From contig NZ_CP031834.1 of NCBI RefSeq assembly GCF_003590645.1, positions 496,001 to 560,000 of the forward strand: a stretch of 64,000 bases of DNA, in the 5' to 3' direction. The DNA comes from Mesorhizobium sp. DCY119. GTDB taxonomy: Bacteria; Pseudomonadota; Alphaproteobacteria; Rhizobiales; Rhizobiaceae. The notes under the pieces are model-generated. The model saw nothing but the letters and a program-made list of their open reading frames with translations. It ran no database searches and was not told where the DNA came from. Positions 1 through 64,000 of the stretch are shown one piece after another. The translations under genes and the position numbers were made by a program. The first letter of the stretch is position 1. Each line of letters opens with the position of its first letter.

Positions 1-18
1 GAAACGGACGTTCTGTTC

Positions 19-540
19 GTGGGCTCGGTAATAGCCCTCATCATCATAGTACTCATGATCGGGAGCCTGTATTTCTGGCTTCATGCATTGCCGGAGCGAA
101 TGGCCCACGGCGCCAGCAATCTGCAGTTTCAGTTGGTTGGGGTTCTGTCGTTGCTTGCGTTGTTCACACACAACAACGCGTTCTGGGTCGCAGCGCTGTT
201 GCTTGCCTTCATTCCCATTCCCGACTTCTGGACACCCCTGGCCAACATGGCCGAGTCTCTCGCGCGCATGGCTAACCGGAGAGCGCACGCCTCGGATGCG
301 CCTCCCATGTCTGCAACCGAGGGAACCGCAATCAGCTCGCCGGCCTTGGCCGGTCACCCGCTATCGCAGGAAGCTGCCGCTGATGTAACGGCCAGGCGGG
401 GCAGCGAGACACCATCACCCGCGCCGTCAATAGGACCGGATAGCAGAGCGCCAGCTTCCGGCACACAGGGGCAATCTCTGCCGGAGAGTTCTTCCGACAG
501 CCGTCCCCACGTCTTGCCGGCGGAAGGGCGCGAACCATGA
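19..540 (+). CDS. small membrane protein, partner of HlyD-type adaptor
   Basis: Integral membrane protein of unknown function. A first hydrophobic segment covers about residues 2-22 and a second about 36-68, broken by a short THNN stretch. A tail of about 85 residues rich in Ala, Pro and Ser follows and looks disordered. The stop overlaps the next ATG as ATGA, so the two genes are translationally coupled. The arrangement recalls enterobacterial yiaW-yiaV and yibI-yibH pairs (small membrane protein plus HlyD adaptor), but I cannot confirm that relationship from sequence. The start shown is GTG. The frame is open to the window edge, so the true start may lie outside. Confidence 0.6.
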   Translation: MGSVIALIIIVLMIGSLYFWLHALPERMAHGASNLQFQLVGVLSLLALFTHNNAFWVAALLLAFIPIPDFWTPLANMAESLARMANRRAHASDAPPMSATEGTAISSPALAGHPLSQEAAADVTARRGSETPSPAPSIGPDSRAPASGTQGQSLPESSSDSRPHVLPAEGREP

Positions 541-1769
541 TCGAAGTCCTGCTGTGCTCGATCGTCACCATCCTTCCCGATTTTCTCTATCGCCGTTTCG
601 TGCAGGGAAAACGGATCGGACGCGAGCTCACGCTGTATTCGGTTTGGTACGAGCTTCGCTATGGAATAACCGCCTGCATCATGCTCACCATATCGCTTCT
701 GACGCTCATTCTTTACTTTCACCCATCGACGAACAGCGCCGTTTCCTTCTATCGCACCGTACCCATCATTCCCGAGGGCGTTGGCCGCGTCGAGGAGGTC
801 TATGCCGGCTTCAGGGAAAAGGTGAAAGCCGGCCAGCCCATCTTCAAACTCGACAGTTCGGAGCAGGAGGCCGCGTTGGAAACCGCACGGCGGCGCGTGT
901 CCGAGATCGACGCGACATTGGAGCTGGCGAAAACCGATCTGGCCGGCGCCGACGCCAAGATCCAGGAGGCGCAGAGCGCATATCAGCAAGCCGTCGACGA
1001 GCTCGACACCAAGACCGAGCTGCAGAAGCGAAATGCCAACGCGGTTGCGCAGCGGGAGATCGAGAAGCTTCGGAACATCGTCGAAGGCCGCCAGGCCGGG
1101 GTGTCTGCCGTGCTGGCAGGCAAGCAGTCCGTGGAGGCCCAGATTTCTTCAGTGCTGCCGGCGCAAAAGGCCACGGCCGAAGCCACGCTTGCCCAGGCGC
1201 AGGTCGAGCTGGACAAGACGGTCGTCTATGCGGGCGTGGACGGAACGCTTGAGCAGTTCACTTTGCGCAAGGGAGATATCGTCAATCCCGTGATGCGGCC
1301 GGCGGGCGTGCTGATACCGACAGAAGCCGGCAGGGAGGCGCTCGTCGCGGGCTTCGGCCAGCTCGAGGCGCAGGTCATGAAGATCGGCATGGTCACCGAA
1401 GCCACCTGCATCTCGAAGCCGATGACCATCATACCGATGGTCATAACCGAGGTGCAGGATCTTATCGCAGCCGGCCAGGTCCGGGCATCGGACCAGTTGA
1501 TCGACCCTCAGCAGGTGATAAAGCCCGGCACGATCACCGTCTTCATGGAACCGCTTTTCGAAGGCGGGCTCGACGGCGTCCCGCCCGGCAGCAGCTGCAT
1601 CGTCAATGCCTACACCAACAATCACGACCTTCTCGCGGCAAAGGATCTGAGCACCTCCAAATGGGTGTTTCTCCATGTCATCGACACGGTCGGGGTGGTC
1701 CACGCCATCATACTGAGATTGCAGGCGCTGCTGCTCCCCGTGAAGACGCTCGTCCTCTCCGGGCATTGA
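537..1769 (+). CDS. HlyD/EmrA-type membrane fusion (periplasmic adaptor) protein
   Basis: Predicted adaptor subunit of an export system, anchored in the inner membrane and extending into the periplasm. One transmembrane helix lies near residues 45-62. A first half-lipoyl/barrel motif (GRVEEVYAGF..KVKAGQPIFKLD) lies near 80-105, followed by a long Ala/Glu/Gln-rich coiled coil (about 105-225). The second barrel half (VVYAGVDGTLEQFTLRKGD) and a C-terminal beta-rich domain complete the family order. No pump or outer-membrane channel gene follows, so the partner is either the small upstream membrane protein or is encoded elsewhere. It overlaps the upstream gene by 4 bp. Confidence 0.8.
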   Translation: MIEVLLCSIVTILPDFLYRRFVQGKRIGRELTLYSVWYELRYGITACIMLTISLLTLILYFHPSTNSAVSFYRTVPIIPEGVGRVEEVYAGFREKVKAGQPIFKLDSSEQEAALETARRRVSEIDATLELAKTDLAGADAKIQEAQSAYQQAVDELDTKTELQKRNANAVAQREIEKLRNIVEGRQAGVSAVLAGKQSVEAQISSVLPAQKATAEATLAQAQVELDKTVVYAGVDGTLEQFTLRKGDIVNPVMRPAGVLIPTEAGREALVAGFGQLEAQVMKIGMVTEATCISKPMTIIPMVITEVQDLIAAGQVRASDQLIDPQQVIKPGTITVFMEPLFEGGLDGVPPGSSCIVNAYTNNHDLLAAKDLSTSKWVFLHVIDTVGVVHAIILRLQALLLPVKTLVLSGH

Positions 1770-1802
1770 AATCAGCGCTGCGCGCAGCGGACGAGATCGC
1801 AG

Positions 1803-2879
1803 TCAGAACCGGCTCGACCTGTATGGCGCAAGCAGCGGATCTTCCACGCCATGAGCTATTTCCGATGATGCGAGCCGCCCGATCAACGGGGCCAGCATCA
1901 CTCCGACATGCATGACGGACAGATACAAGCCGGCGATCCTGGGAACCCATCCGACAATGGGTAAACCATCTGCTGGAACGGGCCTTATACCGACCTGGAC
2001 ATCCATCAGTTCGACTTCCTCGCCACCGACGAGCTGCTGCCTGATTGCGGCCAGCGCGCGCTGCGCCACGGCCTCAGGTCCGTTCTCCGCGGAGGCGTCG
2101 ATATAATCTTCCGCGCCGACCATGGTCGTATCGGTCTGGGGCCGTATCTCCATGTGCTGGTTGCACACCACCCGGCTGACCAGGCGGCGAGGCGTGCGAA
2201 AGCGCATCAGGATGCAGGGCGAGGCGTCCAGCGGCAGCGTGAGGCCGAGCGGTTGGGACAAGGTCTTTGTCCCAACGCCTGCCGCCAGCACGACGGCGTC
2301 CGCCTCGATCTTGCCGGCGGAAGTCACAACGCCGGTCACCCCCGAATCCTGCGTAGCCAGGGACAGGACTTCGGTATCGAGCCGGATATCGGCGCCTGCC
2401 TCCCTTGCCGCCTGAACGAGAAGCTCCGTTACAGCCACGGGATCGATAGCGCCTTCGCCTGCTGCGAAGGCGGCACTGTCGGGCAGGTTCTTCAGGTTCG
2501 GTTCAAGGGCGGCTATCTCGTCGCGCCGAATGAGCCGCACGTCATGCCCCATGGCGGCGCTGTCGTGAGCAAGGCGTTCGGTATCGATGGAATTGGCGTG
2601 CCAGGTCAATGCACCTGACCAGTCGACCCGAAGCCGCCCGCTCAGCTCGCTTTCCAGCCTGTGCCACTCGCCGATGCCCCGCTTGCGCAGTTCCGGATAG
2701 GTCTCGGGCAGGCCGTGGGACACGTTGATCCATGCGAACGACCGATGCGTCACGCCGCCGGCAGGCTTTGCCCTGTCGACAAGCGTAACCGCCACATTCA
2801 GCCTGGCCAGATGATAGGCGATGGAAGCGCCGACAATCCCGGCTCCCACGATAACGACGCTTGATCGCCGTGATGTCAT
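1803..2879 (-). CDS. FAD-dependent oxidoreductase, DAO (D-amino-acid/glycine oxidase-like) family
   Basis: Flavoenzyme of the DadA/glycine oxidase fold that probably oxidises an amine or amino acid; the substrate cannot be read from sequence. The N-terminus carries the Rossmann FAD-binding motif VVIVGAGIVGASIAYHLA (residues 8-25), and the acidic end of the second strand (VTLVDR) is also present. A C-terminal GIRPVPADGLPIVG stretch is typical of the family's FAD-binding end. The length of 358 aa fits. It is divergent from the membrane protein at 3040 and stands alone on its strand. The ATG has only a weak GGGC-type ribosome site. Confidence 0.85.
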   Translation of the reverse strand: MTSRRSSVVIVGAGIVGASIAYHLARLNVAVTLVDRAKPAGGVTHRSFAWINVSHGLPETYPELRKRGIGEWHRLESELSGRLRVDWSGALTWHANSIDTERLAHDSAAMGHDVRLIRRDEIAALEPNLKNLPDSAAFAAGEGAIDPVAVTELLVQAAREAGADIRLDTEVLSLATQDSGVTGVVTSAGKIEADAVVLAAGVGTKTLSQPLGLTLPLDASPCILMRFRTPRRLVSRVVCNQHMEIRPQTDTTMVGAEDYIDASAENGPEAVAQRALAAIRQQLVGGEEVELMDVQVGIRPVPADGLPIVGWVPRIAGLYLSVMHVGVMLAPLIGRLASSEIAHGVEDPLLAPYRSSRF

Positions 2880-3039
2880 TTCTGTGCCCGCCCCGTTTTC
2901 CCCGATTGGTGTCGCAAACTTCCCGATCAGGCAACTGTTTTTGCAGCCGGCATTCGCGGCATCTCAACGGGCAGTTTGCCCGATCCCCACGCTCGTGTTT
3001 AATGGCGCAGGCGGCCAGCCATGAGCAGGAGAGCTCGCA

Positions 3040-3720
3040 ATGGATTTCATGCGATTGCTGAAGTCGCTCGAGGAACTCCTCTATGAGCTGGCGTCATGGC
3101 TGCTGTTCTATCCGCTGACCATGTGGCGAACGTTGCGCCGTCCGACAGCGATGATGCGCTACGCCGACGTGGAGCTCGCCGATACACAGGCCGAGCAATA
3201 TATCGACACGCTGAGCCCGCCGCTGTTCCTGCTCATCACCTTGCTGCTTGCGCACGGAATAGAGCTCAGCCTGCGCGATGCCGCCCCATGGGTGCTGCCT
3301 GCGATCCTGGCCAGCGATTCCAACCTGCTGATCTTTCGCGGTGTCGCGTTCAGCATCTTTCCGCTGCTGATGTCCCTGAAGATGCTGCGCCACCGCGGCA
3401 TCCGGCTCGACCGCCATACGCTCAAGCCGCCCTTTTACAGCCAGTGCTATGTCGCCGCACCTTTCGCCTTTTCGTTCAGCCTGCTCGGGTCCCTGTCGCG
3501 CATGCACAACCCCACCGTGGTCGCATCGGGGATGGTTATCTTCGCCATCTCCCTGATCTGGTACGTGGTGATCGAGACGCGCTGGTTCGCGTCCCATCTC
3601 AAACTGTCGACCGGACGCGCGGCGTTCATGGTGATCGTCACGGTTTGCCAGGCGATACTGATCATGTTCCTGGCCGGAGCGGCCATCGTCTATGGTCTGG
3701 GCTCCGGCATCACTCGGTGA
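3040..3720 (+). CDS. conserved multi-pass membrane protein
   Basis: Integral membrane protein of 226 aa with about five hydrophobic segments (near residues 14-30, 63-80, 90-115, 137-152, 165-185 and 196-222). An amphipathic N-terminus precedes them. A polar, Arg-rich loop follows the first helix (MWRTLRRPTAMMRYADVELAD). No catalytic motif is recognisable. Similar rhizobial proteins are often labelled permease without experimental support, and I do not assign a transport function. The start is supported by AGGAG about 8 nt upstream of ATG 3040. Confidence 0.65.
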   Translation: MDFMRLLKSLEELLYELASWLLFYPLTMWRTLRRPTAMMRYADVELADTQAEQYIDTLSPPLFLLITLLLAHGIELSLRDAAPWVLPAILASDSNLLIFRGVAFSIFPLLMSLKMLRHRGIRLDRHTLKPPFYSQCYVAAPFAFSFSLLGSLSRMHNPTVVASGMVIFAISLIWYVVIETRWFASHLKLSTGRAAFMVIVTVCQAILIMFLAGAAIVYGLGSGITR

Positions 3721-3744
3721 AGCTGCGTTTCCCGCCCGCCACAC

Positions 3745-4074
3745 TCACAGCGTCTCCTCCAGATCGGTCTTCAGCCGGTCCAGCACCTCGGTTGCGTAGG
3801 CCGCGTAAGGCCCGATCCAGCGATCGTGGATGTGCTTGATCGGCAGGGGGTTGAGATGGTTCCAGCGCTCACGCCCCTCGCGGCGCACGATGATCAGGTC
3901 CGCCTCCTCCAGCACCTTCAGATGCTGCATCACCGTGCAGCGATCGAGTGCGGGAAAGCGGGTGCAAAGCTCGCCAGTCGTCTGGGGATCATCCTTGAGC
4001 ACATCGAGGATCGAGCGTCGGGTCGACGCCGCCAACGCCTTGAAAATCATGTCGTTTTCACCATCGCTTGACAT
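3745..4074 (-). CDS. ArsR-family winged-helix regulator
   Basis: Small DNA-binding repressor of the ArsR/SmtB fold. The sequence MIFKALAASTRRSILDVLKD is the standard first helix, and TVMQHLKVLEEADLIIVRREG is the recognition helix plus wing. No metal-binding cysteine cluster is visible, so the signal is not obviously a metal. It is divergent from an AHSA1/SRPBCC protein, a frequent pairing for this subfamily. A perfect 7-6-7 inverted repeat overlaps its annotated start. If translation instead begins at the internal ATG (4050), the repeat falls in the 5' leader, as expected for an autoregulatory operator. Neither start has a clear ribosome site. Confidence 0.85.
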   Translation of the reverse strand: MSSDGENDMIFKALAASTRRSILDVLKDDPQTTGELCTRFPALDRCTVMQHLKVLEEADLIIVRREGRERWNHLNPLPIKHIHDRWIGPYAAYATEVLDRLKTDLEETL

Positions 4075-4092
4075 GTTATGTTTTTATAACAT
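4073..4092. promoter_or_regulatory. putative ArsR operator (inverted repeat)
   Basis: Perfect inverted repeat ATGTTAT-N6-ATAACAT in the 47-bp gap between the divergent ArsR gene and the AHSA1-type gene. Its AT-rich sequence stands out from the GC-rich surroundings. Position, symmetry and size fit the binding site of a dimeric winged-helix repressor controlling both genes. Assignment to this regulator is inferred. Confidence 0.6.
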
Positions 4093-4121
4093 AATTGCCG
4101 CAAGAACAAGGAGAAAAGATC

Positions 4122-4604
4122 ATGGAACTGAAGTTCAATGTCAGTGCACGGGTCTCGAAACCTGTTGCTGAAGTCTTCGAAGCAGTGGTCGATCCCGCCC
4201 AGCTGTCGCGCTATTTCACCACCGGCGGCGCCAAGGGGCGGCTTGAGACGGGCGCCACCGTCACCTGGGACTTTCATGACTTTCCCGGCGCCTTTCCGGT
4301 CCATGTCGTCGAGGTCGAGAAGGACCGCAAGATCGTCCTGCAATGGGAGGCCAATGAGGGCGCGCCGTCGGACGGCGAGGCGGCGGTCACCGCATCCACC
4401 GGCTACATGACCACGGTGACGATGACGTTTGAGTCGCTAGAGGGTAACCGCACGCTGGTCTCCATCGCCGAGGAAGGCTGGCGCGAGACGCCGACCGGCC
4501 TGAAGGCCTCCTACGGCAATTGCCAGGGCTGGTCGCAGATGCTGTGCGCGCTGAAAATCTGGCTCGAGCACGGCATCAACCTGCGCGAAGGCATGTACAA
4601 ATAG
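4122..4604 (+). CDS. SRPBCC/AHSA1-like (Aha1 C-terminal fold) protein
   Basis: Helix-grip (START/Bet v1-like) protein of 160 aa, likely a cytosolic ligand-binding or stress protein with no assigned reaction. The N-terminus shows the family pattern of an opening strand (ELKFNVSARV), a helix (PVAEVFEAVVDPAQLSRYF) and the W-D-F turn after it. The C-terminus ends in the long amphipathic helix NCQGWSQMLCALKIWLEHG. ATG 4122 was chosen because AAGGAG (4108-4113) lies 8 nt upstream; an upstream TTG at 4095 has none. It is divergent from the ArsR gene, which probably regulates it. Confidence 0.8.
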   Translation: MELKFNVSARVSKPVAEVFEAVVDPAQLSRYFTTGGAKGRLETGATVTWDFHDFPGAFPVHVVEVEKDRKIVLQWEANEGAPSDGEAAVTASTGYMTTVTMTFESLEGNRTLVSIAEEGWRETPTGLKASYGNCQGWSQMLCALKIWLEHGINLREGMYK

Positions 4605-4718
4605 CTACGCGGCCCGGCTCTCGAGCTTTCAGACAATCCGATAGACACGAAAGGGAATTTCTTAACGCCGGCCGGCGCATCATGGCCCGCGTAGAACCGC
4701 GAAGTTGCGGAGATGGAA

Positions 4719-6326
4719 ATGCGACGCTCCCGCATTATCGCGACAGGTGTCCTGCTGGCTTTGCTCGGCGCTGCAATCCCCATTGCCGCGATGGCCTATA
4801 TGTCGTGGGCGATTGCGGTGCAGAAGGAGCAAGCCCTCCTGACGCTGTTTGCCGATCGCACGATCGTGCGGGCGAACAACACCTTCCGCGAAGCGAAAGA
4901 CGCGCTCGATGCCGTCGAAGCCACGCCGTTCATCCCCTGTTCGGAAGAGCACATCGCGCGCATGCGGCTCCTCACGGTCAATACACCTGCCATTGAGGAA
5001 ATGGGGTATTTCGAAAACGGTTTCCTCAAATGCACGTCCTGGGGACAGACGGCAGGTAAAATCGCGCTGACGCCTGCAGACTATGTGACGCCGGACGGGC
5101 TGGACGTGAAATTGCGGATAGCGCCGCGGGTCACCCGAGGCAACCCGATGATGGCTCTGCGTCGTGGCAGGCACAATGTTCTCGTCGTGCCCTCACGCTT
5201 TGTCGATGTCCTGGTCGACGACAGCATGTCGCTGGCGCTGACCAACGACCAGGGCACGCTGATCGATACGCTCAACGCCCCGGACGCAGCGCTCGTCAAA
5301 TCCGCGATCGGCAATCCGCAGGACGGCATGACCGACGACGCACTGTACGCCGTGGCGCGCGACACCGGCCTTGTCGCGGTCGTCACCGAACCGAAAGCGA
5401 AACTCGCCGGCAAACTTCGACAGGAGCAAATGTTTCTCCTGCCCATCGGGGCATTCATCGCGGCCTTCATCGTCGGCGTCGTCGTCTGGCTGTCGCGAAA
5501 ACAGCTTTCGCCGCTGGGTGAGCTTGCGATCGCCGTGCGCAATCGCGAATTCATCGTGCACTACCAGCCTATCGTCGAACTCAAGTCCGGCATATGCGTC
5601 GGCGCGGAGGCGCTGGTGCGCTGGAAGCGCCCCGATGGCAGCATCGTCCGCCCCGATCTGTTCATTCCGCTGGCGGAAGAGAGCGGCCTGATCATGCCGA
5701 TCACCGATCAGGTTTTCGAGGCCATCGTCTTCGACCTGAACCGGATGCTGGTCGAGGACCGTACGCTCCACATCGCCATCAACATCTGCGCCGCCGACAT
5801 CAAGTCCGGCCGAATTCTCGATTTCATAGAAGACAGGCTGCGCCACACCGGCATCAGGCCGACGCAGATATGGCTGGAGGCGACCGAGCGCGGCTTCATC
5901 GACATCGACGCCGCGCGCGTGACGCTCGGCCGGGCGCGCGCGTTCGGTCATTCGGTGGCGATCGACGATTTCGGCACCGGCTATTCCAGCCTGCAATATC
6001 TCCAGGGCCTGCCGATGGATGCGCTGAAAATCGACAAGTCCTTCGTCGACACGGTCGGCAAGAACACGGCCACAAGCTCGGTGACGTCCCACATCATCGA
6101 CATGGCGAAGGCGCTCGGCCTCTATACGGTGGCGGAGGGCATCGAGACCGCAGGACAGGCGGACTACCTCAAAGCGCAGGGCGTCGATTTCGGGCAGGGA
6201 TGGCTGTTCTCCAGGGCGCTGCCTGCCGCCGAATTCATCGCCTATCATCGCCGCAGCAAGGAGACTTACGGCACGGCGCCCGAGGTCATTCAGGTGCTGG
6301 CCGTTGCCGGATCGGCCCGAGGCTGA
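4719..6326 (+). CDS. CSS-motif sensor EAL-domain c-di-GMP phosphodiesterase
   Basis: Membrane-bound enzyme predicted to hydrolyse cyclic di-GMP to pGpG. The order is TM1 (about residues 6-28), a periplasmic CSS-type sensor domain, TM2 (about 240-261) and a cytoplasmic EAL domain (about 272-520). The sensor carries paired cysteines near residue 74 (PCSEEHI) and 105 (LKCTSWG), as in E. coli PdeC-type proteins where periplasmic disulfide state controls activity; the second motif reads CTS. The EAL domain keeps EALVRW, the N-rich metal site, IDDFGTGYSSL, the K of LKIDKSF and the E of VAEGIE, so it should be active. ATG 4719 has GGAG 6 nt upstream; ATG 4713 has no spacing. Confidence 0.9.
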   Translation: MRRSRIIATGVLLALLGAAIPIAAMAYMSWAIAVQKEQALLTLFADRTIVRANNTFREAKDALDAVEATPFIPCSEEHIARMRLLTVNTPAIEEMGYFENGFLKCTSWGQTAGKIALTPADYVTPDGLDVKLRIAPRVTRGNPMMALRRGRHNVLVVPSRFVDVLVDDSMSLALTNDQGTLIDTLNAPDAALVKSAIGNPQDGMTDDALYAVARDTGLVAVVTEPKAKLAGKLRQEQMFLLPIGAFIAAFIVGVVVWLSRKQLSPLGELAIAVRNREFIVHYQPIVELKSGICVGAEALVRWKRPDGSIVRPDLFIPLAEESGLIMPITDQVFEAIVFDLNRMLVEDRTLHIAINICAADIKSGRILDFIEDRLRHTGIRPTQIWLEATERGFIDIDAARVTLGRARAFGHSVAIDDFGTGYSSLQYLQGLPMDALKIDKSFVDTVGKNTATSSVTSHIIDMAKALGLYTVAEGIETAGQADYLKAQGVDFGQGWLFSRALPAAEFIAYHRRSKETYGTAPEVIQVLAVAGSARG

Positions 6327-6360
6327 TAAAGCACGGCGCATTCATTCACGGGGCAAGACC

Positions 6361-6390
6361 ATGGGACCCACCAAGTCAGCAGACAAGTAA
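6361..6390 (+). CDS. cmlA-type leader peptide MGPTKSADK (attenuator)
   Basis: Nine-codon open frame ATG...AAG-TAA encoding MGPTKSADK, ending one base before a strong hairpin and about 118 nt upstream of the phenicol exporter start. It resembles the CmlA attenuator peptide MSTSKNADK in length and in the K-x-A-D-K ending (established knowledge: ribosomes stall on that leader when chloramphenicol is bound, opening the RNA downstream). A GGGG run at 6350-6353 could serve as ribosome site. Too short for ordinary gene finders. The match was read by eye and not tested by search. Confidence 0.7.
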   Translation: MGPTKSADK

Positions 6391-6418
6391 GCCGCAGCAA
6401 CTCGACTGTTGTTGCGGC
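6391..6418 (+). promoter_or_regulatory. attenuator hairpin after leader peptide
   Basis: Inverted repeat GCCGCAGCAAC - TCGACT - GTTGTTGCGGC, an 11-bp stem with one G-U pair and a 6-nt loop, beginning immediately after the leader stop codon. There is no T-run, so a terminator is unlikely. A ribosome stalled on the last leader codons would cover its 5' arm. A weaker stem (AGATC 6467-6471 with GATCT 6479-6483) lies nearer the exporter start. Which one masks the exporter ribosome site is not resolved. Confidence 0.6.
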
Positions 6419-6508
6419 GTCTGTCCCGTCATTCCCGGTTTGAAATACCGACCCTAAAGGGAAGGCAGATCGCCGCCAGATCTTACCCATTTGAGCGGAT
6501 GCATAATC

Positions 6509-7720
6509 GTGCCTTATCAAAACTCCCCTTCTCCCACGCCGAAGGCGTGGAACTACGCCCTGCCCTCAGCCCTGCTGCTGATGGCGCCCTTCGACATCCT
6601 GGCCTCGCTGGCCATGGATATTTACCTCCCGTTCGTTCCGGCGATGCCCGGCATCCTCGGCACCACGCCGGCGGTCGTGCAACTGACGCTGAGCCTCTAC
6701 ATGATCATGCTCGGGCTCGGCCAGATCGTCTTCGGGCCTATCTCCGATCGCATCGGCCGCCGTCCGGTGCTGATCGGCGGGGCGCTGCTCTTTGCGGCGA
6801 GTTCGTTCCTGCTTGCCGGCACCTCGTCGGCTGCGATCTTCGTCGTGCTGCGCCTGCTGCAGGCGGCGGGCGCGTCGGCGGCACTGGTCGCCACCTTTGC
6901 CACGGTTCGCGATGTCTATGCCGAGCGGCCGGAAGGTGCTGTCATCTACAGCCTGTTCAGCTCCATGCTGGCTTTCGTGCCGGCGCTCGGCCCGATCGCC
7001 GGCGCAGTGATTGCCGATCATCTCGGCTGGCGTTTCATCTTCGTCACGCTCGGCGTGCTGGCAGTCTTGGCTTCGCTGAATGCGATGCCGCGATGGCATG
7101 AAACGCGGCCTGCAGGCACGTCGGCAAAGCGGCCGGCTTTCAGGCCGATCCTGAAGAGTTTTACGTTCTGGACCTACACGCTCGGCTTCAGTGCGGCGAT
7201 GGGCGCGTTCTTCGTCTTCTTCTCGACGGCGCCGCGCGTGCTTATCGGCCGTGCCGGCTTCTCCGAGATGGGATTCAGCATCGCCTTCGCCACCGCGGCA
7301 CTTGTGATGATCGCCACCACGCGCTTCGCCAAACGCTTCGTCGCGCGTTGGGGCATTGCCGGCAGCCTTGCTCGCGGCATGGCGATGCTGCTTCTCGGTG
7401 CGGCGCTGCTGGTGGCGGGACAGTGCTTGTTCGAACCGTCCTTCTGGACCTTTGTCCTGCCGATGTGGGTCATCTCGGTTGGCATCGTCTTCGCCGGCTC
7501 AGTTAGCGCAAACGGCGCGCTGCAGGCGTTCGGCGATGTCGCAGGTACTGCGGTCGCGCTTTATTTCTGCGTCCAGAGCCTGATCGTCGGTATCATCGGC
7601 ACGCTATTGGTCGTGCTGCTCGGCGGCGACACGGCATGGCCGCTGGCCGGCTATTGCATGGTCATGGCGCTGGTCACGCTGGGCATGCTCGCGCTGTTGC
7701 AAAGCCGGCAAAGCACCTGA
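6509..7720 (+). CDS. CmlA/FloR-like phenicol efflux MFS transporter
   Basis: Twelve-helix drug/H+ antiporter of the Bcr/CflA subgroup, very similar by eye to FloR/CmlA chloramphenicol-florfenicol exporters. It has the opening ALLLMAPFDILASLAMDIYLP, motif A (GPISDRIGRRPVL), the LATFATVRDVYAxRPEG loop and the motif-C-like SMLAFVPALGPIAGA. The matches run through the C-terminal half (FFVFFSTAPRVLIG, TTRFAKxFVARWGIAG). Predicted to export phenicols from the cytoplasm. Start: GTG 6509 with GAGCGGA 9 nt upstream is preferred; TTG 6491 is in frame, and no ATG precedes residue 25. The leader peptide upstream suggests drug-inducible translation. Confidence 0.85.
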   Translation: MPYQNSPSPTPKAWNYALPSALLLMAPFDILASLAMDIYLPFVPAMPGILGTTPAVVQLTLSLYMIMLGLGQIVFGPISDRIGRRPVLIGGALLFAASSFLLAGTSSAAIFVVLRLLQAAGASAALVATFATVRDVYAERPEGAVIYSLFSSMLAFVPALGPIAGAVIADHLGWRFIFVTLGVLAVLASLNAMPRWHETRPAGTSAKRPAFRPILKSFTFWTYTLGFSAAMGAFFVFFSTAPRVLIGRAGFSEMGFSIAFATAALVMIATTRFAKRFVARWGIAGSLARGMAMLLLGAALLVAGQCLFEPSFWTFVLPMWVISVGIVFAGSVSANGALQAFGDVAGTAVALYFCVQSLIVGIIGTLLVVLLGGDTAWPLAGYCMVMALVTLGMLALLQSRQST

Positions 7721-7740
7721 CAGAGCGCCGGACCAAACTC

Positions 7741-7830
7741 GACCCCCACTCCGTCTCGGCTTCGCCGAGCCACCTCTTCCCCGTTCGCAGGGGGGAGAGG
7801 TGTCACGCGAAGCGTGACGGAGTGGGGGTC
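7741..7830. repeat. cloverleaf palindromic intergenic repeat
   Basis: A perfect 15-bp inverted repeat (GACCCCCACTCCGTC, 7741-7755, with 7816-7830) encloses three further perfect hairpins: CTCGGC-TTC-GCCGAG (7755-7769), CACCTCT...AGAGGTG (7771-7802) and GTCACGC-GAA-GCGTGAC (7802-7818). It lies between the 3' end of the exporter gene and a convergent gene. Such compact multi-hairpin units are typical of rhizobial REP-like elements. Confidence 0.8.
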
Positions 7831-7897
7831 GACCGTACCGTAGGCGATTGCCCTGCCATAAACTGGGAGAAGGAGGCTGGCCGCAACGCTGACGACC

Positions 7898-7926
7898 CCC
7901 TCTCCCCGTCCTTCACGGGGAGAGGG
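7898..7926. repeat. REP-like hairpin
   Basis: Perfect 12-bp stem CCCTCTCCCCGT - CCTTC - ACGGGGAGAGGG in the same convergent intergenic gap. The core CTCCCCGT/ACGGGGAG recurs in the repeat at 11725-11888, showing a shared family. It may also act as a bidirectional transcription barrier. Confidence 0.7.
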
Positions 7927-7967
7927 TAAGGGTGAGGGGCATTTTCGCACCAAAGACCTGAAACGAT

Positions 7968-9068
7968 CTAGCCGATTCTGAGGAGATGATTATCCCAGAC
8001 ATAGTCAGCTTCCTCGACCGTCCCACCGTCGGCATCCACGATTTCGCCCGTGCCGGTGGTGGCGCGGAAGCCGGCATGGTCGGGCGCAAGCCCGCAGACC
8101 TCGCGCAGCGATTGGTCCGAGACGATCCTGCCGCTCGCCGCCTCGAAAACGGCGAAGGAATTGCCCTGCGGCGACGATACCGCGACCATACCGGCATCGC
8201 GGTTGGCGGCGACCGAGCCGATATAGTTGCGGAAGCCGCCGAGCACGTCTTCCGGCATGTCGAGAAGCTGAAGCCCCTTGCCGCGCTCGGCCTTGCCGAC
8301 GAGCGAAGGCTTTTCGGTTGCCGGGCCTCTGTGCTGGCAGCCGAACCAGATTGCGCCCGTTGCGTCCGTATCCATGTGGCGAATCGAAAGCTGGTGTAGC
8401 GCTGGGGGCAATTCATGGCTTTCGATCAGGTCGCCCGAGACGCGATCGACGAACACCAGCGACGGCTTCATCGTCGACAGGTTCATCTCGGCACGGCCGA
8501 AATCCGGATGGGTCTCGATGCCGCCATTGGCGATGGCCAGCGTCCTGCCATCATCGAGCAACAGCAGCTCATGTGGCCCGACGCCATGAGTCGGAAATTC
8601 GCCCAGCCGCCGAAAACCGTCGCGCGCATCATAGATGCCGACCATGCCGGCGGCGTTGTCGAAATCATTCTCGGTCGCATAGAGCAGCGCGCCGTCCGGC
8701 GAAAAGACGCCATGGCCGAAGAAATGACGGTCCGGCAGGCTGGCGACGGTCTGCGGCGCGGCCTTGCCGGTGGGGTCGAAGGCGACGAAGAAGGTTCCCG
8801 GCTGGCGCGCGAACACCACGGACTTTCCCGATATCGGATCGAAGGTCACGTCGTGGCCGCGGTCGGGCAGGTCGACCTGATGCAGCAGCTTGCCGGCTTC
8901 CGACAGGATCGCCGCGCCATAGCTACCGTCGCGCTTCTGGTAGGCGGTGGCAAAGACCGCGTCGGCATCCAGCGTTTTCGCCCAGGCGGCAGGCGCCAGC
9001 GATGCTGCAAAGGCAGCACCCGCAGCCTTCAGGAAGTCGCGGCGATCGATGAGCGGCGTGCGCATCAT
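7968..9068 (-). CDS. DUF1513 domain protein, Tat-exported (iron cluster)
   Basis: Predicted periplasmic beta-propeller-like protein of 366 aa. The N-terminus carries a twin-arginine signal (DRRDFLKAAGAAFAASLAPAAWA) with cleavage after AWA. The body has repeated strand patterns with HGVGPHE and RHMDTDATGAIWFGCQ stretches seen in DUF1513 proteins. The family's reaction is unknown; it occurs next to imelysin and DUF1111 genes and is thought to help iron acquisition. ATG 9068 was chosen because it follows the stop of the upstream imelysin gene by 2 nt and starts the Tat signal; the frame runs further upstream only as overlap. Confidence 0.85.
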   Translation of the reverse strand: MMRTPLIDRRDFLKAAGAAFAASLAPAAWAKTLDADAVFATAYQKRDGSYGAAILSEAGKLLHQVDLPDRGHDVTFDPISGKSVVFARQPGTFFVAFDPTGKAAPQTVASLPDRHFFGHGVFSPDGALLYATENDFDNAAGMVGIYDARDGFRRLGEFPTHGVGPHELLLLDDGRTLAIANGGIETHPDFGRAEMNLSTMKPSLVFVDRVSGDLIESHELPPALHQLSIRHMDTDATGAIWFGCQHRGPATEKPSLVGKAERGKGLQLLDMPEDVLGGFRNYIGSVAANRDAGMVAVSSPQGNSFAVFEAASGRIVSDQSLREVCGLAPDHAGFRATTGTGEIVDADGGTVEEADYVWDNHLLRIG

Positions 9069-9070
9069 GG

Positions 9071-10150
9071 TCAGTCCCCGTCGAGGGAGGAGAAACCCGA
9101 GGTCAGGCCGAGTTCGCCGGCGAGCCGCTTGCCGAAAAGTTCGCTCAGGCTCGACGTCACCACGCTGAGATAGGAGAGCCTGCCGCGCCGCTGCGGATCG
9201 GCCAGCACCTCGGTCAGCGGACCTTCCGAGCCCGCCGCTGCCCTGGCGGCATTGGCGAATTCGAAGTTGATGGAATTTTCGATCCACCGCATCTCATCGG
9301 AAAGCGCATCGCCAAGACCGGATGTTTCGAACAGAGCCTTCATGCCGGCCAGATTGCCGGCAACCGAATCGACCGTCTTTTCCGAGCGCCAGAACACCGC
9401 CTGTTTCGGCTTGTCCTCCGCCGCCGACATCTTGCCGAGGAAACCGCCCAGCCGCACGTCGCGGTCCATCTCCAGCCCGGTGACGAAGACGTCGAACAGT
9501 TCGCTCACCGCCTCGTCATTGTTGCGGTAGAGCGGATTGTTCGCGCCCGGCTTCGCCCACGTGCCGGCGAAACCGTCGGGCGCGTCCCACGCCTTCTCGA
9601 GCTCGCCGGCCATCGTATCGAGATTGATCGCGATCGATGCACCGAAGCTGCAGCGATAGGCGCCGTCGGTGCCGGCGAGCGTGTCCGCGTCCGTGCCGAA
9701 CAGCACGAATTCCAGCGCGCCGAGACCCTGCACGGCGACGCTCTTGGTCGCCAGCTTGGCCGGGTCGGCAGCGGTTTCGTCCTTGGACTGTATCGCCGCC
9801 TGTACCTGTTTCAGGCCGGTGCTCTTGCGGTCAGGCCAGAACAGGATGCGGTCGAGCCGGTTCTGCTCCGTTACCGGACCGAACCGGATGATCTCTGCCT
9901 TCGACCAGGCGTCGACGGTGCCGCCAAACGCCTTTCGCGCGCTATCGAGTGCTGCTTGCGAGGGAGCCGAGCACAATGCCTTGACGTCGCTCGACAGTTG
10001 CGACGTCGCCTGATGGAAGCCGTGATAGACGGGCCGCACGAAACCGTCGATGACCTTGCCGACGATCTTCGGCGCGTCCAGCTCCGCGGCGTGCGCGGCA
10101 GACTGGCCCAGCACGAAAAATGCAGCAGCAACCAAAACCCTGAACATCAC
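9071..10150 (-). CDS. imelysin-family protein (second copy), degenerate motif
   Basis: Secreted imelysin-like (peptidase M75/IrpA/EfeM) protein of 359 aa with an N-terminal signal peptide (FRVLVAAAFFVLGQSAAHA). Family landmarks are WSKAEIIRFGP and the motif region GLGALEFVLFG. The usual GxHxxE motif reads GLGALE here, so the histidine is lost. Family members act in periplasmic iron uptake and GxHxxE is a proposed metal site, so this copy may have a structural or altered role. Its ATG overlaps the stop of the di-heme gene by 4 bp, and the DUF1513 gene starts 2 nt after its stop: a tight operon. Confidence 0.85.
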   Translation of the reverse strand: MMFRVLVAAAFFVLGQSAAHAAELDAPKIVGKVIDGFVRPVYHGFHQATSQLSSDVKALCSAPSQAALDSARKAFGGTVDAWSKAEIIRFGPVTEQNRLDRILFWPDRKSTGLKQVQAAIQSKDETAADPAKLATKSVAVQGLGALEFVLFGTDADTLAGTDGAYRCSFGASIAINLDTMAGELEKAWDAPDGFAGTWAKPGANNPLYRNNDEAVSELFDVFVTGLEMDRDVRLGGFLGKMSAAEDKPKQAVFWRSEKTVDSVAGNLAGMKALFETSGLGDALSDEMRWIENSINFEFANAARAAAGSEGPLTEVLADPQRRGRLSYLSVVTSSLSELFGKRLAGELGLTSGFSSLDGD

Positions 10151-11673
10151 AGCGACTCCAGAAATTTCACCAGCGCATCGCGCTCGGTTTTAGACAGGGC
10201 GGCGAAGCGGTCACGCGCGGCCTGGCCCTCGCCGCCATGCCACAGGATCGCCTCGACCAGATTGCGGGCGCGACCATCATGCAGGAAGAAGGTGTGACCG
10301 TTGACGCGCTTGGTCAGGCCGATGCCCCACAGCGGCGCGGTGCGCCATTCATTGCCCGTCGCATCGCCCACCTGCTGCCCGTCCGCCAGCCCGTCGCCCA
10401 TGTCGTGCAGCAAAAGGTCGGTATAGGGCCATATCAGCTGGAAGGACTGCGCCTTGTTGGGTGCATCGCGACGGGTGACGAATTTCGGCGTGTGGCAGGA
10501 GGCGCAGCCGCTTTCGTAAAACACCTTCTTGCCGGCCAGCACGTCGGCCTTGCCGACATCGCGGCGGGCCGGCACGGCGAGGTTCTGCGAATAGAAGGTG
10601 ACGAGGTCGAGGATCGGGTCCGGCGCTTCGGTGTCGCCCAGCCGCTCCTGCACGCCGTTCGGCATGGCTAGGCATTTTTCCTGCGCTACCGTGCAATCAC
10701 CCCAGTGGTTCGGCACGTCGGGATTGGAGATTCCGATATCGCCGGCGAAGGCTTCCGCCGACTGGCGCCTTATCGACGGGGTCGATGCCTTCCAGCCGAA
10801 ACGGCCGAGCGTCAGCTCGCCGGTCTTGTGGTCGCGCACGATCGAGGCTTTGCCCGATATGCCGTCGCCGTCCTTGTCGTCGGGATCGGCGCGGGCGAGG
10901 ATATCGGCGGGGTGGATCTGCTCGAGCAGGCCGAGGCCGATCATCTGGGGCGTAACGCGCGGCGACAGCGTGACGCGCGGGTCGATCGGCCCCTGCGCCA
11001 GATTTGTCACCGAATAGGTCGGCTTGCGCAGCGAAACGACCGTACCGTCGGCCAGCGTCACCGGCTGTTCCTCGTAGGAGATCGCCATCTTGCCTTCGCC
11101 GGCGAGACCCGGAACGGCAAGATCCTGCAACTGCCCGCCATAGACCGGATCGGGGAAATTCAGCGCCGTCTTGTGCGCTATGGCCGCCTTTTCCTCGTCG
11201 GTCTCGGCCTGACGGGCCAGGCGCAGGAACATCGAGGTCGCGTCCGGGTTGCCTTCCGGCGGATGGCCGCGCCCGTCCTTCAGGTGGCAGCTCTGGCAGG
11301 CGCGGGCGTTGAACAGCGGACCGAGCCCGTCGGAGGCCTGCGTCGAGGATGGCGACGACACCCACAGCTTGCGAAACAGCGCATTGCCGAGCTTGAAGGT
11401 GCCTTCTTCCTCGAAGGTGATGTTGGCGGAAAACTGCGAGAACGCGTCCTGGTTGACGCGCTTGCGCGACGTGCCTGCGCCGCCCTGCATCTGCTCGAAT
11501 TCTTCCGGCTTGGAAAAATCGCCCGTCGGCTTGGTGATCGCCTCGACGCGGCCAAGGTCATTGGGGTTGAGATCGCTGCGCGTGGTGGCAAGGCCGGCGG
11601 GTTCGGCCTCGCCAGCATGGGCGGGCGCGGTGAGAAGGGCCGCACAGACAATCAGAAGCGCGCGAAAAAACAC
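10147..11673 (-). CDS. di-heme oxidoreductase family protein (DUF1111)
   Basis: Periplasmic c-type cytochrome of the DUF1111 thiol oxidoreductase/di-heme family, found with imelysins in iron-uptake loci. Two heme-attachment motifs are present, CQSCH and CASCH, with the expected long spacing; a helical segment between them includes LGRFGWKASTPSI. The signal peptide reads FFRALLIVCAALLTAPAHA. No ATG exists in this frame before the signal; GTG 11673 is the only plausible in-frame start. An ATG with an excellent ribosome site lies at 11714 in another frame and would join this frame with one extra T in a run of six (see findings). Confidence 0.85.
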   Translation of the reverse strand: MFFRALLIVCAALLTAPAHAGEAEPAGLATTRSDLNPNDLGRVEAITKPTGDFSKPEEFEQMQGGAGTSRKRVNQDAFSQFSANITFEEEGTFKLGNALFRKLWVSSPSSTQASDGLGPLFNARACQSCHLKDGRGHPPEGNPDATSMFLRLARQAETDEEKAAIAHKTALNFPDPVYGGQLQDLAVPGLAGEGKMAISYEEQPVTLADGTVVSLRKPTYSVTNLAQGPIDPRVTLSPRVTPQMIGLGLLEQIHPADILARADPDDKDGDGISGKASIVRDHKTGELTLGRFGWKASTPSIRRQSAEAFAGDIGISNPDVPNHWGDCTVAQEKCLAMPNGVQERLGDTEAPDPILDLVTFYSQNLAVPARRDVGKADVLAGKKVFYESGCASCHTPKFVTRRDAPNKAQSFQLIWPYTDLLLHDMGDGLADGQQVGDATGNEWRTAPLWGIGLTKRVNGHTFFLHDGRARNLVEAILWHGGEGQAARDRFAALSKTERDALVKFLESL

Positions 11674-11724
11674 GCGTTTTTGTGGATCCCGCTTCTGGGG
11701 AAAAGCGCGGTCATTGCGGCAGTC

Positions 11725-11888
11725 CTCCCTCTCCCCGTTTACGGGGGTCCGAAGGACGGGTTGAGACCCGTGGCTCGACCCCGGTCGATGCCGGCAGGCA
11801 GGTGAGGGGCGGGATAAGACGTCGGATGGTTGGCGTCGCCCCTCATCCGGCCCTTCGGGCCACCTTCTCCCCGTAAACGGGGAGAAGG
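11725..11888. repeat. REP-like palindrome cluster
   Basis: Intergenic repeat with hairpins CCTTCTCCCCGT-AA-ACGGGGAGAAGG (11863-11888), GGCCC-TTC-GGGCC (11849-11861) and a left arm CCTCTCCCCGTTTACGGGG that mirrors the right end. It separates bfr from the di-heme gene. It shares its core with the hairpin at 7898-7926. Confidence 0.7.
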
Positions 11889-11941
11889 AATAGCTCGCGC
11901 TGCGGCGCGTCAAATTGTAGGCGCGCCGCATTGTCTCATGC

Positions 11942-12427
11942 CTATTCCGCGTCGTCCGCCGACGCTGCGTTGAGCTGTCCGTATTTCTCGTCGCCGATCT
12001 TGGCGAGCAGGTCGAGCTGCGTCTCGAGGAAGTCGATGTGACCTTCCTCGTCCGTCAGCAGTTCCTCGAACAGTTTCATGGTTACGTAGTCGCCTATTTC
12101 CTGGCAGATTTCGCGAGACTTCTTGTAGGACGTCCGCGCGTCATATTCGCCGGCAAGATCCGATTCCAGCACTTCCTTGACGTTCTGCCCGATGCGCAGC
12201 GGCGCAACCGACTGAAGGTTCGGGTGGCCTTCGAGGAAGATGATACGCTCGATGATCTTGTCGGCGTGGTGCATTTCCTCGATCGATTCCTCGCGTTCCT
12301 TCTTCGCGAGCTTCTTGTAACCCCAGTCGTCGAGCAGGCGATAATGCAGCCAGTACTGGTTGACGGCGCCCAGCTCTAGAAAAAGCGCCTCGTTAAGCCG
12401 CTCGATGACCTGTTTTTCGCCCTTCAT
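11942..12427 (-). CDS. bfr: bacterioferritin
   Basis: Iron-storage ferritin of 161 aa forming 24-mer shells that oxidise Fe2+ at a di-iron ferroxidase centre and bind heme between subunits. Visible ligands are E18 ([13 protein letters not shown]), E51 and H54 ([13 protein letters not shown]), the E of LAGEYDAR, and E127/H130 ([13 protein letters not shown]). Met52 of the EEMHHA stretch is the usual heme ligand. ATG 12427 has AGGAG in a good position; the frame continues upstream only because it overlaps the bfd gene. It follows bfd with a 35-bp overlap, so storage protein and its iron-release ferredoxin are co-expressed. Confidence 0.95.
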
Positions 12428-12704
12428 GGCTCCTGCTCCCAAATTGGCCGCGCAGACCTCGCACGCGGTCCAGGTGTGAAACGATGTCCATTTCGTTCGC
12501 CTCCGAACGGGAATGGTAGTTCTCGGTGACCCGAATGATCGTTTCCACCACATTTGGGAAGCAGCCGCAACAGCGTCCGCGCTTTTGCAGAGAATGATAG
12601 ACCTTCGCCGGCACGATGAGGTGCCAGGGGTTTTCATCCAGAAGGGCGATGATCGCCTCCTCGATCTCCTTCTCGGTAATCAGGTTACAGTGGCATACAA
12701 GCAT
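12393..12704 (-). CDS. bfd: bacterioferritin-associated ferredoxin, (2Fe-2S)
   Basis: Small [2Fe-2S] protein that binds bacterioferritin and passes electrons to release stored iron. The cluster ligands are the CHC pair ([11 protein letters not shown]) and the CCGCF motif ([14 protein letters not shown]), spaced as in Bfd. The domain ends near residue 65. The remaining ~38 residues are basic and run into the bfr start, so the tail may be unstructured. The 35-bp overlap with bfr suggests translational coupling. Confidence 0.9.
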
Positions 12705-12768
12705 GCTTTGCTCTGGTGGCTGACGGCGCTACACGCGCCGTTTGGCTGTTGAACTTTCTTCCGTTTGA

Positions 12769-12811
12769 CCATGATCTTCCCAAAGCCGGCTTCGGCTTTG
12801 CCGGATCATGG
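12769..12811. repeat. REP-like hairpin downstream of imelysin gene
   Basis: CCATGATC (12769-12776) pairs with GATCATGG (12804-12811), enclosing AAAGCC-GGCTTC-GGCTTT (12782-12799). The pattern resembles the common rhizobial intergenic repeat with GATCATG ends. It lies just past the imelysin stop and could also stop transcription before bfd. Confidence 0.6.
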
Positions 12812-12828
12812 CCGGGACCCCGCAGGGC

Positions 12829-14133
12829 TTACTTGAACACCTTGTCGGGCGAATCCAGGCTGTCGGAACCTTCGAAGGCGATCGTGTCCAGCTTGAGGGC
12901 CGAGACGGCGCGCTCGATCGACTTGGTCTGGTCGACCAATGCGTCGATCGCCTTCTGCACGCGGGCATTGCCCTCGGTGTTGCCTTCGCCGATCTGCTGG
13001 TCATAGGCCTCGCCGCCTTCGGCAGCCTTGGCGATGGCTTCCATGTCGGCCACCGTCGCGTCGAGCTTGCCGGAAAGCTCGGTGTCGATGGCCGGATCGG
13101 CAGCCTTCACCAGCGCCTGAACCGATGGTCCCTCGACGACCGAGCCGTCGATGCGCTTGTACTTGCCGAGATAGGCATCGCGGATGCCGACGGCATCATA
13201 GAGATGCGAGATATGGGTGTTGTCGGAGAAGCAGTCATGCTCCTCTTCCGGATCGTGCAGCAAGAGGCCGAGCTTCATGCGCTCGCCGGCCAGTTCGCCG
13301 TAGGAGAGCGAGCCCATGCCGGTGAGGATGACCGAGATGCCGGTATTGGCTTCGCCATCGACCAGCGTCTTGCGGGCTTCGCCTTCCGGTCCCCAGTTGC
13401 CGACCATTTCTTCGAGATCGCTGACCAGCAGTTTTGCGGCCGACGACAGATACTGCGCGCGGCGGTCGCAATTGCCGCCGGTGCAGTTGGCGGTGTCATA
13501 GTCGGTGTAGGGGCGGTTGCCGGCGCCGGGGCCGGTGCCGTTCAGGTCCTGGCCCCAGAGCAGGAATTCGATGGCGTGATAGCCGGTGGCGACATTGGCC
13601 TCGATGTCGCCGGCTTCCTGCAGCGTGCCCGACAGGAACTCCGGCGTGATGTTGGTGGCATCGACCTTCTGGCCGTTGATCTCGATCTCCTTGTTGGCGA
13701 TCACATTGGCCGTGTAGAGCGTGTTCTCGTCCGACTCGGTGCCGTAGCTCTTGTCGACATAGTCGATCAGCCCTTCGTCCAGCGGCCAGGAGTTCACGCG
13801 GCCTTCCCAGTCGTCGACGATGGTGTTGCCGAAGCGATAGACCTCGGTCTGCTGGTAGGGGATGCGCGCTGCCTTCCAGGCGGTGCGGGCGGCCTCCAGC
13901 GTCTCGGCCGACGGCTTGGCGATGAGCGCGGAAACTGCCTCGTCGAGCGCCTTCGCCGTCGTCAGCGAATCCTCGTATTTGGCCAGCGCGATGTCGGCAT
14001 AGCTGGAAACCACCGCCTTGGCGTCGGTGTCTGCCTTGGCCGGCAGTACGAAGATCGCCGCCGTCAGGGCTGCCGTTGCCGCGATTGCCGCCAGTCGCCC
14101 ACCTTTGCGCGTCGTCACCATTGTGGCTTTCAT
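12829..14133 (-). CDS. imelysin-family iron-uptake protein
   Basis: Exported imelysin (IrpA/M75-like) of 434 aa. A signal peptide occupies residues 1-34 (hydrophobic AAIAATAALTAAIFVLPAKA). Family landmarks are RIPYQQTEVYRFGN and the canonical GxHxxE motif (GYHAIEFLLWGQD), intact here in contrast to the second imelysin downstream. Members bind or help import iron in the periplasm; true peptidase activity is doubtful in most. ATG 14133 was chosen because GAGGAG (14140-14145) lies 6 nt upstream; the open frame before it is overlap with the 169-aa gene, whose stop lies 10 bp before this start. Confidence 0.9.
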   Translation of the reverse strand: MKATMVTTRKGGRLAAIAATAALTAAIFVLPAKADTDAKAVVSSYADIALAKYEDSLTTAKALDEAVSALIAKPSAETLEAARTAWKAARIPYQQTEVYRFGNTIVDDWEGRVNSWPLDEGLIDYVDKSYGTESDENTLYTANVIANKEIEINGQKVDATNITPEFLSGTLQEAGDIEANVATGYHAIEFLLWGQDLNGTGPGAGNRPYTDYDTANCTGGNCDRRAQYLSSAAKLLVSDLEEMVGNWGPEGEARKTLVDGEANTGISVILTGMGSLSYGELAGERMKLGLLLHDPEEEHDCFSDNTHISHLYDAVGIRDAYLGKYKRIDGSVVEGPSVQALVKAADPAIDTELSGKLDATVADMEAIAKAAEGGEAYDQQIGEGNTEGNARVQKAIDALVDQTKSIERAVSALKLDTIAFEGSDSLDSPDKVFK

Positions 14134-14143
14134 TTCATTCTCC

Positions 14144-14653
14144 TCAGTGAACGGTGGCGCGGGGTGCGGCACGCGACAGGACGTCTTCGATTGCGCCTTG
14201 CGGGATGGGCAGAAGATATTGCTGAAACCCCGCCAGTATCTCGGCAAAACTGGCCGCCGCTTCGCCGATCGGCCCATGCAGCGGCGCGCATGCCATGGCA
14301 CCGAGACAGGCGCGCGCGGCGCCGTCATCGTTGTGCTGGATGGCAGCAATAAGGCCGAGCGTCATGCATTCGTCGCGGCAGATATGGTGGGCGCCGAAGG
14401 GAAAGCTGCGCAGCGGGCAGGCAGCGCACTGCCGCAGCGTGCGCACATAATGCGAAAGCTCGCCCAGCGCGCGACGGCCTTCGACGCCGCCGAGAAGCTC
14501 GGTGTAGAGCGCGAAGGTCAGCTCCCAGGGGGCTACCGAGCCGGTCTCGAAGCCGGCCATCCAGCGGCGATACCCCTCAAGCACCAGCTTTTCGGGAACG
14601 CGCTCGAAATAGCAGCCGCCACTCGCGTCAAAATCAGGAATCCGCAACGACAT
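14144..14653 (-). CDS. conserved hypothetical protein, first gene of iron block
   Basis: Soluble protein of 169 aa that I do not recognise. It has no signal peptide or membrane helix. Four cysteines cluster in CAACP and CRDEC (about residues 75-96), with a nearby HH pair, which would suit a metal or cluster site. Its stop lies only 10 bp before the imelysin ATG, so the two are surely co-transcribed, and an Irr-type palindrome sits about 200 bp upstream. That context suggests an iron-related cytosolic role, which is inference. Confidence 0.7.
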   Translation of the reverse strand: MSLRIPDFDASGGCYFERVPEKLVLEGYRRWMAGFETGSVAPWELTFALYTELLGGVEGRRALGELSHYVRTLRQCAACPLRSFPFGAHHICRDECMTLGLIAAIQHNDDGAARACLGAMACAPLHGPIGEAAASFAEILAGFQQYLLPIPQGAIEDVLSRAAPRATVH

Positions 14654-14855
14654 CAGCAGCTTCTCATATTGCTGCCGCCCGTCGTAGGCGTGCCGCGCCA
14701 GCGCGCGGACCAGAAGAAACAGACACCAAAGTCCTCCAATCGAACGGGTTCAAGGCCCAAACATCAAAGGGATATGCCACCATCGGCATGGTGCCCTTAA
14801 AACGCCAGCCAAGCGAAAAGTCAATAAAAATTCGACGAAAACGACTATAAATCAA

Positions 14856-14878
14856 TAGCTTAGAACTATTCTAAACTA
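14856..14878. promoter_or_regulatory. putative Irr box (iron control element)
   Basis: Inverted repeat TAGCTTAGAA-CTA-TTCTAAACTA with 9 of 10 arm positions paired; the core TTAGAA-N3-TTCTAA matches the rhizobial ICE bound by the heme-responsive regulator Irr (known consensus close to TTTAGAA-N3-TTCTAAA). It lies in a 408-bp gap between the minus-strand iron block (start 14653) and the plus-strand reductase gene (15062), so it could serve either or both. Nothing else is evident in the gap. Confidence 0.7.
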
Positions 14879-15061
14879 GCAGCATCAAGTTTAATACCGG
14901 ACACGGCTTCGCGGGCACATGGCGACTGGGCCAAGAGGTCGTGGGGCGGGACGCTTGACACCGCCATATTCCAGGTGCGACCCAGAAGCCGCTTTCCCGG
15001 TCGGTTCGGGACGGATCGGGGGCGCGGTGGAAGCCTATTCTGTGTCCGGAAACCAAAATTC

Positions 15062-16309
15062 ATGAAAAACGGCGTAGTCATTATCGGTGCGGGTCATGGC
15101 GGGGTGCAGGCGGCGGCAAGCCTGCGCGACGAAGGCTATGATGGGTCGGTGACGCTGATCGGCGACGAAAACGAGCTGCCCTATCACAAGCCGCCGCTGT
15201 CCAAGACCTTCATCAAGGACGCGCAGGCCCAGCCGCAAGTGCTGCGTGCCGAAATCTTCTACGCCAATGGCAAGATCGACCTCAGGCTCGGCAAGAGCGT
15301 CGAGCGGATCGACCTTGCGGCCAAGCGCCTCGATCTCGCCGGCGGAGAGAAGATTGTCTTCGACCATGCGATCCTGGCGACCGGCTCGCGGCCGCGCATC
15401 CTGAAGCTCAACGGCTCGGACCTTGGCGGCGTGCTGTCGCTGCGCTCCATTGCCGACGCCCGCGCTATTCGCGAACGCAGCGCCGGCGTCGAGGATGTCG
15501 TCGTGCTTGGCGGCGGCTTCATCGGCCTCGAAATCGCTGCAACGCTGGCGCTCGGCGGGCGGCGCGTCACCGTGGTGGAAGCGCAGGACCGGCTGCTCGG
15601 CCGCGCCGTGGCCCCGGCCATCTCGGCGCATGTGCGGCAGCGGCTGGAAGCCTCCGGCATCCGCATCCTCACCAACACGACCATCGACCGGCTTGAAGGC
15701 GACAACGGCCATGTCAGCGCCGCCGTCACCTCCGCCGGCGAGCGCCTGCCGGCGCGCATGGTCATCGTCGGCGTCGGCGTCGTGCCCAATGTCGAACTCG
15801 CCGACGCCGCCGGCATCGCCATTGCCAACGGCATACGCGTCGACGGCCAGCTGCGCTCCTCGCAGCCCGAAATCCTCGCCATCGGCGATGCCGCCAGCTA
15901 CCGGCACTGGTTTTCCCGCAGTGATGTGCGTCTGGAATCGGTGCAGAACGCCACCGACCACGCAAGGCTCGCCGCGCGCACCATCACCGGCCATTCGGAC
16001 CATTACCAGAGCGTGCCGTGGTTCTGGTCGGATATCGGCGACATGAAGCTGCAGATGGTCGGGCTGGCCTCGGCCAGCGACCGCAATCTCGTCGTCGGCG
16101 ATCTGGCCGACAACAAGTTCTCGGTCTACCACTATACCGGCGGCCAGCTGATCGCGATCGAGTCCGTCAACCGGCCTGCCGATCATATGCTCGGCCGCAA
16201 GATGCTCGGCGCCGGCTTCTCGCCGGATGCCGAGACAGTGGCAGCGGGAGCCGACGTCCTGAAAGCGGCTTTCATGGAAGCGCAAAAGGAAGCGCAGGCC
16301 ACGACCTGA
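15062..16309 (+). CDS. NAD(P)/FAD ferredoxin (rubredoxin) reductase-like oxidoreductase
   Basis: Pyridine-nucleotide disulfide-type flavoprotein of the ferredoxin/rhodocoxin reductase group (BphA4/ThcD/PdR-like), 415 aa, predicted to pass electrons from NAD(P)H to a small iron-sulfur protein. The FAD Rossmann motif is VVIIGAGHGGVQAAASL (residues 4-20). PYHKPPLSK follows, then ATGSRPR, the NAD(P) motif VVLGGGFIGLEIAATLA and the second FAD motif EILAIGDAA. ATG 15062 begins the first strand; an upstream in-frame ATG is inside GC-rich leader sequence. An MBL hydrolase gene follows 22 bp downstream. Confidence 0.85.
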   Translation: MKNGVVIIGAGHGGVQAAASLRDEGYDGSVTLIGDENELPYHKPPLSKTFIKDAQAQPQVLRAEIFYANGKIDLRLGKSVERIDLAAKRLDLAGGEKIVFDHAILATGSRPRILKLNGSDLGGVLSLRSIADARAIRERSAGVEDVVVLGGGFIGLEIAATLALGGRRVTVVEAQDRLLGRAVAPAISAHVRQRLEASGIRILTNTTIDRLEGDNGHVSAAVTSAGERLPARMVIVGVGVVPNVELADAAGIAIANGIRVDGQLRSSQPEILAIGDAASYRHWFSRSDVRLESVQNATDHARLAARTITGHSDHYQSVPWFWSDIGDMKLQMVGLASASDRNLVVGDLADNKFSVYHYTGGQLIAIESVNRPADHMLGRKMLGAGFSPDAETVAAGADVLKAAFMEAQKEAQATT

Positions 16310-16331
16310 TTTCAAAGAATGCGGGGTTGGA

Positions 16332-17066
16332 ATGGAGATTGCACCGGCCGGACAGTGGTTCAGGAAGACCGTGGTCGACAGCGTCGTCACGCGCTTCGAG
16401 GAGCCTTTCGTCCATTCCTATTTCGCCGCCAACATCTGGCTCGTTAAAGGCAGAGACGCCGACCTGCTGGTCGACGCCGGCATGGGCCTGCGGCCGCTCA
16501 AACCTGTGCTCGACCTGACGCCCGGCAAGCCGGTCCTGGCGCTGGCGACGCATATCCATCTCGATCATGTCGGCGCGCTGTGCGAGTTCGAGCATCGCCT
16601 CGGCCCGCGCGAGTCGGCTGCGGCCTTCGCCACCATGCCGGACGCGCTGACCTATGCGCATGAGTTCCGCCATCTGGACGACGCCGTCAGCGCGCTGCCT
16701 GCGCCGGGCTGGACGCCCGCCGACTACCAGCTGACGCCCGCACCGCTGACCCGCATCCTCACCGAGGGCGACGTGATCGACCTCGGCGACCGCTCCTTCA
16801 CCGTGCTGGAGCTTCCCGGCCATTCACCCGACGGCATCGGCCTCATCGACGAGAAAAGCGGCCTCTTCTTCGGCGGCGACGCCATCTATGACGCCCAGCT
16901 TCTCGACGACATGCCCAACTCCGACCGCACCGTCTATCGCCAGACGATGGAGCGGCTGAAGACCCTGCCGATCAGCATCGGCCACGGCGGCCACGGACCA
17001 AGCTTCGATGCCCGGCGCATGCGCGAGATCATCGAGGCGTATCTGCGGCGGGGTGCGGAAGGATAG
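16332..17066 (+). CDS. MBL-fold metallo-hydrolase
   Basis: Cytosolic hydrolase of the metallo-beta-lactamase fold, 244 aa. The first metal motif reads HIHLDHVG (HxHxDH). Downstream ligands are likely H of LPGHSPDG, D of FFGGDAIYD and H of ISIGHGGHGPSF, as in glyoxalase II-like hydrolases. The substrate is unknown. It lies 22 bp after the reductase gene in the same direction and is followed by a strong terminator, so the two probably form a short operon. Confidence 0.85.
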   Translation: MEIAPAGQWFRKTVVDSVVTRFEEPFVHSYFAANIWLVKGRDADLLVDAGMGLRPLKPVLDLTPGKPVLALATHIHLDHVGALCEFEHRLGPRESAAAFATMPDALTYAHEFRHLDDAVSALPAPGWTPADYQLTPAPLTRILTEGDVIDLGDRSFTVLELPGHSPDGIGLIDEKSGLFFGGDAIYDAQLLDDMPNSDRTVYRQTMERLKTLPISIGHGGHGPSFDARRMREIIEAYLRRGAEG

Positions 17067-17115
17067 GAACGCCGCGTGGTGAGAAGCCCCAACCACCTTC
17101 GCAAGCCTCAAAACA

Positions 17116-17142
17116 AAAATGCCCCGCAAAGCGGGGCATTTT
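17116..17142. terminator. bidirectional rho-independent terminator
   Basis: AAAATGCCCCGC-AAA-GCGGGGCATTTT, a perfect 12-bp stem with T-runs on both strands, between the convergent MBL hydrolase and aldehyde dehydrogenase genes. Confidence 0.95.
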
Positions 17143-17163
17143 CATTTCAATCAATCAACGCAA

Positions 17164-18612
17164 TCAGGCTTCCTGGGCGCCCCAGCCGGCGACGGCCTTG
17201 ACCTCGAGAAAATCCTCGAGGCCCCACTTGCCGCCTTCGCGGCCAAGGCCTGACTGCTTGTAGCCGCCGAACGGGCTGCCCGAGCCGCGCGAGGCGCCGT
17301 TGATCTGCACCATGCCGGCGCGCAGGCGGCGTGCGACGCGGTGGGCCTTTTCCTCGTCGCCCGTCTGGATATAGCTCGACAGGCCGTAGGGCGTGTCATT
17401 GGCAATGGCGATGGCGTCTTCCTCGCTGTCGAAGGGGATCATCGTCAGCACCGGGCCGAAGACCTCTTCCTGGGCGATGCGCATGTCGTTCGAGACGTCG
17501 GCAAAGACGGTCGGGCGCACGAAATAGCCGCGGTTGAAGCCTTCCGGACGGCCGAGGCCGCCAGCGACGAGGCGCGCGCCTTCCTTGATGCCGACATCGA
17601 TCAAGCCCTGGATCTTGTCGAACTGGGCTTCCGAGACGACCGGGCCGATATGATCGCCGTCATCGGTCGGGTTGCCGACCTTGGCGTTCCTGGCAAAATC
17701 GGCGGCGACTTCGACGGCGCGATCATAGACCGAGCGCTCGACCAGCATGCGCGTCGGCGCATTGCAGGACTGGCCGGTGTTCTCGAAACAGTGGGCAAGA
17801 CCGCGCTGCACGGCAGCCTGAAGGTCACTGTCGGCGAAGACGATGTTGGGCGACTTGCCGCCGAGCTCCAGCGTCACGCGCTTGACCGTCTCGGCAGCCG
17901 CCTTGGTGACGGCGATGCCGGCGCGGGTCGAGCCGGTGAACGACATCATGTCGATGCCGGGATGGCGCGACATCGCCTCGCCCACCGTCGGGCCGTCGCC
18001 ATTGACCATATTGAAGACGCCGGCGGGGAAGCCTGCCTCTTCCATCATCTCGGCAAAGACGATCGACGACATCGGCGCGATTTCGGACGGCTTCAGCACC
18101 ACGGTGCAGCCTGCGGCGATGGCCGGCACGACCTTCAGCGTCACCTGGTTCATCGGCCAGTTCCACGGCGTGATCAGGCCGCAGACGCCGATCGGCTCAT
18201 GGACGATGCGGTCATTGGGGGCAACATCGCTCAGCCGGTGCTCGAAGTCGAAATTCTTCAGCGTGCGGATGAAGCTCTTGATGTGGCTGACGCCGACGGC
18301 CGCCTGGGATTCGGTCGCAAGCTTGATCGGCGCGCCCATTTCCGAGGAGATGGCGCCGGCCATGTCGGGCAGGCGCTTCTTGTAGGCTTCGAGCAGCTTT
18401 TCGAGATATTCGACGCGCTCTTCGCGGCTGGTGCGGCTCCAGCTGTCGAACGCCTTGCGGGCGGCTGCGACCGCCTTGTCGACATCGGCACTCGAGCCCA
18501 GCGAGATCACGGCAAAGGCCTGCTCGTCGGCAGGGTTGATGACCTCCAGCTCCTTCGGCGTGACCGGGGCAGTCCATTTTCCGTCGATGAAGAAATCTGT
18601 CTTGCGCAGCAT
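17164..18612 (-). CDS. NAD(P)-dependent aldehyde dehydrogenase
   Basis: Aldehyde dehydrogenase of 482 aa oxidising an aldehyde to the acid; the substrate is not evident. Family motifs are TPWNWPMNQV, the Rossmann stretch FTGSTRAGIAV, catalytic Glu in VTLELGGKSPNI, catalytic Cys in NTGQSCNAPTRM, and EEVFGPVLTMI. ATG 18612 begins LRKTDFFIDGKW and has AAGGAG in position; an earlier in-frame start has no support. It is a single gene with a terminator at its 3' end. Confidence 0.92.
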   Translation of the reverse strand: MLRKTDFFIDGKWTAPVTPKELEVINPADEQAFAVISLGSSADVDKAVAAARKAFDSWSRTSREERVEYLEKLLEAYKKRLPDMAGAISSEMGAPIKLATESQAAVGVSHIKSFIRTLKNFDFEHRLSDVAPNDRIVHEPIGVCGLITPWNWPMNQVTLKVVPAIAAGCTVVLKPSEIAPMSSIVFAEMMEEAGFPAGVFNMVNGDGPTVGEAMSRHPGIDMMSFTGSTRAGIAVTKAAAETVKRVTLELGGKSPNIVFADSDLQAAVQRGLAHCFENTGQSCNAPTRMLVERSVYDRAVEVAADFARNAKVGNPTDDGDHIGPVVSEAQFDKIQGLIDVGIKEGARLVAGGLGRPEGFNRGYFVRPTVFADVSNDMRIAQEEVFGPVLTMIPFDSEEDAIAIANDTPYGLSSYIQTGDEEKAHRVARRLRAGMVQINGASRGSGSPFGGYKQSGLGREGGKWGLEDFLEVKAVAGWGAQEA

Positions 18613-18916
18613 CGGGCTCTCCTTTTGACGACGGCATCGCATGTCGCGCCGTCTCGTACTCTCGCGGTTCGTGCGACCGGCATTTTAGCTAGTGACGCAT
18701 AAAGCAAGGTTCAAATGGCGTGGCTATCACAGACCTCGCCGTGGCGCTCAAGAGTCCCGCCTGTGGCCCAATGGTTTCGGCCACGAACCACAATCGTCGC
18801 GCGTTTCCTGCAACAGGTTCAACCAAACTGCCACATCCTGTCAGGACATTTTACCCTGCGGGATGGCCGAGGATTGAAGCGCCCCCTATAAATCCGCTCC
18901 CAAGCGAGCAACCGCC
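18613..18916. other. intergenic, no feature seen
   Basis: This 304-bp gap separates the divergent aldehyde dehydrogenase and TetA-type transporter genes and must hold both promoters. I see no convincing operator, small ORF or repeat in it. Confidence 0.5.
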
Positions 18917-20161
18917 ATGTCAGCCCTGTCAGGATCGCGCCGCCAGGCGGCCATCGCCTTCATTCTCGTCACCGCGGTGCTCGACATCGTGGCGATGGGC
19001 ATCATCATTCCGGTGCTGCCGTCGCTGATCGAGGAATTCGTCGGTTCGAATGCCGAGGCCGGATGGATCAACGGCGTCTTCGTGGCGCTGTGGGCCGGCA
19101 TGCAGTTCGTCGCCTCGCCGATCATCGGCTCGCTGTCGGACCGCTACGGCCGGCGGCCGGTGATCCTGCTCTCCACCGTCGGGCTCGCCGCCGACTATGT
19201 GCTGATGGCGGTCGCGCCGAACCTGTGGTGGCTGGCGCTCGGCCGCATCATTGCCGGCATCACTTCGTCGAGCTTTACCACGGTCTTCGCCTATATGGCC
19301 GACATCACCGCGCCGGAAGATCGCGCCCGCGGTTACGGCCTGATCGGCGCGGCCTTCAGCGCCGGCTTCGTCGCCGGCCCGCTGCTCGGCGGCGTGCTCG
19401 GCGAGATTTCGCCGCGCGCGCCCTTCTGGTTCGCCGCCGGCATGAGCGGCATCGCCTTCCTCTACGGCCTGTTCGTGCTGCCGGAATCGCTGGTGCCTGC
19501 CAAGCGCATGAAATTCTCCTGGAGGCGCGCCAATCCGTTCGGCGCGATGATGCTGCTGCGCTCGCATCCCGAACTCTCGGGGCTCGCCGTGGTCGGCTTC
19601 CTGCTGCATTTCGCCCACCACGTCTTTTCCGCCGTCTTCGTGCTTTATGCCGCCTATCGCTATGGCTGGCACGCCTGGGAGGTCGGCGTGCTGCTGGCGA
19701 TGGTCGGCGTGCTCGACATGATCGTGCAGGGCGTGCTCGTCGGCCCGGCGGTCAAGCGCTTCGGCGACCGCGCCGTCATGGTCTTCGGCCTGTTCGGCGG
19801 CGCCGTCGGCATCGCCTGCATGGGGCTGGCGCCGACCGGCCTGCTGTTCACGCTGGCGATGTTCCCCAATGCCTTATGGGGCCTTGCCATGCCGACACTG
19901 CAATCATTGATGACGCGGCGTGTTTCGGAGTCGGAGCAAGGCCAGCTCCAGGGTGCGAATATGAGCGTCGCCAGCATTGCCGGCGTCGCCTCGCCGCTGT
20001 TCTTCGGCGCAGTCTATGCCTTCACTTTGCGCGACGGCTCGTGGCTGCCCTATCCCGGCGCGTCCTTCCTGATCGCAGCGGCAGTGCTCTTGTGCGCGGC
20101 GATTTTGGGCTGGGCGGTGGCGCGTCAGGCAGGCCGGCGGGAAGAGGAAGCATTGCCCTGA
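18917..20161 (+). CDS. TCR/Tet-family MFS drug transporter
   Basis: Twelve-helix MFS exporter of the tetracycline-resistance (TetA) type, 414 aa. It shows LDIVAMGIIIPVLPSLIEEF in helix 1, motif A (GSLSDRYGRRPVILLS), SSFTTVFAYMADITAPEDRARGYG around helix 4, and motif C (GAAFSAGFVAGPLLGG). These match the TetA(A/C)-like chromosomal proteins common in rhizobia. Substrates may be tetracycline or other small drugs. No TetR gene or tet operator is adjacent, so drug induction of the usual kind is not supported. Confidence 0.85.
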   Translation: MSALSGSRRQAAIAFILVTAVLDIVAMGIIIPVLPSLIEEFVGSNAEAGWINGVFVALWAGMQFVASPIIGSLSDRYGRRPVILLSTVGLAADYVLMAVAPNLWWLALGRIIAGITSSSFTTVFAYMADITAPEDRARGYGLIGAAFSAGFVAGPLLGGVLGEISPRAPFWFAAGMSGIAFLYGLFVLPESLVPAKRMKFSWRRANPFGAMMLLRSHPELSGLAVVGFLLHFAHHVFSAVFVLYAAYRYGWHAWEVGVLLAMVGVLDMIVQGVLVGPAVKRFGDRAVMVFGLFGGAVGIACMGLAPTGLLFTLAMFPNALWGLAMPTLQSLMTRRVSESEQGQLQGANMSVASIAGVASPLFFGAVYAFTLRDGSWLPYPGASFLIAAAVLLCAAILGWAVARQAGRREEEALP

Positions 20162-20373
20162 AAGGGCAGTTGGGCCAGTCAACAAGCTTAAGATAAGGTT
20201 ATCGGAAATCGCGTCAGAGCAGCGAAACCACGCCTGAAATCCTGACAATATATTACCCAAGGACTCCAAAGTTGTTCCTCCGTCACAAAGCTGCCGGAGG
20301 TTTGCCGCATTTGATGCCACATTTGGCTCCTACCGGCTCGGGGCATGTCCAACCTTGGAGCCCTCCCCGAAAG

Positions 20374-20730
20374 ATGAAGATCACTAGAACCGCGATCTGC
20401 GCGGTAACGATGACGGCCGGCCTGATGGTCGCCGCTTCCGCAGGAACCGCCTCGGCCCAGTGCGGCCGCGCTTCCTGGTACGCCCTCACCTCCAAGACCG
20501 CCTCCGGTGAGCGCATGAACCCCTCCGCCATGACCGCCGCGCATCGCAGCCTGCCCTTCGGCACCAAGCTGCGCGTCACCAACAAGAACAACGGCCGCAG
20601 CGTCATCGTGCGCATCAACGATCGCGGACCGTTCATCAAGGGCCGCGTGCTCGACGTCTCGAAGGCTGCCGCAAGGAGCCTCGGCTTCATCGGCTCGGGT
20701 CATACCGCCGTCTGCATGGCCAAGGCCTGA
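20374..20730 (+). CDS. RlpA-like septal/cell-wall protein (DPBB domain)
   Basis: Secreted 118-aa protein consisting of a signal peptide (residues 1-29, ending GTASA) and an RlpA-like double-psi beta-barrel. Family motifs are ASWYALTSKTASGERMNP, TAAHRSLPFGTKLRVTN and VRINDRGPFIKGRVLDVSKAAA. RlpA proteins act on peptidoglycan as lytic transglycosylases or bind it; the H and D of the barrel active site are present. There is no SPOR domain and no lipobox, so it is shorter than E. coli RlpA. ATG 20374 starts the signal peptide. Confidence 0.85.
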   Translation: MKITRTAICAVTMTAGLMVAASAGTASAQCGRASWYALTSKTASGERMNPSAMTAAHRSLPFGTKLRVTNKNNGRSVIVRINDRGPFIKGRVLDVSKAAARSLGFIGSGHTAVCMAKA

Positions 20731-21779
20731 AACCTATTCGCCGCAGTCGCGGCGATCGCCTCGGCCAGTTCGAGCCCCCATTGCGCCTTGCAATAGGCAC
20801 GGAAATCGAAACAGGGCAGGCCGGGGCAGACCTCGAATTCGATGAGGTGGACAGTGTCGTCCGCTTCCACGCGAAAATCCATCGAGAACACATCGCGCAG
20901 GCCGAGCGCCTGCATCAGCCGCGTTGCGATGGCGCCAATGCGCCCTGCCGCAACCGGCTGGCTCACTGCTACCGGCACCAGTTCCGGCTCGGCATAGCTG
21001 CCTGTCGCCCTGGCCTCCGCGCCGGTCTCGCCATAGAGCGCAAGACTGTCTTCCATGGTCTGGAAATCGCCGCCTGAATCGACAAAGAAAATGCCGAGCG
21101 CCTCCGCCCCGGCATCCGGCGTCACACCCAGAAAACTCAGGCGGACATTGCGGCCCGAAACATAGGGCTGGACGACGACATCGTCGCGATAAGCCGCAAA
21201 GACGCGGTGGCTGAGCTCCAGCGCATGGCCGGCAGTCTCGCAGCGTGAGTCGGCATAGATGCCGATCTTGGCGCCCAGGCGGTTCGGCTTGACGAAATAG
21301 CCCGTCACCGACGCCGGCGGCTCGACCAGCCAGCGCCCGTCGCGCGCCAGCCCCGCCTGCGGCACCGGCATATCCAGTGCGCCAAGCACTGCGCCCGCGC
21401 GAAACTTGTCCTGGCAGAGCGCAAACAGCGAATCGTCCGAGCCCAGCGTCCGCAGGCCGTTCAACCGCGCCAAAGCCGGGCCGGCGCTGCCGCGAAAATA
21501 GGCGATGCCATCGCTGATCGTCCACACCAGCGTGTTTTTGGGATCGCGCCCGGCAAGAGCTGTCGCAGCATCGTCCAATGCGACAGGCTCGAAGCGCAGA
21601 CCGCGGCGGGCGCAGGCCGTTTCCATTGCGCCGAACTCCGGCGCAATGTCGGTCGACTGCGCCAGATAAGACGAAATCTCCGCCGCCCGCGCGGCCGGAA
21701 ACCCGTCGCCCACCAGCCGGTCGAAGCAGGCCTTTTCCGGCTCGTAGATGAAGATCAGCGTCGGCGTCTGGTCGGGCAT
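20700..21779 (-). CDS. D-alanine-D-alanine ligase-like ATP-grasp protein
   Basis: Cytosolic 359-aa ATP-grasp ligase-like protein. The central domain has a Lys-containing strand (GYFVKPNRLGAKIGI) and VVVQPYVSGRNVRLSF. The C-terminal metal site reads DFRVEADDTVHLIEFEVCPGLPCFDF, in which the usual EINxxPG asparagine is replaced by V (EVCPGLP). It probably joins an amino acid or similar carboxylate to another molecule, with unknown substrates. ATG 21779 was chosen because the frame upstream is repeat sequence. It converges with the RlpA-like gene, and the 3' ends overlap by 31 bp. Confidence 0.7.
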   Translation of the reverse strand: MPDQTPTLIFIYEPEKACFDRLVGDGFPAARAAEISSYLAQSTDIAPEFGAMETACARRGLRFEPVALDDAATALAGRDPKNTLVWTISDGIAYFRGSAGPALARLNGLRTLGSDDSLFALCQDKFRAGAVLGALDMPVPQAGLARDGRWLVEPPASVTGYFVKPNRLGAKIGIYADSRCETAGHALELSHRVFAAYRDDVVVQPYVSGRNVRLSFLGVTPDAGAEALGIFFVDSGGDFQTMEDSLALYGETGAEARATGSYAEPELVPVAVSQPVAAGRIGAIATRLMQALGLRDVFSMDFRVEADDTVHLIEFEVCPGLPCFDFRAYCKAQWGLELAEAIAATAANRFQALAMQTAV

Positions 21780-21962
21780 TTTGATGGTTCCCGCAAAGGT
21801 GTGTTGCCGCCCAAGAATCGCACCACCCCGGAAAACGGCTTGCGCGAAATCGACCTCGGCGGGGCGCTGGCGTGACAGTGGTGTGTGACGTCGTGCGCGA
21901 TCCATTGCGGGCAGGGTCCTGATGTCGACGCGCGTTCTGCGCCGTTGAGGCTCTTCAGCGTT

Positions 21963-22462
21963 CCGGCATGGATCCCGAGTTTGCGCATTCGCTTCGCTCA
22001 TGCTCCGCCCGGGATTGTTTGTTTCGGGTGATGACGAGCGAGGAGCGGCACTTCAAATATCAACCTTGGCGACTAGCAGTGACAACCCTGAAGCTCGTCA
22101 TCCCGGAAACCGGAGCGGAGCGGAGGTTATCCGGGACCTATTGGCCGCAGCATCGTCGGGCGCGGCCCGGTCCTGACGCTGTTGCAGTCTGCACCGCCGA
22201 AACTCTTCTCCGTTCCGGCATGGATCCCGGGTCTCCGCTTCGCTCCGCCCGGGATGACGAAGAGAGGGGGTGTCGCCGCTAATCGCAAACGTTGTTGACT
22301 GCCGCACAGCAGGCGCGGCTACCGCGCCGGAGACGTAACTGCCGCGCGCCAGCGTTGACGATTAGCGAAGACCTAACATGCCGTTCGTCATCCCGGGCGC
22401 AGCATGAGCGAAGCGCATGCGGGGGTCGCTCTTGCGACGGATCCATGCCGGACCATCGATGA
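21963..22462. repeat. cluster of REP-like repeats with CGTCATCCCGG ends
   Basis: At least three related units occupy this gene-free stretch: 21963-22016, 22096-22259 (CGTCATCCCGG opposite CCGGGATGACG, with inner ATCCCGGG...CCCGGGAT) and 22387-22462. Shared words are GGCATGGATCC, CGCTTCGCTC and CCCGGGAT. These are typical of short palindromic elements scattered in rhizobial intergenic DNA. No gene is supported between 21780 and 23168. Confidence 0.7.
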
Positions 22463-22561
22463 AGGCCGCAGCGGTGCAGAACTGCCGAACCCGAAGCTCA
22501 CGCAGCGGGGGAAATATTTTCACCCAATTTCCCCTCAACCCATTGTTTCCATTCACCCCAC

Positions 22562-22958
22562 ACATTTTTTCTCGCCCGATTTATCCCCACCCTCAAACAC
22601 CCCCCGCATAATCCCCGCATCGCTCCTGCGGGACCGGGTCTGGAACCGGGATCAAGGGGGAGTGGCGGTGACCTCCCGCCCTGGTGTGGTAACCAGGGAC
22701 CCGAGGGCCCGACACAGGCCGGCGTGGAACGAGCACGGCGCAAATGCCTCTGCCCAAAACCATGCGGAGAACCCGCGGCGTCTTGTCCATGGAATGTACA
22801 TGGAGCGGGCGTTGTGACCGGCCGACTTCGGGACAGACACCGAGCGGGGCGCGGAAGTCGCGCCACGTACTAAACACTAGGAAGGCACGGCCAAGCGCCC
22901 CGCTTCCCGATCTTTGACAATGGCCAGACGGTGAAAACCGGGCGTGGCGATGATGAAG
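22562..22958 (+). repeat. dispersed ~400-bp element, copy A
   Basis: This 397-bp segment has a second copy in inverted orientation at the window's right end (63602-64000). The first ~60 bases (ACATTTTTTC, GATTTATCCCCACCC, CCCGCATAATCCC, CATCG) are about 80% identical between copies, and the last 46 bases match at 44 positions. The core has diverged but is nearly the same length. Copy A contains a perfect hairpin CCCTGGT-GTGGTA-ACCAGGG (22679-22698). No coding frame is conserved between the copies by eye. A structured RNA or a non-autonomous mobile element is possible. Confidence 0.65.
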
Positions 22959-22962
22959 CGCG

Positions 22963-23156
22963 CCTCACCTTCTCCCCTTGTGGGAGAAGGTGGCCGACCC
23001 GAAGGGGAGGTCGGATGAGGGGTGTTGGAAGAAATGCGACGAGGGGCGGGTAGCTATGCCTGCTACGGCTGTTCGGAACAGACGGCACTCCGTCCAGCAC
23101 CCCCCATCCGTCTTGGCGCTGCGCGCCAATCCACCTTCTCCCACAAGGGGAGAAGG
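22963..23156. repeat. large REP-like palindrome cluster
   Basis: Hairpins CACCTTCTCCC-CTTGT-GGGAGAAGGTG (22966-22992), TTGGCGC-TGC-GCGCCAA (23113-23129) and CCTTCTCCC...GGGAGAAGG (23134-23156) sit inside a longer imperfect pairing of GATGAGGGGTGTTGG with CCAGCACCCCCCATC. The unit begins 7 bp after dispersed element copy A and ends just before the GH42 gene stop. Confidence 0.7.
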
Positions 23157-23168
23157 AAGGGCGCAGCC

Positions 23169-25139
23169 TCAGCCCCGCCTGAACACCGCCACGCCGCATG
23201 GCTCCAGCAACTCATTGCCGAGCAGCAGCGATTTTCCTTCCGTCCACTGGCCTATATCGATCGGCTCCGGGCCGTAGTTGAAGATGTAGCGCAGCGGGCC
23301 GTTGTCGCGGATGCGGATGTCGCGCGGCAGGCGCTGGATGGCGATGCCGGCCTTGCCGCAGAGATATTCGACCACGCGCGCGGCGTAAGCGGCGTTGGGC
23401 TGGCCGGCGAGATAGTGGAAGGCACCGCCAGCGTCGCAGCAGAAAGCAGCCTCGTGGTCCTGCGTCCGGTCGATGACGCGAACGCCCTCGCCGGCGACGA
23501 GGAACTCGCGCCAGGTCTCGAAGGCCGAAACATTGGCAGGCTCCTCGATGGGGATGGCGAAAGGTGGTTCAAACGTTTCCGAGCGCCTGACCTTCACTGG
23601 AATGCGGCCCTGCAGGCCCTCGCCCGGCGGCAGTGCATCGGGAATGCGGAAGTCCGGCGTGCGTGACCCGGTTCGCGGGCCGGCAAGCACGATCTGGCCG
23701 TCGCCTCCGAGGGCTGCGGCAAGCTCTCCCGGCACCGAGAACAGGCCGGGCAGGAGAACGAGCCTGTAGCCTTGCACCGCCTCCGGCCTGGCCGGCACGA
23801 TGTCGACCGAGATCCCGAGCGCGCGCAGGGCGCGGTAGAAAATCAGGATCAGGCGCGCATAGGAAAAGGATCTTCCCTGCGGCTGGATCGACCACGCCCA
23901 GGCGCTTTCATAGTCGAAGACGATGGCGACCCGTGCCGGCGTCGTCTCGACCCTGGCGCCCAGATTTTCCAGCTCGCGCGAAACCGCGCGCACGACATGA
24001 AAGGCTTCGTTGGGCGCAGCATTCGGCAGCAACAGGCCCTCATGCATCTGCTCCTGTCCGAACGGCGCCTGGCGCCAGCGGAAATAGCTGACCACCTCCG
24101 CACCCGCCGCGAAGGCCTCCCACGCCCACAGGCGGATGGCACCGGGCGCGGGCGCGGGATTGTGGGCGGCCCAGTTCACCGGGCCGGGTTGCTGCTCCAT
24201 GACCCACCAGCGACCGCGCCCGCAGGCGCGATAGAGATCGTGGTTGAAGGCCTGGAAATCGGGATCGCCGACGCGCATGTAACGCTGCCGGCGCTCTGGA
24301 TCGGAACTGTTTTCGAGAAAGCCCAGCGGATAGGCATCCCACGAAGCGGCATCGAGATCGGCGGAGAGCACGAAATGATCGAAGCCGGTGAAGCCGCCCA
24401 TGAAATTGTGCAGGATCGTGCGGCCGGGCGAGTGCTTTCTGATGATGTCGGTCTGGAGCCGGTTGAAGGCCGCCACCTGCTCCGACGCATAGCGCCGAAA
24501 ATCCAGCCGGTGTGCGGGAGCGGCTTCGGTGACAGTGAGATTGGGCAGTTCGATCTCGTCGAAGGAACGATACTCCATCGACCAGAAAACGGTGCCCCAT
24601 GCCCGGTTCAGCGCCTGCGGCGACTGGTATTTTCGCGACAGCCAGTCGCGAAAGCCGGCAAGGGCTGCGCTGGAATAGCTGAGCACAGTGTCGTGGCAGC
24701 CATATTCATTGTCGGTCTGCCAGGCGACGATACCGGGATGCCCGCCGAAGCGCTCGGCAAGCGCGGTGACGATGCGGGCGCATTCGGCGCGATAGGGAAG
24801 ATGGCTGAAGCAGTAGTGCCGGCGCGAGCCAAAACCGCGTGTGCGGCCTTCGGCATCGACCGCCAGCATGTCGGGCATGGAATCGACCAGCCATTTGGGC
24901 GGCGTCGCCGTCGGCGTCCCGAGCACGATGTCCAGGCCCTCGCCGTGCAATGTCTCGATGGCGCGCTGGAGCCAGTCGAAATCGTAGCGGCCGGGCTCCG
25001 GTTCGAGCCGCGACCAGGCGAATTCGCCGATGCGCACAAGGCCGATGCCGGCTTCGCGCATCATGCGCGCGTCGATCGCCCACCGCTCCTCCGGCCAATG
25101 TTCGGGATAGTAGCAGACGCCGAGTTTCTGGACGGTCAT
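23169..25139 (-). CDS. beta-galactosidase, glycoside hydrolase family 42
   Basis: Hydrolyses terminal beta-galactosides to release galactose; 656 aa, the usual length for family 42. The N-terminal TIM barrel begins LGVCYYPEHWPEERW, has the acid/base Glu in WQTDNEYG and a likely nucleophile Glu in VMEQQPGPVNW. A trimerisation domain and small C-terminal beta domain (RYIFNYGPEPIDIG) follow. There is no signal peptide, so it is cytosolic. It is the last gene of a five-gene operon for galactose oxidation and supplies galactose to it, 15 bp after the lactonase gene. Confidence 0.92.
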   Translation of the reverse strand: MTVQKLGVCYYPEHWPEERWAIDARMMREAGIGLVRIGEFAWSRLEPEPGRYDFDWLQRAIETLHGEGLDIVLGTPTATPPKWLVDSMPDMLAVDAEGRTRGFGSRRHYCFSHLPYRAECARIVTALAERFGGHPGIVAWQTDNEYGCHDTVLSYSSAALAGFRDWLSRKYQSPQALNRAWGTVFWSMEYRSFDEIELPNLTVTEAAPAHRLDFRRYASEQVAAFNRLQTDIIRKHSPGRTILHNFMGGFTGFDHFVLSADLDAASWDAYPLGFLENSSDPERRQRYMRVGDPDFQAFNHDLYRACGRGRWWVMEQQPGPVNWAAHNPAPAPGAIRLWAWEAFAAGAEVVSYFRWRQAPFGQEQMHEGLLLPNAAPNEAFHVVRAVSRELENLGARVETTPARVAIVFDYESAWAWSIQPQGRSFSYARLILIFYRALRALGISVDIVPARPEAVQGYRLVLLPGLFSVPGELAAALGGDGQIVLAGPRTGSRTPDFRIPDALPPGEGLQGRIPVKVRRSETFEPPFAIPIEEPANVSAFETWREFLVAGEGVRVIDRTQDHEAAFCCDAGGAFHYLAGQPNAAYAARVVEYLCGKAGIAIQRLPRDIRIRDNGPLRYIFNYGPEPIDIGQWTEGKSLLLGNELLEPCGVAVFRRG

Positions 25140-25154
25140 CGGCGTAACCCCGGA

Positions 25155-26033
25155 TCAGATCAGGACGCGCGGCTCGAAACGGCCTTTCACCGGCAGGTCC
25201 AGCAGCAAGGTCTTGCCGGCCGTCGGGTCGGCCTTTCGCGCTGCCGCATCCATGCCTTCCTGAGCGGTGGTGACGGCAAGGCGATCGGCATTCGCGCCGA
25301 CAAAAGCCGGGCAGGACGGCTGCAGCGTGCCCACCTCGATGGTGCGGATGCGCTTGCCGTCGGGCGAATAGGCATCGACGCAGGATGCGCCCCAGCGTGC
25401 GTTCCACAACACGCCGTCGGCGTCGACCACAGAGCCGTCGAGGCCACCCTTCTTGCCACTGTGATCGAAGAACACTTTCGGCTCGCCGACCGGCAGCCCG
25501 GTCTCGGGATCGCAGCCGACGCGGTAGAGGATGTTTTCCCTGGTGTCGGTGTAATAGGCGGTCGCGCCGTCAGGCGAAAAACAGATAGAATTCGGGATCG
25601 AAATGTCGGGAAACAGTTTGCGGAACTCGCCCTTGAAGAACCAGTAGATCGAGCCGGCCTTGCGCTCGGCTTTTTTGCCCATCGTACCGACCCAGAACGC
25701 GCCGCAGGGGTGCACGCGCGAATCGTTGGAGCGGGTCGATGGATCGTCCGCCTCAATGGCGAAATGCGGCGTGACCGCACCGGTCCTGACATCGCGGATG
25801 TTCAGGCCGCTTTCGGTCATCAGCAGTTGATGACCGTCATTGATGACAGCCAGCGCGCTCGTCATCTCGGGCAGGTCGTGGACAATCGTCTCGCCGCCGG
25901 CGACGCGCTTTTCGAGCAGCTTTTTGCCCAGAATATCGAACCAGAACAGCGTGTCGGTGGCCGGATCGTAAGTCGGGCCCTCGCCGAGATGGCAGACATG
26001 TTCGGACAGGATCGAGACGCCGGTTTTATCCAT
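25155..26033 (-). CDS. SMP-30/gluconolactonase-family sugar lactonase
   Basis: Six-bladed beta-propeller of 292 aa predicted to open a sugar-1,5-lactone, here most likely galactonolactone. Metal-site residues fit the family: E in LGEGPTYD, N in IPNSICFSPDG and D in KGGLDGSVVDADG; RVHPCGAFWVGTM is also typical. The start ATG 26033 overlaps the end of the aldolase gene by 8 bp. It lies between aldolase and beta-galactosidase in the operon, supporting a role after the sugar dehydrogenase step. Confidence 0.88.
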   Translation of the reverse strand: MDKTGVSILSEHVCHLGEGPTYDPATDTLFWFDILGKKLLEKRVAGGETIVHDLPEMTSALAVINDGHQLLMTESGLNIRDVRTGAVTPHFAIEADDPSTRSNDSRVHPCGAFWVGTMGKKAERKAGSIYWFFKGEFRKLFPDISIPNSICFSPDGATAYYTDTRENILYRVGCDPETGLPVGEPKVFFDHSGKKGGLDGSVVDADGVLWNARWGASCVDAYSPDGKRIRTIEVGTLQPSCPAFVGANADRLAVTTAQEGMDAAARKADPTAGKTLLLDLPVKGRFEPRVLI

Positions 26034-26664
26034 CGAGCTTTCCTCCGAAAACGGCATCATAGGCGCTGACGGCCGCATGCGCACGGTCGCGAACCTCGGC
26101 CACGCTCATGCCCGGCTTGAACAGGCTCGAGCCGAGCCCGAAGGTGCGGACCCCGACCTTGGCGTAGCCGGCGAAATCGGTTTCCGACACGCCGCCGACC
26201 ACACCGACAATGGTCTCGGCCGGGAGGACGGCCTTGATCGCGGCAATACCGCCGGGTCCGAGCACGCTTGCCGGGAAGAATTTCAGCGCCGATGCGCCAA
26301 GGCCGATCGCCTGGAAGGCTTCCGTCGGGGTGAAGATGCCGGGCATGGTGACCATGCCGTGGTGGTTGGCGCGGTTCATGACGCCGGCATCGATGTTGGG
26401 GCTGACCAGAAGCCGCCCGCCGGCATCATGCAGCCTGTCAACATCCTGCGGCGTCAGCACCGTGCCGGCGCCGATCAACGCCTTGGGGAGTTTCGCGACC
26501 AGGCTTTCGATGGAGGTGAAAGGCTCCGGCGAATTGAGCGGCACTTCGATGGCCTCGATGCCGGCTTCGAAAATCGCGCTGCCGATGTCGACCGCCTCTT
26601 GCGGCTTCAAGCCACGGAGGATGGCTACAAGGCCGCGGCGGAGTTCTGGAAAGGGTGTCGTCAT
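26026..26664 (-). CDS. dgoA: 2-dehydro-3-deoxy-6-phosphogalactonate aldolase
   Basis: Cleaves 2-keto-3-deoxy-6-phosphogalactonate to pyruvate and glyceraldehyde 3-phosphate, the last step of the De Ley-Doudoroff route. The KDPG/KDPGal aldolase fold is clear: LVAILRGLKPQEAV, EVPLNSPEPF (catalytic Glu region), IGAGTVLTPQDVDRL, ISPN-like LLVSPNIDAG, and the Schiff-base Lys in ALKFFPASVLGPGG. The PLNSP form and the neighbouring kinase favour the galactonate rather than the gluconate enzyme. Its ATG overlaps the kinase stop by 4 bp. Confidence 0.92.
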   Translation of the reverse strand: MTTPFPELRRGLVAILRGLKPQEAVDIGSAIFEAGIEAIEVPLNSPEPFTSIESLVAKLPKALIGAGTVLTPQDVDRLHDAGGRLLVSPNIDAGVMNRANHHGMVTMPGIFTPTEAFQAIGLGASALKFFPASVLGPGGIAAIKAVLPAETIVGVVGGVSETDFAGYAKVGVRTFGLGSSLFKPGMSVAEVRDRAHAAVSAYDAVFGGKLDG

Positions 26665-27602
26665 GCCTGCGTTCCGATGCTGCCAATCATGCCATTGTGT
26701 CTTGCCGCCGCAAACAGGCCGGCGCGTACCACCGCATCGCCGTCGACGACGCGGACCTCGCGGCCGGCCATATGCAAGGCGGCTTCGTAGAGTTTCGCCA
26801 GGCTGCTCGACGCAACCAGCGTAACCGGACCGCCTGCGCCGGCAAAGCGCCTCCGCGCCGAGGCGATCTCGGCGCCGATCAGCAGGCCTGAAAGGGCGGC
26901 CGCCGCATCAGGCGGCGACAGATCGAGAAGCAACGTCGAGGCGCGGATGCGAAACAGATGCGCGCCGATATCGCCGCCCTCCGACAGCGCATTCGCGCAC
27001 CAGTGGCGGAAGGTCGCGTTGTCGGGCGAGACGGAAGCCGGGCTCTCACCGAGCGAATGCCGGAGAATGGACTGGCGCGACAGAAGCGAAAACAGCTCGC
27101 CGGTCAGCCAGCTGCCGAAACCGGAAACTGCGCCGTTATTCGTCTCGACCCATTTCGAATGCGTACCCGGCATGCAGACGAGATGACTTCCCGACGACAG
27201 CTCTGCGATGCCGGCAAGCTGGGTCTCCTCGCCGCGCATGACATCGGGCGCGCTTTCATCACGCTGGGCGATGCCCGGAATGATGCGCACGTCGCGGCGC
27301 GTGCCGGGCGCTGCTACGGCGCCGGCAAGGATGTCGCCAATGGATGCCGGGACGAAGACATAGGGCGCCTCGATCCAGCCCTGTCGCGAGCCGGCCATGC
27401 CGCAGATGATCACTGAGAGCGTTGCCGGCGCACCCATGGCGTCGAGATGGCTTTCAAGCACGTCAGAGAAGCCGCCCGGCTTCACCGAAAGCAGTCCCTC
27501 GGCGCTTCGCCGCTCGGCCAGAGCGTTGCCGTCGGCATCCAAAAGCCAGACGCGCAGATGCGAGGTGCCCCAATCGGCTGCGGCGATTGCCGGGTTTGGC
27601 AT
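26661..27602 (-). CDS. dgoK: 2-dehydro-3-deoxygalactonokinase
   Basis: Phosphorylates 2-keto-3-deoxygalactonate with ATP. The N-terminal phosphate motif AADWGTSHLRVWLLDADG and ISGMAGSRQGW-like ICGMAGSRQGWIEAPY are family hallmarks, with LVCMPGTHSKWV and the C-terminal VVDGDAVVRAGLFAA. It overlaps the dehydrogenase gene before it by one base (TAATG) and the aldolase gene after it by 4 bp, indicating tight co-translation. Confidence 0.92.
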   Translation of the reverse strand: MPNPAIAAADWGTSHLRVWLLDADGNALAERRSAEGLLSVKPGGFSDVLESHLDAMGAPATLSVIICGMAGSRQGWIEAPYVFVPASIGDILAGAVAAPGTRRDVRIIPGIAQRDESAPDVMRGEETQLAGIAELSSGSHLVCMPGTHSKWVETNNGAVSGFGSWLTGELFSLLSRQSILRHSLGESPASVSPDNATFRHWCANALSEGGDIGAHLFRIRASTLLLDLSPPDAAAALSGLLIGAEIASARRRFAGAGGPVTLVASSSLAKLYEAALHMAGREVRVVDGDAVVRAGLFAAARHNGMIGSIGTQA

Positions 27603-28369
27603 TAGAGATAACCTCCGTCGACGATCAATGTTTGCGCGGTCAGCATGCGGGATGCATCCGAAGCCAGGAACAGGCAGGTGCCGACCATGTCTTCCGGCAG
27701 CATCACCTGCTTGATGCTCTGCTTGGCGACATGGGCGGCAAGCGCTTCATCGGTCACCCACAATTCGCGCTGCCGCTCGGTGATGACCCAGCCCGGCGCC
27801 ACTGCGTTGACGCGGATGTTGTGCGGGCCGAGATGGCCGGCAAGTCCCTTGGTCAGGCCGATAATACCCGCCTTGGCCGCCGTGTAGGACGGCATGTCGG
27901 GATGGTTGATCAGGAACGAGGTCGAGGTGAAATTGATGATGGAGCCACCGCCCGCCGCCTTCATGCCCGGCACGACGGCCTGCGCGCTGAAGAAATGCGG
28001 GCGCAGATTGATCGACTGGTTGTTGTCCCAATAGTCGACCGTGACATCCTCGACGGCGTGACGCTCGTCGAAGGCGGCATTGTTGATCAGTGTCGTAATC
28101 GGCCCATGCGCCTCGATTGCCTGGGCGACGGCAGCGCGCAGGGCATCGATGTCGCGCAGATCCGCCTTGATGAACAAGGGCCGCACGCCGGCACTCTTTT
28201 CGACGTGCTCGCACAGCGCCTCGCTCGCGGCTTGAGCGATATCGACAAAGGTCACCTTGGCGCCCTGACGCGCAAATCCCTCGGTGAGGGCCGCACCTAT
28301 GCCGGAACCGCCGCCGGTGATCAGGACAGACGTTCCCTGAAGATCGGTAAACTGCGCGGACGGCATCAT
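27602..28369 (-). CDS. SDR-family sugar dehydrogenase (likely galactose dehydrogenase)
   Basis: Short-chain dehydrogenase of 255 aa with the cofactor motif TGGGSGIG, the NNAA strand end, catalytic Ser in FTSTSF and YTAAKAG (Tyr and Lys). An acidic residue after the second strand (FVDIA) favours NAD+. As first gene of the operon with lactonase, kinase, aldolase and beta-galactosidase it probably oxidises D-galactose (or L-arabinose/fucose) to the lactone. ATG 28369 follows a GGGGGAAG purine run; the longer frame upstream has no ribosome site. Substrate assignment is from context. Confidence 0.85.
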   Translation of the reverse strand: MMPSAQFTDLQGTSVLITGGGSGIGAALTEGFARQGAKVTFVDIAQAASEALCEHVEKSAGVRPLFIKADLRDIDALRAAVAQAIEAHGPITTLINNAAFDERHAVEDVTVDYWDNNQSINLRPHFFSAQAVVPGMKAAGGGSIINFTSTSFLINHPDMPSYTAAKAGIIGLTKGLAGHLGPHNIRVNAVAPGWVITERQRELWVTDEALAAHVAKQSIKQVMLPEDMVGTCLFLASDASRMLTAQTLIVDGGYL

Positions 28370-28490
28370 GGCATCTTCCCCCTCGACCTCTCCTGGTCCG
28401 CGTATGGAATGCACCAAGAGGCGACGAAGGCCAAGAGGAGAATTCTATGGCTGCAGGACGCTACGGGCTTGGGAGCGACAGCTGTGGCGT

Positions 28491-29837
28491 TTAAGCACCG
28501 ACCCGCCGCGCGCCACGAAAGGCGTCGCGCAGATAGCCGAGCGTAGCGTCGGCATCTGCCGGCTTGCCGAAGAGATAACCCTGCCCGCCGCCGCAGCCGA
28601 ATTCGATGAGACGGCTGGCCTGCGCCTCCTGCTCGATGCCTTCGGCCACCACATCCATGCCCAGCCCCTCGCACATGGCGAGGATGGCGCGGATGATGTG
28701 TTCGGACGGCCTGTCTTCCAGTATCGAGGACACGAAGGCGCGATCGATCTTGAGCTTGTCGAACTGGAACTCGCGCAGGCGGCCGAGCGAGGACTGGCCG
28801 GTGCCGAAATCGTCAAGCGAGACGCGGATGCCGCAACGGCGCAGATCGTTGACGATCTTTTCGGCGGAAGCCGGGTCCGTCATCAGGCCGGTCTCAGTGA
28901 TCTCGATCTCGAGGCGGCGCGGATCGAAGCCGGTTCGCTCCAGAATGGCCAGTATGTGCAGGCCAGTGTTCTGGTCAACGAGCTGCGATGGCGAGAGGTT
29001 GAACGACAGGAACAGGTCTTCGGGCCAGTTGCGGGCGGCCTCGGTTGCCTTGCGCAGGACCAGCTGCGACAGTGGGCCGATGATGCCGCGTTCCTCGGCG
29101 ATCGGGATGAAGACGACCGGCGAGACGAAACCGAGATCGCGGTCGGTCCAGCGGGCGAGCGTTTCGAAACCGACGACGCGCCGCGTCTTCAGGTCGACGA
29201 TCGGCTGGAAATGCGGCTCGACCTCGCCGGCCGAAACGGCGCGGCGCAAGGCCTGCTCGATGCGGGTGACGCGCTTGGCCGCCTCCTCCATTTCGCGCGT
29301 ATAGACGACGACGCGGCCCCGGCCCGAGCGCTTGGCGTGATAGAGCGCAGTCTCGGCCTTGTTGACCAGTATCTCGGTCGTCTCGTCACCCGAATAGAAA
29401 AGCGAGCAGCCGACCGAGGCCGACAGCCTGGCGGTTCGCTCCCCGACATCGTAGGGCGCCGAAAGAACCTCGATCAGCATCCTCGCCCTTTCGGCGGCGG
29501 CGTCCTCCGAAAACACCATGGGATAGAGGAACGCGAACTCGTCGGCACCGATGCGCGTGACCGCCGAATGCCCGTCCATGGCGGCACGCAGGCGCATGGC
29601 TACCTGGATGAGGATATCGTCGCCGGCCTTGTGGCCGAAAAGATCGTTGATCGGCTTGAACCCGTCCAGATCGATGATGCCTACGGTGAAAGGCGCGGGG
29701 TCGTCAGCGCGGTCGCTGATGAGCCTGTCGACCTTGTCGAAAAAGCGCCGGTGATTGCCGAGCCCGGTCAAAGGGTCGGTAAAGGCAAGATCGGTGTTCT
29801 CCCTGGTCTCGTCAAAGCCGAACGACGGCTGCATCAT
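28491..29837 (-). CDS. GGDEF-EAL protein with variant motifs
   Basis: Cytosolic cyclic di-GMP protein of 448 aa with no membrane segment or sensor domain. The GGDEF domain (about 18-175) begins DPLTGLGNHRRFF; its signature reads IGADEFAFL, so the second Gly is Ala. The EAL domain (about 190-435) reads FETLARW (ETL), keeps DDFGTGQSSLG, LKIDRAFV and VAEGIE. GADEF weakens or abolishes cyclase activity in many proteins, whereas ETL keeps the metal-binding Glu, so it may be a phosphodiesterase with a GTP-binding regulatory GGDEF domain. That is inference. Confidence 0.88.
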   Translation of the reverse strand: MMQPSFGFDETRENTDLAFTDPLTGLGNHRRFFDKVDRLISDRADDPAPFTVGIIDLDGFKPINDLFGHKAGDDILIQVAMRLRAAMDGHSAVTRIGADEFAFLYPMVFSEDAAAERARMLIEVLSAPYDVGERTARLSASVGCSLFYSGDETTEILVNKAETALYHAKRSGRGRVVVYTREMEEAAKRVTRIEQALRRAVSAGEVEPHFQPIVDLKTRRVVGFETLARWTDRDLGFVSPVVFIPIAEERGIIGPLSQLVLRKATEAARNWPEDLFLSFNLSPSQLVDQNTGLHILAILERTGFDPRRLEIEITETGLMTDPASAEKIVNDLRRCGIRVSLDDFGTGQSSLGRLREFQFDKLKIDRAFVSSILEDRPSEHIIRAILAMCEGLGMDVVAEGIEQEAQASRLIEFGCGGGQGYLFGKPADADATLGYLRDAFRGARRVGA

Positions 29838-29978
29838 GGTCCCCGCAGTTTTTTTCGTGATTTGCGCGCAACAATGCCAGCAAACCGTTTAGGAAACGTA
29901 TCGCGTGCAACCGCTTTTCGCCGGAAAATCAGTCAAAGATTCGAACCACCGCCGCGCGGCACTTGCAGCGTGAAACGA

Positions 29979-31802
29979 TCAGCGGTCGAGGACAACCCGA
30001 TAGAGCTGGAGCGGCTTTCCCGCGGTCTCCGGCACGGGTTCAAGCCAATCCGGCATCGCCCCCTTCATCATGCCTGCAAGCAACCCATCGGGGGCACGGT
30101 CCGTCAGAATCCTGTTCTCGTCGTTGCCTCGGCAAAGCGCGACAAGACCGACATGACGCGCTTCGACGATGCGCCGGGCTTCATCTGGCGATCCCATCAG
30201 GGCGTCCAGCGCCAGAAGGTTTCCCTCGATATTGCGGTGATAGGGGCCGGAGAAAACGCGGTGCCCGCTGTAGGCAAGGATAGGCGAACCCAGATTGGAG
30301 ATCGCCAGAACGGTCGTTGCCGGCAAGCTGGCGAGCACGGCGAAGTCCGTTTCCCGCTGGCAGGCGGCAACCGACGCGGCCTGCGCCTCGGGCTTCGACG
30401 ACTCGCCTTCGAGAACGGCGGAAGCGGCGGCGGCGGCGGTCGTCCAGCTCGCATTGAGCGAGACCAGCCATACCGCAGCCATTCTGAGAGACGCAGACGT
30501 AGACGGGCTTTTTTCCGCCCGCGCACGCCAGTTTCCGACCCACGCCGAAAGCGGGATAACGGCGAAGGCGATCGAGAAGGTCGACCCGCGCACCTGCCAC
30601 ACGCTGACCATGAAGGCCGCGATCAGCACCGCGCCGACAAGGATGTCCCGCCGCTGCCAGCCTTGACGGCGAAGACGCAGCAGCATCCAGCCGATCGCCA
30701 GCAACGGTGTGATGTAGCGGGCGAAGACGGAGGCGGGATCCTGGACAATGAGCTCGAACAGCGACTGCGCCTCCGAGACATGATCGAGCCAGTCCGCCTT
30801 AAGTCGCGCATCGAGACCCGAATACGGTGCCGAGATACATTGCGGAAAGGCAAGGACCAAAGTCGCGCCGACGCATGCTCCGAGCAAGGCAAGGCCAAGC
30901 AGGCGGCGGCTGCGCGTGCGCGTAAACACATCAAGGGATGCCACGGCTGCAAGACCCACGCCGGCAATGGCCGCCAGCGCGAATTGAACGACAGAAAAGG
31001 CATCGCACTGGGCCTCTCCCCAGCCAGAGGCCGGAACTGTGGCGAAGAAGACGGCAGCCGACACCACGGCAAAGCCGAACCCGAAATCACGGGCAATATG
31101 CCTTTCGCCGGTACCGTCGAAGAGAAACAGACCTGCAACGCAGAGGCCGATCACCGCCACATAGGGCGCGGTCTCCATGCCGACCGCCAGCATCAGCGCT
31201 GAACATACACCCGACATTGCGGCGGCCAGCCGATTGTCCGGCGCCTCGAGAAGCAGGCACAGGCTGCCGGCGGCGAGCATCAGCTGGATGTTGTGATGAT
31301 CGAGTGCGGCGGGCTGACAGATGCCTAGAAAATGAAGTGCCGCAGCACCGATGATGACAGATGGCAGGACCGCGCTTTCCCCGCCGAAAATACGCGCGGC
31401 GCGCAGGATGAAAAACAGCGTGCCGCAATAGAGCAGTGCCGGCCAAAGGATGCGCGCGACGGTTTCGCCAATCGCCACGCTGCCCGTCAGCGCCGAAACG
31501 GCAAGGATGATCGCGGCGATCGGCGCGTCGACCAGCCTGGACCAGTGCATGACGAAACCGCCCTCAGGCCCCATGCGGTATTGATACAGATCGAACCAGC
31601 CCTGACCGCCGAGCAGGTCGCGGACTTCGACCAGTCGAAGCAGGCTGTCATTGTCGCCGCCGAGGTTGGACAATGTCCTGAAACCGGTCGCAGCATTGAT
31701 GGCCAAAACGACCAGCGTCGCGCCCAGCGCAAGGGCAATATCCCTGCTCGCCGGCGAAAGGCCCGCCGCCCGTCTTGCGATCGTTGAATGCAATCCGCTC
31801 AT
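29979..31802 (-). CDS. GT-C-like multi-pass membrane glycosyltransferase
   Basis: Polytopic protein of 607 aa with about 12 hydrophobic helices followed by a soluble C-terminal domain of about 150 residues. The first extracytoplasmic loop holds GGDNDSLLRLVEVRDLL and MHWSRLVDAP, an arrangement typical of GT-C enzymes that use polyprenyl-linked sugars. It follows GtrA- and GtrB-type genes on the same strand, so it is the likely dedicated transferase that places the flipped sugar on a surface glycan. The acceptor and sugar are unknown. Confidence 0.7.
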   Translation of the reverse strand: MSGLHSTIARRAAGLSPASRDIALALGATLVVLAINAATGFRTLSNLGGDNDSLLRLVEVRDLLGGQGWFDLYQYRMGPEGGFVMHWSRLVDAPIAAIILAVSALTGSVAIGETVARILWPALLYCGTLFFILRAARIFGGESAVLPSVIIGAAALHFLGICQPAALDHHNIQLMLAAGSLCLLLEAPDNRLAAAMSGVCSALMLAVGMETAPYVAVIGLCVAGLFLFDGTGERHIARDFGFGFAVVSAAVFFATVPASGWGEAQCDAFSVVQFALAAIAGVGLAAVASLDVFTRTRSRRLLGLALLGACVGATLVLAFPQCISAPYSGLDARLKADWLDHVSEAQSLFELIVQDPASVFARYITPLLAIGWMLLRLRRQGWQRRDILVGAVLIAAFMVSVWQVRGSTFSIAFAVIPLSAWVGNWRARAEKSPSTSASLRMAAVWLVSLNASWTTAAAAASAVLEGESSKPEAQAASVAACQRETDFAVLASLPATTVLAISNLGSPILAYSGHRVFSGPYHRNIEGNLLALDALMGSPDEARRIVEARHVGLVALCRGNDENRILTDRAPDGLLAGMMKGAMPDWLEPVPETAGKPLQLYRVVLDR

Positions 31803-31865
31803 TCGCTCACAGCCCGCCCATAACCCGACGTGACCCTAATCCGCGCAGTTCAACAAACGGTAAAG

Positions 31866-32282
31866 CTAGCGTCCGCTGCCATGTCCCGGCTTGTCCGGAA
31901 AAACCCAGAGCGAGGAGACGACATAGCTGACCGTGCTTGCGACTGCCGTGATGAGGACCGACATCGCCAACGGTGACATCTGGAAGCGATCGACGGCGAT
32001 ATGGGCGAGCACGCCCGACAGCAACGCGCAGCCGGCCTGCAAGACGAAATAGCGCGGCAAAGCGTGGCCATGACCATGCGCGGCACCAAACGTCCAGCCG
32101 CGCTGCGCCGAATAGGCCACCACGAAGGCCACGGCATAGGCGATGAGGCCCGCCGCGAAAGGCGGCATGCCGATGGAAGCCAACACATAAGATAGAACAA
32201 GCAGGAGCGCAGCCGCGCCGACGCCGACCGTCACGAAACGAACGAACCGCAGGCGAAAGGCCGTTTGCAGCATCGCCGTCAT
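31866..32282 (-). CDS. GtrA-family membrane protein (lipid-linked sugar flippase)
   Basis: Membrane protein of 138 aa with four transmembrane helices and the GtrA pattern (RFVTVGVGAAALLLVLSYVL, AFVVAYSAQRGWTFG). GtrA proteins are thought to flip undecaprenyl-phosphate-glucose across the inner membrane. The start ATG 32282 shares one base with the GT2 stop (TGATG), so the two are coupled. An open frame extends far upstream only as overlap with the GT2 gene. Confidence 0.85.
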   Translation of the reverse strand: MTAMLQTAFRLRFVRFVTVGVGAAALLLVLSYVLASIGMPPFAAGLIAYAVAFVVAYSAQRGWTFGAAHGHGHALPRYFVLQAGCALLSGVLAHIAVDRFQMSPLAMSVLITAVASTVSYVVSSLWVFPDKPGHGSGR

Positions 32283-33526
32283 CAGGAGGCTTGGGCGCGC
32301 GCTGCTGCCTCGGCGACGATGGTTTCGCCGGATTTGCGGCGCATGACCGGGATTTCCAGGACGCCGAGAAGGAAGGCCGAGAAGAACACCTGCATCGCGA
32401 TCACGATCAGCGTCAGCCCGAATACGACGATACGCGGGATCTCCGGGTCGTTGAGCGGCCCAAAACTCAGGCTGGCCCAGGACAGGGTCGCGTAGCCGAA
32501 GAACGAAAGGCCAGCCAGCAGGCAGACGCCTGCGCCGAGCGCCAACCGGTCGGTGCTGATATGGCGCGTGAGCCAGTCCGAACGAGCATTGCCCGGCAGG
32601 ATGCCGGTGATGTCGGCGTAATATCGCGACAGGACACCGAAGGTGGTGAGCTGCACGCCGGCGACGATCATGAAACAGGCCGCGACGAATGTGTTGAGGT
32701 CGAGCGAAAGGTTGTCGACGACCTGCAGCGGACCGAAGAAGAGCAGCGTCGAAAGCAGGAGGCCCAGCGCGCACAGGCTCATGCCCGGAATGAAGAACAG
32801 CCAGCGCGGATTGTACATCAGCAGGAATTTGAGATGGCGCCAGCCGTCGCGCCAGGTCTTGAGATGCGGCGGGCGGCTGCGGCCGTCCGGCTTCAGCGTG
32901 GTCGGCACTTCCTCGATGCGCAGGCCGGCGAGCGCGCTGCGCACCACCATTTCGCTGGCGAATTCCATGCCCGCCGTCTTGAGGTCCAGATCCCGGATGC
33001 GCTCGGCATTGAAGCCGCGCAGGCCGCAGTGAAAGTCTCCCGCCTTGATGCGGAAAAACAGCCGGCCAAGGAAGCTCAGCACGGGATTGCCGAGATAGCG
33101 GTGCAGGACCGGCATGGCGCCGGCTTCGATGCCGCCCTGAAAACGGTTGCCCATGACCAGGTCCGCACCCTCACGAAGGCGCGACACGAAGGCATCCAGC
33201 GCGCAGAAATCGTAGGAATCGTCGGCGTCGCCCATGATGATGAAGCGTCCGCGCGCCGCCGCTATGCCGCCCTGAAGGGCTGCGCCATAGCCCCGCGCCT
33301 GAACGGGCACGACCCGGGCGCCAAGGCTGGTAGCGATGAGCTGCGAACCGTCGGTGCTGCCATTGTCGGCTATGAGAACTTCGCCAGAGACGCCGGCTTG
33401 CTGCAAAAAGTGCTGCGCCTTGCCGATGCAGGTCGCAAGCGTTTCAGCCTCGTTGAGGCAGGGCATGAGAATGGTCAGTTCGATCTGATCTTCAGAGACT
33501 GCCCGGATTGGCGTGACTGCGTTCAT
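32282..33526 (-). CDS. family 2 glycosyltransferase, GtrB/DPM1-like
   Basis: Transfers a sugar from a nucleotide donor to polyprenyl phosphate on the cytoplasmic face. The catalytic domain (about 10-245) has LTILMPCLNEAETL, ADNGSTDGS, MGDADDSYDF (the DxD site) and a GLRGFNAERI motif; a C-terminal region with four or five membrane helices (about 255-400) follows, as in GtrB/DPM-synthase relatives. ATG 33526 has a GAGGGTGG purine tract before it; a TTG at 33541 is an alternative. First gene of the Gtr-like trio. Confidence 0.88.
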   Translation of the reverse strand: MNAVTPIRAVSEDQIELTILMPCLNEAETLATCIGKAQHFLQQAGVSGEVLIADNGSTDGSQLIATSLGARVVPVQARGYGAALQGGIAAARGRFIIMGDADDSYDFCALDAFVSRLREGADLVMGNRFQGGIEAGAMPVLHRYLGNPVLSFLGRLFFRIKAGDFHCGLRGFNAERIRDLDLKTAGMEFASEMVVRSALAGLRIEEVPTTLKPDGRSRPPHLKTWRDGWRHLKFLLMYNPRWLFFIPGMSLCALGLLLSTLLFFGPLQVVDNLSLDLNTFVAACFMIVAGVQLTTFGVLSRYYADITGILPGNARSDWLTRHISTDRLALGAGVCLLAGLSFFGYATLSWASLSFGPLNDPEIPRIVVFGLTLIVIAMQVFFSAFLLGVLEIPVMRRKSGETIVAEAAARAQAS

Positions 33527-33736
33527 GACCACCCTCGACAAGCGTGCTCTTCGGCACGTCTGCCAGCTTCTTAGCCGAGAATGATTGGCGTCCTGTTAAC
33601 GCGGTCATGACATTCCGAGACATTTCCGTGAGGTGAAGTCTGGGCACCCGGAGGATGCAAGGTCGCCATTGGCAGATGCCGGGCAAAGCTATACATCCTC
33701 TCGACGATAAAAGCCCGCAGCGCCGGAGAAGCCTTC

Positions 33737-34675
33737 ATGCCGCTCAACATCGCCGTCCAGATGGACCACATCTCCACCGTCAACATTGCCGGCGACACCA
33801 GTTTCGCGCTCTCGCTCGAGGCGCAGCGGCGCGGGCACAAGCTGTTCCATTATACGCCTGACCGGCTGTCCATGATCGGCGGCAAGGTGTTCGCGCGGCT
33901 GGAAACGCTGGAGGTGCGCGACGAGAAGGGCAACCATTTCACGCTCGGCGAGCCCGTGCGCACCGATCTCTCGGAAATGGACGTGGTGCTGCTGCGGCAG
34001 GACCCGCCCTTCGACATGAACTACATCACCACCACGCATATCCTAGAGCGCATTCACCCGAAGACGCTGGTGGTCAACGATCCGGCCTGGGTGCGCAATA
34101 GCCCGGAAAAGATCTTCGTTACCGAGTTTCCCGACCTGATGCCGGAAACGCTGATCACCAAGGATCCTCTGGAGGTGGCGGCCTTCCGCAAGGAGTTCGG
34201 CGACATCATCGTCAAGCCGCTCTACGGCAATGGCGGCGCGGGCATCTTCCATATGCTTGAGGCCGACCGCAACCTCGCCTCACTGCTGGAAATGTTCGGC
34301 CAGATGTTCCGCGAACCCTTCATCGTCCAGCGCTATCTCAAGGACGTACGCAAGGGCGACAAGCGCATCATCCTGATCGACGGTGAGCCTGTCGGCGCCA
34401 TCAACCGCGTGCCTGCCGAGCACGATTCCCGCTCCAACATGCATGTCGGCGGACGCGCCGAAAAGACGGAACTGACCGAACGCGAGCGCGAAATCTGCGC
34501 GCGCATCGGCCCCTCGCTCAAGGAACGCGGTTTTATCCTCGTCGGCATCGACGTGATCGGCGATTACATGACCGAGATCAACGTGACCTCGCCGACCGGT
34601 GTGCGCGAGGTCAAGAAATTCGGCGGGGCCGACATCGCCGCGCTGTTCTGGGATGCGGTGGAAGCGAAGCGCTGA
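33737..34675 (+). CDS. gshB: glutathione synthase
   Basis: Joins gamma-glutamylcysteine and glycine with ATP to form glutathione in the cytosol. At 312 aa it has the usual length. N-terminal family motifs are [17 protein letters not shown] and [17 protein letters not shown]; the ATP-grasp part shows [33 protein letters not shown] and the metal/ATP end FVGIDVIG-like [21 protein letters not shown]. It is a single gene; a hairpin and the comM regulatory region follow. Confidence 0.96.
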
Positions 34676-34713
34676 GGCGCAGCGCCCAACAAACGCCATG
34701 GAATGTTCCAGCG

Positions 34714-34740
34714 TTGCAACCGGCATCAACCCGGTTGCAA
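34714..34740 (+). terminator. possible terminator of gshB
   Basis: Perfect 10-bp stem TTGCAACCGG-CATCAAC-CCGGTTGCAA 38 bp after the gshB stop. The T-run is not immediate, so efficiency is uncertain. Confidence 0.4.
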
Positions 34741-34756
34741 TCTGGACGGCAATTTT

Positions 34757-34771
34757 GTTCCCGTCTTGTTC
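34757..34771 (+). promoter_or_regulatory. LexA (SOS) box upstream of comM
   Basis: GTTC-CCGTCTT-GTTC is an exact match to the alphaproteobacterial LexA site GTTC-N7-GTTC. Its right half overlaps TTGTTC (34766-34771), which pairs with TATGCT (34790-34795) at 18-bp spacing as a sigma-70-like promoter. comM is a recurrent SOS gene in this class, so the box very likely confers DNA-damage control. Confidence 0.8.
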
Positions 34772-34862
34772 TTGATTTGCTCTACAATCTATGCTTGTCT
34801 GGCCTGGGGTTATCACTGGGTTGGACATCTAGCTGATGTCCGGCGGTACGTCGGGGGACGGC

Positions 34863-36398
34863 ATGGTATCGCGCGTACGCACGGTTGCATTTCAGGGCAT
34901 CGAGGCGGTTCCCGTCGACGTGCAGGTGATGGTCGCGCCCGGTAAAGTCGGCATGCACATCGTCGGCCTGGGCGACAAGGCGGTGGCCGAAAGCCGGGAA
35001 CGGGTGCAGGCGGCGCTTCACGCATCCGGTCTGTCGATGCCGTCCAAGAAGGTGACCGTTAATCTCGCACCGGCAGACCTGCCGAAGGAAGGCAGCCACT
35101 ACGACCTGCCGATCGCGCTCGGCCTGATGGCGGCACTTGGCGCCGTCCCGGGCGATGCGCTTTCCGGCTATGTCGTGCTTGGCGAATTGTCGCTCGACGG
35201 CACGATCGCCGCAGTGTCCGGTGCGCTGCCGGCGGCAATGGCAGCCAATGCCGAAGGCAAGGGCCTGATCTGTCCGGCGGCGTCCGGACCGGAAGCGGCA
35301 TGGGCAGGCTCGGAGATCGACATACTGGCGCCGCGAAGCCTGATCGGCATTGCCAACCATTTCCGCGGCACACAGGTTCTGTCGCGGCCGGAGGCAAGCA
35401 TCCACGCGCCGGCCTCGGACCTGCCGGATCTTGCCGATATCAAGGGGCAGGAGAGCGCCAAGCGCGCGCTGGAGGTGGCCGCTGCCGGCGGTCACAATCT
35501 GATGATGGTCGGGCCGCCCGGATCGGGAAAATCCATGCTCGCCCAGCGCCTGCCCTCCATTCTGCCGCCGCTGGCGCCCAAGGAACTGCTCGAAGTCTCG
35601 ATGATCGCCTCGGTTGCCGGCGAACTCGCCGGTGGCAGGCTGACCGACCGGCGGCCCTTTCGCGCGCCGCATCATTCGGCATCGATGGCGGCGATGGTCG
35701 GTGGCGGCCTTCGCGTGCGTCCGGGAGAGGTTTCCCTCGCCCACAATGGCGTCCTGTTCCTCGACGAGTTTCCGGAGTTCTCGCCGCAGACGCTCGACGC
35801 GCTGCGCCAGCCGCTCGAAACCGGCGAGTGCATGATCGCGCGCGCCAATCACCGCGTCACCTATCCGGCGCGTATCCAGCTGATCGCGGCGATGAACCCG
35901 TGCCGCTGCGGCATGGCCGGCGAGCCCGGTTACCGCTGCGCGCGCGGTCCGCGCTGCCAGTCGGACTATCAGGCGCGGATTTCGGGACCGTTGCTGGACC
36001 GCATAGACCTGCGCATCGAGGTGCCGGCGGTCTCGGCGAGCGATCTGATCCGGCCCGGTGCTGCAGAAAAGAGCGCCGTGGTGGCGGCACGCGTGTCGGC
36101 CGCCCGCGCCATTCAGCGGGACCGTTTCGAGCGCATCGGCGCCTCGGCGTCGCTCACCAATGCGCATTGCGCAACCGCGCTCATCGAAGAGATCGCCAAG
36201 CCTGATGCAGCCGGGCTGTCGCTGTTGCATGATGCGAGCGAAAAGCTCGGCTTTTCGGCGCGCGCCTATCATCGTGTGCTGAAAGTGGCGCGCACTTTGG
36301 CCGATCTCGACGGCAGCGAAACCGTCGGCCGCATTCATCTCGCGGAGGCTATTTCCTACAGGATGACTGGTGAGCGGCTCGCACAGGCAGCCGCGTAG
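34863..36398 (+). CDS. comM: YifB/ComM family Mg-chelatase-like AAA+ ATPase
   Basis: Hexameric AAA+ helicase that in naturally competent bacteria drives branch migration during recombination; elsewhere its role is less clear. It has an N-terminal ComM domain (VRTVAFQGIEAVPVDVQV, VGLGDKAVAESRERV), the Walker A motif MVGPPGSGKSMLA, Walker B VLFLDEFPEF, the sensor region (LIAAMNPCRCG) with Cys-rich CGMAGEPGYRCARGPRC, and the C-terminal Mg-chelatase domain. ATG 34863 has GGGGGA about 5 nt upstream and starts VSRVRTVAFQG; ATG 34836 adds nine unconserved residues. A LexA box lies about 90 bp upstream. Confidence 0.93.
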   Translation: MVSRVRTVAFQGIEAVPVDVQVMVAPGKVGMHIVGLGDKAVAESRERVQAALHASGLSMPSKKVTVNLAPADLPKEGSHYDLPIALGLMAALGAVPGDALSGYVVLGELSLDGTIAAVSGALPAAMAANAEGKGLICPAASGPEAAWAGSEIDILAPRSLIGIANHFRGTQVLSRPEASIHAPASDLPDLADIKGQESAKRALEVAAAGGHNLMMVGPPGSGKSMLAQRLPSILPPLAPKELLEVSMIASVAGELAGGRLTDRRPFRAPHHSASMAAMVGGGLRVRPGEVSLAHNGVLFLDEFPEFSPQTLDALRQPLETGECMIARANHRVTYPARIQLIAAMNPCRCGMAGEPGYRCARGPRCQSDYQARISGPLLDRIDLRIEVPAVSASDLIRPGAAEKSAVVAARVSAARAIQRDRFERIGASASLTNAHCATALIEEIAKPDAAGLSLLHDASEKLGFSARAYHRVLKVARTLADLDGSETVGRIHLAEAISYRMTGERLAQAAA

Positions 36399-36449
36399 AA
36401 GGGAAGAGGCGCCGCTGTGTCAAGCATGGCGCGGCGTTATACGGCGTAG

Positions 36450-37073
36450 CTACTGAACCGCGCCAACGAGCGGTGCCTGGCCTTCGCGGATCGTGACCCA
36501 GTGACCGGTGTGATCGCTGGCCTGACGCTTGAGGAAGCGATAGCCGGTTTCGTCCCACTGGCGCACGGCATCCGTCAGATTGTCGAGGATGAAGTCGCCC
36601 TTGTCGGTTCGCACGGTCAAAACGGCATGGCCTTCGCCATCCGGCTTGCGCACGACGGTTATCAGCAGGTTGGATACCGACAGGCCCTTGTGGATCAGCT
36701 GCCGGCGCTTTTCGAGCACATAGTCTTCGCAATCGCCGACGCCGTTGTCGGGATAGGCCCAGACCTCGTCCTTGCCGTAGATGTCGAAATCGTTCATCGG
36801 CGTGACGGCGCGGTTGACCTCGAGGTTGACGGCAACAAGCGTCTTCCAGAGAGATCCGGTGACATGTTCCGGAACTGAGTTGCGCGAGCGTATGGAGCAT
36901 TCGGAGGGATTGATCTTGCAGAACTCGTAGTGACCGATCGGCTGCGAGGTCAGGCCACCCGTGACCATCGGCGACGACGCGAGAGCAGGCGAGATCGACC
37001 ACGCAGTCGCCGTCAAGCCGATCATCAATGCCACGCGCCTGGATGCGCGCCATGCTTTCGGTGAGGAGTTCAT
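36450..37073 (-). CDS. transglutaminase-like cysteine peptidase (BTLCP)
   Basis: Periplasmic bacterial transglutaminase-like cysteine proteinase of 207 aa, preceded by a signal peptide (ALMIGLTATAWSISPALA). The catalytic triad is visible as Cys in GVGDCEDYVLEKR, His in GEGHAVLTVRT and Asp in FILDNLTDAV. Relatives such as LapG cleave a surface adhesin under c-di-GMP control, but the stand-alone rhizobial paralogues are mostly uncharacterised, and no LapD or adhesin gene is nearby. ATG 37073 opens the signal; the upstream TTG lacks support. Confidence 0.88.
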   Translation of the reverse strand: MNSSPKAWRASRRVALMIGLTATAWSISPALASSPMVTGGLTSQPIGHYEFCKINPSECSIRSRNSVPEHVTGSLWKTLVAVNLEVNRAVTPMNDFDIYGKDEVWAYPDNGVGDCEDYVLEKRRQLIHKGLSVSNLLITVVRKPDGEGHAVLTVRTDKGDFILDNLTDAVRQWDETGYRFLKRQASDHTGHWVTIREGQAPLVGAVQ

Positions 37074-37335
37074 TGCCCCGGTCCCGTTCGCCCTGTTTGT
37101 TAACAAAACGTTAAGGTCCGTGATGGGTCAATGTCAATTACAGCGAAGGGATGATTGACTTCATGGTTACCGACGAGGCCGGACAGCGACGATTTTGCAA
37201 CAGAAGGCCCGGCCCTCAGGCAAATTGGTGGATCGGCCTACACGTATAGGTCGAGCGCAGGGTATAGGAACCCACAAGCATCCCTGTCCTGATCAAAAGG
37301 ACAGGGTGTCATCCGCGTCCTACGCTCAACGGCGG

Positions 37336-38613
37336 TCAGGACTTGCCGGAGCGCACCAGTCGCGGCTTCTGCTGCACGCGGCTTTGCCGGCCATAGCTGT
37401 TGATGAAATCGGCAATACGCGGCACGATCTCCGACCGGAAGCGCGAACCGTTGAACACGCCATAGTGACCGACGGCCGGCTGCATGTAGTGCGCGCGCAT
37501 CTCGTCAGGGATGTTGACGCAGAGATCATGGGCCGCCTGGGTCTGCCCCAGGCCTGAAATATCATCGTTCTCGCCTTCGATCGTCAGCAGCGCCACATTG
37601 CGGATGGCTGTTGGATCGACCGGAACGCCGCGATGAGTCATCTCGCCCTTCGGCAAGGCGTGGCGGACGAACACCGTATCCACCGTCTGCAGGTAGAATT
37701 CGGCGGTCAGGTCCATCACCGCCAGATATTCGTCATAGAAGTCGCGATGCTTTTCGGCGCCGTCGCCATCGTGCTTCACAAGGTGCATGAAGAAGTCCTT
37801 GTGGGCGATGATGTGCCGGTCGAGATTCATGCTCATGAAGCCGGAAAGCTGCAGGAAACCGGGATAGACATCGCGGGTGAAGCCAGGCACCGGCCACGGC
37901 ACCTGCATGATGACATTGTCGCGGAACCAGTCGATGCCCTTTTCCTCGGCCAGGAGATTGACCGCGGTGGGGTTGCGGCGCGTATCGATCGGCCCGCCCA
38001 TCAGCGTCATCGTTGACGGCGCGAAACGATCGCCCCGCGCTTCCATGATCGCAGCTGCCGCCAGAACCGGAACGGACGGCTGGCAAACGGCCATGACATG
38101 GGTGTCGGGACCCAGCGCATGCAGCATGTCGATGACGTAGTCGATATAGTCGTCGAGATCGAACCTGCCTTCCGAAACCGGCACCATGCGGGCATCGGTC
38201 CAGTCGGTGATGTAAACGTCGGCATGCGGCATCATCGCTTCAACGGTGCCGCGCAGCAGCGTTGCGTAGTGACCCGACATCGGAGCGACGATCAAAAGCT
38301 TCGGATCCGGCCGGCGCGCTGCGGGCAAAGCGCGCTCGAAATGCAGGAGATTGCAGAACGGGCGCGACCATACCGTCTTTTCAGTCACCGGCACCGTCTT
38401 CCAGTCGACCACCGTCTGCGGCAGGTCGAAACGCGGCTTGCCATAGCGCCGCGTCGTGCGCTCGAACAGTTCGGCCGTCGCTGCTATCGAACGGCCCCAT
38501 TGGGTGTGAGAGAAGGGGTTGAGCGGGTTGGAGTAGAACAGCCTCACCGCATCGGCATAGGCTCTCGCCGGCTGAAGCGCCGCGTGGTTCATTTCATAAA
38601 ACTGATAGAACAT
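37336..38613 (-). CDS. phaZ: intracellular polyhydroxyalkanoate depolymerase
   Basis: Mobilises native PHB granules by hydrolysing the polyester to hydroxybutyrate; 425 aa, cytosolic. The alpha/beta-hydrolase nucleophile is Cys in the box VMAVCQPSVPVL, diagnostic of the intracellular type. Conserved stretches are MFYQFYEMNHAALQPARA at the start, APMSGHYATLLRGTVE, DWTDARMVP and the C-terminal His in YMQPAVGHYGVFNGSRF. ATG 38613 begins that conserved start and has GGAGAAGG upstream. It stands alone. Confidence 0.93.
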   Translation of the reverse strand: MFYQFYEMNHAALQPARAYADAVRLFYSNPLNPFSHTQWGRSIAATAELFERTTRRYGKPRFDLPQTVVDWKTVPVTEKTVWSRPFCNLLHFERALPAARRPDPKLLIVAPMSGHYATLLRGTVEAMMPHADVYITDWTDARMVPVSEGRFDLDDYIDYVIDMLHALGPDTHVMAVCQPSVPVLAAAAIMEARGDRFAPSTMTLMGGPIDTRRNPTAVNLLAEEKGIDWFRDNVIMQVPWPVPGFTRDVYPGFLQLSGFMSMNLDRHIIAHKDFFMHLVKHDGDGAEKHRDFYDEYLAVMDLTAEFYLQTVDTVFVRHALPKGEMTHRGVPVDPTAIRNVALLTIEGENDDISGLGQTQAAHDLCVNIPDEMRAHYMQPAVGHYGVFNGSRFRSEIVPRIADFINSYGRQSRVQQKPRLVRSGKS

Positions 38614-38817
38614 TCGAGAACCTTCTCCAGCCAGACAGCCGTCCGGGAGCCTGTTTCGCCCTGCTGACAAGGTAGCGCGAAATTGTTGCAGCGCAATACG
38701 TCACGCTGCGTGAATTATACTCATACTTTGGTCCAAGGTGTTGAAAAACCGTTGCAGCCGGTGCTTGCCGGCTCACAAACCGTCATTTTGCATTGCAACA
38801 AGCTGCTTGACCTAGCG

Positions 38818-39108
38818 TCAGGATGACCCTTCCACCAACACGATCTCGCCATCGGCGAATTTCTGCCGGATAGCCTTTGCCGCCTGGTATTCGGGTGAGT
38901 TGTAGCAATCGCGCGCGGCCGCCAGCGACGGAAACTCGATCACCACATTGCGCGCGCGGCCGGGGCCTTCAACGACCTCATGCGCACCGCCACGAACCAG
39001 GAAATTGGCGCCAAAGCGCTCGAAAGCCGGCTTGGCGGTTGAAACATAGTCCTTGTAGCCCTCGGGGTCGCGAACATCGACGCGAGCGATCCAATATCCC
39101 TTGGCCAT
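38818..39108 (-). CDS. DUF1330 domain protein
   Basis: Small 96-aa dimeric alpha/beta-barrel (ferredoxin-like) protein of the DUF1330 family. Family features are YWIARVDVRDPEGYKDYV, RGGAHEVVEGPGRARNVVIEFPS and DCYNSPEYQAAKAIRQ. Biochemical role unknown. It lies downstream of pyrF on the same strand but is separated by a large palindromic repeat. Confidence 0.9.
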   Translation of the reverse strand: MAKGYWIARVDVRDPEGYKDYVSTAKPAFERFGANFLVRGGAHEVVEGPGRARNVVIEFPSLAAARDCYNSPEYQAAKAIRQKFADGEIVLVEGSS

Positions 39109-39130
39109 TATTTTCTTCTCCTTTGGTCTT

Positions 39131-39269
39131 GTGCGTCCTTCGAGGCTCGCCCTTCAAAGAAGAGGGAACCCGGCTGCGTCCTGCCGGCTCGCACCTCAGG
39201 ATGAGGGAGACAAGTACGCAATCCTCCCTCATCCTGAGGTGCGAGCGAAGCGAGCCTCGAAGGACGCAC
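39131..39269. repeat. giant two-arm palindromic repeat
   Basis: A perfect 20-bp closing stem (39131-39150 with 39250-39269) encloses a second perfect 22-bp stem (39188-39209 with 39224-39245). It fills the gap between DUF1330 and pyrF. The family resembles rhizobial repeats with GTGCGTCCTTCGAGGCTCGC ends. It could fold in RNA on either strand and block transcription between the two genes. Confidence 0.85.
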
Positions 39270-39276
39270 GGCAAGC

Positions 39277-39975
39277 CTATGCCGCACTCATTTCCTGCAA
39301 GATAGCTTCCGCCGCTGCTCGTCTGTCAACCGCAGCGACGATCGGCCGTGCGACGACGAGGTGGCTGGAGCCGTTGCGGATGGCCTGGGCCGGCGTCACG
39401 ACGCGTTTCTGATCGCCATGCTCGCTGCCGGCGGGGCGAATGCCCGGCGTAACGACGGCCATGTCGGGACCGACGATCTTGCGCACGGCGGATGCTTCAT
39501 CGGCCGAGCAGACGATGCCGCCCATGCCTGCCTGCAATGCCTGTTCGGAACGTCGCAGCACCAGCGTGTGCGGATCATATTCATAGCCCGCGTCGATCAC
39601 GTCCTGCTGGTCCATGGAGGTCAGCACGGTCACGGCGAGCAGACAGAGATCGCTGCCCTGGGCAGCCGCGACTGCAGCCTTCATCGCCTTGGGGTAGGCG
39701 TGCAGCGTCAGCATGGACACGCCCATCTTGACGATGTTCTCCACGGCCTTGGCCACCGTGTTGTCGATGTCCAGCAGCTTCATGTCGAGGAAGACTTTCG
39801 TTCCGCCGCTTGCCAGTTCGCGGGCGAAATCGAGGCCTCCGGCAAAGGCGAGCTGGTAGCCGATCTTGTAGAAAGTGACGGTGCCTTCAAGCTCGCGCAC
39901 CGCAGCTTCCGCTTCCTTCAGCGTCGGCACATCAAGGCCGACGATCAGGCGGTCGCGCATCGCTTCAACCGTCAT
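39277..39975 (-). CDS. pyrF: orotidine-5'-phosphate decarboxylase
   Basis: Last step of UMP synthesis (OMP to UMP + CO2). The class I signature [17 protein letters not shown] carries the D-K-x-x-D catalytic array; LIVGLDVP opens the barrel and [21 protein letters not shown] holds the phosphate-binding loop. At 232 aa it has the usual length. The start ATG overlaps the preceding reductase gene by 4 bp. Confidence 0.96.
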
Positions 39976-40562
39976 GCGTCGATCCTTGTCGAAAGCATGC
40001 GAGCGCGCTCGATCAGCGTGCGCGCGACATTTTCCATGGCGTGGCGAAGACGCTCTTCCCTGAAGTCGCCGTTCTCGTCAAAGGCTTGGCTTGCATGGGC
40101 GACGGAACATTGCGGCGTGATGATTTCGACCTGGCAATTCATCAGCACCGAGCGCAGGTGATAGAGGCCGCGGAGGCCGGCGAAATTACCGTCCGACGAC
40201 GAGCACAGTGCCGCGACCTTGCCGGCATATGGCTTGAAGGGGTGGCCGCCATCCTTGCGGACGCGACTGACCCAGTCGATCGCATTCTTCAACAGCGGCG
40301 GGATCGACGAATTGTATTCCGGGCTGGCGATCAGGAAGCCGTCATGCGCGGCGATCTGGCGGCCAAGCCTGACGGCGTTTTCGGGGACGCCTTTTTCCGC
40401 CTCGAGATCCTCGTCCATGATCGGCAGCGGATAGTCGCCAAGCGAAATGCGGGTCACTTCGGCGCCCTGGAGGGCCAATTCCTTGACCGCGGCATCAGCG
40501 GTCCTGCCGCTAAATGCCCCGGTGCGGATCGACCCGGCAAAGACGAGAATTCGGGCAGTCAT
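39972..40562 (-). CDS. NADPH-dependent FMN reductase (flavodoxin-like)
   Basis: Cytosolic flavoprotein of the ChrR/SsuE-like NADPH-dependent FMN reductase family, 196 aa. The FMN phosphate loop is [15 protein letters not shown] and the isoalloxazine loop [18 protein letters not shown], followed by [20 protein letters not shown]. It may reduce quinones, azo compounds or free flavin. The second Met (40562) is preferred because AGGAG lies 8 nt before it but only 2 nt before the first (40568). It precedes pyrF with a 4-bp overlap. Confidence 0.88.
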
Positions 40563-40629
40563 CGGCATAGCTCCTGTTCACCCGGGTATAGGCGAACTGG
40601 CGTTCTAATCAACCGTCAAGATTGCAGCG

Positions 40630-41238
40630 TCAACCGTTTGCGCCGCGGCGATAGATCCAAAGCTGCGCCGGCGGAATGTTGCGGATAACGAAGTCGAAAT
40701 GCTCGACCGTATATTCGCCCCGTCCGGCCGGAACCGGCGACAGCGGCCCATAGGTGATCTGGACGACCGGCCGACCATGCGGCAGCCGATCGAGGATGCC
40801 GTTTATGTAGTCGACCCGCTTCGAGACCGGGAAGTTGAGCAGCGGCACGCCGGAAATCGCGCAGTCGAACTGAATCCGATCCTTGGGGCCAAGCGTCTCG
40901 TCAAGGTTGAAGGCATCGCCCTGGATGACGTTGACGCCGGGATAACCCCTGCGCACATGGTCGACGAATTCTTCCGAATATTCGACGGCGTAAAGGTTCT
41001 GCGGCTTGATGCCCCGGGCCAGGATCGCCTTGGTGATGACGCCGGTGCCGGGTCCGAGTTCCAGAACGGGCAGGCCGGAGGCCGGGTTGATGATGGAGGC
41101 CATGCGGCGGGCGGTGATGGAGCTGGTCGGAACGATGGAGCCGACAGCCTTGGGCTTGTCGATCCAGCCCTTGAAGAAGCGCAACTCGTCGTCGAACTTT
41201 GTCGCGAGCGACTTGCGCAAACCAGACCCACGTGCCAT
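40630..41238 (-). CDS. pmtA: phospholipid N-methyltransferase (PmtA-like)
   Basis: SAM-dependent methyltransferase of 202 aa resembling the Sinorhizobium/Agrobacterium PmtA group, which methylates phosphatidylethanolamine three times to phosphatidylcholine. Motif I reads VLELGPGTGVITKAIL, preceded by the group-typical VGSIVPTSSITARRMAS; GVPLLNF and a late QITYGP segment follow. PmtA enzymes are peripheral at the inner membrane. ATG 41238 has AGGAG 9 nt upstream; ATG 41244 is an alternative at 3 nt. rRNA or protein methylation cannot be excluded but is less likely. Confidence 0.8.
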   Translation of the reverse strand: MARGSGLRKSLATKFDDELRFFKGWIDKPKAVGSIVPTSSITARRMASIINPASGLPVLELGPGTGVITKAILARGIKPQNLYAVEYSEEFVDHVRRGYPGVNVIQGDAFNLDETLGPKDRIQFDCAISGVPLLNFPVSKRVDYINGILDRLPHGRPVVQITYGPLSPVPAGRGEYTVEHFDFVIRNIPPAQLWIYRRGANG

Positions 41239-41351
41239 CGGCATACTCTCCTGCTTTCGTGTGCCCCGGTGTGATCTTTACGTCACGTAATCTGTGACGC
41301 AAGACAAAATGGGGCCGACTTTCGCAAAACCAACAGCTTGCGGTTGCTGCT

Positions 41352-42479
41352 CTACTCTCCGAAAGACTCGAAAAAGTCCTTCATGCGCGAGAAGAATCCG
41401 CTCGACTGCGGACTGTTGTCCTTGGATGAAAGCTGCTCGAACTCCTCCAGAAGCTCGCGCTGACGCTTGGTCAGGTTCTGCGGCGTCTCGACCGCCGTCT
41501 GGATATAGAGGTCGCCGATATTGGGCTGGCGCAGAATGGGCATGCCCTTGCCCTTGAGGCGGAACTGACGGCCGTTCTGCGTGCCTTCCGGCACCTTCAC
41601 GCGGGTCTGGGTGCCGTCGAGGGTCGCCACCTCGAAAGAACCGCCGAGGGCGGCGGTCGTCATCGAGATCGGCACCTTGCAGTAGAGGTCTGCGCCGTCG
41701 CGCTGGAAGAACTCGTGCGGTTTGACCGAGAGGAAGATGTAGAGATCGCCCGAAGGTCCACCGCGCAGGCCGGCCTCGCCTTCACTGGCGAGCCTGATGC
41801 GCGTGCCGTCCTCGATGCCGGCCGGAATGTTGACCGACAGCGAGCGCTCTTCGGTGACGCGGCCCTGGCCCGAGCATTTTGCGCACGGGTCCTTGATCAT
41901 CTGGCCGCGGCCCTGACATTGCGGGCAGGTGCGCTCGATGGAGAAGAAGCCCTGGCTGGCGCGAACGCGGCCCGAGCCGGAGCACATGGTGCAGGTGACC
42001 GGCTGCGTGCCGGGCTTGGCGCCCGAACCGGAACAATCGGTGCAGGAGATGGAGGCCGGCACATGGATCTGCGCGGTCTTGCCGGCAAATGCCTCCTCAA
42101 GCGTGATTTCCATATTGTAGCGAAGATCGGCGCCGCGCTCGCGGCCGCCGGAGGAGCGGCGCTGGCGGCCACCCATCATCTCGCCGAAGATATCTTCGAA
42201 TATGTCGGAGAAACCGCCGCCGCCGAAACCCTGTCCGCCGCCATTCATGCCGCCGTTCTCGAAGGCGGCGTGGCCGAAACGATCATAGGCCGCGCGCTTC
42301 TGCGGGTCCTTCAGCGTCTCATAGGCTTCGTTGATTTCCTTGAACTTGTGCTCGCAGGCATGATCGCCCGGATTACGGTCCGGGTGGAACTGCATTGCGA
42401 GCTTGCGAAAGGCGCTCTTCAGTTCCTTCTCGTCCGCGCCCTTCTGGACGCCCAAGGTTTCGTAGAAATCAGCTTTCAT
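41352..42479 (-). CDS. dnaJ: chaperone protein DnaJ
   Basis: Hsp40 co-chaperone that delivers clients to DnaK and stimulates its ATPase; 375 aa. Order: J domain with HPDRNPG, Gly/Phe-rich linker ([20 protein letters not shown]), zinc-binding region with four CxxCxG repeats ([32 protein letters not shown]), and the C-terminal substrate domains. ATG 42479 opens [10 protein letters not shown]; earlier frame is intergenic. Unusually, an acyltransferase gene separates it from dnaK. Confidence 0.97.
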
Positions 42480-42653
42480 CTTATCCCATGAACCGGAGAG
42501 CAATGTCTTTGCGCATCGTTTCGTCCGTCTGCTTGCGGCAACTGGCACCGATTTAGTAAACCGCGAGCCCATATGCCATAGGGCAGAGCAGTCAAAGGCG
42601 CAGTTTTCGCCAGAAAATCAGTGCTTGCGGCAAGTAAAACGGGTTTGTGGCCC

Positions 42654-43745
42654 TTAGGCAGCACTTCTCCCGGCAGCAGACGTCGCCGCTTCGCCGAAAC
42701 GAGCGTTGAGATAACGGCTCACTGGGCCTTCGAAATAGCGGTCGGAAAGCAGGGCAACCGCCAAAACAGTGGCTGCCGGCAGAAACCAATAGGCGTAAAA
42801 GGAGACCATGCCCGTTGGCTCGACGACCTTGCGCCAGAGGACGGCGAAAAGAACCGTCTCAACGACCGGATGGAGCATGTAGATGCCGAAGGAGACGCGG
42901 CCGATCGGATGAAGCGGCTTCAGGTAATGCGCAGCTTCGGGATCGTTGCGCTCGGCCACGGCGGCAAAGAACGTTGCCGCTGCCAGCAGAAGCACGATGA
43001 CATAGGCGTTTTGCAGCGTCGCCATGGCGATGATCGCTGCAATGAAGAACAGCCATCCCGGCACCATGCTCGAAAGTTTCAACCGGCTGTCGCGGACGGC
43101 TATGGCGACCATGGCGCCAAGGGCGAAATCGGCAAAGGCGCGGTAGGCGCCCCAGGTGTTGGCCTCAAGCCAACTCGGAAACGGCATCCAGCCCCAGGCG
43201 ACGGCAAACTCCAGCATGGTGATGGTGGACGCCGCCACCCCCGCCACGCCCCATATTCCCTGCCAACGATATGCCAGCACGATGACAGGCAAGGTCAGGT
43301 AACAGAACCACTCGGCAGACAGCGTCCAGCCGACATAGTTGAAGGTGAGACTGTCAGTCAGGCCCCAGGCCTGTACCAGCGCAATGTTGGCCGGCAGCGC
43401 CGACCAGGCGTAGCGCTCAGGCTGGTCGGACTGGACCAGGCCAAAATGCAGCGCCAGTGCCACCAGGCAGAAGAACAGCACTGTTGCCAGATAGAGCGGA
43501 TAAAGCCGCGCCAGGCGCCGCACGATGAAGCGCCGGAACGAGCCCGGCTCGGTCAGCAGCGTATCGGCATAGCGCAGAGTGATCAGGAAGCCGGAGATCA
43601 TGAAGAACATCTCCATCAACGGCAGCAGGCGGTAGAGTGCAGCACTCGCTGCCTCATGCCCGGCCGGTGCGTAGCGCAGGAAATGCCACATCATCACAGC
43701 TAGTGCTGCAGAAAGCCGCCAGACTTCGAGTGTCCTGAAATGCAC
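42654..43745 (-). CDS. OafA/YrhL-type membrane acyltransferase
   Basis: Acyltransferase 3 family protein of 363 aa with about ten transmembrane helices, predicted to acetylate or acylate a cell-surface sugar. The N-terminal signature RTLEVWRLSAALAVMMWHFLRY carries the conserved R and H, and the MFFMISGFLITLRY stretch is typical. FGIYMLHPVVE is the family's late motif. There is no SGNH domain. It lies between dnaK and dnaJ on the same strand, beyond the dnaK terminator, with no functional link evident. Confidence 0.9.
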   Translation of the reverse strand: MHFRTLEVWRLSAALAVMMWHFLRYAPAGHEAASAALYRLLPLMEMFFMISGFLITLRYADTLLTEPGSFRRFIVRRLARLYPLYLATVLFFCLVALALHFGLVQSDQPERYAWSALPANIALVQAWGLTDSLTFNYVGWTLSAEWFCYLTLPVIVLAYRWQGIWGVAGVAASTITMLEFAVAWGWMPFPSWLEANTWGAYRAFADFALGAMVAIAVRDSRLKLSSMVPGWLFFIAAIIAMATLQNAYVIVLLLAAATFFAAVAERNDPEAAHYLKPLHPIGRVSFGIYMLHPVVETVLFAVLWRKVVEPTGMVSFYAYWFLPAATVLAVALLSDRYFEGPVSRYLNARFGEAATSAAGRSAA

Positions 43746-43886
43746 GCGTCCCTATCCCAGCCCATCACCGACGGCGGAACTGCCGTGCGGTCCCCTGGCG
43801 ATATTTCTACCACCATGAGGCTAGGTTGGCCCGGTTTCCTTTAGGCAAGCTTAATACGCGCTGAAGTTGCAAATCCGCACAAACAA

Positions 43887-43912
43887 AAAGCCCGGCGCGA
43901 TGGCCGGGCTTT
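43887..43912 (-). terminator. rho-independent terminator of dnaK
   Basis: AAAGCCCGGC-GCGATG-GCCGGGCTTT, a 10-bp stem followed on the minus strand by TTTTTG, 21 bp past the dnaK stop. Confidence 0.9.
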
Positions 43913-43933
43913 CGTGTCTACCTGCTAGTCGGA

Positions 43934-45850
<1,917 letters not shown>

Positions 45851-45972
45851 TTTTTCTACTCTCCGCTAAGCAGGCTGCCAGGACCCATGAGGCGTTCCGA
45901 CGGCAGCCCCTGTTCACAAGAAATTTCGCTGGCTTGACCGTATCTGCGGCAGTTCCAGCGATTGTTGGGCGT

Positions 45973-46001
45973 ATATAAGAACAGGCGCCACGGCGCGCAA
46001 G
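45973..46001 (-). promoter_or_regulatory. putative heat-shock (RpoH-type) promoter of dnaK
   Basis: On the minus strand CTTG (46001-45998) and CTTATAT (45979-45973) are separated by 18 bp, close to the alphaproteobacterial RpoH pattern (CTTG ... CYTATNT). It lies 123 bp upstream of dnaK. Weak by itself; position upstream of a classic heat-shock gene supports it. Confidence 0.5.
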
Positions 46002-46066
46002 CGTCCTGACAACTATGCTGATGCCGGGAATAGGCAAATCGATACATCCATACCATATTTCATTGG

Positions 46067-47191
46067 ATGAGCCCGAACCGAACGATCAATCTCTTCGCCC
46101 AACGCCGCAATCGCGTCGTCAACACTCTGCATACGTGGCTGCTGGGCGCGGCCAGCCTTTTTCTGCTCGCCATCACCGCCTGGGCCTTCGGCGGTGTGAC
46201 GGGCGTGATCTTCGCCGTCATTTTCGGCGCGGTTTCGATGGCGGCTATACGCCGCGTCAGCCCGCAGATGGTGCTGGGCATGTACAAGGCCAAGCCGGTA
46301 TCGCCCGAGATGTTTCCCACCGGCTTTCGCATCGTTTCGGACCTCGCACGCTGGGCCGGCCTGCCTTCGACGCCGAAACTTCACGTCATTCCTTCGAAGA
46401 TGATGAATGCCTTCGCCGTCGGCCGGCGCGAGGATTCGGCCATTGCCATCACCGACGCGCTGGCCCGCAATCTTTCGACGCGCGAACTGGCCGGCGTCCT
46501 GGCCCATGAAATGAGTCATATCGCGCATGAGGACGTGAAGGTGATGGCCTTTGCCGACATGGTTTCGCGTTTTACCTCGATCATGTCGACCGTCGGGCTG
46601 TTTTCGCTTTTCCTCAACATCGGCGGGTTTTTCGGCGGCATGGGCCAGCAGATACCCTGGCTCGGCGTGCTGGTGCTGCTTGCCGCGCCGACGATTGGCG
46701 GCCTGCTGCAGATGGCGCTATCGCGCACCCGCGAATTCGATGCCGATCTGGGCGCCGCGATGCTGACCGGCGACCCGGACGGGCTGGCCTCCGCACTCGC
46801 CAAGCTCGAAAAGGCGCAAGGCCGGCGCTGGGAGAACATTTTGTTGCCGGGCGGGCGCATTCCCGACCCGTCGATCCTGCGCACCCATCCGAGAACCGAA
46901 GATCGCGTCGCGCGGCTGATGGCGCTGAAAGCGGCACAGGCTGCGGAAGACGGGATCGCTCTGCCGATGGGTACGCCCGCACAGCCACGGCCTTCGATCG
47001 TTCCAAAGATCAGGCCTTCCGCAGCCTCGCCCTTCGAGCCGACGGCCAATATCCACGCATTGCTGGCAATGCCGGATGCACCGGTCCCCGCCGATGGCGC
47101 CGATATCGAGCTGCCGGCCTGCATCGCCTCGCTCAATCCGCCGCAAAGCGCGCCGCGCGTCAGGTTCAGGCGCGGCGGCGTCTATTGGTAA
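46067..47191 (+). CDS. HtpX-type M48 membrane zinc protease
   Basis: Inner-membrane zinc metalloprotease of 374 aa. Two N-terminal helices (about 24-65), the active-site motif GVLAHEMSHIAHEDVKV (HExxH), a second helical pair (about 180-225) and the third ligand Glu in TREFDADLGAAML give the HtpX layout. A Pro/Ala-rich C-terminal tail of about 70 residues extends beyond usual HtpX length. HtpX proteases degrade misfolded membrane proteins, and divergence from dnaK suggests shared heat-shock control. A second, canonical htpX elsewhere is possible, so I leave the symbol empty. No clear ribosome site precedes ATG 46067. Confidence 0.88.
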   Translation: MSPNRTINLFAQRRNRVVNTLHTWLLGAASLFLLAITAWAFGGVTGVIFAVIFGAVSMAAIRRVSPQMVLGMYKAKPVSPEMFPTGFRIVSDLARWAGLPSTPKLHVIPSKMMNAFAVGRREDSAIAITDALARNLSTRELAGVLAHEMSHIAHEDVKVMAFADMVSRFTSIMSTVGLFSLFLNIGGFFGGMGQQIPWLGVLVLLAAPTIGGLLQMALSRTREFDADLGAAMLTGDPDGLASALAKLEKAQGRRWENILLPGGRIPDPSILRTHPRTEDRVARLMALKAAQAAEDGIALPMGTPAQPRPSIVPKIRPSAASPFEPTANIHALLAMPDAPVPADGADIELPACIASLNPPQSAPRVRFRRGGVYW

Positions 47192-48178
47192 TCAGACCTT
47201 TTCCCAGCCGTCATGCTCGCCGGCGCGGAAAATGGCGTCGATGACCTTCTGGTTGAGAATGGAGTTTTCCAGCGTGAACACTTCGTCCTTGCCGCCCTGT
47301 GCGGCGCGGGCGAAGGCTTCGACCTCCAGCCGATATTGTTGGGTTCCCGGGAACCGGAAAACCTGCGCTTCGGAGTGATTCTGGTTGTGCAATTCGATGC
47401 GATGATGATCGTAAAGCCCGGCATTGAAGGGTGAGGCGACTTCGATAAAACCCTTGTCGCCGTGGAACACCATGCTCTGCCGCGCCGCCATCTGCGTCGA
47501 GAGATAGAAGGACAGCTCGAAATCGCCGAAATCGGCGCGGATCGATGAGTAGATATCCGTGCCGAAATTCTTGTCGCGCTCGATGGTCGCCTGGACGCGG
47601 TTCGGCTCCTTGCCGGTCGAAAAACGTGTCGCAACGGTCGGATAGACGCCGATGTCGGGCAACGCGCCGCCGCCGAGATCGAGATTGTTGCGCATGTTGT
47701 TCGGATCGACGTTGTAATAGGAAAACGCGCCCTGGACATGCCGCAAGCGCCCGATGGCGCCCTCGGCAATGAGGTCGCGCACCTTGATCCACTGCGGGTG
47801 GTAGACGACCATGAAGGCTTCGCAGATCAGCACCTTCTTGCGGTCACGAATTGCGATCAGCGGGACGATATCCCTGGCATCAAGCGCCAGCGGCTTTTCG
47901 ACCAGCACGTGTTTTCCGGCCTCGGCGGCCTTTGCCGCCCATTCGACATGCTGCGAGGTCGGCAGCGGAATATAGACGCCGTCGACCGTATCGGAGGCCA
48001 GCAGCTCGTCGTAAGAGCCGAAGGCATGCGGCGCACCGAAGCGATCTGCAAGTGCTCGTGCCTTTTGCGCGTCGCGGCTGGCGATGGCGGAAATCACGCC
48101 ATTCTGCGCGTCGGCGATTGCCGGCAAAAGCTGCTCGCGCGCGATCTTGGCGGTCGACAGAACTCCCCATCGAAACAT
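47192..48178 (-). CDS. Gfo/Idh/MocA-family oxidoreductase
   Basis: NAD(P)-dependent sugar or polyol dehydrogenase-like protein of 328 aa. The N-terminal Rossmann part begins [19 protein letters not shown], and the family motif [13 protein letters not shown] carries the conserved EKP lysine. The C-terminal beta-sheet domain starts near [17 protein letters not shown]. Substrate unknown. ATG 48178 has GAGGAG 9 nt upstream. It follows the pheT transcript terminator and appears monocistronic. Confidence 0.9.
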
Positions 48179-48235
48179 TCTTGGCTCTCCTCACTCGTCG
48201 TTGGGCCGGAGCGTAGACAGCATGCGGTCAAAAGA

Positions 48236-48260
48236 AAAGCCGGACACGAGGCCCGGCTTT
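48236..48260 (-). terminator. terminator after pheT and its coupled orphan
   Basis: AAAGCCGG (48236-48243) pairs with CCGGCTTT (48253-48260); on the minus strand the stem is followed by TTTTCTTTT. It ends the phe transcript before the Gfo/Idh/MocA gene. Confidence 0.8.
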
Positions 48261-48288
48261 GCGACATGATTGACTACACAATCTTTTC

Positions 48289-48657
48289 CTAGTGTTTCCG
48301 CGTTGAGTCAGCATTTCGATCAATTTCGGACCAAAAAAATGGTTCCTCTATCGAGGGCCATTGTTCGCCGAATACGGAACCTTCAATAGAATCCAGCTTT
48401 CCCGTAACGCTGTCAAAAAATAACATCATCCCGCATTTCACGCTATCTGGCCCCACCAACGCTATGCGGGGCGGATCGAATACTCTGTGCCCCCAGCAGA
48501 GTGCGCGAGGAACACTCGCGGCGAGAATCGTAGTCATAAAACCGACCGGACTCCGTTCTCGCTCGCCGACTCGAAGTTTTCCGGCTTCGGAGGACGGATA
48601 GCCTATGAAGCGACAAAACTCCTCAACGAAAAACGTCTCCAACGGCGTGAGGAGCAT
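48289..48657 (-). CDS. hypothetical protein, AT-rich orphan coupled to pheT
   Basis: Unrecognised acidic, soluble 122-aa protein without signal peptide or membrane helix. Its ATG follows the pheT stop by one base (TGA-A-ATG), with the G-rich end of pheT as ribosome site, so it should be translated by coupling. Base composition is clearly more AT-rich than pheT or the oxidoreductase gene, and codon choice is less biased, suggesting recent acquisition. It contains WPSIEEPFFWSEI near the end and one CGMMLFF stretch. A small immunity-like protein is one possibility, but there is no direct evidence. The terminator 29 bp after it supports that it ends the operon. Confidence 0.6.
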   Translation of the reverse strand: MLLTPLETFFVEEFCRFIGYPSSEAGKLRVGERERSPVGFMTTILAASVPRALCWGHRVFDPPRIALVGPDSVKCGMMLFFDSVTGKLDSIEGSVFGEQWPSIEEPFFWSEIDRNADSTRKH

Positions 48658-48658
48658 T

Positions 48659-51064
48659 TCACCCCCGCAGCGCGCCGCCGGTCTGCTTCTTCACATTGTC
48701 GACGATACGCCCGGCGAGTGCTTCGAAATCCTCGTCGGTCAGCGTCTTTTCGACCGGCTGGATCGAAACTTCGATGGCTATCGACTTCTTGCCTTCGCCC
48801 AGCGAAGCGCCTTCGAAGATATCGAAGACGGAGACACCGGTGATCAGCTTCTTGTCTGCCGAGAGGGCCGCGCGCGTCAGCGTTCCGGCTTCCACCGCCT
48901 TGTCGACGACGAAGGCAAAATCGCGCTTCACCGCCTGGAAGGCTGAAAGCTCCAGCTTCGGCTTGGTGCGGGTCGGCTTGGCCTTTGGCTCGGGAATGGC
49001 ATCGACGAACACTTCAAAGCCGCAGAGCGGGCCTGACACGTCGAGCACTTCGAGCGTTTTCGGGTGGAATTCGCCGAATGTGCCAAGCACGGTCTTGGGG
49101 CCGAGCTTTATCACGCCGGAGCGGCCCGGATGGTACCAGGAAGGCGCGCCCGTCTCGATCTGCAGCTTGTCGACCGGCGCGCCACAGGCTTCGAGCGCGG
49201 CAAGCGCGTCGGCCTTGGCGTCGAACACGCCGACCGGGCCGGCATTGCCGCTCCAGCTGCGGCCTGAGCCTTCGAGCTTCGCGGTGCCACGGCGAATGCC
49301 GGCAGCCACACGGCGCTGTTTTTCCGGCGTGTCGCCCTCATAGGTGCCCGACACTTCGAACAGCGCGACATCACTAAGCCCGCGATCGGCGTTGCGCTGG
49401 GCAGCAGCGAGCAGGCCGGGCAGCAGCGAAGGCCGCATGTCGGACATGTCGGCGGCGATCGGATTGGCAAGCTTCAGCTCGTTCTGGCCGCCGCCGAAAA
49501 GCTCGGCGTGCTTTGCCGGGATGAACGACCAGGTGACGGCCTCCATCATGCCGCGCACGGCCAGCGCACGACGGGCGGCGCGCGTGCGGATCTGGAGCGT
49601 CGTCAGGATCTTGCCATTGACGGCATCATGCGCGCCCAGCGGCTGGGGCAGGATGTTGTCGACGCCGTGAATGCGCATGACCTCTTCGACCAGATCGGCC
49701 TTGCCGTCGACATCGGGCCGCCAGGAGGGGACCTCGACATCGATCACGTCGCCATTGCCCAGCGGCTTGAAGCCGAGGCGCGCCAGAATATCGAGCGCTT
49801 CGTCCTTCGGAACCTCGATACCGGTCAGCCGCTTCACTTCCGACACGGGGAAGGAAACGATCTTGGGCGTGTGTCCGGCATAGCCGGTCACGTCGATCTC
49901 TGTCGGTTCGCCACCGCAGAAATCGAGCACCATGCGGGTTGCGAGCTCCAGGCCCGGAACCATGAATTCCGGATCGACGCCGCGCTCGAAGCGGTAGCGC
50001 GCATCGGTGATGATGCCGAGCGTGCGGCCGGTGCGGGCGGTCGTGATCGGATCCCACAGGGCCGATTCGATCAGCACGTCGGTGGTGTTCTCGTCGCTGC
50101 CGGTGTGCTCGCCGCCCATGACGCCGGCGATGGAATCGGCACCATTGTCGTCGGCGATGACGCACATTTCTGGCGTCAGCGTGTATTCGCGCTCGTTCAG
50201 CGCCAGCACCTTCTCGCCTTCCAGAGCCCGGCGCACGACCAGATTGCCGGCCACCTTCTTCAAGTCATAGACATGCAGCGGCCGGCCGCGGTCGAAGGTG
50301 AGATAATTGGTGACGTCGACCAGCGCATTGATGGGGCGCAGTCCAATGGCGATCAGCCGCTGCTGCAGCCATTTCGGCGACGGGCCGTTCTTCACGCCGC
50401 GCACGAGGCGCAAGGCAAAACCGGGGCAGAGCTCCGGTGCCTCGATCGTCACCTTGACCGGGCATGCGCCCTTGCCGGCGACCGGCTCGACTGCGCCGGT
50501 CTTCAACGTGCCGAGGCCGCTGGCCGCAAGATCGCGGGCGATGCCGTAAACGCCGGTCGCATCCGGGTGGTTCGGCGTCAGGTTGATCTCGATGACCGGG
50601 TCGTCCAGCTTGGCATAGGTGGCGAAAGGCGTGCCGACAGGAGCGTCTGCCGGCAGGTCGATGATGCCGTTATGTTCGTCGGAAAGTTCCAGCTCGCGCT
50701 CCGAGCACATCATGCCATGGCTCTCGACGCCACGAATCTTGCCGACGGAAAGCGTGACATCGATACCGGGCACATAGGTGCCGGGGGCAGCGAAAGCACC
50801 GATCAGCCCGGCCCGCGCATTTGGCGCACCGCAGACGACCTGCACCGGCTTGCCGTCGCCGATATCGACGCTCAGCACGCGCAACTTGTCGGCGTCGGGA
50901 TGTTTTTCCGCCGTCAGCACCTTGGCGATGACGAACGGCTTGAGCGCTGCCTTGTCATCGACGGCTTCGACTTCGAGGCCGATCGAGGTCAGACGCTCGA
51001 CGATTTCGTCAAGCGAAGCGTCCGTCTCGAGATGGTCCTTGAGCCAGGATAGGGTGAATTTCAT
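48659..51064 (-). CDS. pheT: phenylalanyl-tRNA synthetase beta subunit
   Basis: Large subunit of the alpha2-beta2 enzyme charging tRNA-Phe; 801 aa, the normal length. Order: N-terminal strand [19 protein letters not shown]-type tRNA-binding domain ([22 protein letters not shown]), B3/B4 editing domain ([14 protein letters not shown]), B5 domain ([15 protein letters not shown]), core domain, and the C-terminal ferredoxin-fold anticodon-binding domain ([14 protein letters not shown]). It lies 22 bp after pheS. Confidence 0.98.
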
Positions 51065-51086
51065 TTTTCTGTCCCTTGCCGCGCGA

Positions 51087-52172
51087 TCAGTTGCTCAACC
51101 CGCCGAACAAAGTCGGCATGTCGAGCGGGCGGAAACCGTAGTGCTGGAGCCAGCGGACGTCGGCGTCGAAGAAGGCGCGCAGGTCCGGCATGCCGTATTT
51201 CAGCATGGCGATGCGGTCGATGCCCATGCCCCAGGCAAAGCCCTGATACTCGTCGGGATCGAGCCCGCCGGCGCGCAGCACGTTCGGGTGAACCATGCCG
51301 CAGCCGAGGATTTCCATCCAGTCGCTGCCCTCACCGAAGCGCACTTCGCCCGGCCGCGAGCGGTCGCACTGGATGTCGACTTCCAGGCTTGGCTCGGTGA
51401 ATGGGAAGAAGCTCGGGCGGAAGCGCATGTTCAGCGACGGCACTTCGAAGAAGGCCTTGCAGAACTCCTCCAGCACCCACTTCATGTTGGCGACATTGGC
51501 GGTTTTGTCGATGACCAGCCCCTCGACCTGATGGAACATCGGGGAGTGGGTGGCGTCCGAATCCTGCCGGTAGGTCTTGCCGGGAATGACGATGCGGATC
51601 GGCGGCTTCTGCGTTTCCATGGTGCGGATCTGCACCGGCGAGGTGTGCGTGCGCAGCACCTTGCGCTCACCCTTCTCGTCCGGGTTGAAGAAGAAGGTGT
51701 CGTGCATTTCGCGGGCCGGATGGCCTTCAGGGAAATTCAGCGCGGTGAAATTGTAGTAGTCGGTCTCGACATCCGGGCCTTCGGCGATGGCGAAGCCGAG
51801 ATCGCCGAAGATCGCCGCGATCTCGTCGATGACCTGGCTGATCGGGTGGATGCGGCCGCGCTCGGCCGGCGACTGGCGCACCGGCAGCGTCACGTCGAGC
51901 TTTTCGGCGACGAGGCGCGCGGTGATCGCGACGTCCTTCAGCTCGCCCTTGCGCGCGGCGAGCGCTTCGGTGACGCGGTTTTTCAGGCCGTTGATGGCCG
52001 GACCATTGGTCTGGCGCTCTTCTGGCGTCATCGACCCCAGGGTCTTGAGCAATTCCGATATGGAACCCTTCTTGCCAAGTGCTGACAGGCGAACGGCTTC
52101 GATTGCCTGTTCGTCGGCAGCCGACCCAATGTCGCTCAGCAGCGATTCTTCGAGCGTTGCAATATCACTCAT
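51087..52172 (-). CDS. pheS: phenylalanyl-tRNA synthetase alpha subunit
   Basis: Catalytic class II subunit, 361 aa. An N-terminal coiled coil precedes the core, which holds motif 1 ([19 protein letters not shown]), motif 2 ([25 protein letters not shown]) and motif 3 ([18 protein letters not shown]). The Ala corresponding to the amino-acid specificity position lies in the GFAWGMG stretch. A strong hairpin with T-run lies between rplT and this gene. Confidence 0.98.
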
Positions 52173-52198
52173 GTCTCGGACCCGTTTTTGGCAAAGAA

Positions 52199-52229
52199 AA
52201 ACCCGCGCCAGCCCTGCCGGCGCGGGTTT
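52199..52229 (-). terminator. terminator or attenuator between rplT and pheS
   Basis: AAACCCGCGCC-N9-GGCGCGGGTTT, an 11-bp stem; on the minus strand it continues TTTCTTT. It would end the rpmI-rplT transcript or attenuate read-through into pheST. No leader peptide rich in Phe codons is seen before it. Confidence 0.85.
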
Positions 52230-52269
52230 CCCAAATCATAAAATCGAAAGCTTGGGAAGCGCGGCGGCC

Positions 52270-52671
52270 TTAGGCGACTGCGCTTTCAAAAGCGTTCGGG
52301 GTGGTGTTCTTCAGATATTCAAGCGCGACCTTGGCCTTGCCGACGAGCACGACGAATGCCTGCGGCTCGTGGATAGCCATGTCGGACAGAACCTTGCGGT
52401 CGATCTCGATGCCGGCCTTGTTGAGACCGTCGATGAAACGGCCATAGGTCAGGCCATGCTCGCGAACGGCGGCGTTGATGCGCTGGACCCACAGAGCGCG
52501 GAAATTGCGCTTGCGGTTCTTGCGATCGCGATAAGCGTACTGCAGCGACTTCTCGACTGCCTGCTTGGCGATGCGGATGGTGTTCTTGCGACGGCCGTAG
52601 AAACCCTTGGCGGCTTTCAGGACCTTCTTATGCTTGGCGTGCGAGGTGACGCCTCTCTTTACACGTGCCAT
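52270..52671 (-). CDS. rplT: 50S ribosomal protein L20
   Basis: Primary 23S rRNA-binding protein of 133 aa, essential for early 50S assembly. It starts [19 protein letters not shown] with the long basic N-terminal extension, and [19 protein letters not shown]-like [19 protein letters not shown] in the globular domain. In many bacteria L20 represses translation of its own operon. It lies downstream of rpmI, with a hairpin in the 85-bp spacer. Confidence 0.98.
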
Positions 52672-52703
52672 GTCATGATCTCCTTAAAACGCTTTGTCTG
52701 TTC

Positions 52704-52747
52704 GCATGGCGCTTGTCCAAAAAGTCTGCAACTTTTTGGGGCCATGC
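52704..52747 (-). promoter_or_regulatory. two-tier hairpin in the rpmI-rplT spacer
   Basis: GCATGGC (52704-52710) pairs with GCCATGC (52741-52747), enclosing a perfect 9-bp stem CCAAAAAGT-CTGCA-ACTTTTTGG (52717-52739). It nearly fills the spacer. It could be an L20 autoregulation site, an attenuator or a REP-like insertion; sequence alone does not decide. Confidence 0.5.
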
Positions 52748-52756
52748 TTGCCCGGC

Positions 52757-52960
52757 TCAGAGGCCGTTCGGCAGAAAATTCTTGATGACCTTCTTGGCAT
52801 CGGGCTCAGCGAGAACCATGGTGCCGCGGGCATCGCGAATGAACTTGTTGCTGCGCTTGATCATGCCGTGGCGCTTGCCGGCAGCAGCCGACAGAACTTT
52901 ACCGGTTGCAGTGATCTTGAACCGCTTCTTGGCGGCCGATTTGGTCTTCATCTTGGGCAT
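52757..52960 (-). CDS. rpmI: 50S ribosomal protein L35
   Basis: Small basic ribosomal protein of 67 aa starting [20 protein letters not shown] with the typical [16 protein letters not shown] core. Third member of the infC-rpmI-rplT translation block, here separated from infC by an ICMT-like gene. Confidence 0.97.
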
Positions 52961-53159
52961 TTTGCTACTCCGTGTTCTTTAAGAGGTCCCCGTCGTGCCT
53001 ACGGCACTCCGCGCCTCTTGTTGTTTGCTTCGGGCAGACCAATGCCCGAAAAGCATTAGAAACCGCCACGGCATGCCCTGCCGGACGGTTCTTGGACGCG
53101 GCCTTATAGCGATGCGCCGTCAAAAGCGCAACCGGTGAATCGCTGCGGGCAGCGTCAGG

Positions 53160-53780
53160 TCAATAAAGCCGCAGAAAGACCGGCAAATAACCGGCATTCT
53201 GGAGATATTCCACGAACTCGAAGAACGGATAGGCGGCCAGAAACAGCAGGCCGTCCGTAAAGGTGCGATAGAGTATCTGCGGCCGCACCGAAAGCAGTTC
53301 GCTTTCCTTAAAGAGGCTGAAGCGTGGGAAGAAGCGCGGCACCTCGCGCATATAGCGCTCGTAAGGCTCGCCGAAGGCCTGCTTCAGGTAAGCCTCCTCG
53401 ACGAGGGTGACCGAATGAAACGCCACGTAGGTGATGACCGCGAAGGCCACCGCCACCGTGATGCTGCCGGTCATGGCGCCGATGCCGGCTGCGCCGATCG
53501 TGCTGAAGACATAGAGCGGGTTGCGGGTGACTGAATAAGGACCGCCCCTGACGATCTCCGAGCCCTTGCGCCCGCCGATATACATAGTGCACCAGGTGCG
53601 GCCGAGGATGGCCGCCAGGATCGCAGCACCACCGAACATCTCGACATATTCGTGCAGGTCGTCGTCTGACACCATGGCCGACTGGACGAACAGCAGAGCA
53701 GCGAAAATCACCACGACGAGTATCGCAAGCACGATACGTCGGCGCTGCTGGTAACGGCTCAATTCGGCGGATGGAGACAT
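53160..53780 (-). CDS. ICMT/PEMT-like membrane methyltransferase
   Basis: Membrane protein of 206 aa with about four to five helices and the isoprenylcysteine carboxyl methyltransferase/phospholipid methyltransferase-type motif GPYSVTRNPLYVFSTIG (RNPxY), followed by EEAYLKQAFGEPYERYMREVPRFFP, the conserved E-E and C-terminal R/P cluster. It probably methylates a lipid or membrane-associated small molecule using SAM. ATG 53780 begins SPSAELSRYQQRRR. It is inserted between infC and rpmI, which is unusual. Confidence 0.82.
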   Translation of the reverse strand: MSPSAELSRYQQRRRIVLAILVVVIFAALLFVQSAMVSDDDLHEYVEMFGGAAILAAILGRTWCTMYIGGRKGSEIVRGGPYSVTRNPLYVFSTIGAAGIGAMTGSITVAVAFAVITYVAFHSVTLVEEAYLKQAFGEPYERYMREVPRFFPRFSLFKESELLSVRPQILYRTFTDGLLFLAAYPFFEFVEYLQNAGYLPVFLRLY

Positions 53781-53859
53781 CTCGGTTCTCGAAAACAAAG
53801 AAGGGCTGCGGCATCCGAAGTTTCGACGAACGCCGCGCCCATTCAAAAATTTTGCTCAA

Positions 53860-53884
53860 TGAACCCTGAAAAGGACTGGGTTCA
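53860..53884 (-). terminator. possible terminator of infC
   Basis: TGAACCC-N11-GGGTTCA with an A/T-rich stretch (CAAAATTTTTG) shortly downstream on the minus strand, 24 bp after the infC stop. Moderate strength only. Confidence 0.5.
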
Positions 53885-53907
53885 TCCGTGGCAGGCAGCG
53901 CGCAAAC

Positions 53908-54444
53908 TCAGCGCGGCGCCAGAACCATCATCATCTGACGGCCTTCGAGCTTCGGCTCGGCCTCGACCTTGGCGATCGTGGCGACCTCTTCCCGAACCTT
54001 GTTCAGAAGCTGCATGCCGAGTTCCATATGGGCCATTTCGCGGCCACGGAAACGCAGGGTCAGCTTGACCTTGTCGCCTTCCTCGAAGAAGCGGCGAACC
54101 GCCCGCATCTTCACCTCATAGTCATGGGTGTCGATGTTGGGGCGCATCTTGATCTCCTTGATCTCGATGATCTTCTGATGCTTGCGCGCCTCTGCCGCCT
54201 TCTTCTGGTTGGCGTATTTCAGTTTGCCGAGGTCGAGAATCTTGACGACCGGCGGCTGTGCGTTGGGGGATATCTCGACGAGGTCCAGGCCCGCCTCTTC
54301 GGCAGCCAGCAGAGCATCGTTGATTGAAACTTCGCCGCGATTGCTGCCATCTACATCGATGAGCTGAACCCGGGGAACCCGGATATCGCGATTGGAGCGC
54401 GGGCCATCCTTGGTGGGCGCCGCTGCTTTGAAGGGTCTGCGAAT
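53908..54444 (-). CDS. infC: translation initiation factor IF-3 (ATT start)
   Basis: Binds the 30S subunit, keeps it free of 50S and checks the start codon. The N-terminal domain ([29 protein letters not shown]...) and C-terminal domain ([33 protein letters not shown]) are complete in 178 aa. No ATG, GTG or TTG exists at the conserved beginning; the homologous first codon is ATT (54444-54442), with GAGGAG 9 nt upstream. AUU is the known start of enterobacterial infC and lets IF-3 repress its own synthesis, so the same loop is inferred here. An upstream in-frame ATG at 54525 adds 27 unconserved residues. Confidence 0.95.
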
Positions 54445-54649
54445 GGTCGTTGTCTCCTCGAACCGTTGACGTTCATTTCGTGGGTTGCGCCTATGTCGGT
54501 ACGGCGCGGAGCAAGTCAATAGCACAGCAAACAGAATAAATCACCTGACTCGATATTGGCCCACCAAGCCCGTTACATTCGCTGTCTTGTGGGCCTTTCC
54601 GCCGGATTCGAGCTGTGTCAAAAGAGCGTCACCCGACAGGAAAGAAGAC

Positions 54650-55423
54650 ATGACCGAAACGCCACCGGACTTTCTTGACGTAGCCGGCACCGCGATCGCC
54701 TTCCGTCATCTCGACGGCAAAGTGCCCGGGATCGTCTGGCTCGGCGGCTTCCGCTCCGACATGCTCGGCACCAAGGCCGAGACGCTGAGCGACTGGGCCG
54801 AACGTCACGGCCGCGCCTTCCTGCGGCATGATTATTCAGGTCACGGCGAGTCCGGCGGCGCCTTTGCCGACGGCACGATCTCCAAATGGCTGGCCGAGAG
54901 CCTCGCCGTGTTCCGGAAATTTACCCACGGCCGGCAAATCCTCGTCGGTTCGTCCATGGGCGCGTGGATCGCGCTGCGGATGGTCGAGGAGCTGCGCAAG
55001 TCCGGTGAAGGCGAGCGCGTCGGCGGCCTGGTGCTGCTGGCGCCGGCGCCTGACTTCGTCTCCGAACTGATGGAGCCGCAGTTGAACGAAGCCCAGCGGC
55101 GCGATCTCAGGGAAAAAGGGTTTTTCGAGGAGCCGTCGGAATATTCGCCGGAACCCAATGTCTACACCCGCGCGCTGTTTGAGGATGGGAGAAAAAACCG
55201 GGTGATGACCGGGCCGATCGATACGCATTGTCCCATCCACATCCTGCAAGGACTGGCGGACCCCGATGTCCCGCACAGCCACGCCTTGAAGCTCGTCTCC
55301 TGCCTGCCTGCCGACGACGTCACGCTGTCTCTCATACCGGAGGGCGACCACCGCCTGTCGCGGCCGCAGGATCTGGACATGCTTTTGCGCGCAGTCGAAG
55401 CCATCAGTGCGCAGGCGGGCTGA
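54650..55423 (+). CDS. alpha/beta hydrolase
   Basis: Cytosolic serine hydrolase of 257 aa. The nucleophile elbow reads VGSSMGAWIAL (GxSxG), the oxyanion region WLGGFRSDMLGTKA and YSGHGESGG; likely Asp in LADPDVP and His in EGDHRLSRPQD complete the triad. It resembles ABHD10/palmitoyl-protein thioesterase-like and carboxylesterase proteins of rhizobia. Substrate unknown. ATG 54650 follows AGGAAAG. The BenE-type transporter gene starts 5 bp after its stop, so the two are an operon. Confidence 0.85.
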   Translation: MTETPPDFLDVAGTAIAFRHLDGKVPGIVWLGGFRSDMLGTKAETLSDWAERHGRAFLRHDYSGHGESGGAFADGTISKWLAESLAVFRKFTHGRQILVGSSMGAWIALRMVEELRKSGEGERVGGLVLLAPAPDFVSELMEPQLNEAQRRDLREKGFFEEPSEYSPEPNVYTRALFEDGRKNRVMTGPIDTHCPIHILQGLADPDVPHSHALKLVSCLPADDVTLSLIPEGDHRLSRPQDLDMLLRAVEAISAQAG

Positions 55424-55427
55424 CGGC

Positions 55428-56570
55428 ATGCGGCTTTCCATTCCGGTCTCCGCCTTCGTCGCGGCAATCGTTGGGTTTGGCGGCACGCTGGCGCTGATCA
55501 TCGCCGCCGCCGATGCGGTCGGCGCGTCGCGCGAGCAGACGGCAAGCTGGGTCACCGCGATCTGCCTGGCCATGGCGTTCGAAACGGCCTGGCTGAGCTG
55601 GCGAACGAGAATGCCGGTCATCACCGCATGGTCTACGCCGGGAGCGGCGCTGATTGCTGCCAGCTCCGGCTTCAACATGAATGACGCGGTCGGCGCTTTC
55701 ATCGTCACGGCGGTGCTGTTGATCATCACCGGCCTGTTCAAGCCGCTGACGCGGCTGATCGCGAAAATCCCCGCCTCGGTCGCCTCGGGAATGCTCGGCG
55801 GCATCGTCGTCACCTTCGCCATCAATGCGGTGAAGACGGTTCCGGTAGATCCTGTCCTCATCCTGCCGCTGATCGCGGCCTTCTTTGTCATTCGCGTGTT
55901 CAATCCGGCGCTTTCGGTGCTGGCGGTGCTGGTCGGCGGCGGGGCGATCGCATTCCTGACCGGCCGTGTCGGCGGGTTGCCCACGCCCGAACTTTCGACG
56001 CTGACGCTGATCAGCCCGTCCTTTTCGCCCGCCGTCATCGTCGGTCTGGCGATACCGCTCTATCTCGTGACCATGGCCTCGCAGAACCTCTCCGGCCTCG
56101 CCGTGCTGCGCGCTGCCGGCTACGATCCGAACCCCGGGCCGCTGATCTCGGTGACGGGATTGTGCTCGCTGCTGACGGCCCCTTTCGGCGCGCTGACCAC
56201 CAATCTGGCGGCAATATCGGCAGCGATCTGCACCGGGCCAGACGTTCACCCCGATCCGGCCGAGCGCTGGAAGACCGGACCGTTCTACGCGCTCGCCTAT
56301 CTCGTCTTCGCCATTTTCGGCGCATCGCTGGTGGCGATTTTCGCCGTGCTGCCGCAGAGCCTGATAGTGCTGGTTGCCGGCCTCGCGCTGATGGCGCCGC
56401 TCGCCAATGCGCTGTCGATCGCGCTCAAAGACGAGAGCGAACGCATGGCGGCAACGACCGCCTTTGCGGTGACCGCGTCTAGCCTGACGCTGTTCGGCAT
56501 CGGCGCCGCATTCTGGGGTCTGGTTGCCGGAATGGTTGTCCTTGCGCTCGATTTTCTCAAAAAACGCTGA
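55428..56570 (+). CDS. BenE-family benzoate/H+ symporter-like transporter
   Basis: Inner-membrane carrier of 380 aa with about 11-12 helices and the BenE pattern: ITAWSTPGAALIAAS in helix 3, ASVASGMLGGIVVTF, MASQNLSGLAVLRAAGY, and APFGALTTNLAAISAAICTGPDVHPD. Members import benzoate-like aromatic acids with protons. No ring-degradation genes are near, so the substrate is open. ATG 55428 begins RLSIPVSAF, 5 bp after the hydrolase stop. Confidence 0.9.
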   Translation: MRLSIPVSAFVAAIVGFGGTLALIIAAADAVGASREQTASWVTAICLAMAFETAWLSWRTRMPVITAWSTPGAALIAASSGFNMNDAVGAFIVTAVLLIITGLFKPLTRLIAKIPASVASGMLGGIVVTFAINAVKTVPVDPVLILPLIAAFFVIRVFNPALSVLAVLVGGGAIAFLTGRVGGLPTPELSTLTLISPSFSPAVIVGLAIPLYLVTMASQNLSGLAVLRAAGYDPNPGPLISVTGLCSLLTAPFGALTTNLAAISAAICTGPDVHPDPAERWKTGPFYALAYLVFAIFGASLVAIFAVLPQSLIVLVAGLALMAPLANALSIALKDESERMAATTAFAVTASSLTLFGIGAAFWGLVAGMVVLALDFLKKR

Positions 56571-56631
56571 CGCATAATTCAAAAAAGCCGAAACAATTCC
56601 TCGGAAAGAATTATTCGTAGATTCAAAGTAT

Positions 56632-56765
56632 TACAGCATCCGTTGGGCGTTCAACGCCCCTTCGGCGCTGTAAATTTTCCAAAAGCTTGTCCGGTTTTCA
56701 ACAAAACCGTCTTGAATAGCCATTTTTCCGTTCCCATTTCGAATTGAAGCAGCCGGATTGGCTGC
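56632..56765 (+). promoter_or_regulatory. three tandem hairpins before the DUF2852 gene
   Basis: The 220-bp gap holds TACAGC...GCTGTA (56632-56672) around GGGCGT-TCA-ACGCCC, then CGGTTTT-CAAC-AAAACCG (56692-56709), then GCAGCC-GGATT-GGCTGC (56749-56765). The stretch is AT-richer than its flanks. It may be a structured 5' leader, a small RNA, or a terminator series for the upstream operon. Confidence 0.45.
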
Positions 56766-56790
56766 CTCCAACTGAAGGAACCGGAGAAAC

Positions 56791-57252
56791 ATGAACACGA
56801 CTGCACTGATCCGTCCGGCATGGACGCCGGCAACCATCGCGTTGATGGTGATCGGCTTCATGGTGTTCTGGCCGCTTGGCCTCGCCATGCTTGCCTACAT
56901 CATCTGGGGCGATCGGCTTGAAGGCTTCAAGCGCGACGTAAACCGCGCAACCGACGGCATCTTCGCCGGCTGCCGCCGCGGCTCCGACAAGGCTGCCCGC
57001 TGGGGCAAGGGCTCCTACACGCCCACCGGCAACGTCGCCTTCGACGACTGGCGCGAGAAGGAACTCGAGCGCCTTGCCGAAGAGCGCCGCAAACTCGACG
57101 AGACGCTGGCCCAGTTCGACGACTATGCCCGCGAACTGCGCCGCGCCAAGGACCAGGAAGAATTCGACCGCTTCATGGCCAACCGCAACAAGTCGACCGC
57201 GCCGACGACCACCAAGCGTGGCGGCAAGTCCGGCCTGCTTGATGAAGCATAA
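56791..57252 (+). CDS. DUF2852 domain protein
   Basis: Alphaproteobacterial protein of 153 aa with one N-terminal hydrophobic segment or hairpin (about residues 11-40, ATIALMVIGFMVFWPLGLAMLAYIIW) and a charged C-terminal half that forms a coiled coil (EKELERLAEERRKLDETLAQFDDYARELRRAKD). NVAFDDWREKELERL is the family mark. Function unknown; probably a membrane-anchored cytosolic protein. GGAG precedes ATG 56791. A terminator follows at 57278. Confidence 0.9.
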   Translation: MNTTALIRPAWTPATIALMVIGFMVFWPLGLAMLAYIIWGDRLEGFKRDVNRATDGIFAGCRRGSDKAARWGKGSYTPTGNVAFDDWREKELERLAEERRKLDETLAQFDDYARELRRAKDQEEFDRFMANRNKSTAPTTTKRGGKSGLLDEA

Positions 57253-57277
57253 GGCTTTGTCCTGACAAGAAGTTCGA

Positions 57278-57306
57278 ACGGCGTCGCATTCGCGGCGCCG
57301 TTTTCC
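57278..57306 (+). terminator. rho-independent terminator
   Basis: ACGGCGTCGC-ATTC-GCGGCGCCGT, a 10-bp stem with one G-U pair, followed by TTTTCC, 26 bp after the DUF2852 stop. Confidence 0.85.
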
Positions 57307-57404
57307 TTTATGCCTACGCCGTTCCTCTCCATCAAAATTCCGCCCGAAAGACCTGCGCTTTTCAGGTAGAATTCCTTCCAGCGCGAATCACGTACCGTCA
57401 CCTG

Positions 57405-58163
57405 ATGCCCTTCGGTTTTCTGAAAAAATTGCAGGCCCGCCCCGTAGCTCCGGTGCTTGAGCGGGAGCATGTCGTCGCCGGCCGCGCGCTGCCGCTGCGC
57501 ATCGTCGAGAACGATCGCGCGCGGCGGCTGACCCTGCGCATCGATTCAGGCGGCCGCGGCCTGCGCATCACCGTGCCGCCGGGCCTGGCGCGCGGCGAGG
57601 TCGACCGCTTCCTGCACCGGCATCAGGGCTGGCTGGAACAGCGCCTGGCCAAGGTGCCCGATCGCCCGCAGGTGCGGCCGGGCATAAAAATACCCGTTCG
57701 CGGCGTGCCGCATATGATCGTGCATGAGCCCGGCAAGCGCGGCACGGTGACGGTTTCGCATGACGACAGCGGCCCGACGCTGGTCGTGCATGGCGACCGG
57801 CTTCATCTGCCCCGCCGCATTGCCGATTTCCTCAAGCGCGAGGCCAAGCGCGATATCGAACAACTGGTGGCGAAGCACGCTGCGGCGGCAGGCCGAAAGG
57901 CCAAGGCGATCCGCTTTCGCGACACGTCGAGCCGCTGGGGCTCCTGCACGTCCGACGGCACGCTCTCCTTCTCGTGGCGCATCATGATGGCGCCTGCGCC
58001 GGTGATAAATTATCTCGTCGCGCATGAAGTGGCGCATCTGCGCGAGATGAACCACGGCCCGAAATTCTGGAAGCTCTGCGAGGAGCTTTGCCCCGACACC
58101 GAACGCTGCAAGGCCTGGCTGAAGCGCAATGGCGGGGCGCTGCAGGCGATCGTGTTCGAGTGA
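57405..58163 (+). CDS. YgjP/SprT-like M48-family metallopeptidase
   Basis: Soluble putative zinc metallopeptidase of the YgjP (DUF45/WLM) group, 252 aa. The zinc site is VAHEVAHLREMNHGPKFW (HExxH plus downstream His). The conserved RDTSSRWGSCTSDGTLSFSWR stretch before it is a group hallmark, and the N-terminal half forms a beta-rich domain with a HRHQGWLEQRL segment. No signal peptide. Substrate unknown. Confidence 0.9.
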   Translation: MPFGFLKKLQARPVAPVLEREHVVAGRALPLRIVENDRARRLTLRIDSGGRGLRITVPPGLARGEVDRFLHRHQGWLEQRLAKVPDRPQVRPGIKIPVRGVPHMIVHEPGKRGTVTVSHDDSGPTLVVHGDRLHLPRRIADFLKREAKRDIEQLVAKHAAAAGRKAKAIRFRDTSSRWGSCTSDGTLSFSWRIMMAPAPVINYLVAHEVAHLREMNHGPKFWKLCEELCPDTERCKAWLKRNGGALQAIVFE

Positions 58164-58237
58164 GCCGGTGCCCTGAATAAGGTTTTCACGCGCTCTTTTC
58201 CTCGACTTCGCCGCCTTTTCATGGCAATTCCCGCGCC

Positions 58238-58897
58238 ATGGCACTCGACATCAAAATCTGTGGCTTGAAAACCGATGAGGCCCTTGCTGCCGCCCTTGCG
58301 GGCGGCGCGAGCCATGTCGGCTTTATTTTCTTCCAGAAGAGCCCGAGAAACATCAATCCGCTCGAAGCCGGAAGGCTGCGCGAAATCGCGCGCGGGCGTG
58401 CCAAGGCGGTTGCGGTGACCGTCGATGCCGACGATCAGACGCTGGACCATATCGTCGCTTCGATGACGCCCGACATGCTGCAGCTTCACGGCCATGAGAC
58501 GGTCGAACGTGTGGCCGAGGTCAAGGCGCGCTATGGCCTGCCGGTCATGAAGGCCTTTGCCGTTCGCGAAGCTGCCGATATCGATGCAATTGCGCCTTAC
58601 ATCGGCGTTGCCGACCGCTTCCTGTTCGACGCCAAGCCCCCACTGGGATCGGAGCTGCCCGGCGGCAACGGCGTGTCCTTCGACTGGCGCCTGCTTACGG
58701 GTCTCGAGAGCCAGGTCGACTACATGCTTTCCGGCGGCCTCAACGCCGCCAATATCGGTGAGGCCCTGCGCCTTACGAACCCGCCCGGCATCGACATATC
58801 GTCCGGCGTGGAAAGCGCTCCCGGCGTCAAGGACGTGGCGCTGATCGACGGTTTCTTCCGGGCCGTGCGGGCGGCGACAGATAATCGCGCCGCCTGA
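58238..58897 (+). CDS. trpF: phosphoribosylanthranilate isomerase
   Basis: Third step of tryptophan synthesis from anthranilate (PRA to CdRP). TIM barrel of 219 aa starting LDIKICGLKTDEALAAA with the catalytic Cys7-type residue in ICGLK; GFIFFQKSPRNI, LQLHGHETVERV and the C-terminal Asp/phosphate loop DISSGVESAPGVKD are family marks. It leads the trpF-trpB-trpA-accD-folC cluster typical of rhizobia. Confidence 0.96.
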   Translation: MALDIKICGLKTDEALAAALAGGASHVGFIFFQKSPRNINPLEAGRLREIARGRAKAVAVTVDADDQTLDHIVASMTPDMLQLHGHETVERVAEVKARYGLPVMKAFAVREAADIDAIAPYIGVADRFLFDAKPPLGSELPGGNGVSFDWRLLTGLESQVDYMLSGGLNAANIGEALRLTNPPGIDISSGVESAPGVKDVALIDGFFRAVRAATDNRAA

Positions 58898-59010
58898 CGA
58901 TGTGCAGAGAGCAGTTTACATTTAACCCCCGAAAGGCTTAAGGCTCGGCAAGATCGTGCAAGGGCAGTAGCAGGCTGCCCTGCCGCCGCCCGGACCAACA
59001 GGATACTGCG

Positions 59011-60231
59011 ATGAACAAGCCGGCAGAGCCCAATTCCTTCCGCACCGGACCCGACGAACAGGGCATGTTCGGCATTTTCGGCGGCCGCTTCGTCGCCGAG
59101 ACGCTGATGCCGCTCATCCTTGACCTGGAGCGCCACTGGAACGAGGCCAAGAACGATCCGGCCTTCAAGGCGGAACTGCAGGATCTTTCGACCCATTATG
59201 CCGGCCGGCCGTCAAAACTCTATTTCGCCGAAGGCCTGACAAAACATCTCGGTGGCGCGAAAATCTATTTTAAGCGCGAGGACCTGAACCACACCGGCAG
59301 CCACAAGATCAACAACTGCCTCGGCCAGATCCTGCTTGCCAAGCGCATGGGCAAGACGCGCATCATCGCCGAAACCGGCGCCGGCCAGCATGGCGTTGCC
59401 TCGGCGACCGTGGCGGCGCGCTTCGGCTTTCCCTGCATCGTCTATATGGGCGCCACCGACGTCGAGCGGCAAAGCCCCAACGTGTTCCGCATGAAGCTGC
59501 TCGGCGCCGAAGTGCGGAGCGTCAGCGCCGGCCACGGCACGCTGAAGGACGCCATGAACGAGGCGCTGCGCGACTGGGTCACCAATGTGCACGACACCTA
59601 TTACCTGATCGGCACGGCAGCCGGCCCGCATCCCTATCCGGAACTGGTGCGCGACTTCCAGTCGGTGATCGGCATTGAAGCCCGCGCCCAGATCCTCGAA
59701 CAGGAAGGCCGCCTGCCCGACGTTATCGTTGCGGCCGTCGGCGGCGGTTCCAACGCCATCGGCCTGTTCCATCCGTTCCTCGACGACCGCAACGTCAAGA
59801 TCGTCGGCATCGAGGCCGGCGGCCGTGGCCTCGACGGCATCGAACATTGCGCCTCGATGAATGCCGGCAAGCCGGGCGTGCTGCATGGCAACCGCACCTA
59901 TCTCCTGCAGAACGATGACGGCCAGATACTCGACGGCCACTCGATCTCCGCTGGCCTCGACTATCCCGGCGTCGGTCCAGAGCATAGCTGGCTGCGCGAC
60001 AGCGGTCGTGTCGACTACGTGCCGATCCTCGACAATGAGGCGCTGGAGGCCTTCCAGCTGACCACGCGCGTCGAAGGCATCATCCCGGCGTTGGAATCGG
60101 CGCATGCGATTGCCCATGCGGTGAAGGTCGCGCCGACGATGGGCAAGGATCAGGTCATGATCGTCAATCTTTCGGGCCGTGGCGACAAGGACGTCCACAC
60201 CGTCGCCAAGATGCTGGGAATGGAGATCTGA
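59011..60231 (+). CDS. trpB: tryptophan synthase beta subunit
   Basis: PLP enzyme condensing indole with serine; 406 aa. The PLP lysine lies in [15 protein letters not shown], the Gln-His of the active site in [16 protein letters not shown], and the phosphate loop in [24 protein letters not shown] is also conserved. AGGA precedes ATG 59011. trpA starts 2 bp after its stop, matching the obligate alpha2-beta2 complex. Confidence 0.98.
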
Positions 60232-60233
60232 CC

Positions 60234-61073
60234 ATGAGCACCCGCATCGAACGCCGCTTCGACAAGCTCAAGGCCGAAGGCCGCCCCGCGCTCGTCACCT
60301 ATTTCATGGGAGGCGACCCCGACTACGAAACGTCGCTCTCCATCATGAAAGCGCTGCCCAAGGCCGGCAGCGACGTGATCGAGCTTGGCATGCCTTTTTC
60401 CGACCCGATGGCCGATGGCCCGGCGATCCAGGCCGCCGGACTGCGCGCGCTGAAGGCTGGCCAGACGCTGAACAAGACGCTGCAGATGGCGCGCGAGTTT
60501 CGCGCCACCGACAATGAAACGCCGATCGTGCTGATGGGCTATTACAACCCGATCTATATCCACGGCGTCGACCGTTTCCTTGCCGACGCCATCGACGCCG
60601 GCATAGACGGGCTGATCGTGGTCGACCTGCCGCCGGAAATGGACGAAGAGCTTTGCGTTCCGGCCATAAAAGCCGGCATCAACTTCATCCGGCTGGCGAC
60701 GCCCACCACCGACGACAAGCGCCTGCCCAAGGTTTTGGAAAACACCTCCGGCTTCGTCTATTACGTGTCGATGACCGGCATCACCGGCTCGGCGCTGGCT
60801 GACACGTCCAAGGTCGCCGAGGCCGTTACCCGCATCAAGAGCCACACCGATCTGCCGGTCTGCGTCGGTTTCGGCGTGAAGACCGCCGAACAGGCACGGG
60901 TGATCGGCGCGTCGGCCGACGGCGTGGTGGTCGGCACCGCGATCGTCAATGCGGTCGCCAACGTCATCGGCCCCAGGGGCGAGATGACAGCCAACCCGGC
61001 CGAGGCGGTTGCCACGCTGGTCAATGGCCTGGCGCAGGGCGTTCGTTCCGCCCGCCTTGCTGCTGCCCAATAA
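60234..61073 (+). CDS. trpA: tryptophan synthase alpha subunit
   Basis: Cleaves indole-3-glycerol phosphate to indole and G3P; 279 aa. Catalytic Glu in [20 protein letters not shown] (Glu49-type) and Asp in [11 protein letters not shown] (Asp60-type); [22 protein letters not shown] and [11 protein letters not shown] follow. Directly downstream of trpB. Confidence 0.98.
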
Positions 61074-61109
61074 AGTACCCATGTCTTTGACATCACAGGA
61101 ATGGATGCC

Positions 61110-62036
61110 ATGAACTGGATAACCAATTACGTCCGCCCGAAGATCAACTCGATGCTCGGCCGGCGCGAAATGCCGGAAAATCTCTGGATCAAGGATCCCG
61201 AGAGCGGCGAGATGGTCTTTCACAAGGACCTCGAGAGCAACCAGTTCGTCATCCCGTCCTCCGGCCATCACATGAAGATTTCGGCGCGCGAGCGGCTGAA
61301 ATTCTTCTTTGACAATGGTGCCTTCGAGACGCTGGAAAACCCGAAGGTCGCCACCGACCCGCTGAAATTCCGTGACGAAAAGCGCTATGTCGACCGGCTC
61401 AAGGACGCCAAGGCCAAGACCGGCCTGGAAGACGCGATCCTGAATGCGCTCGGAACCATTGAGGGATTGCCCGTGGTCGCCACCGTGCAGGATTTCGCCT
61501 TCATGGGCGGCTCGCTCGGCATGGCTGCCGGCGATGCGATCATCCATGCCTTCGAGACGGCAGTCGAAAAGCGCCGCCCGATGATCCTGTTTGCCGCTTC
61601 CGGTGGCGCGCGCATGCAGGAAGGCATCCTGTCGCTGATGCAACTGCCGCGCACGACCGTCGCGCTCGACCGGCTGAAGGAAGCGGGCCTGCCCTATGTC
61701 GTCGTGCTGACCAACCCGACGACCGGCGGCGTCACGGCGTCCTATGCGATGCTGGGCGACGTTCACATTGCCGAGCCGGGCGCGCTGATCGGCTTTGCCG
61801 GCCCGCGCGTCATCGAGCAGACCATCCGCGAAAAGCTGCCGGACGGCTTCCAGCGCGCCGAGTATCTGATGGATCACGGCATGGTCGACATGGTCGTCTC
61901 GCGGCTGGAGTTGAAATCGACCATCGCCCGCCTGCTCAAAATCCTGATGATGACGCCGGAGGCATCCAAGCCGGAAAAGTCGGAAATCGTGCCGGCACCC
62001 GTCGTCGTGACGACTGAGGCGCGTCCTCAGGCCTGA
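61110..62036 (+). CDS. accD: acetyl-CoA carboxylase carboxyltransferase beta subunit, no zinc cysteines
   Basis: Beta half of the carboxyltransferase that makes malonyl-CoA for fatty-acid synthesis, 308 aa. The crotonase-like core is intact ([61 protein letters not shown]). The N-terminal zinc ribbon has no cysteine at all: [13 protein letters not shown] and VIPSSGHHM replace CxxC pairs. ATG 61110 ([11 protein letters not shown]) is preferred because CAGGA lies 9 nt upstream; ATG 61101 abuts it. It sits between trpA and folC, as usual in rhizobia. Confidence 0.97.
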
Positions 62037-62098
62037 TAGAGTCGAAGGCGGGGTCCAAAAAATTCCCGCCCACGACTTCTGCTCCCGGAGGAGCCTTC

Positions 62099-63430
62099 AT
62101 GTCCACTCTGCTCGCCGATCGCGAAATCGAGCGCCTGATGACGCTGCACCCGAAAGGCTTCGACCTTTCGCTGGACCGGGTTTCGCGCCTGCTCGGCCGT
62201 CTCGGCAACCCGCAGGACAGGCTGCCGCCGGTGATCCATATCGCCGGCACCAACGGCAAGGGCTCGGCGGCAGCCTTCTCGCGCGCCCTGCTCGAGGCGG
62301 CGGGCTATCGCGTGCATGTCCATACCTCGCCGCATCTGGTTCACTGGCACGAGCGCTACCGGCTGGCGGCAGATGGCGGCGGAAAGTTCGTTTCCGACGA
62401 TGTGCTGGCCGACACCATCACGCGCGTCGCCGAGGCCAATCGCGGCGAGACCATCACCGTCTTCGAGATTTTGACGGCGGTTACCTTCCTTCTGTTCGCC
62501 GAGCACCCGGCCGACGCCGCGATCATCGAAGTCGGGCTCGGTGGCCGCTTCGACGCGACGAATGTCATCCGCAAGCCGGCGGTTTCCCTGATCATGCCGG
62601 TGTCGCTCGATCACGAAGCCTATCTCGGCGATCGGGTCGAGCTCATCGCCGCCGAAAAGGCCGGCATCATCAAGCCGGGCTGCCCGGTGGTTGTCGGTGC
62701 GCAGGAGAACGGCACCGCGCAGGACGTGATCATGGAGACGGCGGATCGCCTGGGCTGTCCGGTGCAGGTCTACGGCCAGGAGTTCCTTGCCGCCGAAGAG
62801 CATGGCCGTTTGATCTACCAGGACCAGACCGGCCTGATGGATCTTTCGCCGCCGCGCCTGCCGGGCCGCCATCAATACGCCAACGCGGCCGCCGCAATCG
62901 CTGCGGTCAAGACGGCCGGTTTCGAGATCAGCGAAGCATCGGCCAACAAGGCGATGACCACCGTGTCGTGGCCCGGCCGCATGCAGCGGCTGACGCAGGG
63001 CGCGCTTGTCGACCTGGCGCCACCCGGTGCCGATATCTGGCTCGACGGCGGCCACAATCCCGGCGCGGGCGTGGTGATCGCCGAAGCGCTGGCCGAGCAG
63101 GAAGAAAAGCTTGCGCGGCCGCTGTTCCTCATCTGCGGCATGATCAACACCAAGGACCAGACCGGCTATTTCCGCGCCTTCCACGGCATCGCCCGTCATG
63201 TCTACACGGTGCCGGTGAGCCTCAGCGAAGCGGGCGTGCCGAATGGCGAACTCGCCGCCCGCGCCAACGAGGCCGGGCTTTCAGCGGAGCCGGTCAGCTC
63301 CGTTGCCAACGCACTGATGCTGCTGCGCGACACCTGGGGCGAAAAGGAAGCACCACCTCGCATCCTGATCGGCGGTTCGCTTTATCTGGCGGGAGCGGTG
63401 CTTGCGGAGAACGGCACGCCGCCGGTGTGA
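62099..63430 (+). CDS. folC: bifunctional folylpolyglutamate/dihydrofolate synthase
   Basis: Adds glutamate to dihydropteroate and polyglutamates to folates, cytosolic, 443 aa. Mur-ligase-type motifs are the P-loop VIHIAGTNGKGSAAAFS, SPHLVHWHERY, AIIEVGLGGRFDATNVI, LDHEAYLGD and the C-terminal WLDGGHNPGAG. GGAGGA precedes ATG 62099. Last gene of the trp-acc-fol cluster; a REP-like repeat follows. Confidence 0.97.
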   Translation: MSTLLADREIERLMTLHPKGFDLSLDRVSRLLGRLGNPQDRLPPVIHIAGTNGKGSAAAFSRALLEAAGYRVHVHTSPHLVHWHERYRLAADGGGKFVSDDVLADTITRVAEANRGETITVFEILTAVTFLLFAEHPADAAIIEVGLGGRFDATNVIRKPAVSLIMPVSLDHEAYLGDRVELIAAEKAGIIKPGCPVVVGAQENGTAQDVIMETADRLGCPVQVYGQEFLAAEEHGRLIYQDQTGLMDLSPPRLPGRHQYANAAAAIAAVKTAGFEISEASANKAMTTVSWPGRMQRLTQGALVDLAPPGADIWLDGGHNPGAGVVIAEALAEQEEKLARPLFLICGMINTKDQTGYFRAFHGIARHVYTVPVSLSEAGVPNGELAARANEAGLSAEPVSSVANALMLLRDTWGEKEAPPRILIGGSLYLAGAVLAENGTPPV

Positions 63431-63440
63431 GAGTCTGCGT

Positions 63441-63597
63441 TTCCCTCCCACTTGAGGGGAGGGTGGCGGCGAAGCCGCCGGGTGGGATCGCTGCGGCAGT
63501 GCTCGACGTTCCTTTGGCGTAGAGCGCTGCCTTGACTGACCCCACCCGCTTCCTTCGCTTCGCTCAGTCCGCGACCTCCCCTCAAGGGGGAGGTGGA
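63441..63597. repeat. REP-like palindrome cluster after folC
   Basis: Contains CCCTCC...GGAGGG, GGCGGC-GAA-GCCGCC (63465-63479) and CTCCCCTCAAGGGGGAG-type arms at both ends. Its right edge lies 6 bp from dispersed element copy B, just as a similar repeat lies 7 bp from copy A. Confidence 0.65.
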
Positions 63598-63601
63598 CGC
63601 A

Positions 63602-64000
63602 CTTCATCATCGCCACGCCCGGTTTTCACCGTCTGTCCGTTGTCAAAGAACATTTTTCCTTGCTCATGACTCGCTATCTCGACCCGGCTTCGCCGATCGA
63701 GGCATCATGAGGGAAGACGGGCGGTCGTTGGATCGCTCGTTTATTGTATTTATCTGCGGTCCTTCGACCGCCCGTTCAGTGCTCTTGTCCCGCTCAGTCG
63801 CCTCCACATTCGCGTGGCCAGCCGCCGCCAAGACCCGGACTTAGGGGCTCATCACCCAGCAGCGCTACCGCAGCACCACCAGCCCGGACACCGCCGTCCC
63901 CCACGCTCATCCGGTTCATGACCCGTGTTCCCGGTGAGGACGATGGAGGGATTATGCGGGAGGCGGAAAGGGTGGGGATAAATCAGGCGTGAAAAAATGT
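63602..64000 (-). repeat. dispersed ~400-bp element, copy B (reaches window end)
   Basis: Inverted relative to copy A (22562-22958). Read on the minus strand it begins ACATTTTTTC...GATTTATCCCCACCC...CCCGCATAATCCC and ends in the 46-base block (63647-63602) matching copy A at 44 positions. The core differs in sequence and includes GGGCGGTCG...CGACCGCCC arms (near 63717-63773). No protein-coding gene is supported from 63431 to 64000. It may continue past the window. Confidence 0.65.

Follow-up and report, generated by a model that had tools for sequence, protein, structure and literature searches.

A candidate translational attenuator of the cmlA/floR kind before a chromosomal phenicol exporter gene of Mesorhizobium and its recurrence across the exporter family

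The window analysed here is a stretch of 64,000 nucleotides from Mesorhizobium sp. DCY119 (contig NZ_CP031834.1, positions 496,001 to 560,000). It contains a gene for a phenicol exporter that matches the CmlA/FloR equivalog model NF033134 with 646.7 bits (cut-off 450) and is the sole gene in its genome above that cut-off. The protein is 49% identical to CmlA1 and about 69% identical to FloR. The region is syntenic with a sister genome, with ~92% DNA identity across roughly 20 kb and small gaps, which argues for a stable chromosomal location. On the upstream side, a gene for a CSS-motif/EAL cyclic-di-GMP phosphodiesterase (4713-6326) stops 34 nt 5' of the leader described below, so that the exporter could be co-transcribed with it; a search of 6100-6520 matched no sigma-70-like promoter, a pattern that rhizobial promoters may not fit. 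Just 3' of the exporter lie long imperfect palindromes (7739-7832 and 7896-7950) of a kind known between rhizobial genes. They are followed by a minus-strand gene group (7968-11931) with a DUF1513 protein and, as judged by eye, imelysin-like and di-haem peroxidase-like genes, which looks iron-related.

The exporter start is best set at the GTG at 6509 by alignment with homologues, which have ATG at the same position; an alternative TTG at 6491 sits inside the ribosome-site hairpin. The original prediction had regarded a non-ATG start as fitting tight translational control. This suggestion was rejected and the GTG start was ruled out as a component of the mechanism, since ATG is the assigned start in 77 of 85 homologues.

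A nine-codon frame, MGPTKSADK-stop, had been proposed to abut an 11-bp hairpin before the CmlA/FloR-like gene, and all of these features were confirmed at 6361-6418. The leader codons read ATG GGA CCC ACC AAG TCA GCA GAC AAG TAA (6361-6390). The hairpin begins at the first base past the stop codon and its arms, GCCGCAGCAAC (6391-6401) and GTTGTTGCGGC (6408-6418), pair at 11 positions, including a single G-U. The sister genome has the leader MGTTKSADK, and homologues are also purine-rich at the position of the leader's putative Shine-Dalgarno sequence. An Rfam scan returned sub-threshold matches only, none of them at the leader region. The features are collected in Table 1.

Table 1. Features of the exporter locus, in window coordinates
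Feature	Position	Strand	Basis
GGGG, likely Shine-Dalgarno of the leader ORF (inferred)	6350-6353	+	7 nt 5' of the leader ATG
Leader ORF ATGGGACCCACCAAGTCAGCAGACAAGTAA, MGPTKSADK-stop	6361-6390	+	Same-place leaders in 65/69 exporter clusters (pattern-free sample)
Codons 7-9 as predicted stall site: Ala (GCA), Asp in the P site, Lys in the A site	6379-6387	+	A/S/T conservation at codon 7 and the rule in PMC8987054
Region 1, 5' arm of the leader hairpin	6391-6401	+	Helix 1:2 paired 99.2%
Region 2, 3' arm of the leader hairpin and GTCTGTC; pairs with region 1 or 3	6408-6425	+	Helices 1:2 and 2:3
Region 3, GGCAGATCGCCGCC and following bases; pairs with region 2 or 4	6464-6482	+	2:3 pairing, 3:4 covariation
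Region 4, CATTTGAGCGG, with the exporter's Shine-Dalgarno-like GAGCGG (6493-6498)	6488-6498	+	Helix 3:4
CmlA/FloR-family phenicol exporter gene, GTG start	6509-7720	+	NF033134 match

The window leader had been likened to the cmlA leader MSTSKNADK in length, end and place before a hairpin, and both integron cmlA1 and cmlA5 carry MSTSKNADK followed by the same hairpin. The same hairpin also follows the plasmid floR leader MGNSKSADK and the leader MGAQKSSDK of a Sinorhizobium gene. A scan with a leader-DNA pattern, covering one genome per GTDB species together with the window and reference loci, matched at least 126 places, of which at least 88 precede a CmlA/FloR homologue and have the hairpin. 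Among the other 38 matches listed, L087 has a floR-type leader whose downstream gene is lost at the locus edge, and the rest are without such a hairpin. For a pattern-free sample, exporters were gathered by protein family alone and clustered at 90% protein identity. They were present in 78 of 398 genomes of the family sample (26 of 108 genera), in 16 of 398 order-sample genomes and in 13 of 398 phylum-sample genomes. In 65 of 69 exporter clusters of this sample the stop codon of a mini-ORF abuts a GCCG hairpin. The original prediction had hinged on whether codons and hairpin persist in related genomes, and these clusters keep the leader abutting the hairpin. Judged by this comparison, the predicted attenuator is near-universal in the CmlA/FloR family, which is a new finding.

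The remaining four clusters belong to one genus (g97) and have an S-A-T-R core in leaders that run into the hairpin, such as MRKVESATRQP and MSTVESATRSAVNFII. Six loci of this genus (L217, L219, L220, L221, L222 and L223) have no stop codon before the hairpin, and reading continues into its 5' arm or loop. Such leaders would represent a variant in which the unstalled ribosome itself melts the hairpin. At one further locus (L224, G271:C7) a frameshift breaks the CmlA/FloR gene, with leader and hairpin still intact. In single genomes (L134 and L148 in G624:C3; L111), pairs of floR-type genes were seen in which both members have an attenuator of their own.

A covariance model (R1) was built from 48 rows, including the window, which as one of the training rows matches it at 100.6 bits. 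The model matched every one of the 13 exporter-bearing genomes in the phylum sample with E values of 1e-12 or better, a result that shows specificity more than independent discovery, because some of these genomes supplied model rows. The other 385 of the 398 phylum-sample genomes gave no strong match and two weak ones (L239 and L240), which were rejected as attenuators because they look like ordinary terminator-like hairpins. By the same model the element occurs once in the window's own genome.

The original prediction had pointed to a K-x-A-D-K end shared with cmlA. This end is not invariant across the family: in the 65 clusters the last codon varies among K, R, N, T and I, the second-last among D, T, V, E, R and A, and it is the third-last residue, at codon 7, that is invariably Ala (38), Ser (23) or Thr (4), with no others. 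Over all 85 leader-bearing clusters, a set that includes finds made with the DNA pattern, in which Ala or Ser was a requirement, the counts are Ala 55, Ser 26 and Thr 4. On the tree, 13 changes are needed at codon 7, all inside A/S/T. In simulations with the middle C fixed, the first base free and a similar number of changes, proline was missing from 9 of 819 and from 1 of 892 outcomes; given the tree, the rule thus holds up in a conservative test at roughly 0.1-1%. Chloramphenicol- and linezolid-dependent arrest is known to prefer a penultimate Ala, and Ser or Thr less well (PMC8987054). When the P site holds the second-last codon, the residue of codon 7 would occupy the penultimate position of the nascent chain. 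Codon 7, restricted to A/S/T, the residues favouring chloramphenicol arrest, is the kept feature of the peptide, and this finding is new. The preference is shared by linezolid, which leaves a reading in which the leader senses peptidyl-transferase inhibitors generally, for instance natural products resembling linezolid or other stallers that depend on A/S/T, and in which the natural inducer is not a phenicol. This reading is unlikely, because a CmlA/FloR exporter is the only type of gene found 3' of the element and the mobile members that have been studied are induced by phenicols (PMC5890775, PMC8876359).

Codon 7 Ala is always encoded by GCA, in GC-rich genomes, which points to some constraint at the RNA level too. 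Codons 7-9 could in principle be kept as RNA rather than as peptide if CAGAC of the leader paired with GUCUG past the hairpin and merely lengthened it, and in most members CAGA is indeed able to pair with TCTG. Yet some leaders end in A-T-R, A-R-K or T-V-R, without GAC, and still keep A or T at codon 7; moreover, many members have a T as its first base, which would be unable to pair, and none has a C there. An explanation by RNA pairing alone consequently has a slender chance of being correct, although peptide and RNA constraints on these codons may both be acting together.

The RNA of the element can be divided into four regions that form competing helices (Table 1). In an alignment of 48 diverse sequences, pairing reaches 99.2% in helix 1:2 and 87.2% in helix 3:4, and both partners have changed in four pairs of the former and in 7 of the 10 pairs of the latter. 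Taken together, 11 of the 21 pairs of these two helices changed on both sides, a number matched by 0 of 500 shuffles. Helix 2:3, which excludes both 1:2 and 3:4, is 87.7% paired in the 48 sequences compared with 29-56% in slid controls, a percentage that is partly built in because this helix was proposed from the same sequences. Its covariation is weaker with the 48 sequences, where 9 of 500 shuffles reached the score, and clearer with 81 sequences, where 0 of 500 did. Folding of the window RNA without a ribosome yielded 1:2 and 3:4, and with up to 16 nt blocked from the first base of codon 8 it yielded 2:3 instead. In the window, a modelled second structure over the ribosome site and an alternative 2:3 pairing are thus present. 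In 85 members, the mean predicted openness of the exporter start (-14 to +3) rose from 0.317 to 0.447 with a ribosome at codon 8, with an increase in 65 members and a decrease in 11; a ribosome placed on the leader start instead gave 0.371. In the window the gain is modest (from 0.39 to 0.49), and one floR-type representative shows none (from 0.26 to 0.21); folding therefore supports the switch and does not prove it.

Other leader-controlled resistance genes set a precedent for hairpins that work via transcription termination or mRNA stability, as in the transcription attenuation of mef/mel (PMC4335068), and not via uncovering of a ribosome site. Here, a terminator scan of the plus strand found none, and the covariation of 3:4 lies exactly over the Shine-Dalgarno region; such a mode of action is accordingly very unlikely.

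The arrangement as such is not very rare. In 906 kb of loci, seven unrelated cases of a mini-ORF abutting a perfect 10-bp hairpin were counted, ~1 per 130 kb, and it is therefore not the layout by itself but its conservation that is decisive. A chance mini-ORF beside an unrelated hairpin, which this frequency would allow, is already refuted for practical purposes by the retention of the layout in 65 of the 69 exporter clusters and in the integron and plasmid genes.

It is thus very probable that the window element is a translational attenuator of the cmlA/floR kind before a phenicol exporter. The comparison (65 of 69 clusters, cmlA1 and floR) strongly supports the original prediction of a cmlA-type attenuator at an intrinsic chromosomal gene. 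The leader, the hairpins, their conservation, the covariation of 1:2 and 3:4, the retention of 2:3 and the A/S/T restriction at codon 7 are computed directly. In the proposed mechanism, ribosomes would translate the nine-codon leader and depart when no drug is present, and hairpins 1:2 and 3:4 would form, the latter covering the ribosome-binding site of the exporter. A phenicol would arrest the ribosome when codon 8 occupies the P site and Ala is the penultimate residue of the nascent chain. The footprint of the stalled ribosome would then cover about half of region 1, so that the leader hairpin fails; region 2 could pair with region 3, region 4 would be freed and the pump would be made. We infer such drug-dependent stalling and induction in this organism. 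No paper on rhizobial chromosomal members was found in a literature search conducted without most subscription journals. The about 85 differing leaders constitute a natural set for testing which stall-site residues chloramphenicol needs.

In a tree of the exporters, integron cmlA1 forms a group with an Achromobacter homologue (L060), one from Saezia (L112) and another proteobacterial homologue (L181), with 100/100 support, floR falls inside a clade of mostly alphaproteobacterial genes, and the window gene belongs to a third clade, apart from those of cmlA1 and floR. The tree was rooted on distant Bcr/CflA proteins with branches of 4-10, one of which was misplaced and is probably mistranslated. 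With outgroups this distant the root is unreliable, and no direction of transfer is claimed from it. The attenuator is present in all three clades, which is most simply read as common descent predating the formation of the mobile genes. Drug-inducible control thus appears to be old and inherited and not an integron invention. The suggestion that the window holds the ancestral form of the integron control stands in part: the sampled family has the switch throughout, but cmlA1 groups outside the window's clade (100/100), so that the window gene is a relative of the ancestor. On balance we favour an old, family-wide and mostly vertically inherited phenicol switch, with A/S/T as its one strictly kept leader feature, from which the clinical genes were acquired ready-made, floR from alphaproteobacteria and cmlA from the Achromobacter/Saezia lineage. 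These results point to an origin before integrons for the inducible control of clinical phenicol-resistance genes, and to its presence in soil and plant-associated bacteria. In FloR2-type genes (L003 863-1000, L062 and L176), a cmlA-type 5' part with cmlA cassette sequence and MSTSKNADK continues as a hairpin and gene of the floR type. The joint lies inside the conserved leader/hairpin stretch, which suggests that recombination took place there.

In the inducible cat and erm leaders of Gram-positive bacteria, a drug-stalled leader ribosome likewise frees the start of the resistance gene. These leaders work alike but the genes are unrelated, and the peptides and RNAs of cat86 and ermC differ from those of the cmlA/floR type. 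For cmlA, the attenuator and leader-dependent arrest are established (PMC8876359, PMC10192921), and the translational attenuator of the cmlA1 cassette of Tn1696 (Stokes and Hall 1991) is treated in a review (PMC8876359). The window element resembles cmlA1 in its nine-codon leader ending K-x-A-D-K-stop, in the adjoining hairpin GCCGCAGCAAC/GTTGTTGCGGC, in the exporter family, in the second hairpin over the ribosome site of the exporter and in the GTG start. In contrast to cmlA1, the window gene is chromosomal, syntenic with the sister species and probably not a cassette, and is without a recognised upstream promoter. With floR it shares the nine-residue leader (MGNSKSADK in the floR sequences compared) and the 11-bp inverted repeat. 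The floR attenuator was described in 2017 as a leader and an 11-bp inverted repeat with 8-fold induction by florfenicol, and its authors noted no overlap between the stem-loop and the floR ribosome site (PMC5890775). Whereas that description stops at the stem-loop, the family comparison adds helix 3:4 over the ribosome site and the 2:3 switch. The ribosome site of floR is thus likely masked by the second hairpin, which is new here. This hairpin, unidentified in the earlier work, offers a possible induction route for floR, the main florfenicol resistance gene. The window element is an added chromosomal case of an attenuator type already reported for cmlA (1991) and floR (2017).

Follow-up and report, generated by a model that had tools for sequence, protein, structure and literature searches.

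A 64,000-nucleotide stretch of the Mesorhizobium sp. DCY119 genome, hereafter the window, holds two look-alike segments in opposite orientations, copy A (22562-22958, + strand, 397 bp) and copy B (63602-64000, − strand, 399 bp). What kind of element keeps its ends alike around a core that differs from copy to copy? A sequence-only reading had recognized this pair and offered a structured RNA family, a non-autonomous transposable unit, or a variable cassette as possible answers. The resemblance is borne out by BLAST, which aligns the 3′ blocks over 48 bases at 96% identity and the 5′ blocks over 112 bases at 77%, with no alignment between the cores of A and B. As also observed in that reading, a REP-like palindromic repeat begins a few bases past the 3′ block in both copies, and no reading frame is common to them: individual copies hold an open frame here and there, none of which persists across types or genera.

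Other parts of the initial description required revision. The element does not occur twice but is present in ~30 copies in the genome, and the closest relative of A matches it from end to end at 97% identity. The 5′ block is conserved as described, but alignment places its start upstream, at ~22507 rather than 22562. The position given for B stands, but not its extent, as the upstream part runs to ~560052 of the genome, 52 bases beyond the window. The two cores do differ but are not unrelated: core classes recur in other copies and in other species, so the cores of A and B are alternatives out of a set.

Anatomy of the element

Alignment of 19 oriented copies divides the element into a 5′ block, a core, and a 3′ block. 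The full unit measures ~450 bp, with a predicted RNA of ~335 nt here and longer in other forms. The 5′ block is C/T-rich, often contains an inverted pair (GGGGAAAGATT ... AATCTTTCCCC), and ends in a −10-like CATAAT. The core begins at CATCG ~5 nt after CATAAT, is nearly invariant inside a type, and is assembled from alternative modules, the central part and the 3′ hairpin each occurring in two forms. The 3′ block has the arrangement TCTTTGACAATGGCCAGA-[hairpin]-GGCGTGGCGATGA, where the hairpin varies among CGGTGAAAACCG, TGCGAAAGCA, and CTGCGATGCAG.

The promoter-like block of copy A (22507..22612, + strand) is conserved in the 19-copy alignment and comprises GGGGGAAATATT (22507-22518), TTATCCCC (22581-22588), and the −10-like CATAAT (22607-22612), the distance from motif to −10 being kept in other genera. 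It is followed by a predicted RNA of ~336 nt (22618..22953, + strand) extending from CATCG to GGCGATGA; the prediction draws on conservation limits, folding, and covariation, the first two of which place its ends. Three folded parts are predicted within it, all on the + strand. The 5′ hairpin (D1, 22618..22669), which carries a GGGA(A/C)C internal-loop strand, is found in single-sequence folds from many genera and is backed by arm permutation. The 3′ domain hairpin (D3, 22844..22903), formed by GCGGGGCGC / GCGCCCCGC, is seen in folds and is mostly invariant, with 98.6% of cells paired; other copies in the 19-copy alignment have the alternative form GACGGGCGG / CCGCCCGTC. The terminal block (D4, 22912..22953), CTTTGACAATGGCCAGA-hairpin-GGCGTGGCGATGA, shows changes on both sides at 3/3 inner pairs.

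Copy B repeats this layout on the − strand. Its promoter-like block (63951..64000) is cut by the window end, past which the match goes on, and includes TTATCCCC at 63981-63974 and CATAAT at 63956-63951. Folding predicts an RNA of ~339 nt (63607..63945) with a different core class, a D3-like stem at 63775-63717, and a terminal block at 63648-63607. Relatives of copy B lie at 1811812 and 1012962 of its own genome.

A promoter-like block with a fixed motif position

The 5′ block carries the motif TTATCC(A/C)C, usually found 25 bp ahead of CATAAT. We scored this motif in 42 promoters outside this genome, which are not independent, many of them coming from one genome (G034). At least 7 of 8 positions match in 29 of these, and 39 reach 6/8 or better, a score that is common (36%) in shuffled C/T-rich sequence. 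The weight of this comparison therefore rests on the fixed position of the motif: in 29/39 promoters reaching 6/8, it begins precisely 25 bp upstream of the −10. Diverged copies in a second family show this layout too. The motif differs from the usual −35 hexamer. Its resemblance to a DnaA box, together with the GTGGATA-like sites that about half of the promoters carry upstream, is suggestive only.

Compensatory changes support a structured RNA

In an alignment of 24 sequences of the 3′ domain, 98.0% of cells are paired as the proposed structure requires. Both sides changed in 28 cells, as compared to 7.2 in shuffles (0/500; the significance of this and the following tests is approximate, as shuffle and permutation controls ignore phylogeny), and sliding the partners abolishes the signal. 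The covariation sits in the terminal hairpin. The D3 stem, being mostly invariant, contributes little covariation support. U-G pairs are common in the helices of one strand, and the loops include GAAA-type ones.

Folding of single sequences from many genera gives the 5′ hairpin with differing arms (e.g., UUCCUCCC/GGGGAGGA, CGCCCUC/GAGGGCG, CGUUCUG/CAGAACG). Because MAFFT shifted one arm, column counts were replaced here by arm permutation, in which own arms outpaired permuted arms (0/2000). The helix closing the central domain likewise occurs as CGGUG/CACCG, CGGCG/CGCCG, CGAUG/CAUCG, and CGACG/CGUCG (2/2000 permutations). Folds of the whole predicted RNA gave z-scores of −2.7 for A and −2.9 for B. 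Compensatory changes across genera support the predicted structure in three places, namely the 5′ hairpin, the helix that closes the central domain, and the terminal hairpin. With covariation in these three regions, a promoter-like motif at fixed distance, no conserved frame, and no Rfam match at the Rfam thresholds, the suggestion of a structured RNA family is well supported.

Copies within the genome and their surroundings

With R1, a covariance model of the 3′ domain, 27 copies are recovered at E<1e-12 from the 4.84-Mb single-contig genome; the count rises to ~32 when B-type copies and remnants are added. Querying the whole genome with A returns 19 near-full-length copies at 74-100% identity, plus partials; B as query returns another set. 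Copies occur in both orientations. A scan of ten adjacent frames gave no partner protein and no consistent neighbour: two belong to ordinary enzyme families and eight have no Pfam hit.

Several observations concern the setting of the copies. Their spacing along the chromosome is more even than random (gap CV 0.67 vs 0.95; 1.25% of random sets were as even). The region upstream of A (window 21893-22506) is dense in REP-like palindromes, and blocks of it recur upstream of many copies. At five loci (L003, L009, L012, L014, L015), the RNA tail past the 3′ block seems to be interrupted by an inserted palindromic repeat, GTGCGTCCTTCGAGG...AGGATGAGGGAGG, and GTGGCGATGA (or GGGGATGA) is found again beyond the palindrome, as if duplicated by the insertion. 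By eye in the alignment, the copy at L002 seems to follow closely after a tRNA-like sequence. The genes around copy A (window 20700-22001, 23169-26084) encode an ATP-grasp-like protein with a D-Ala-D-Ala ligase C-terminal match, a GH42 beta-galactosidase, and an SMP-30/gluconolactonase-like protein, with no evident link to the RNA.

Distribution across genomes

Within its own GTDB family, R1 matches 80/297 genomes and 37/109 genera (E<=1e-3), and copies per genome range from 1 in many carriers to ~40 in G034. Named carriers of the element are Mesorhizobium zhangyense, Mesorhizobium sp. J18 and Root157, and Pseudaminobacter arsenicus. Of 385 genomes sampled across the class, this genome alone matched R1, with none in the 384 others. 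An order-wide sample gave two weak matches outside the family, one of which looks like chance. The other is a diverged relative from a second family (L306 reverse strand, L309-L320), which shares the promoter and hairpin layout and is multicopy in its own genome, with a TTATCCCC + CATACT promoter, a CACC-led 5′ hairpin, and a GCGGGCGCC/GGCGCCCGC 3′ hairpin.

Searches of plasmid and phage records with copy A returned nothing, and two types from another genus had no match among plasmids. Viral contigs gave 56 matches to a short pattern, which we attribute to chance as none exceeded 16 bits by model (E 0.09 or worse); a longer pattern had no match there.

Probable exchange of cores at shared loci

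Thirteen element loci are common to this genome and M. zhangyense, a member of the same GTDB genus, with flanks mostly 90-95% identical. Over the whole element, 11/12 loci compared are closer to a paralog in their own genome than to their ortholog, the exception being L162/L135. Module by module, core identity is 0.65-0.96 to the ortholog and mostly 0.92-1.00 to the best own-genome paralog. Blocks within a single element can differ in their affinities: at L147/L137 the promoter is nearest the ortholog (0.88 vs 0.79) and the core nearest a paralog (0.98 vs 0.69). Base-level alignment of L158/L127 reveals an exchanged 3′ hairpin and central module between otherwise near-identical blocks, and the B locus of M. 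zhangyense has a different core class between conserved ends. The suggestion of a variable cassette is supported in one particular sense: at loci shared by the two species, the ends stay and the core is swapped for another class.

Because elements at shared loci are nearer to own-genome paralogs than to orthologs, the simplest reading would be ectopic homologous recombination via the shared blocks, by which cores are exchanged in place. Repeated independent insertion, instead of conversion, may account for some of these loci; the block-wise identity within one element favors conversion.

Gain and loss of copies

The site of copy A is empty in M. zhangyense, where 25 bp stand in place of ~1.28 kb in this genome, between flanks that match at 90% and 93%. 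These flank matches delimit the missing composite (21893..23176), which consists of copy A with REP-like repeats on both sides. Several hundred bases of upstream sequence recur together with the element at other loci, so that gain or loss of copies may involve the whole composite. Flanks inspected by eye showed no terminal inverted repeats around the whole element and no target duplication of the RNA gene, the only inverted pair seen lying within the promoter block, and no mobilising enzyme was found beside the element. The element may or may not be a non-autonomous transposable unit: the A site is empty in the sister species, but the missing piece is a 1.28-kb composite that contains REP-like repeats. 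One M. zhangyense copy (L130) has flanks without a clear ortholog in this genome.

Discussion

We consider it probable that A and B each represent a gene of a multicopy family of structured noncoding RNAs, dispersed and with exchangeable cores, that is maintained by its hosts. Each copy would have a promoter of its own driving transcription from near CATCG, and the RNA would act in trans as a folded and probably protein-bound molecule. Recombination between copies via shared blocks (gene conversion) would keep the ends alike and shuffle the cores, with gain and loss of copies taking place in REP-rich intergenic composites.

The less probable but serious competitor is a selfish mobile element, non-autonomous and with a structured RNA that promotes the spread of the element (e.g., as the template or guide of an enzyme whose gene lies elsewhere) with no gain to the host. 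Multiple copies in both orientations, no consistent neighbour, numbers from 1 to ~40 per genome, a patchy distribution, and the empty A site in a sister species all fit this view. It is opposed by the position of most tested copies at loci common to both species, the absence of plasmid or phage matches for A, and the failure to find whole-element terminal repeats, target duplication, or an enzyme; moreover, what the empty site lacks is a larger REP-containing composite, extending beyond the RNA gene. A host-maintained family, which we favor, and a selfish RNA element would both be the same new RNA class.

An element acting as DNA, a large REP/BIME-like mosaic whose hairpins are DNA structures or protein-binding sites and whose transcription is incidental, seems improbable to us. 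The copies are embedded in REP-like repeats, and rhizobia are known to harbor RIME and REP repeats according to work cited in PMC2873474. Nonetheless, the U-G pairs common in one strand's helices, the GAAA-type loops, the −10-like box at a constant spacing to the start of the core, and a core sequence far more conserved than the flanking repeats argue against this view.

It is very unlikely that the element is a known IS, rRNA, tRNA, or catalogued RNA in remnant or variant form: TCTTTGACA in the 3′ block resembles the boxA of alphaproteobacterial rRNA leaders, but it is absent from several copies of other genera, the structure is conserved across genera, and no Rfam family reaches the gathering score. 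In Rfam 15 the whole window has 0 matches at the gathering cut-off, and copy A and ten other loci give, at relaxed thresholds, sub-threshold matches only, which are weak and disagree from copy to copy. Domain V of group II introns, raised by the GAAA hairpin, was rejected for helix lengths that differ from those of that domain and for want of an Rfam hit; CsrB-like decoys and Y RNA were also considered and not adopted.

Known systems share individual traits with the host-maintained family that we propose. HEARO RNA, which is transposon-associated, is likewise a structured RNA in multiple dispersed copies; unlike it, the element has no Rfam match, no nuclease gene was noticed, and a promoter-like block of its own is present. 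RIME and REP/BIME repeats are palindromic units of ~100 bp, from which the element is set apart as a ~450-bp unit with a promoter-like block and covarying RNA helices. Multicopy rhizobial sRNAs are short, simple hairpin RNAs, unlike the large RNA predicted here, which has no Rfam match. The likenesses are those of dispersed intergenic rhizobial repeats with palindromes and mosaic structure for RIME and REP/BIME (cited in PMC2873474), and of several related intergenic RNA genes per genome for the multicopy sRNA families (PMC3927594). Large orphan bacterial RNAs such as OLE, GOLLD, and ROOL are also structured and noncoding, with unclear function (PMC12286853); the element has no Rfam match to them and, unlike them, occurs with alternative cores as up to ~40 scattered copies per genome. 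Mobile or repeat sequence candidates form a category of genome-wide ncRNA screens and likewise have several copies per genome in inconsistent orientation to genes (PMC11109978), but no link to a transposase or integrase is seen here, and many element loci are common to two species. No description of the element family was found in the literature searched, and the family is previously uncatalogued.

The broader proposal divides our judgment evenly: this could be a new class of large, multicopy, structured RNA confined to parts of the Rhizobiales, with interchangeable cores behind one promoter design that are swapped in place by recombination, and with a DnaA-box-like motif that might tie expression to replication. 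If so, dozens of soil- and plant-associated genera would carry up to ~40 copies of an uncatalogued RNA. To our knowledge, exchange of RNA cores at fixed loci has rarely been described for bacterial ncRNAs, and it would amount to a natural experiment in RNA domain swapping. Single-copy species would allow function to be tested by one deletion.

The repeats also have a practical consequence, as they break draft assemblies and several contigs end inside the element. Such contigs stop inside or beside it at L089, L090, L092, and L094, as expected of assembly-breaking repeats.
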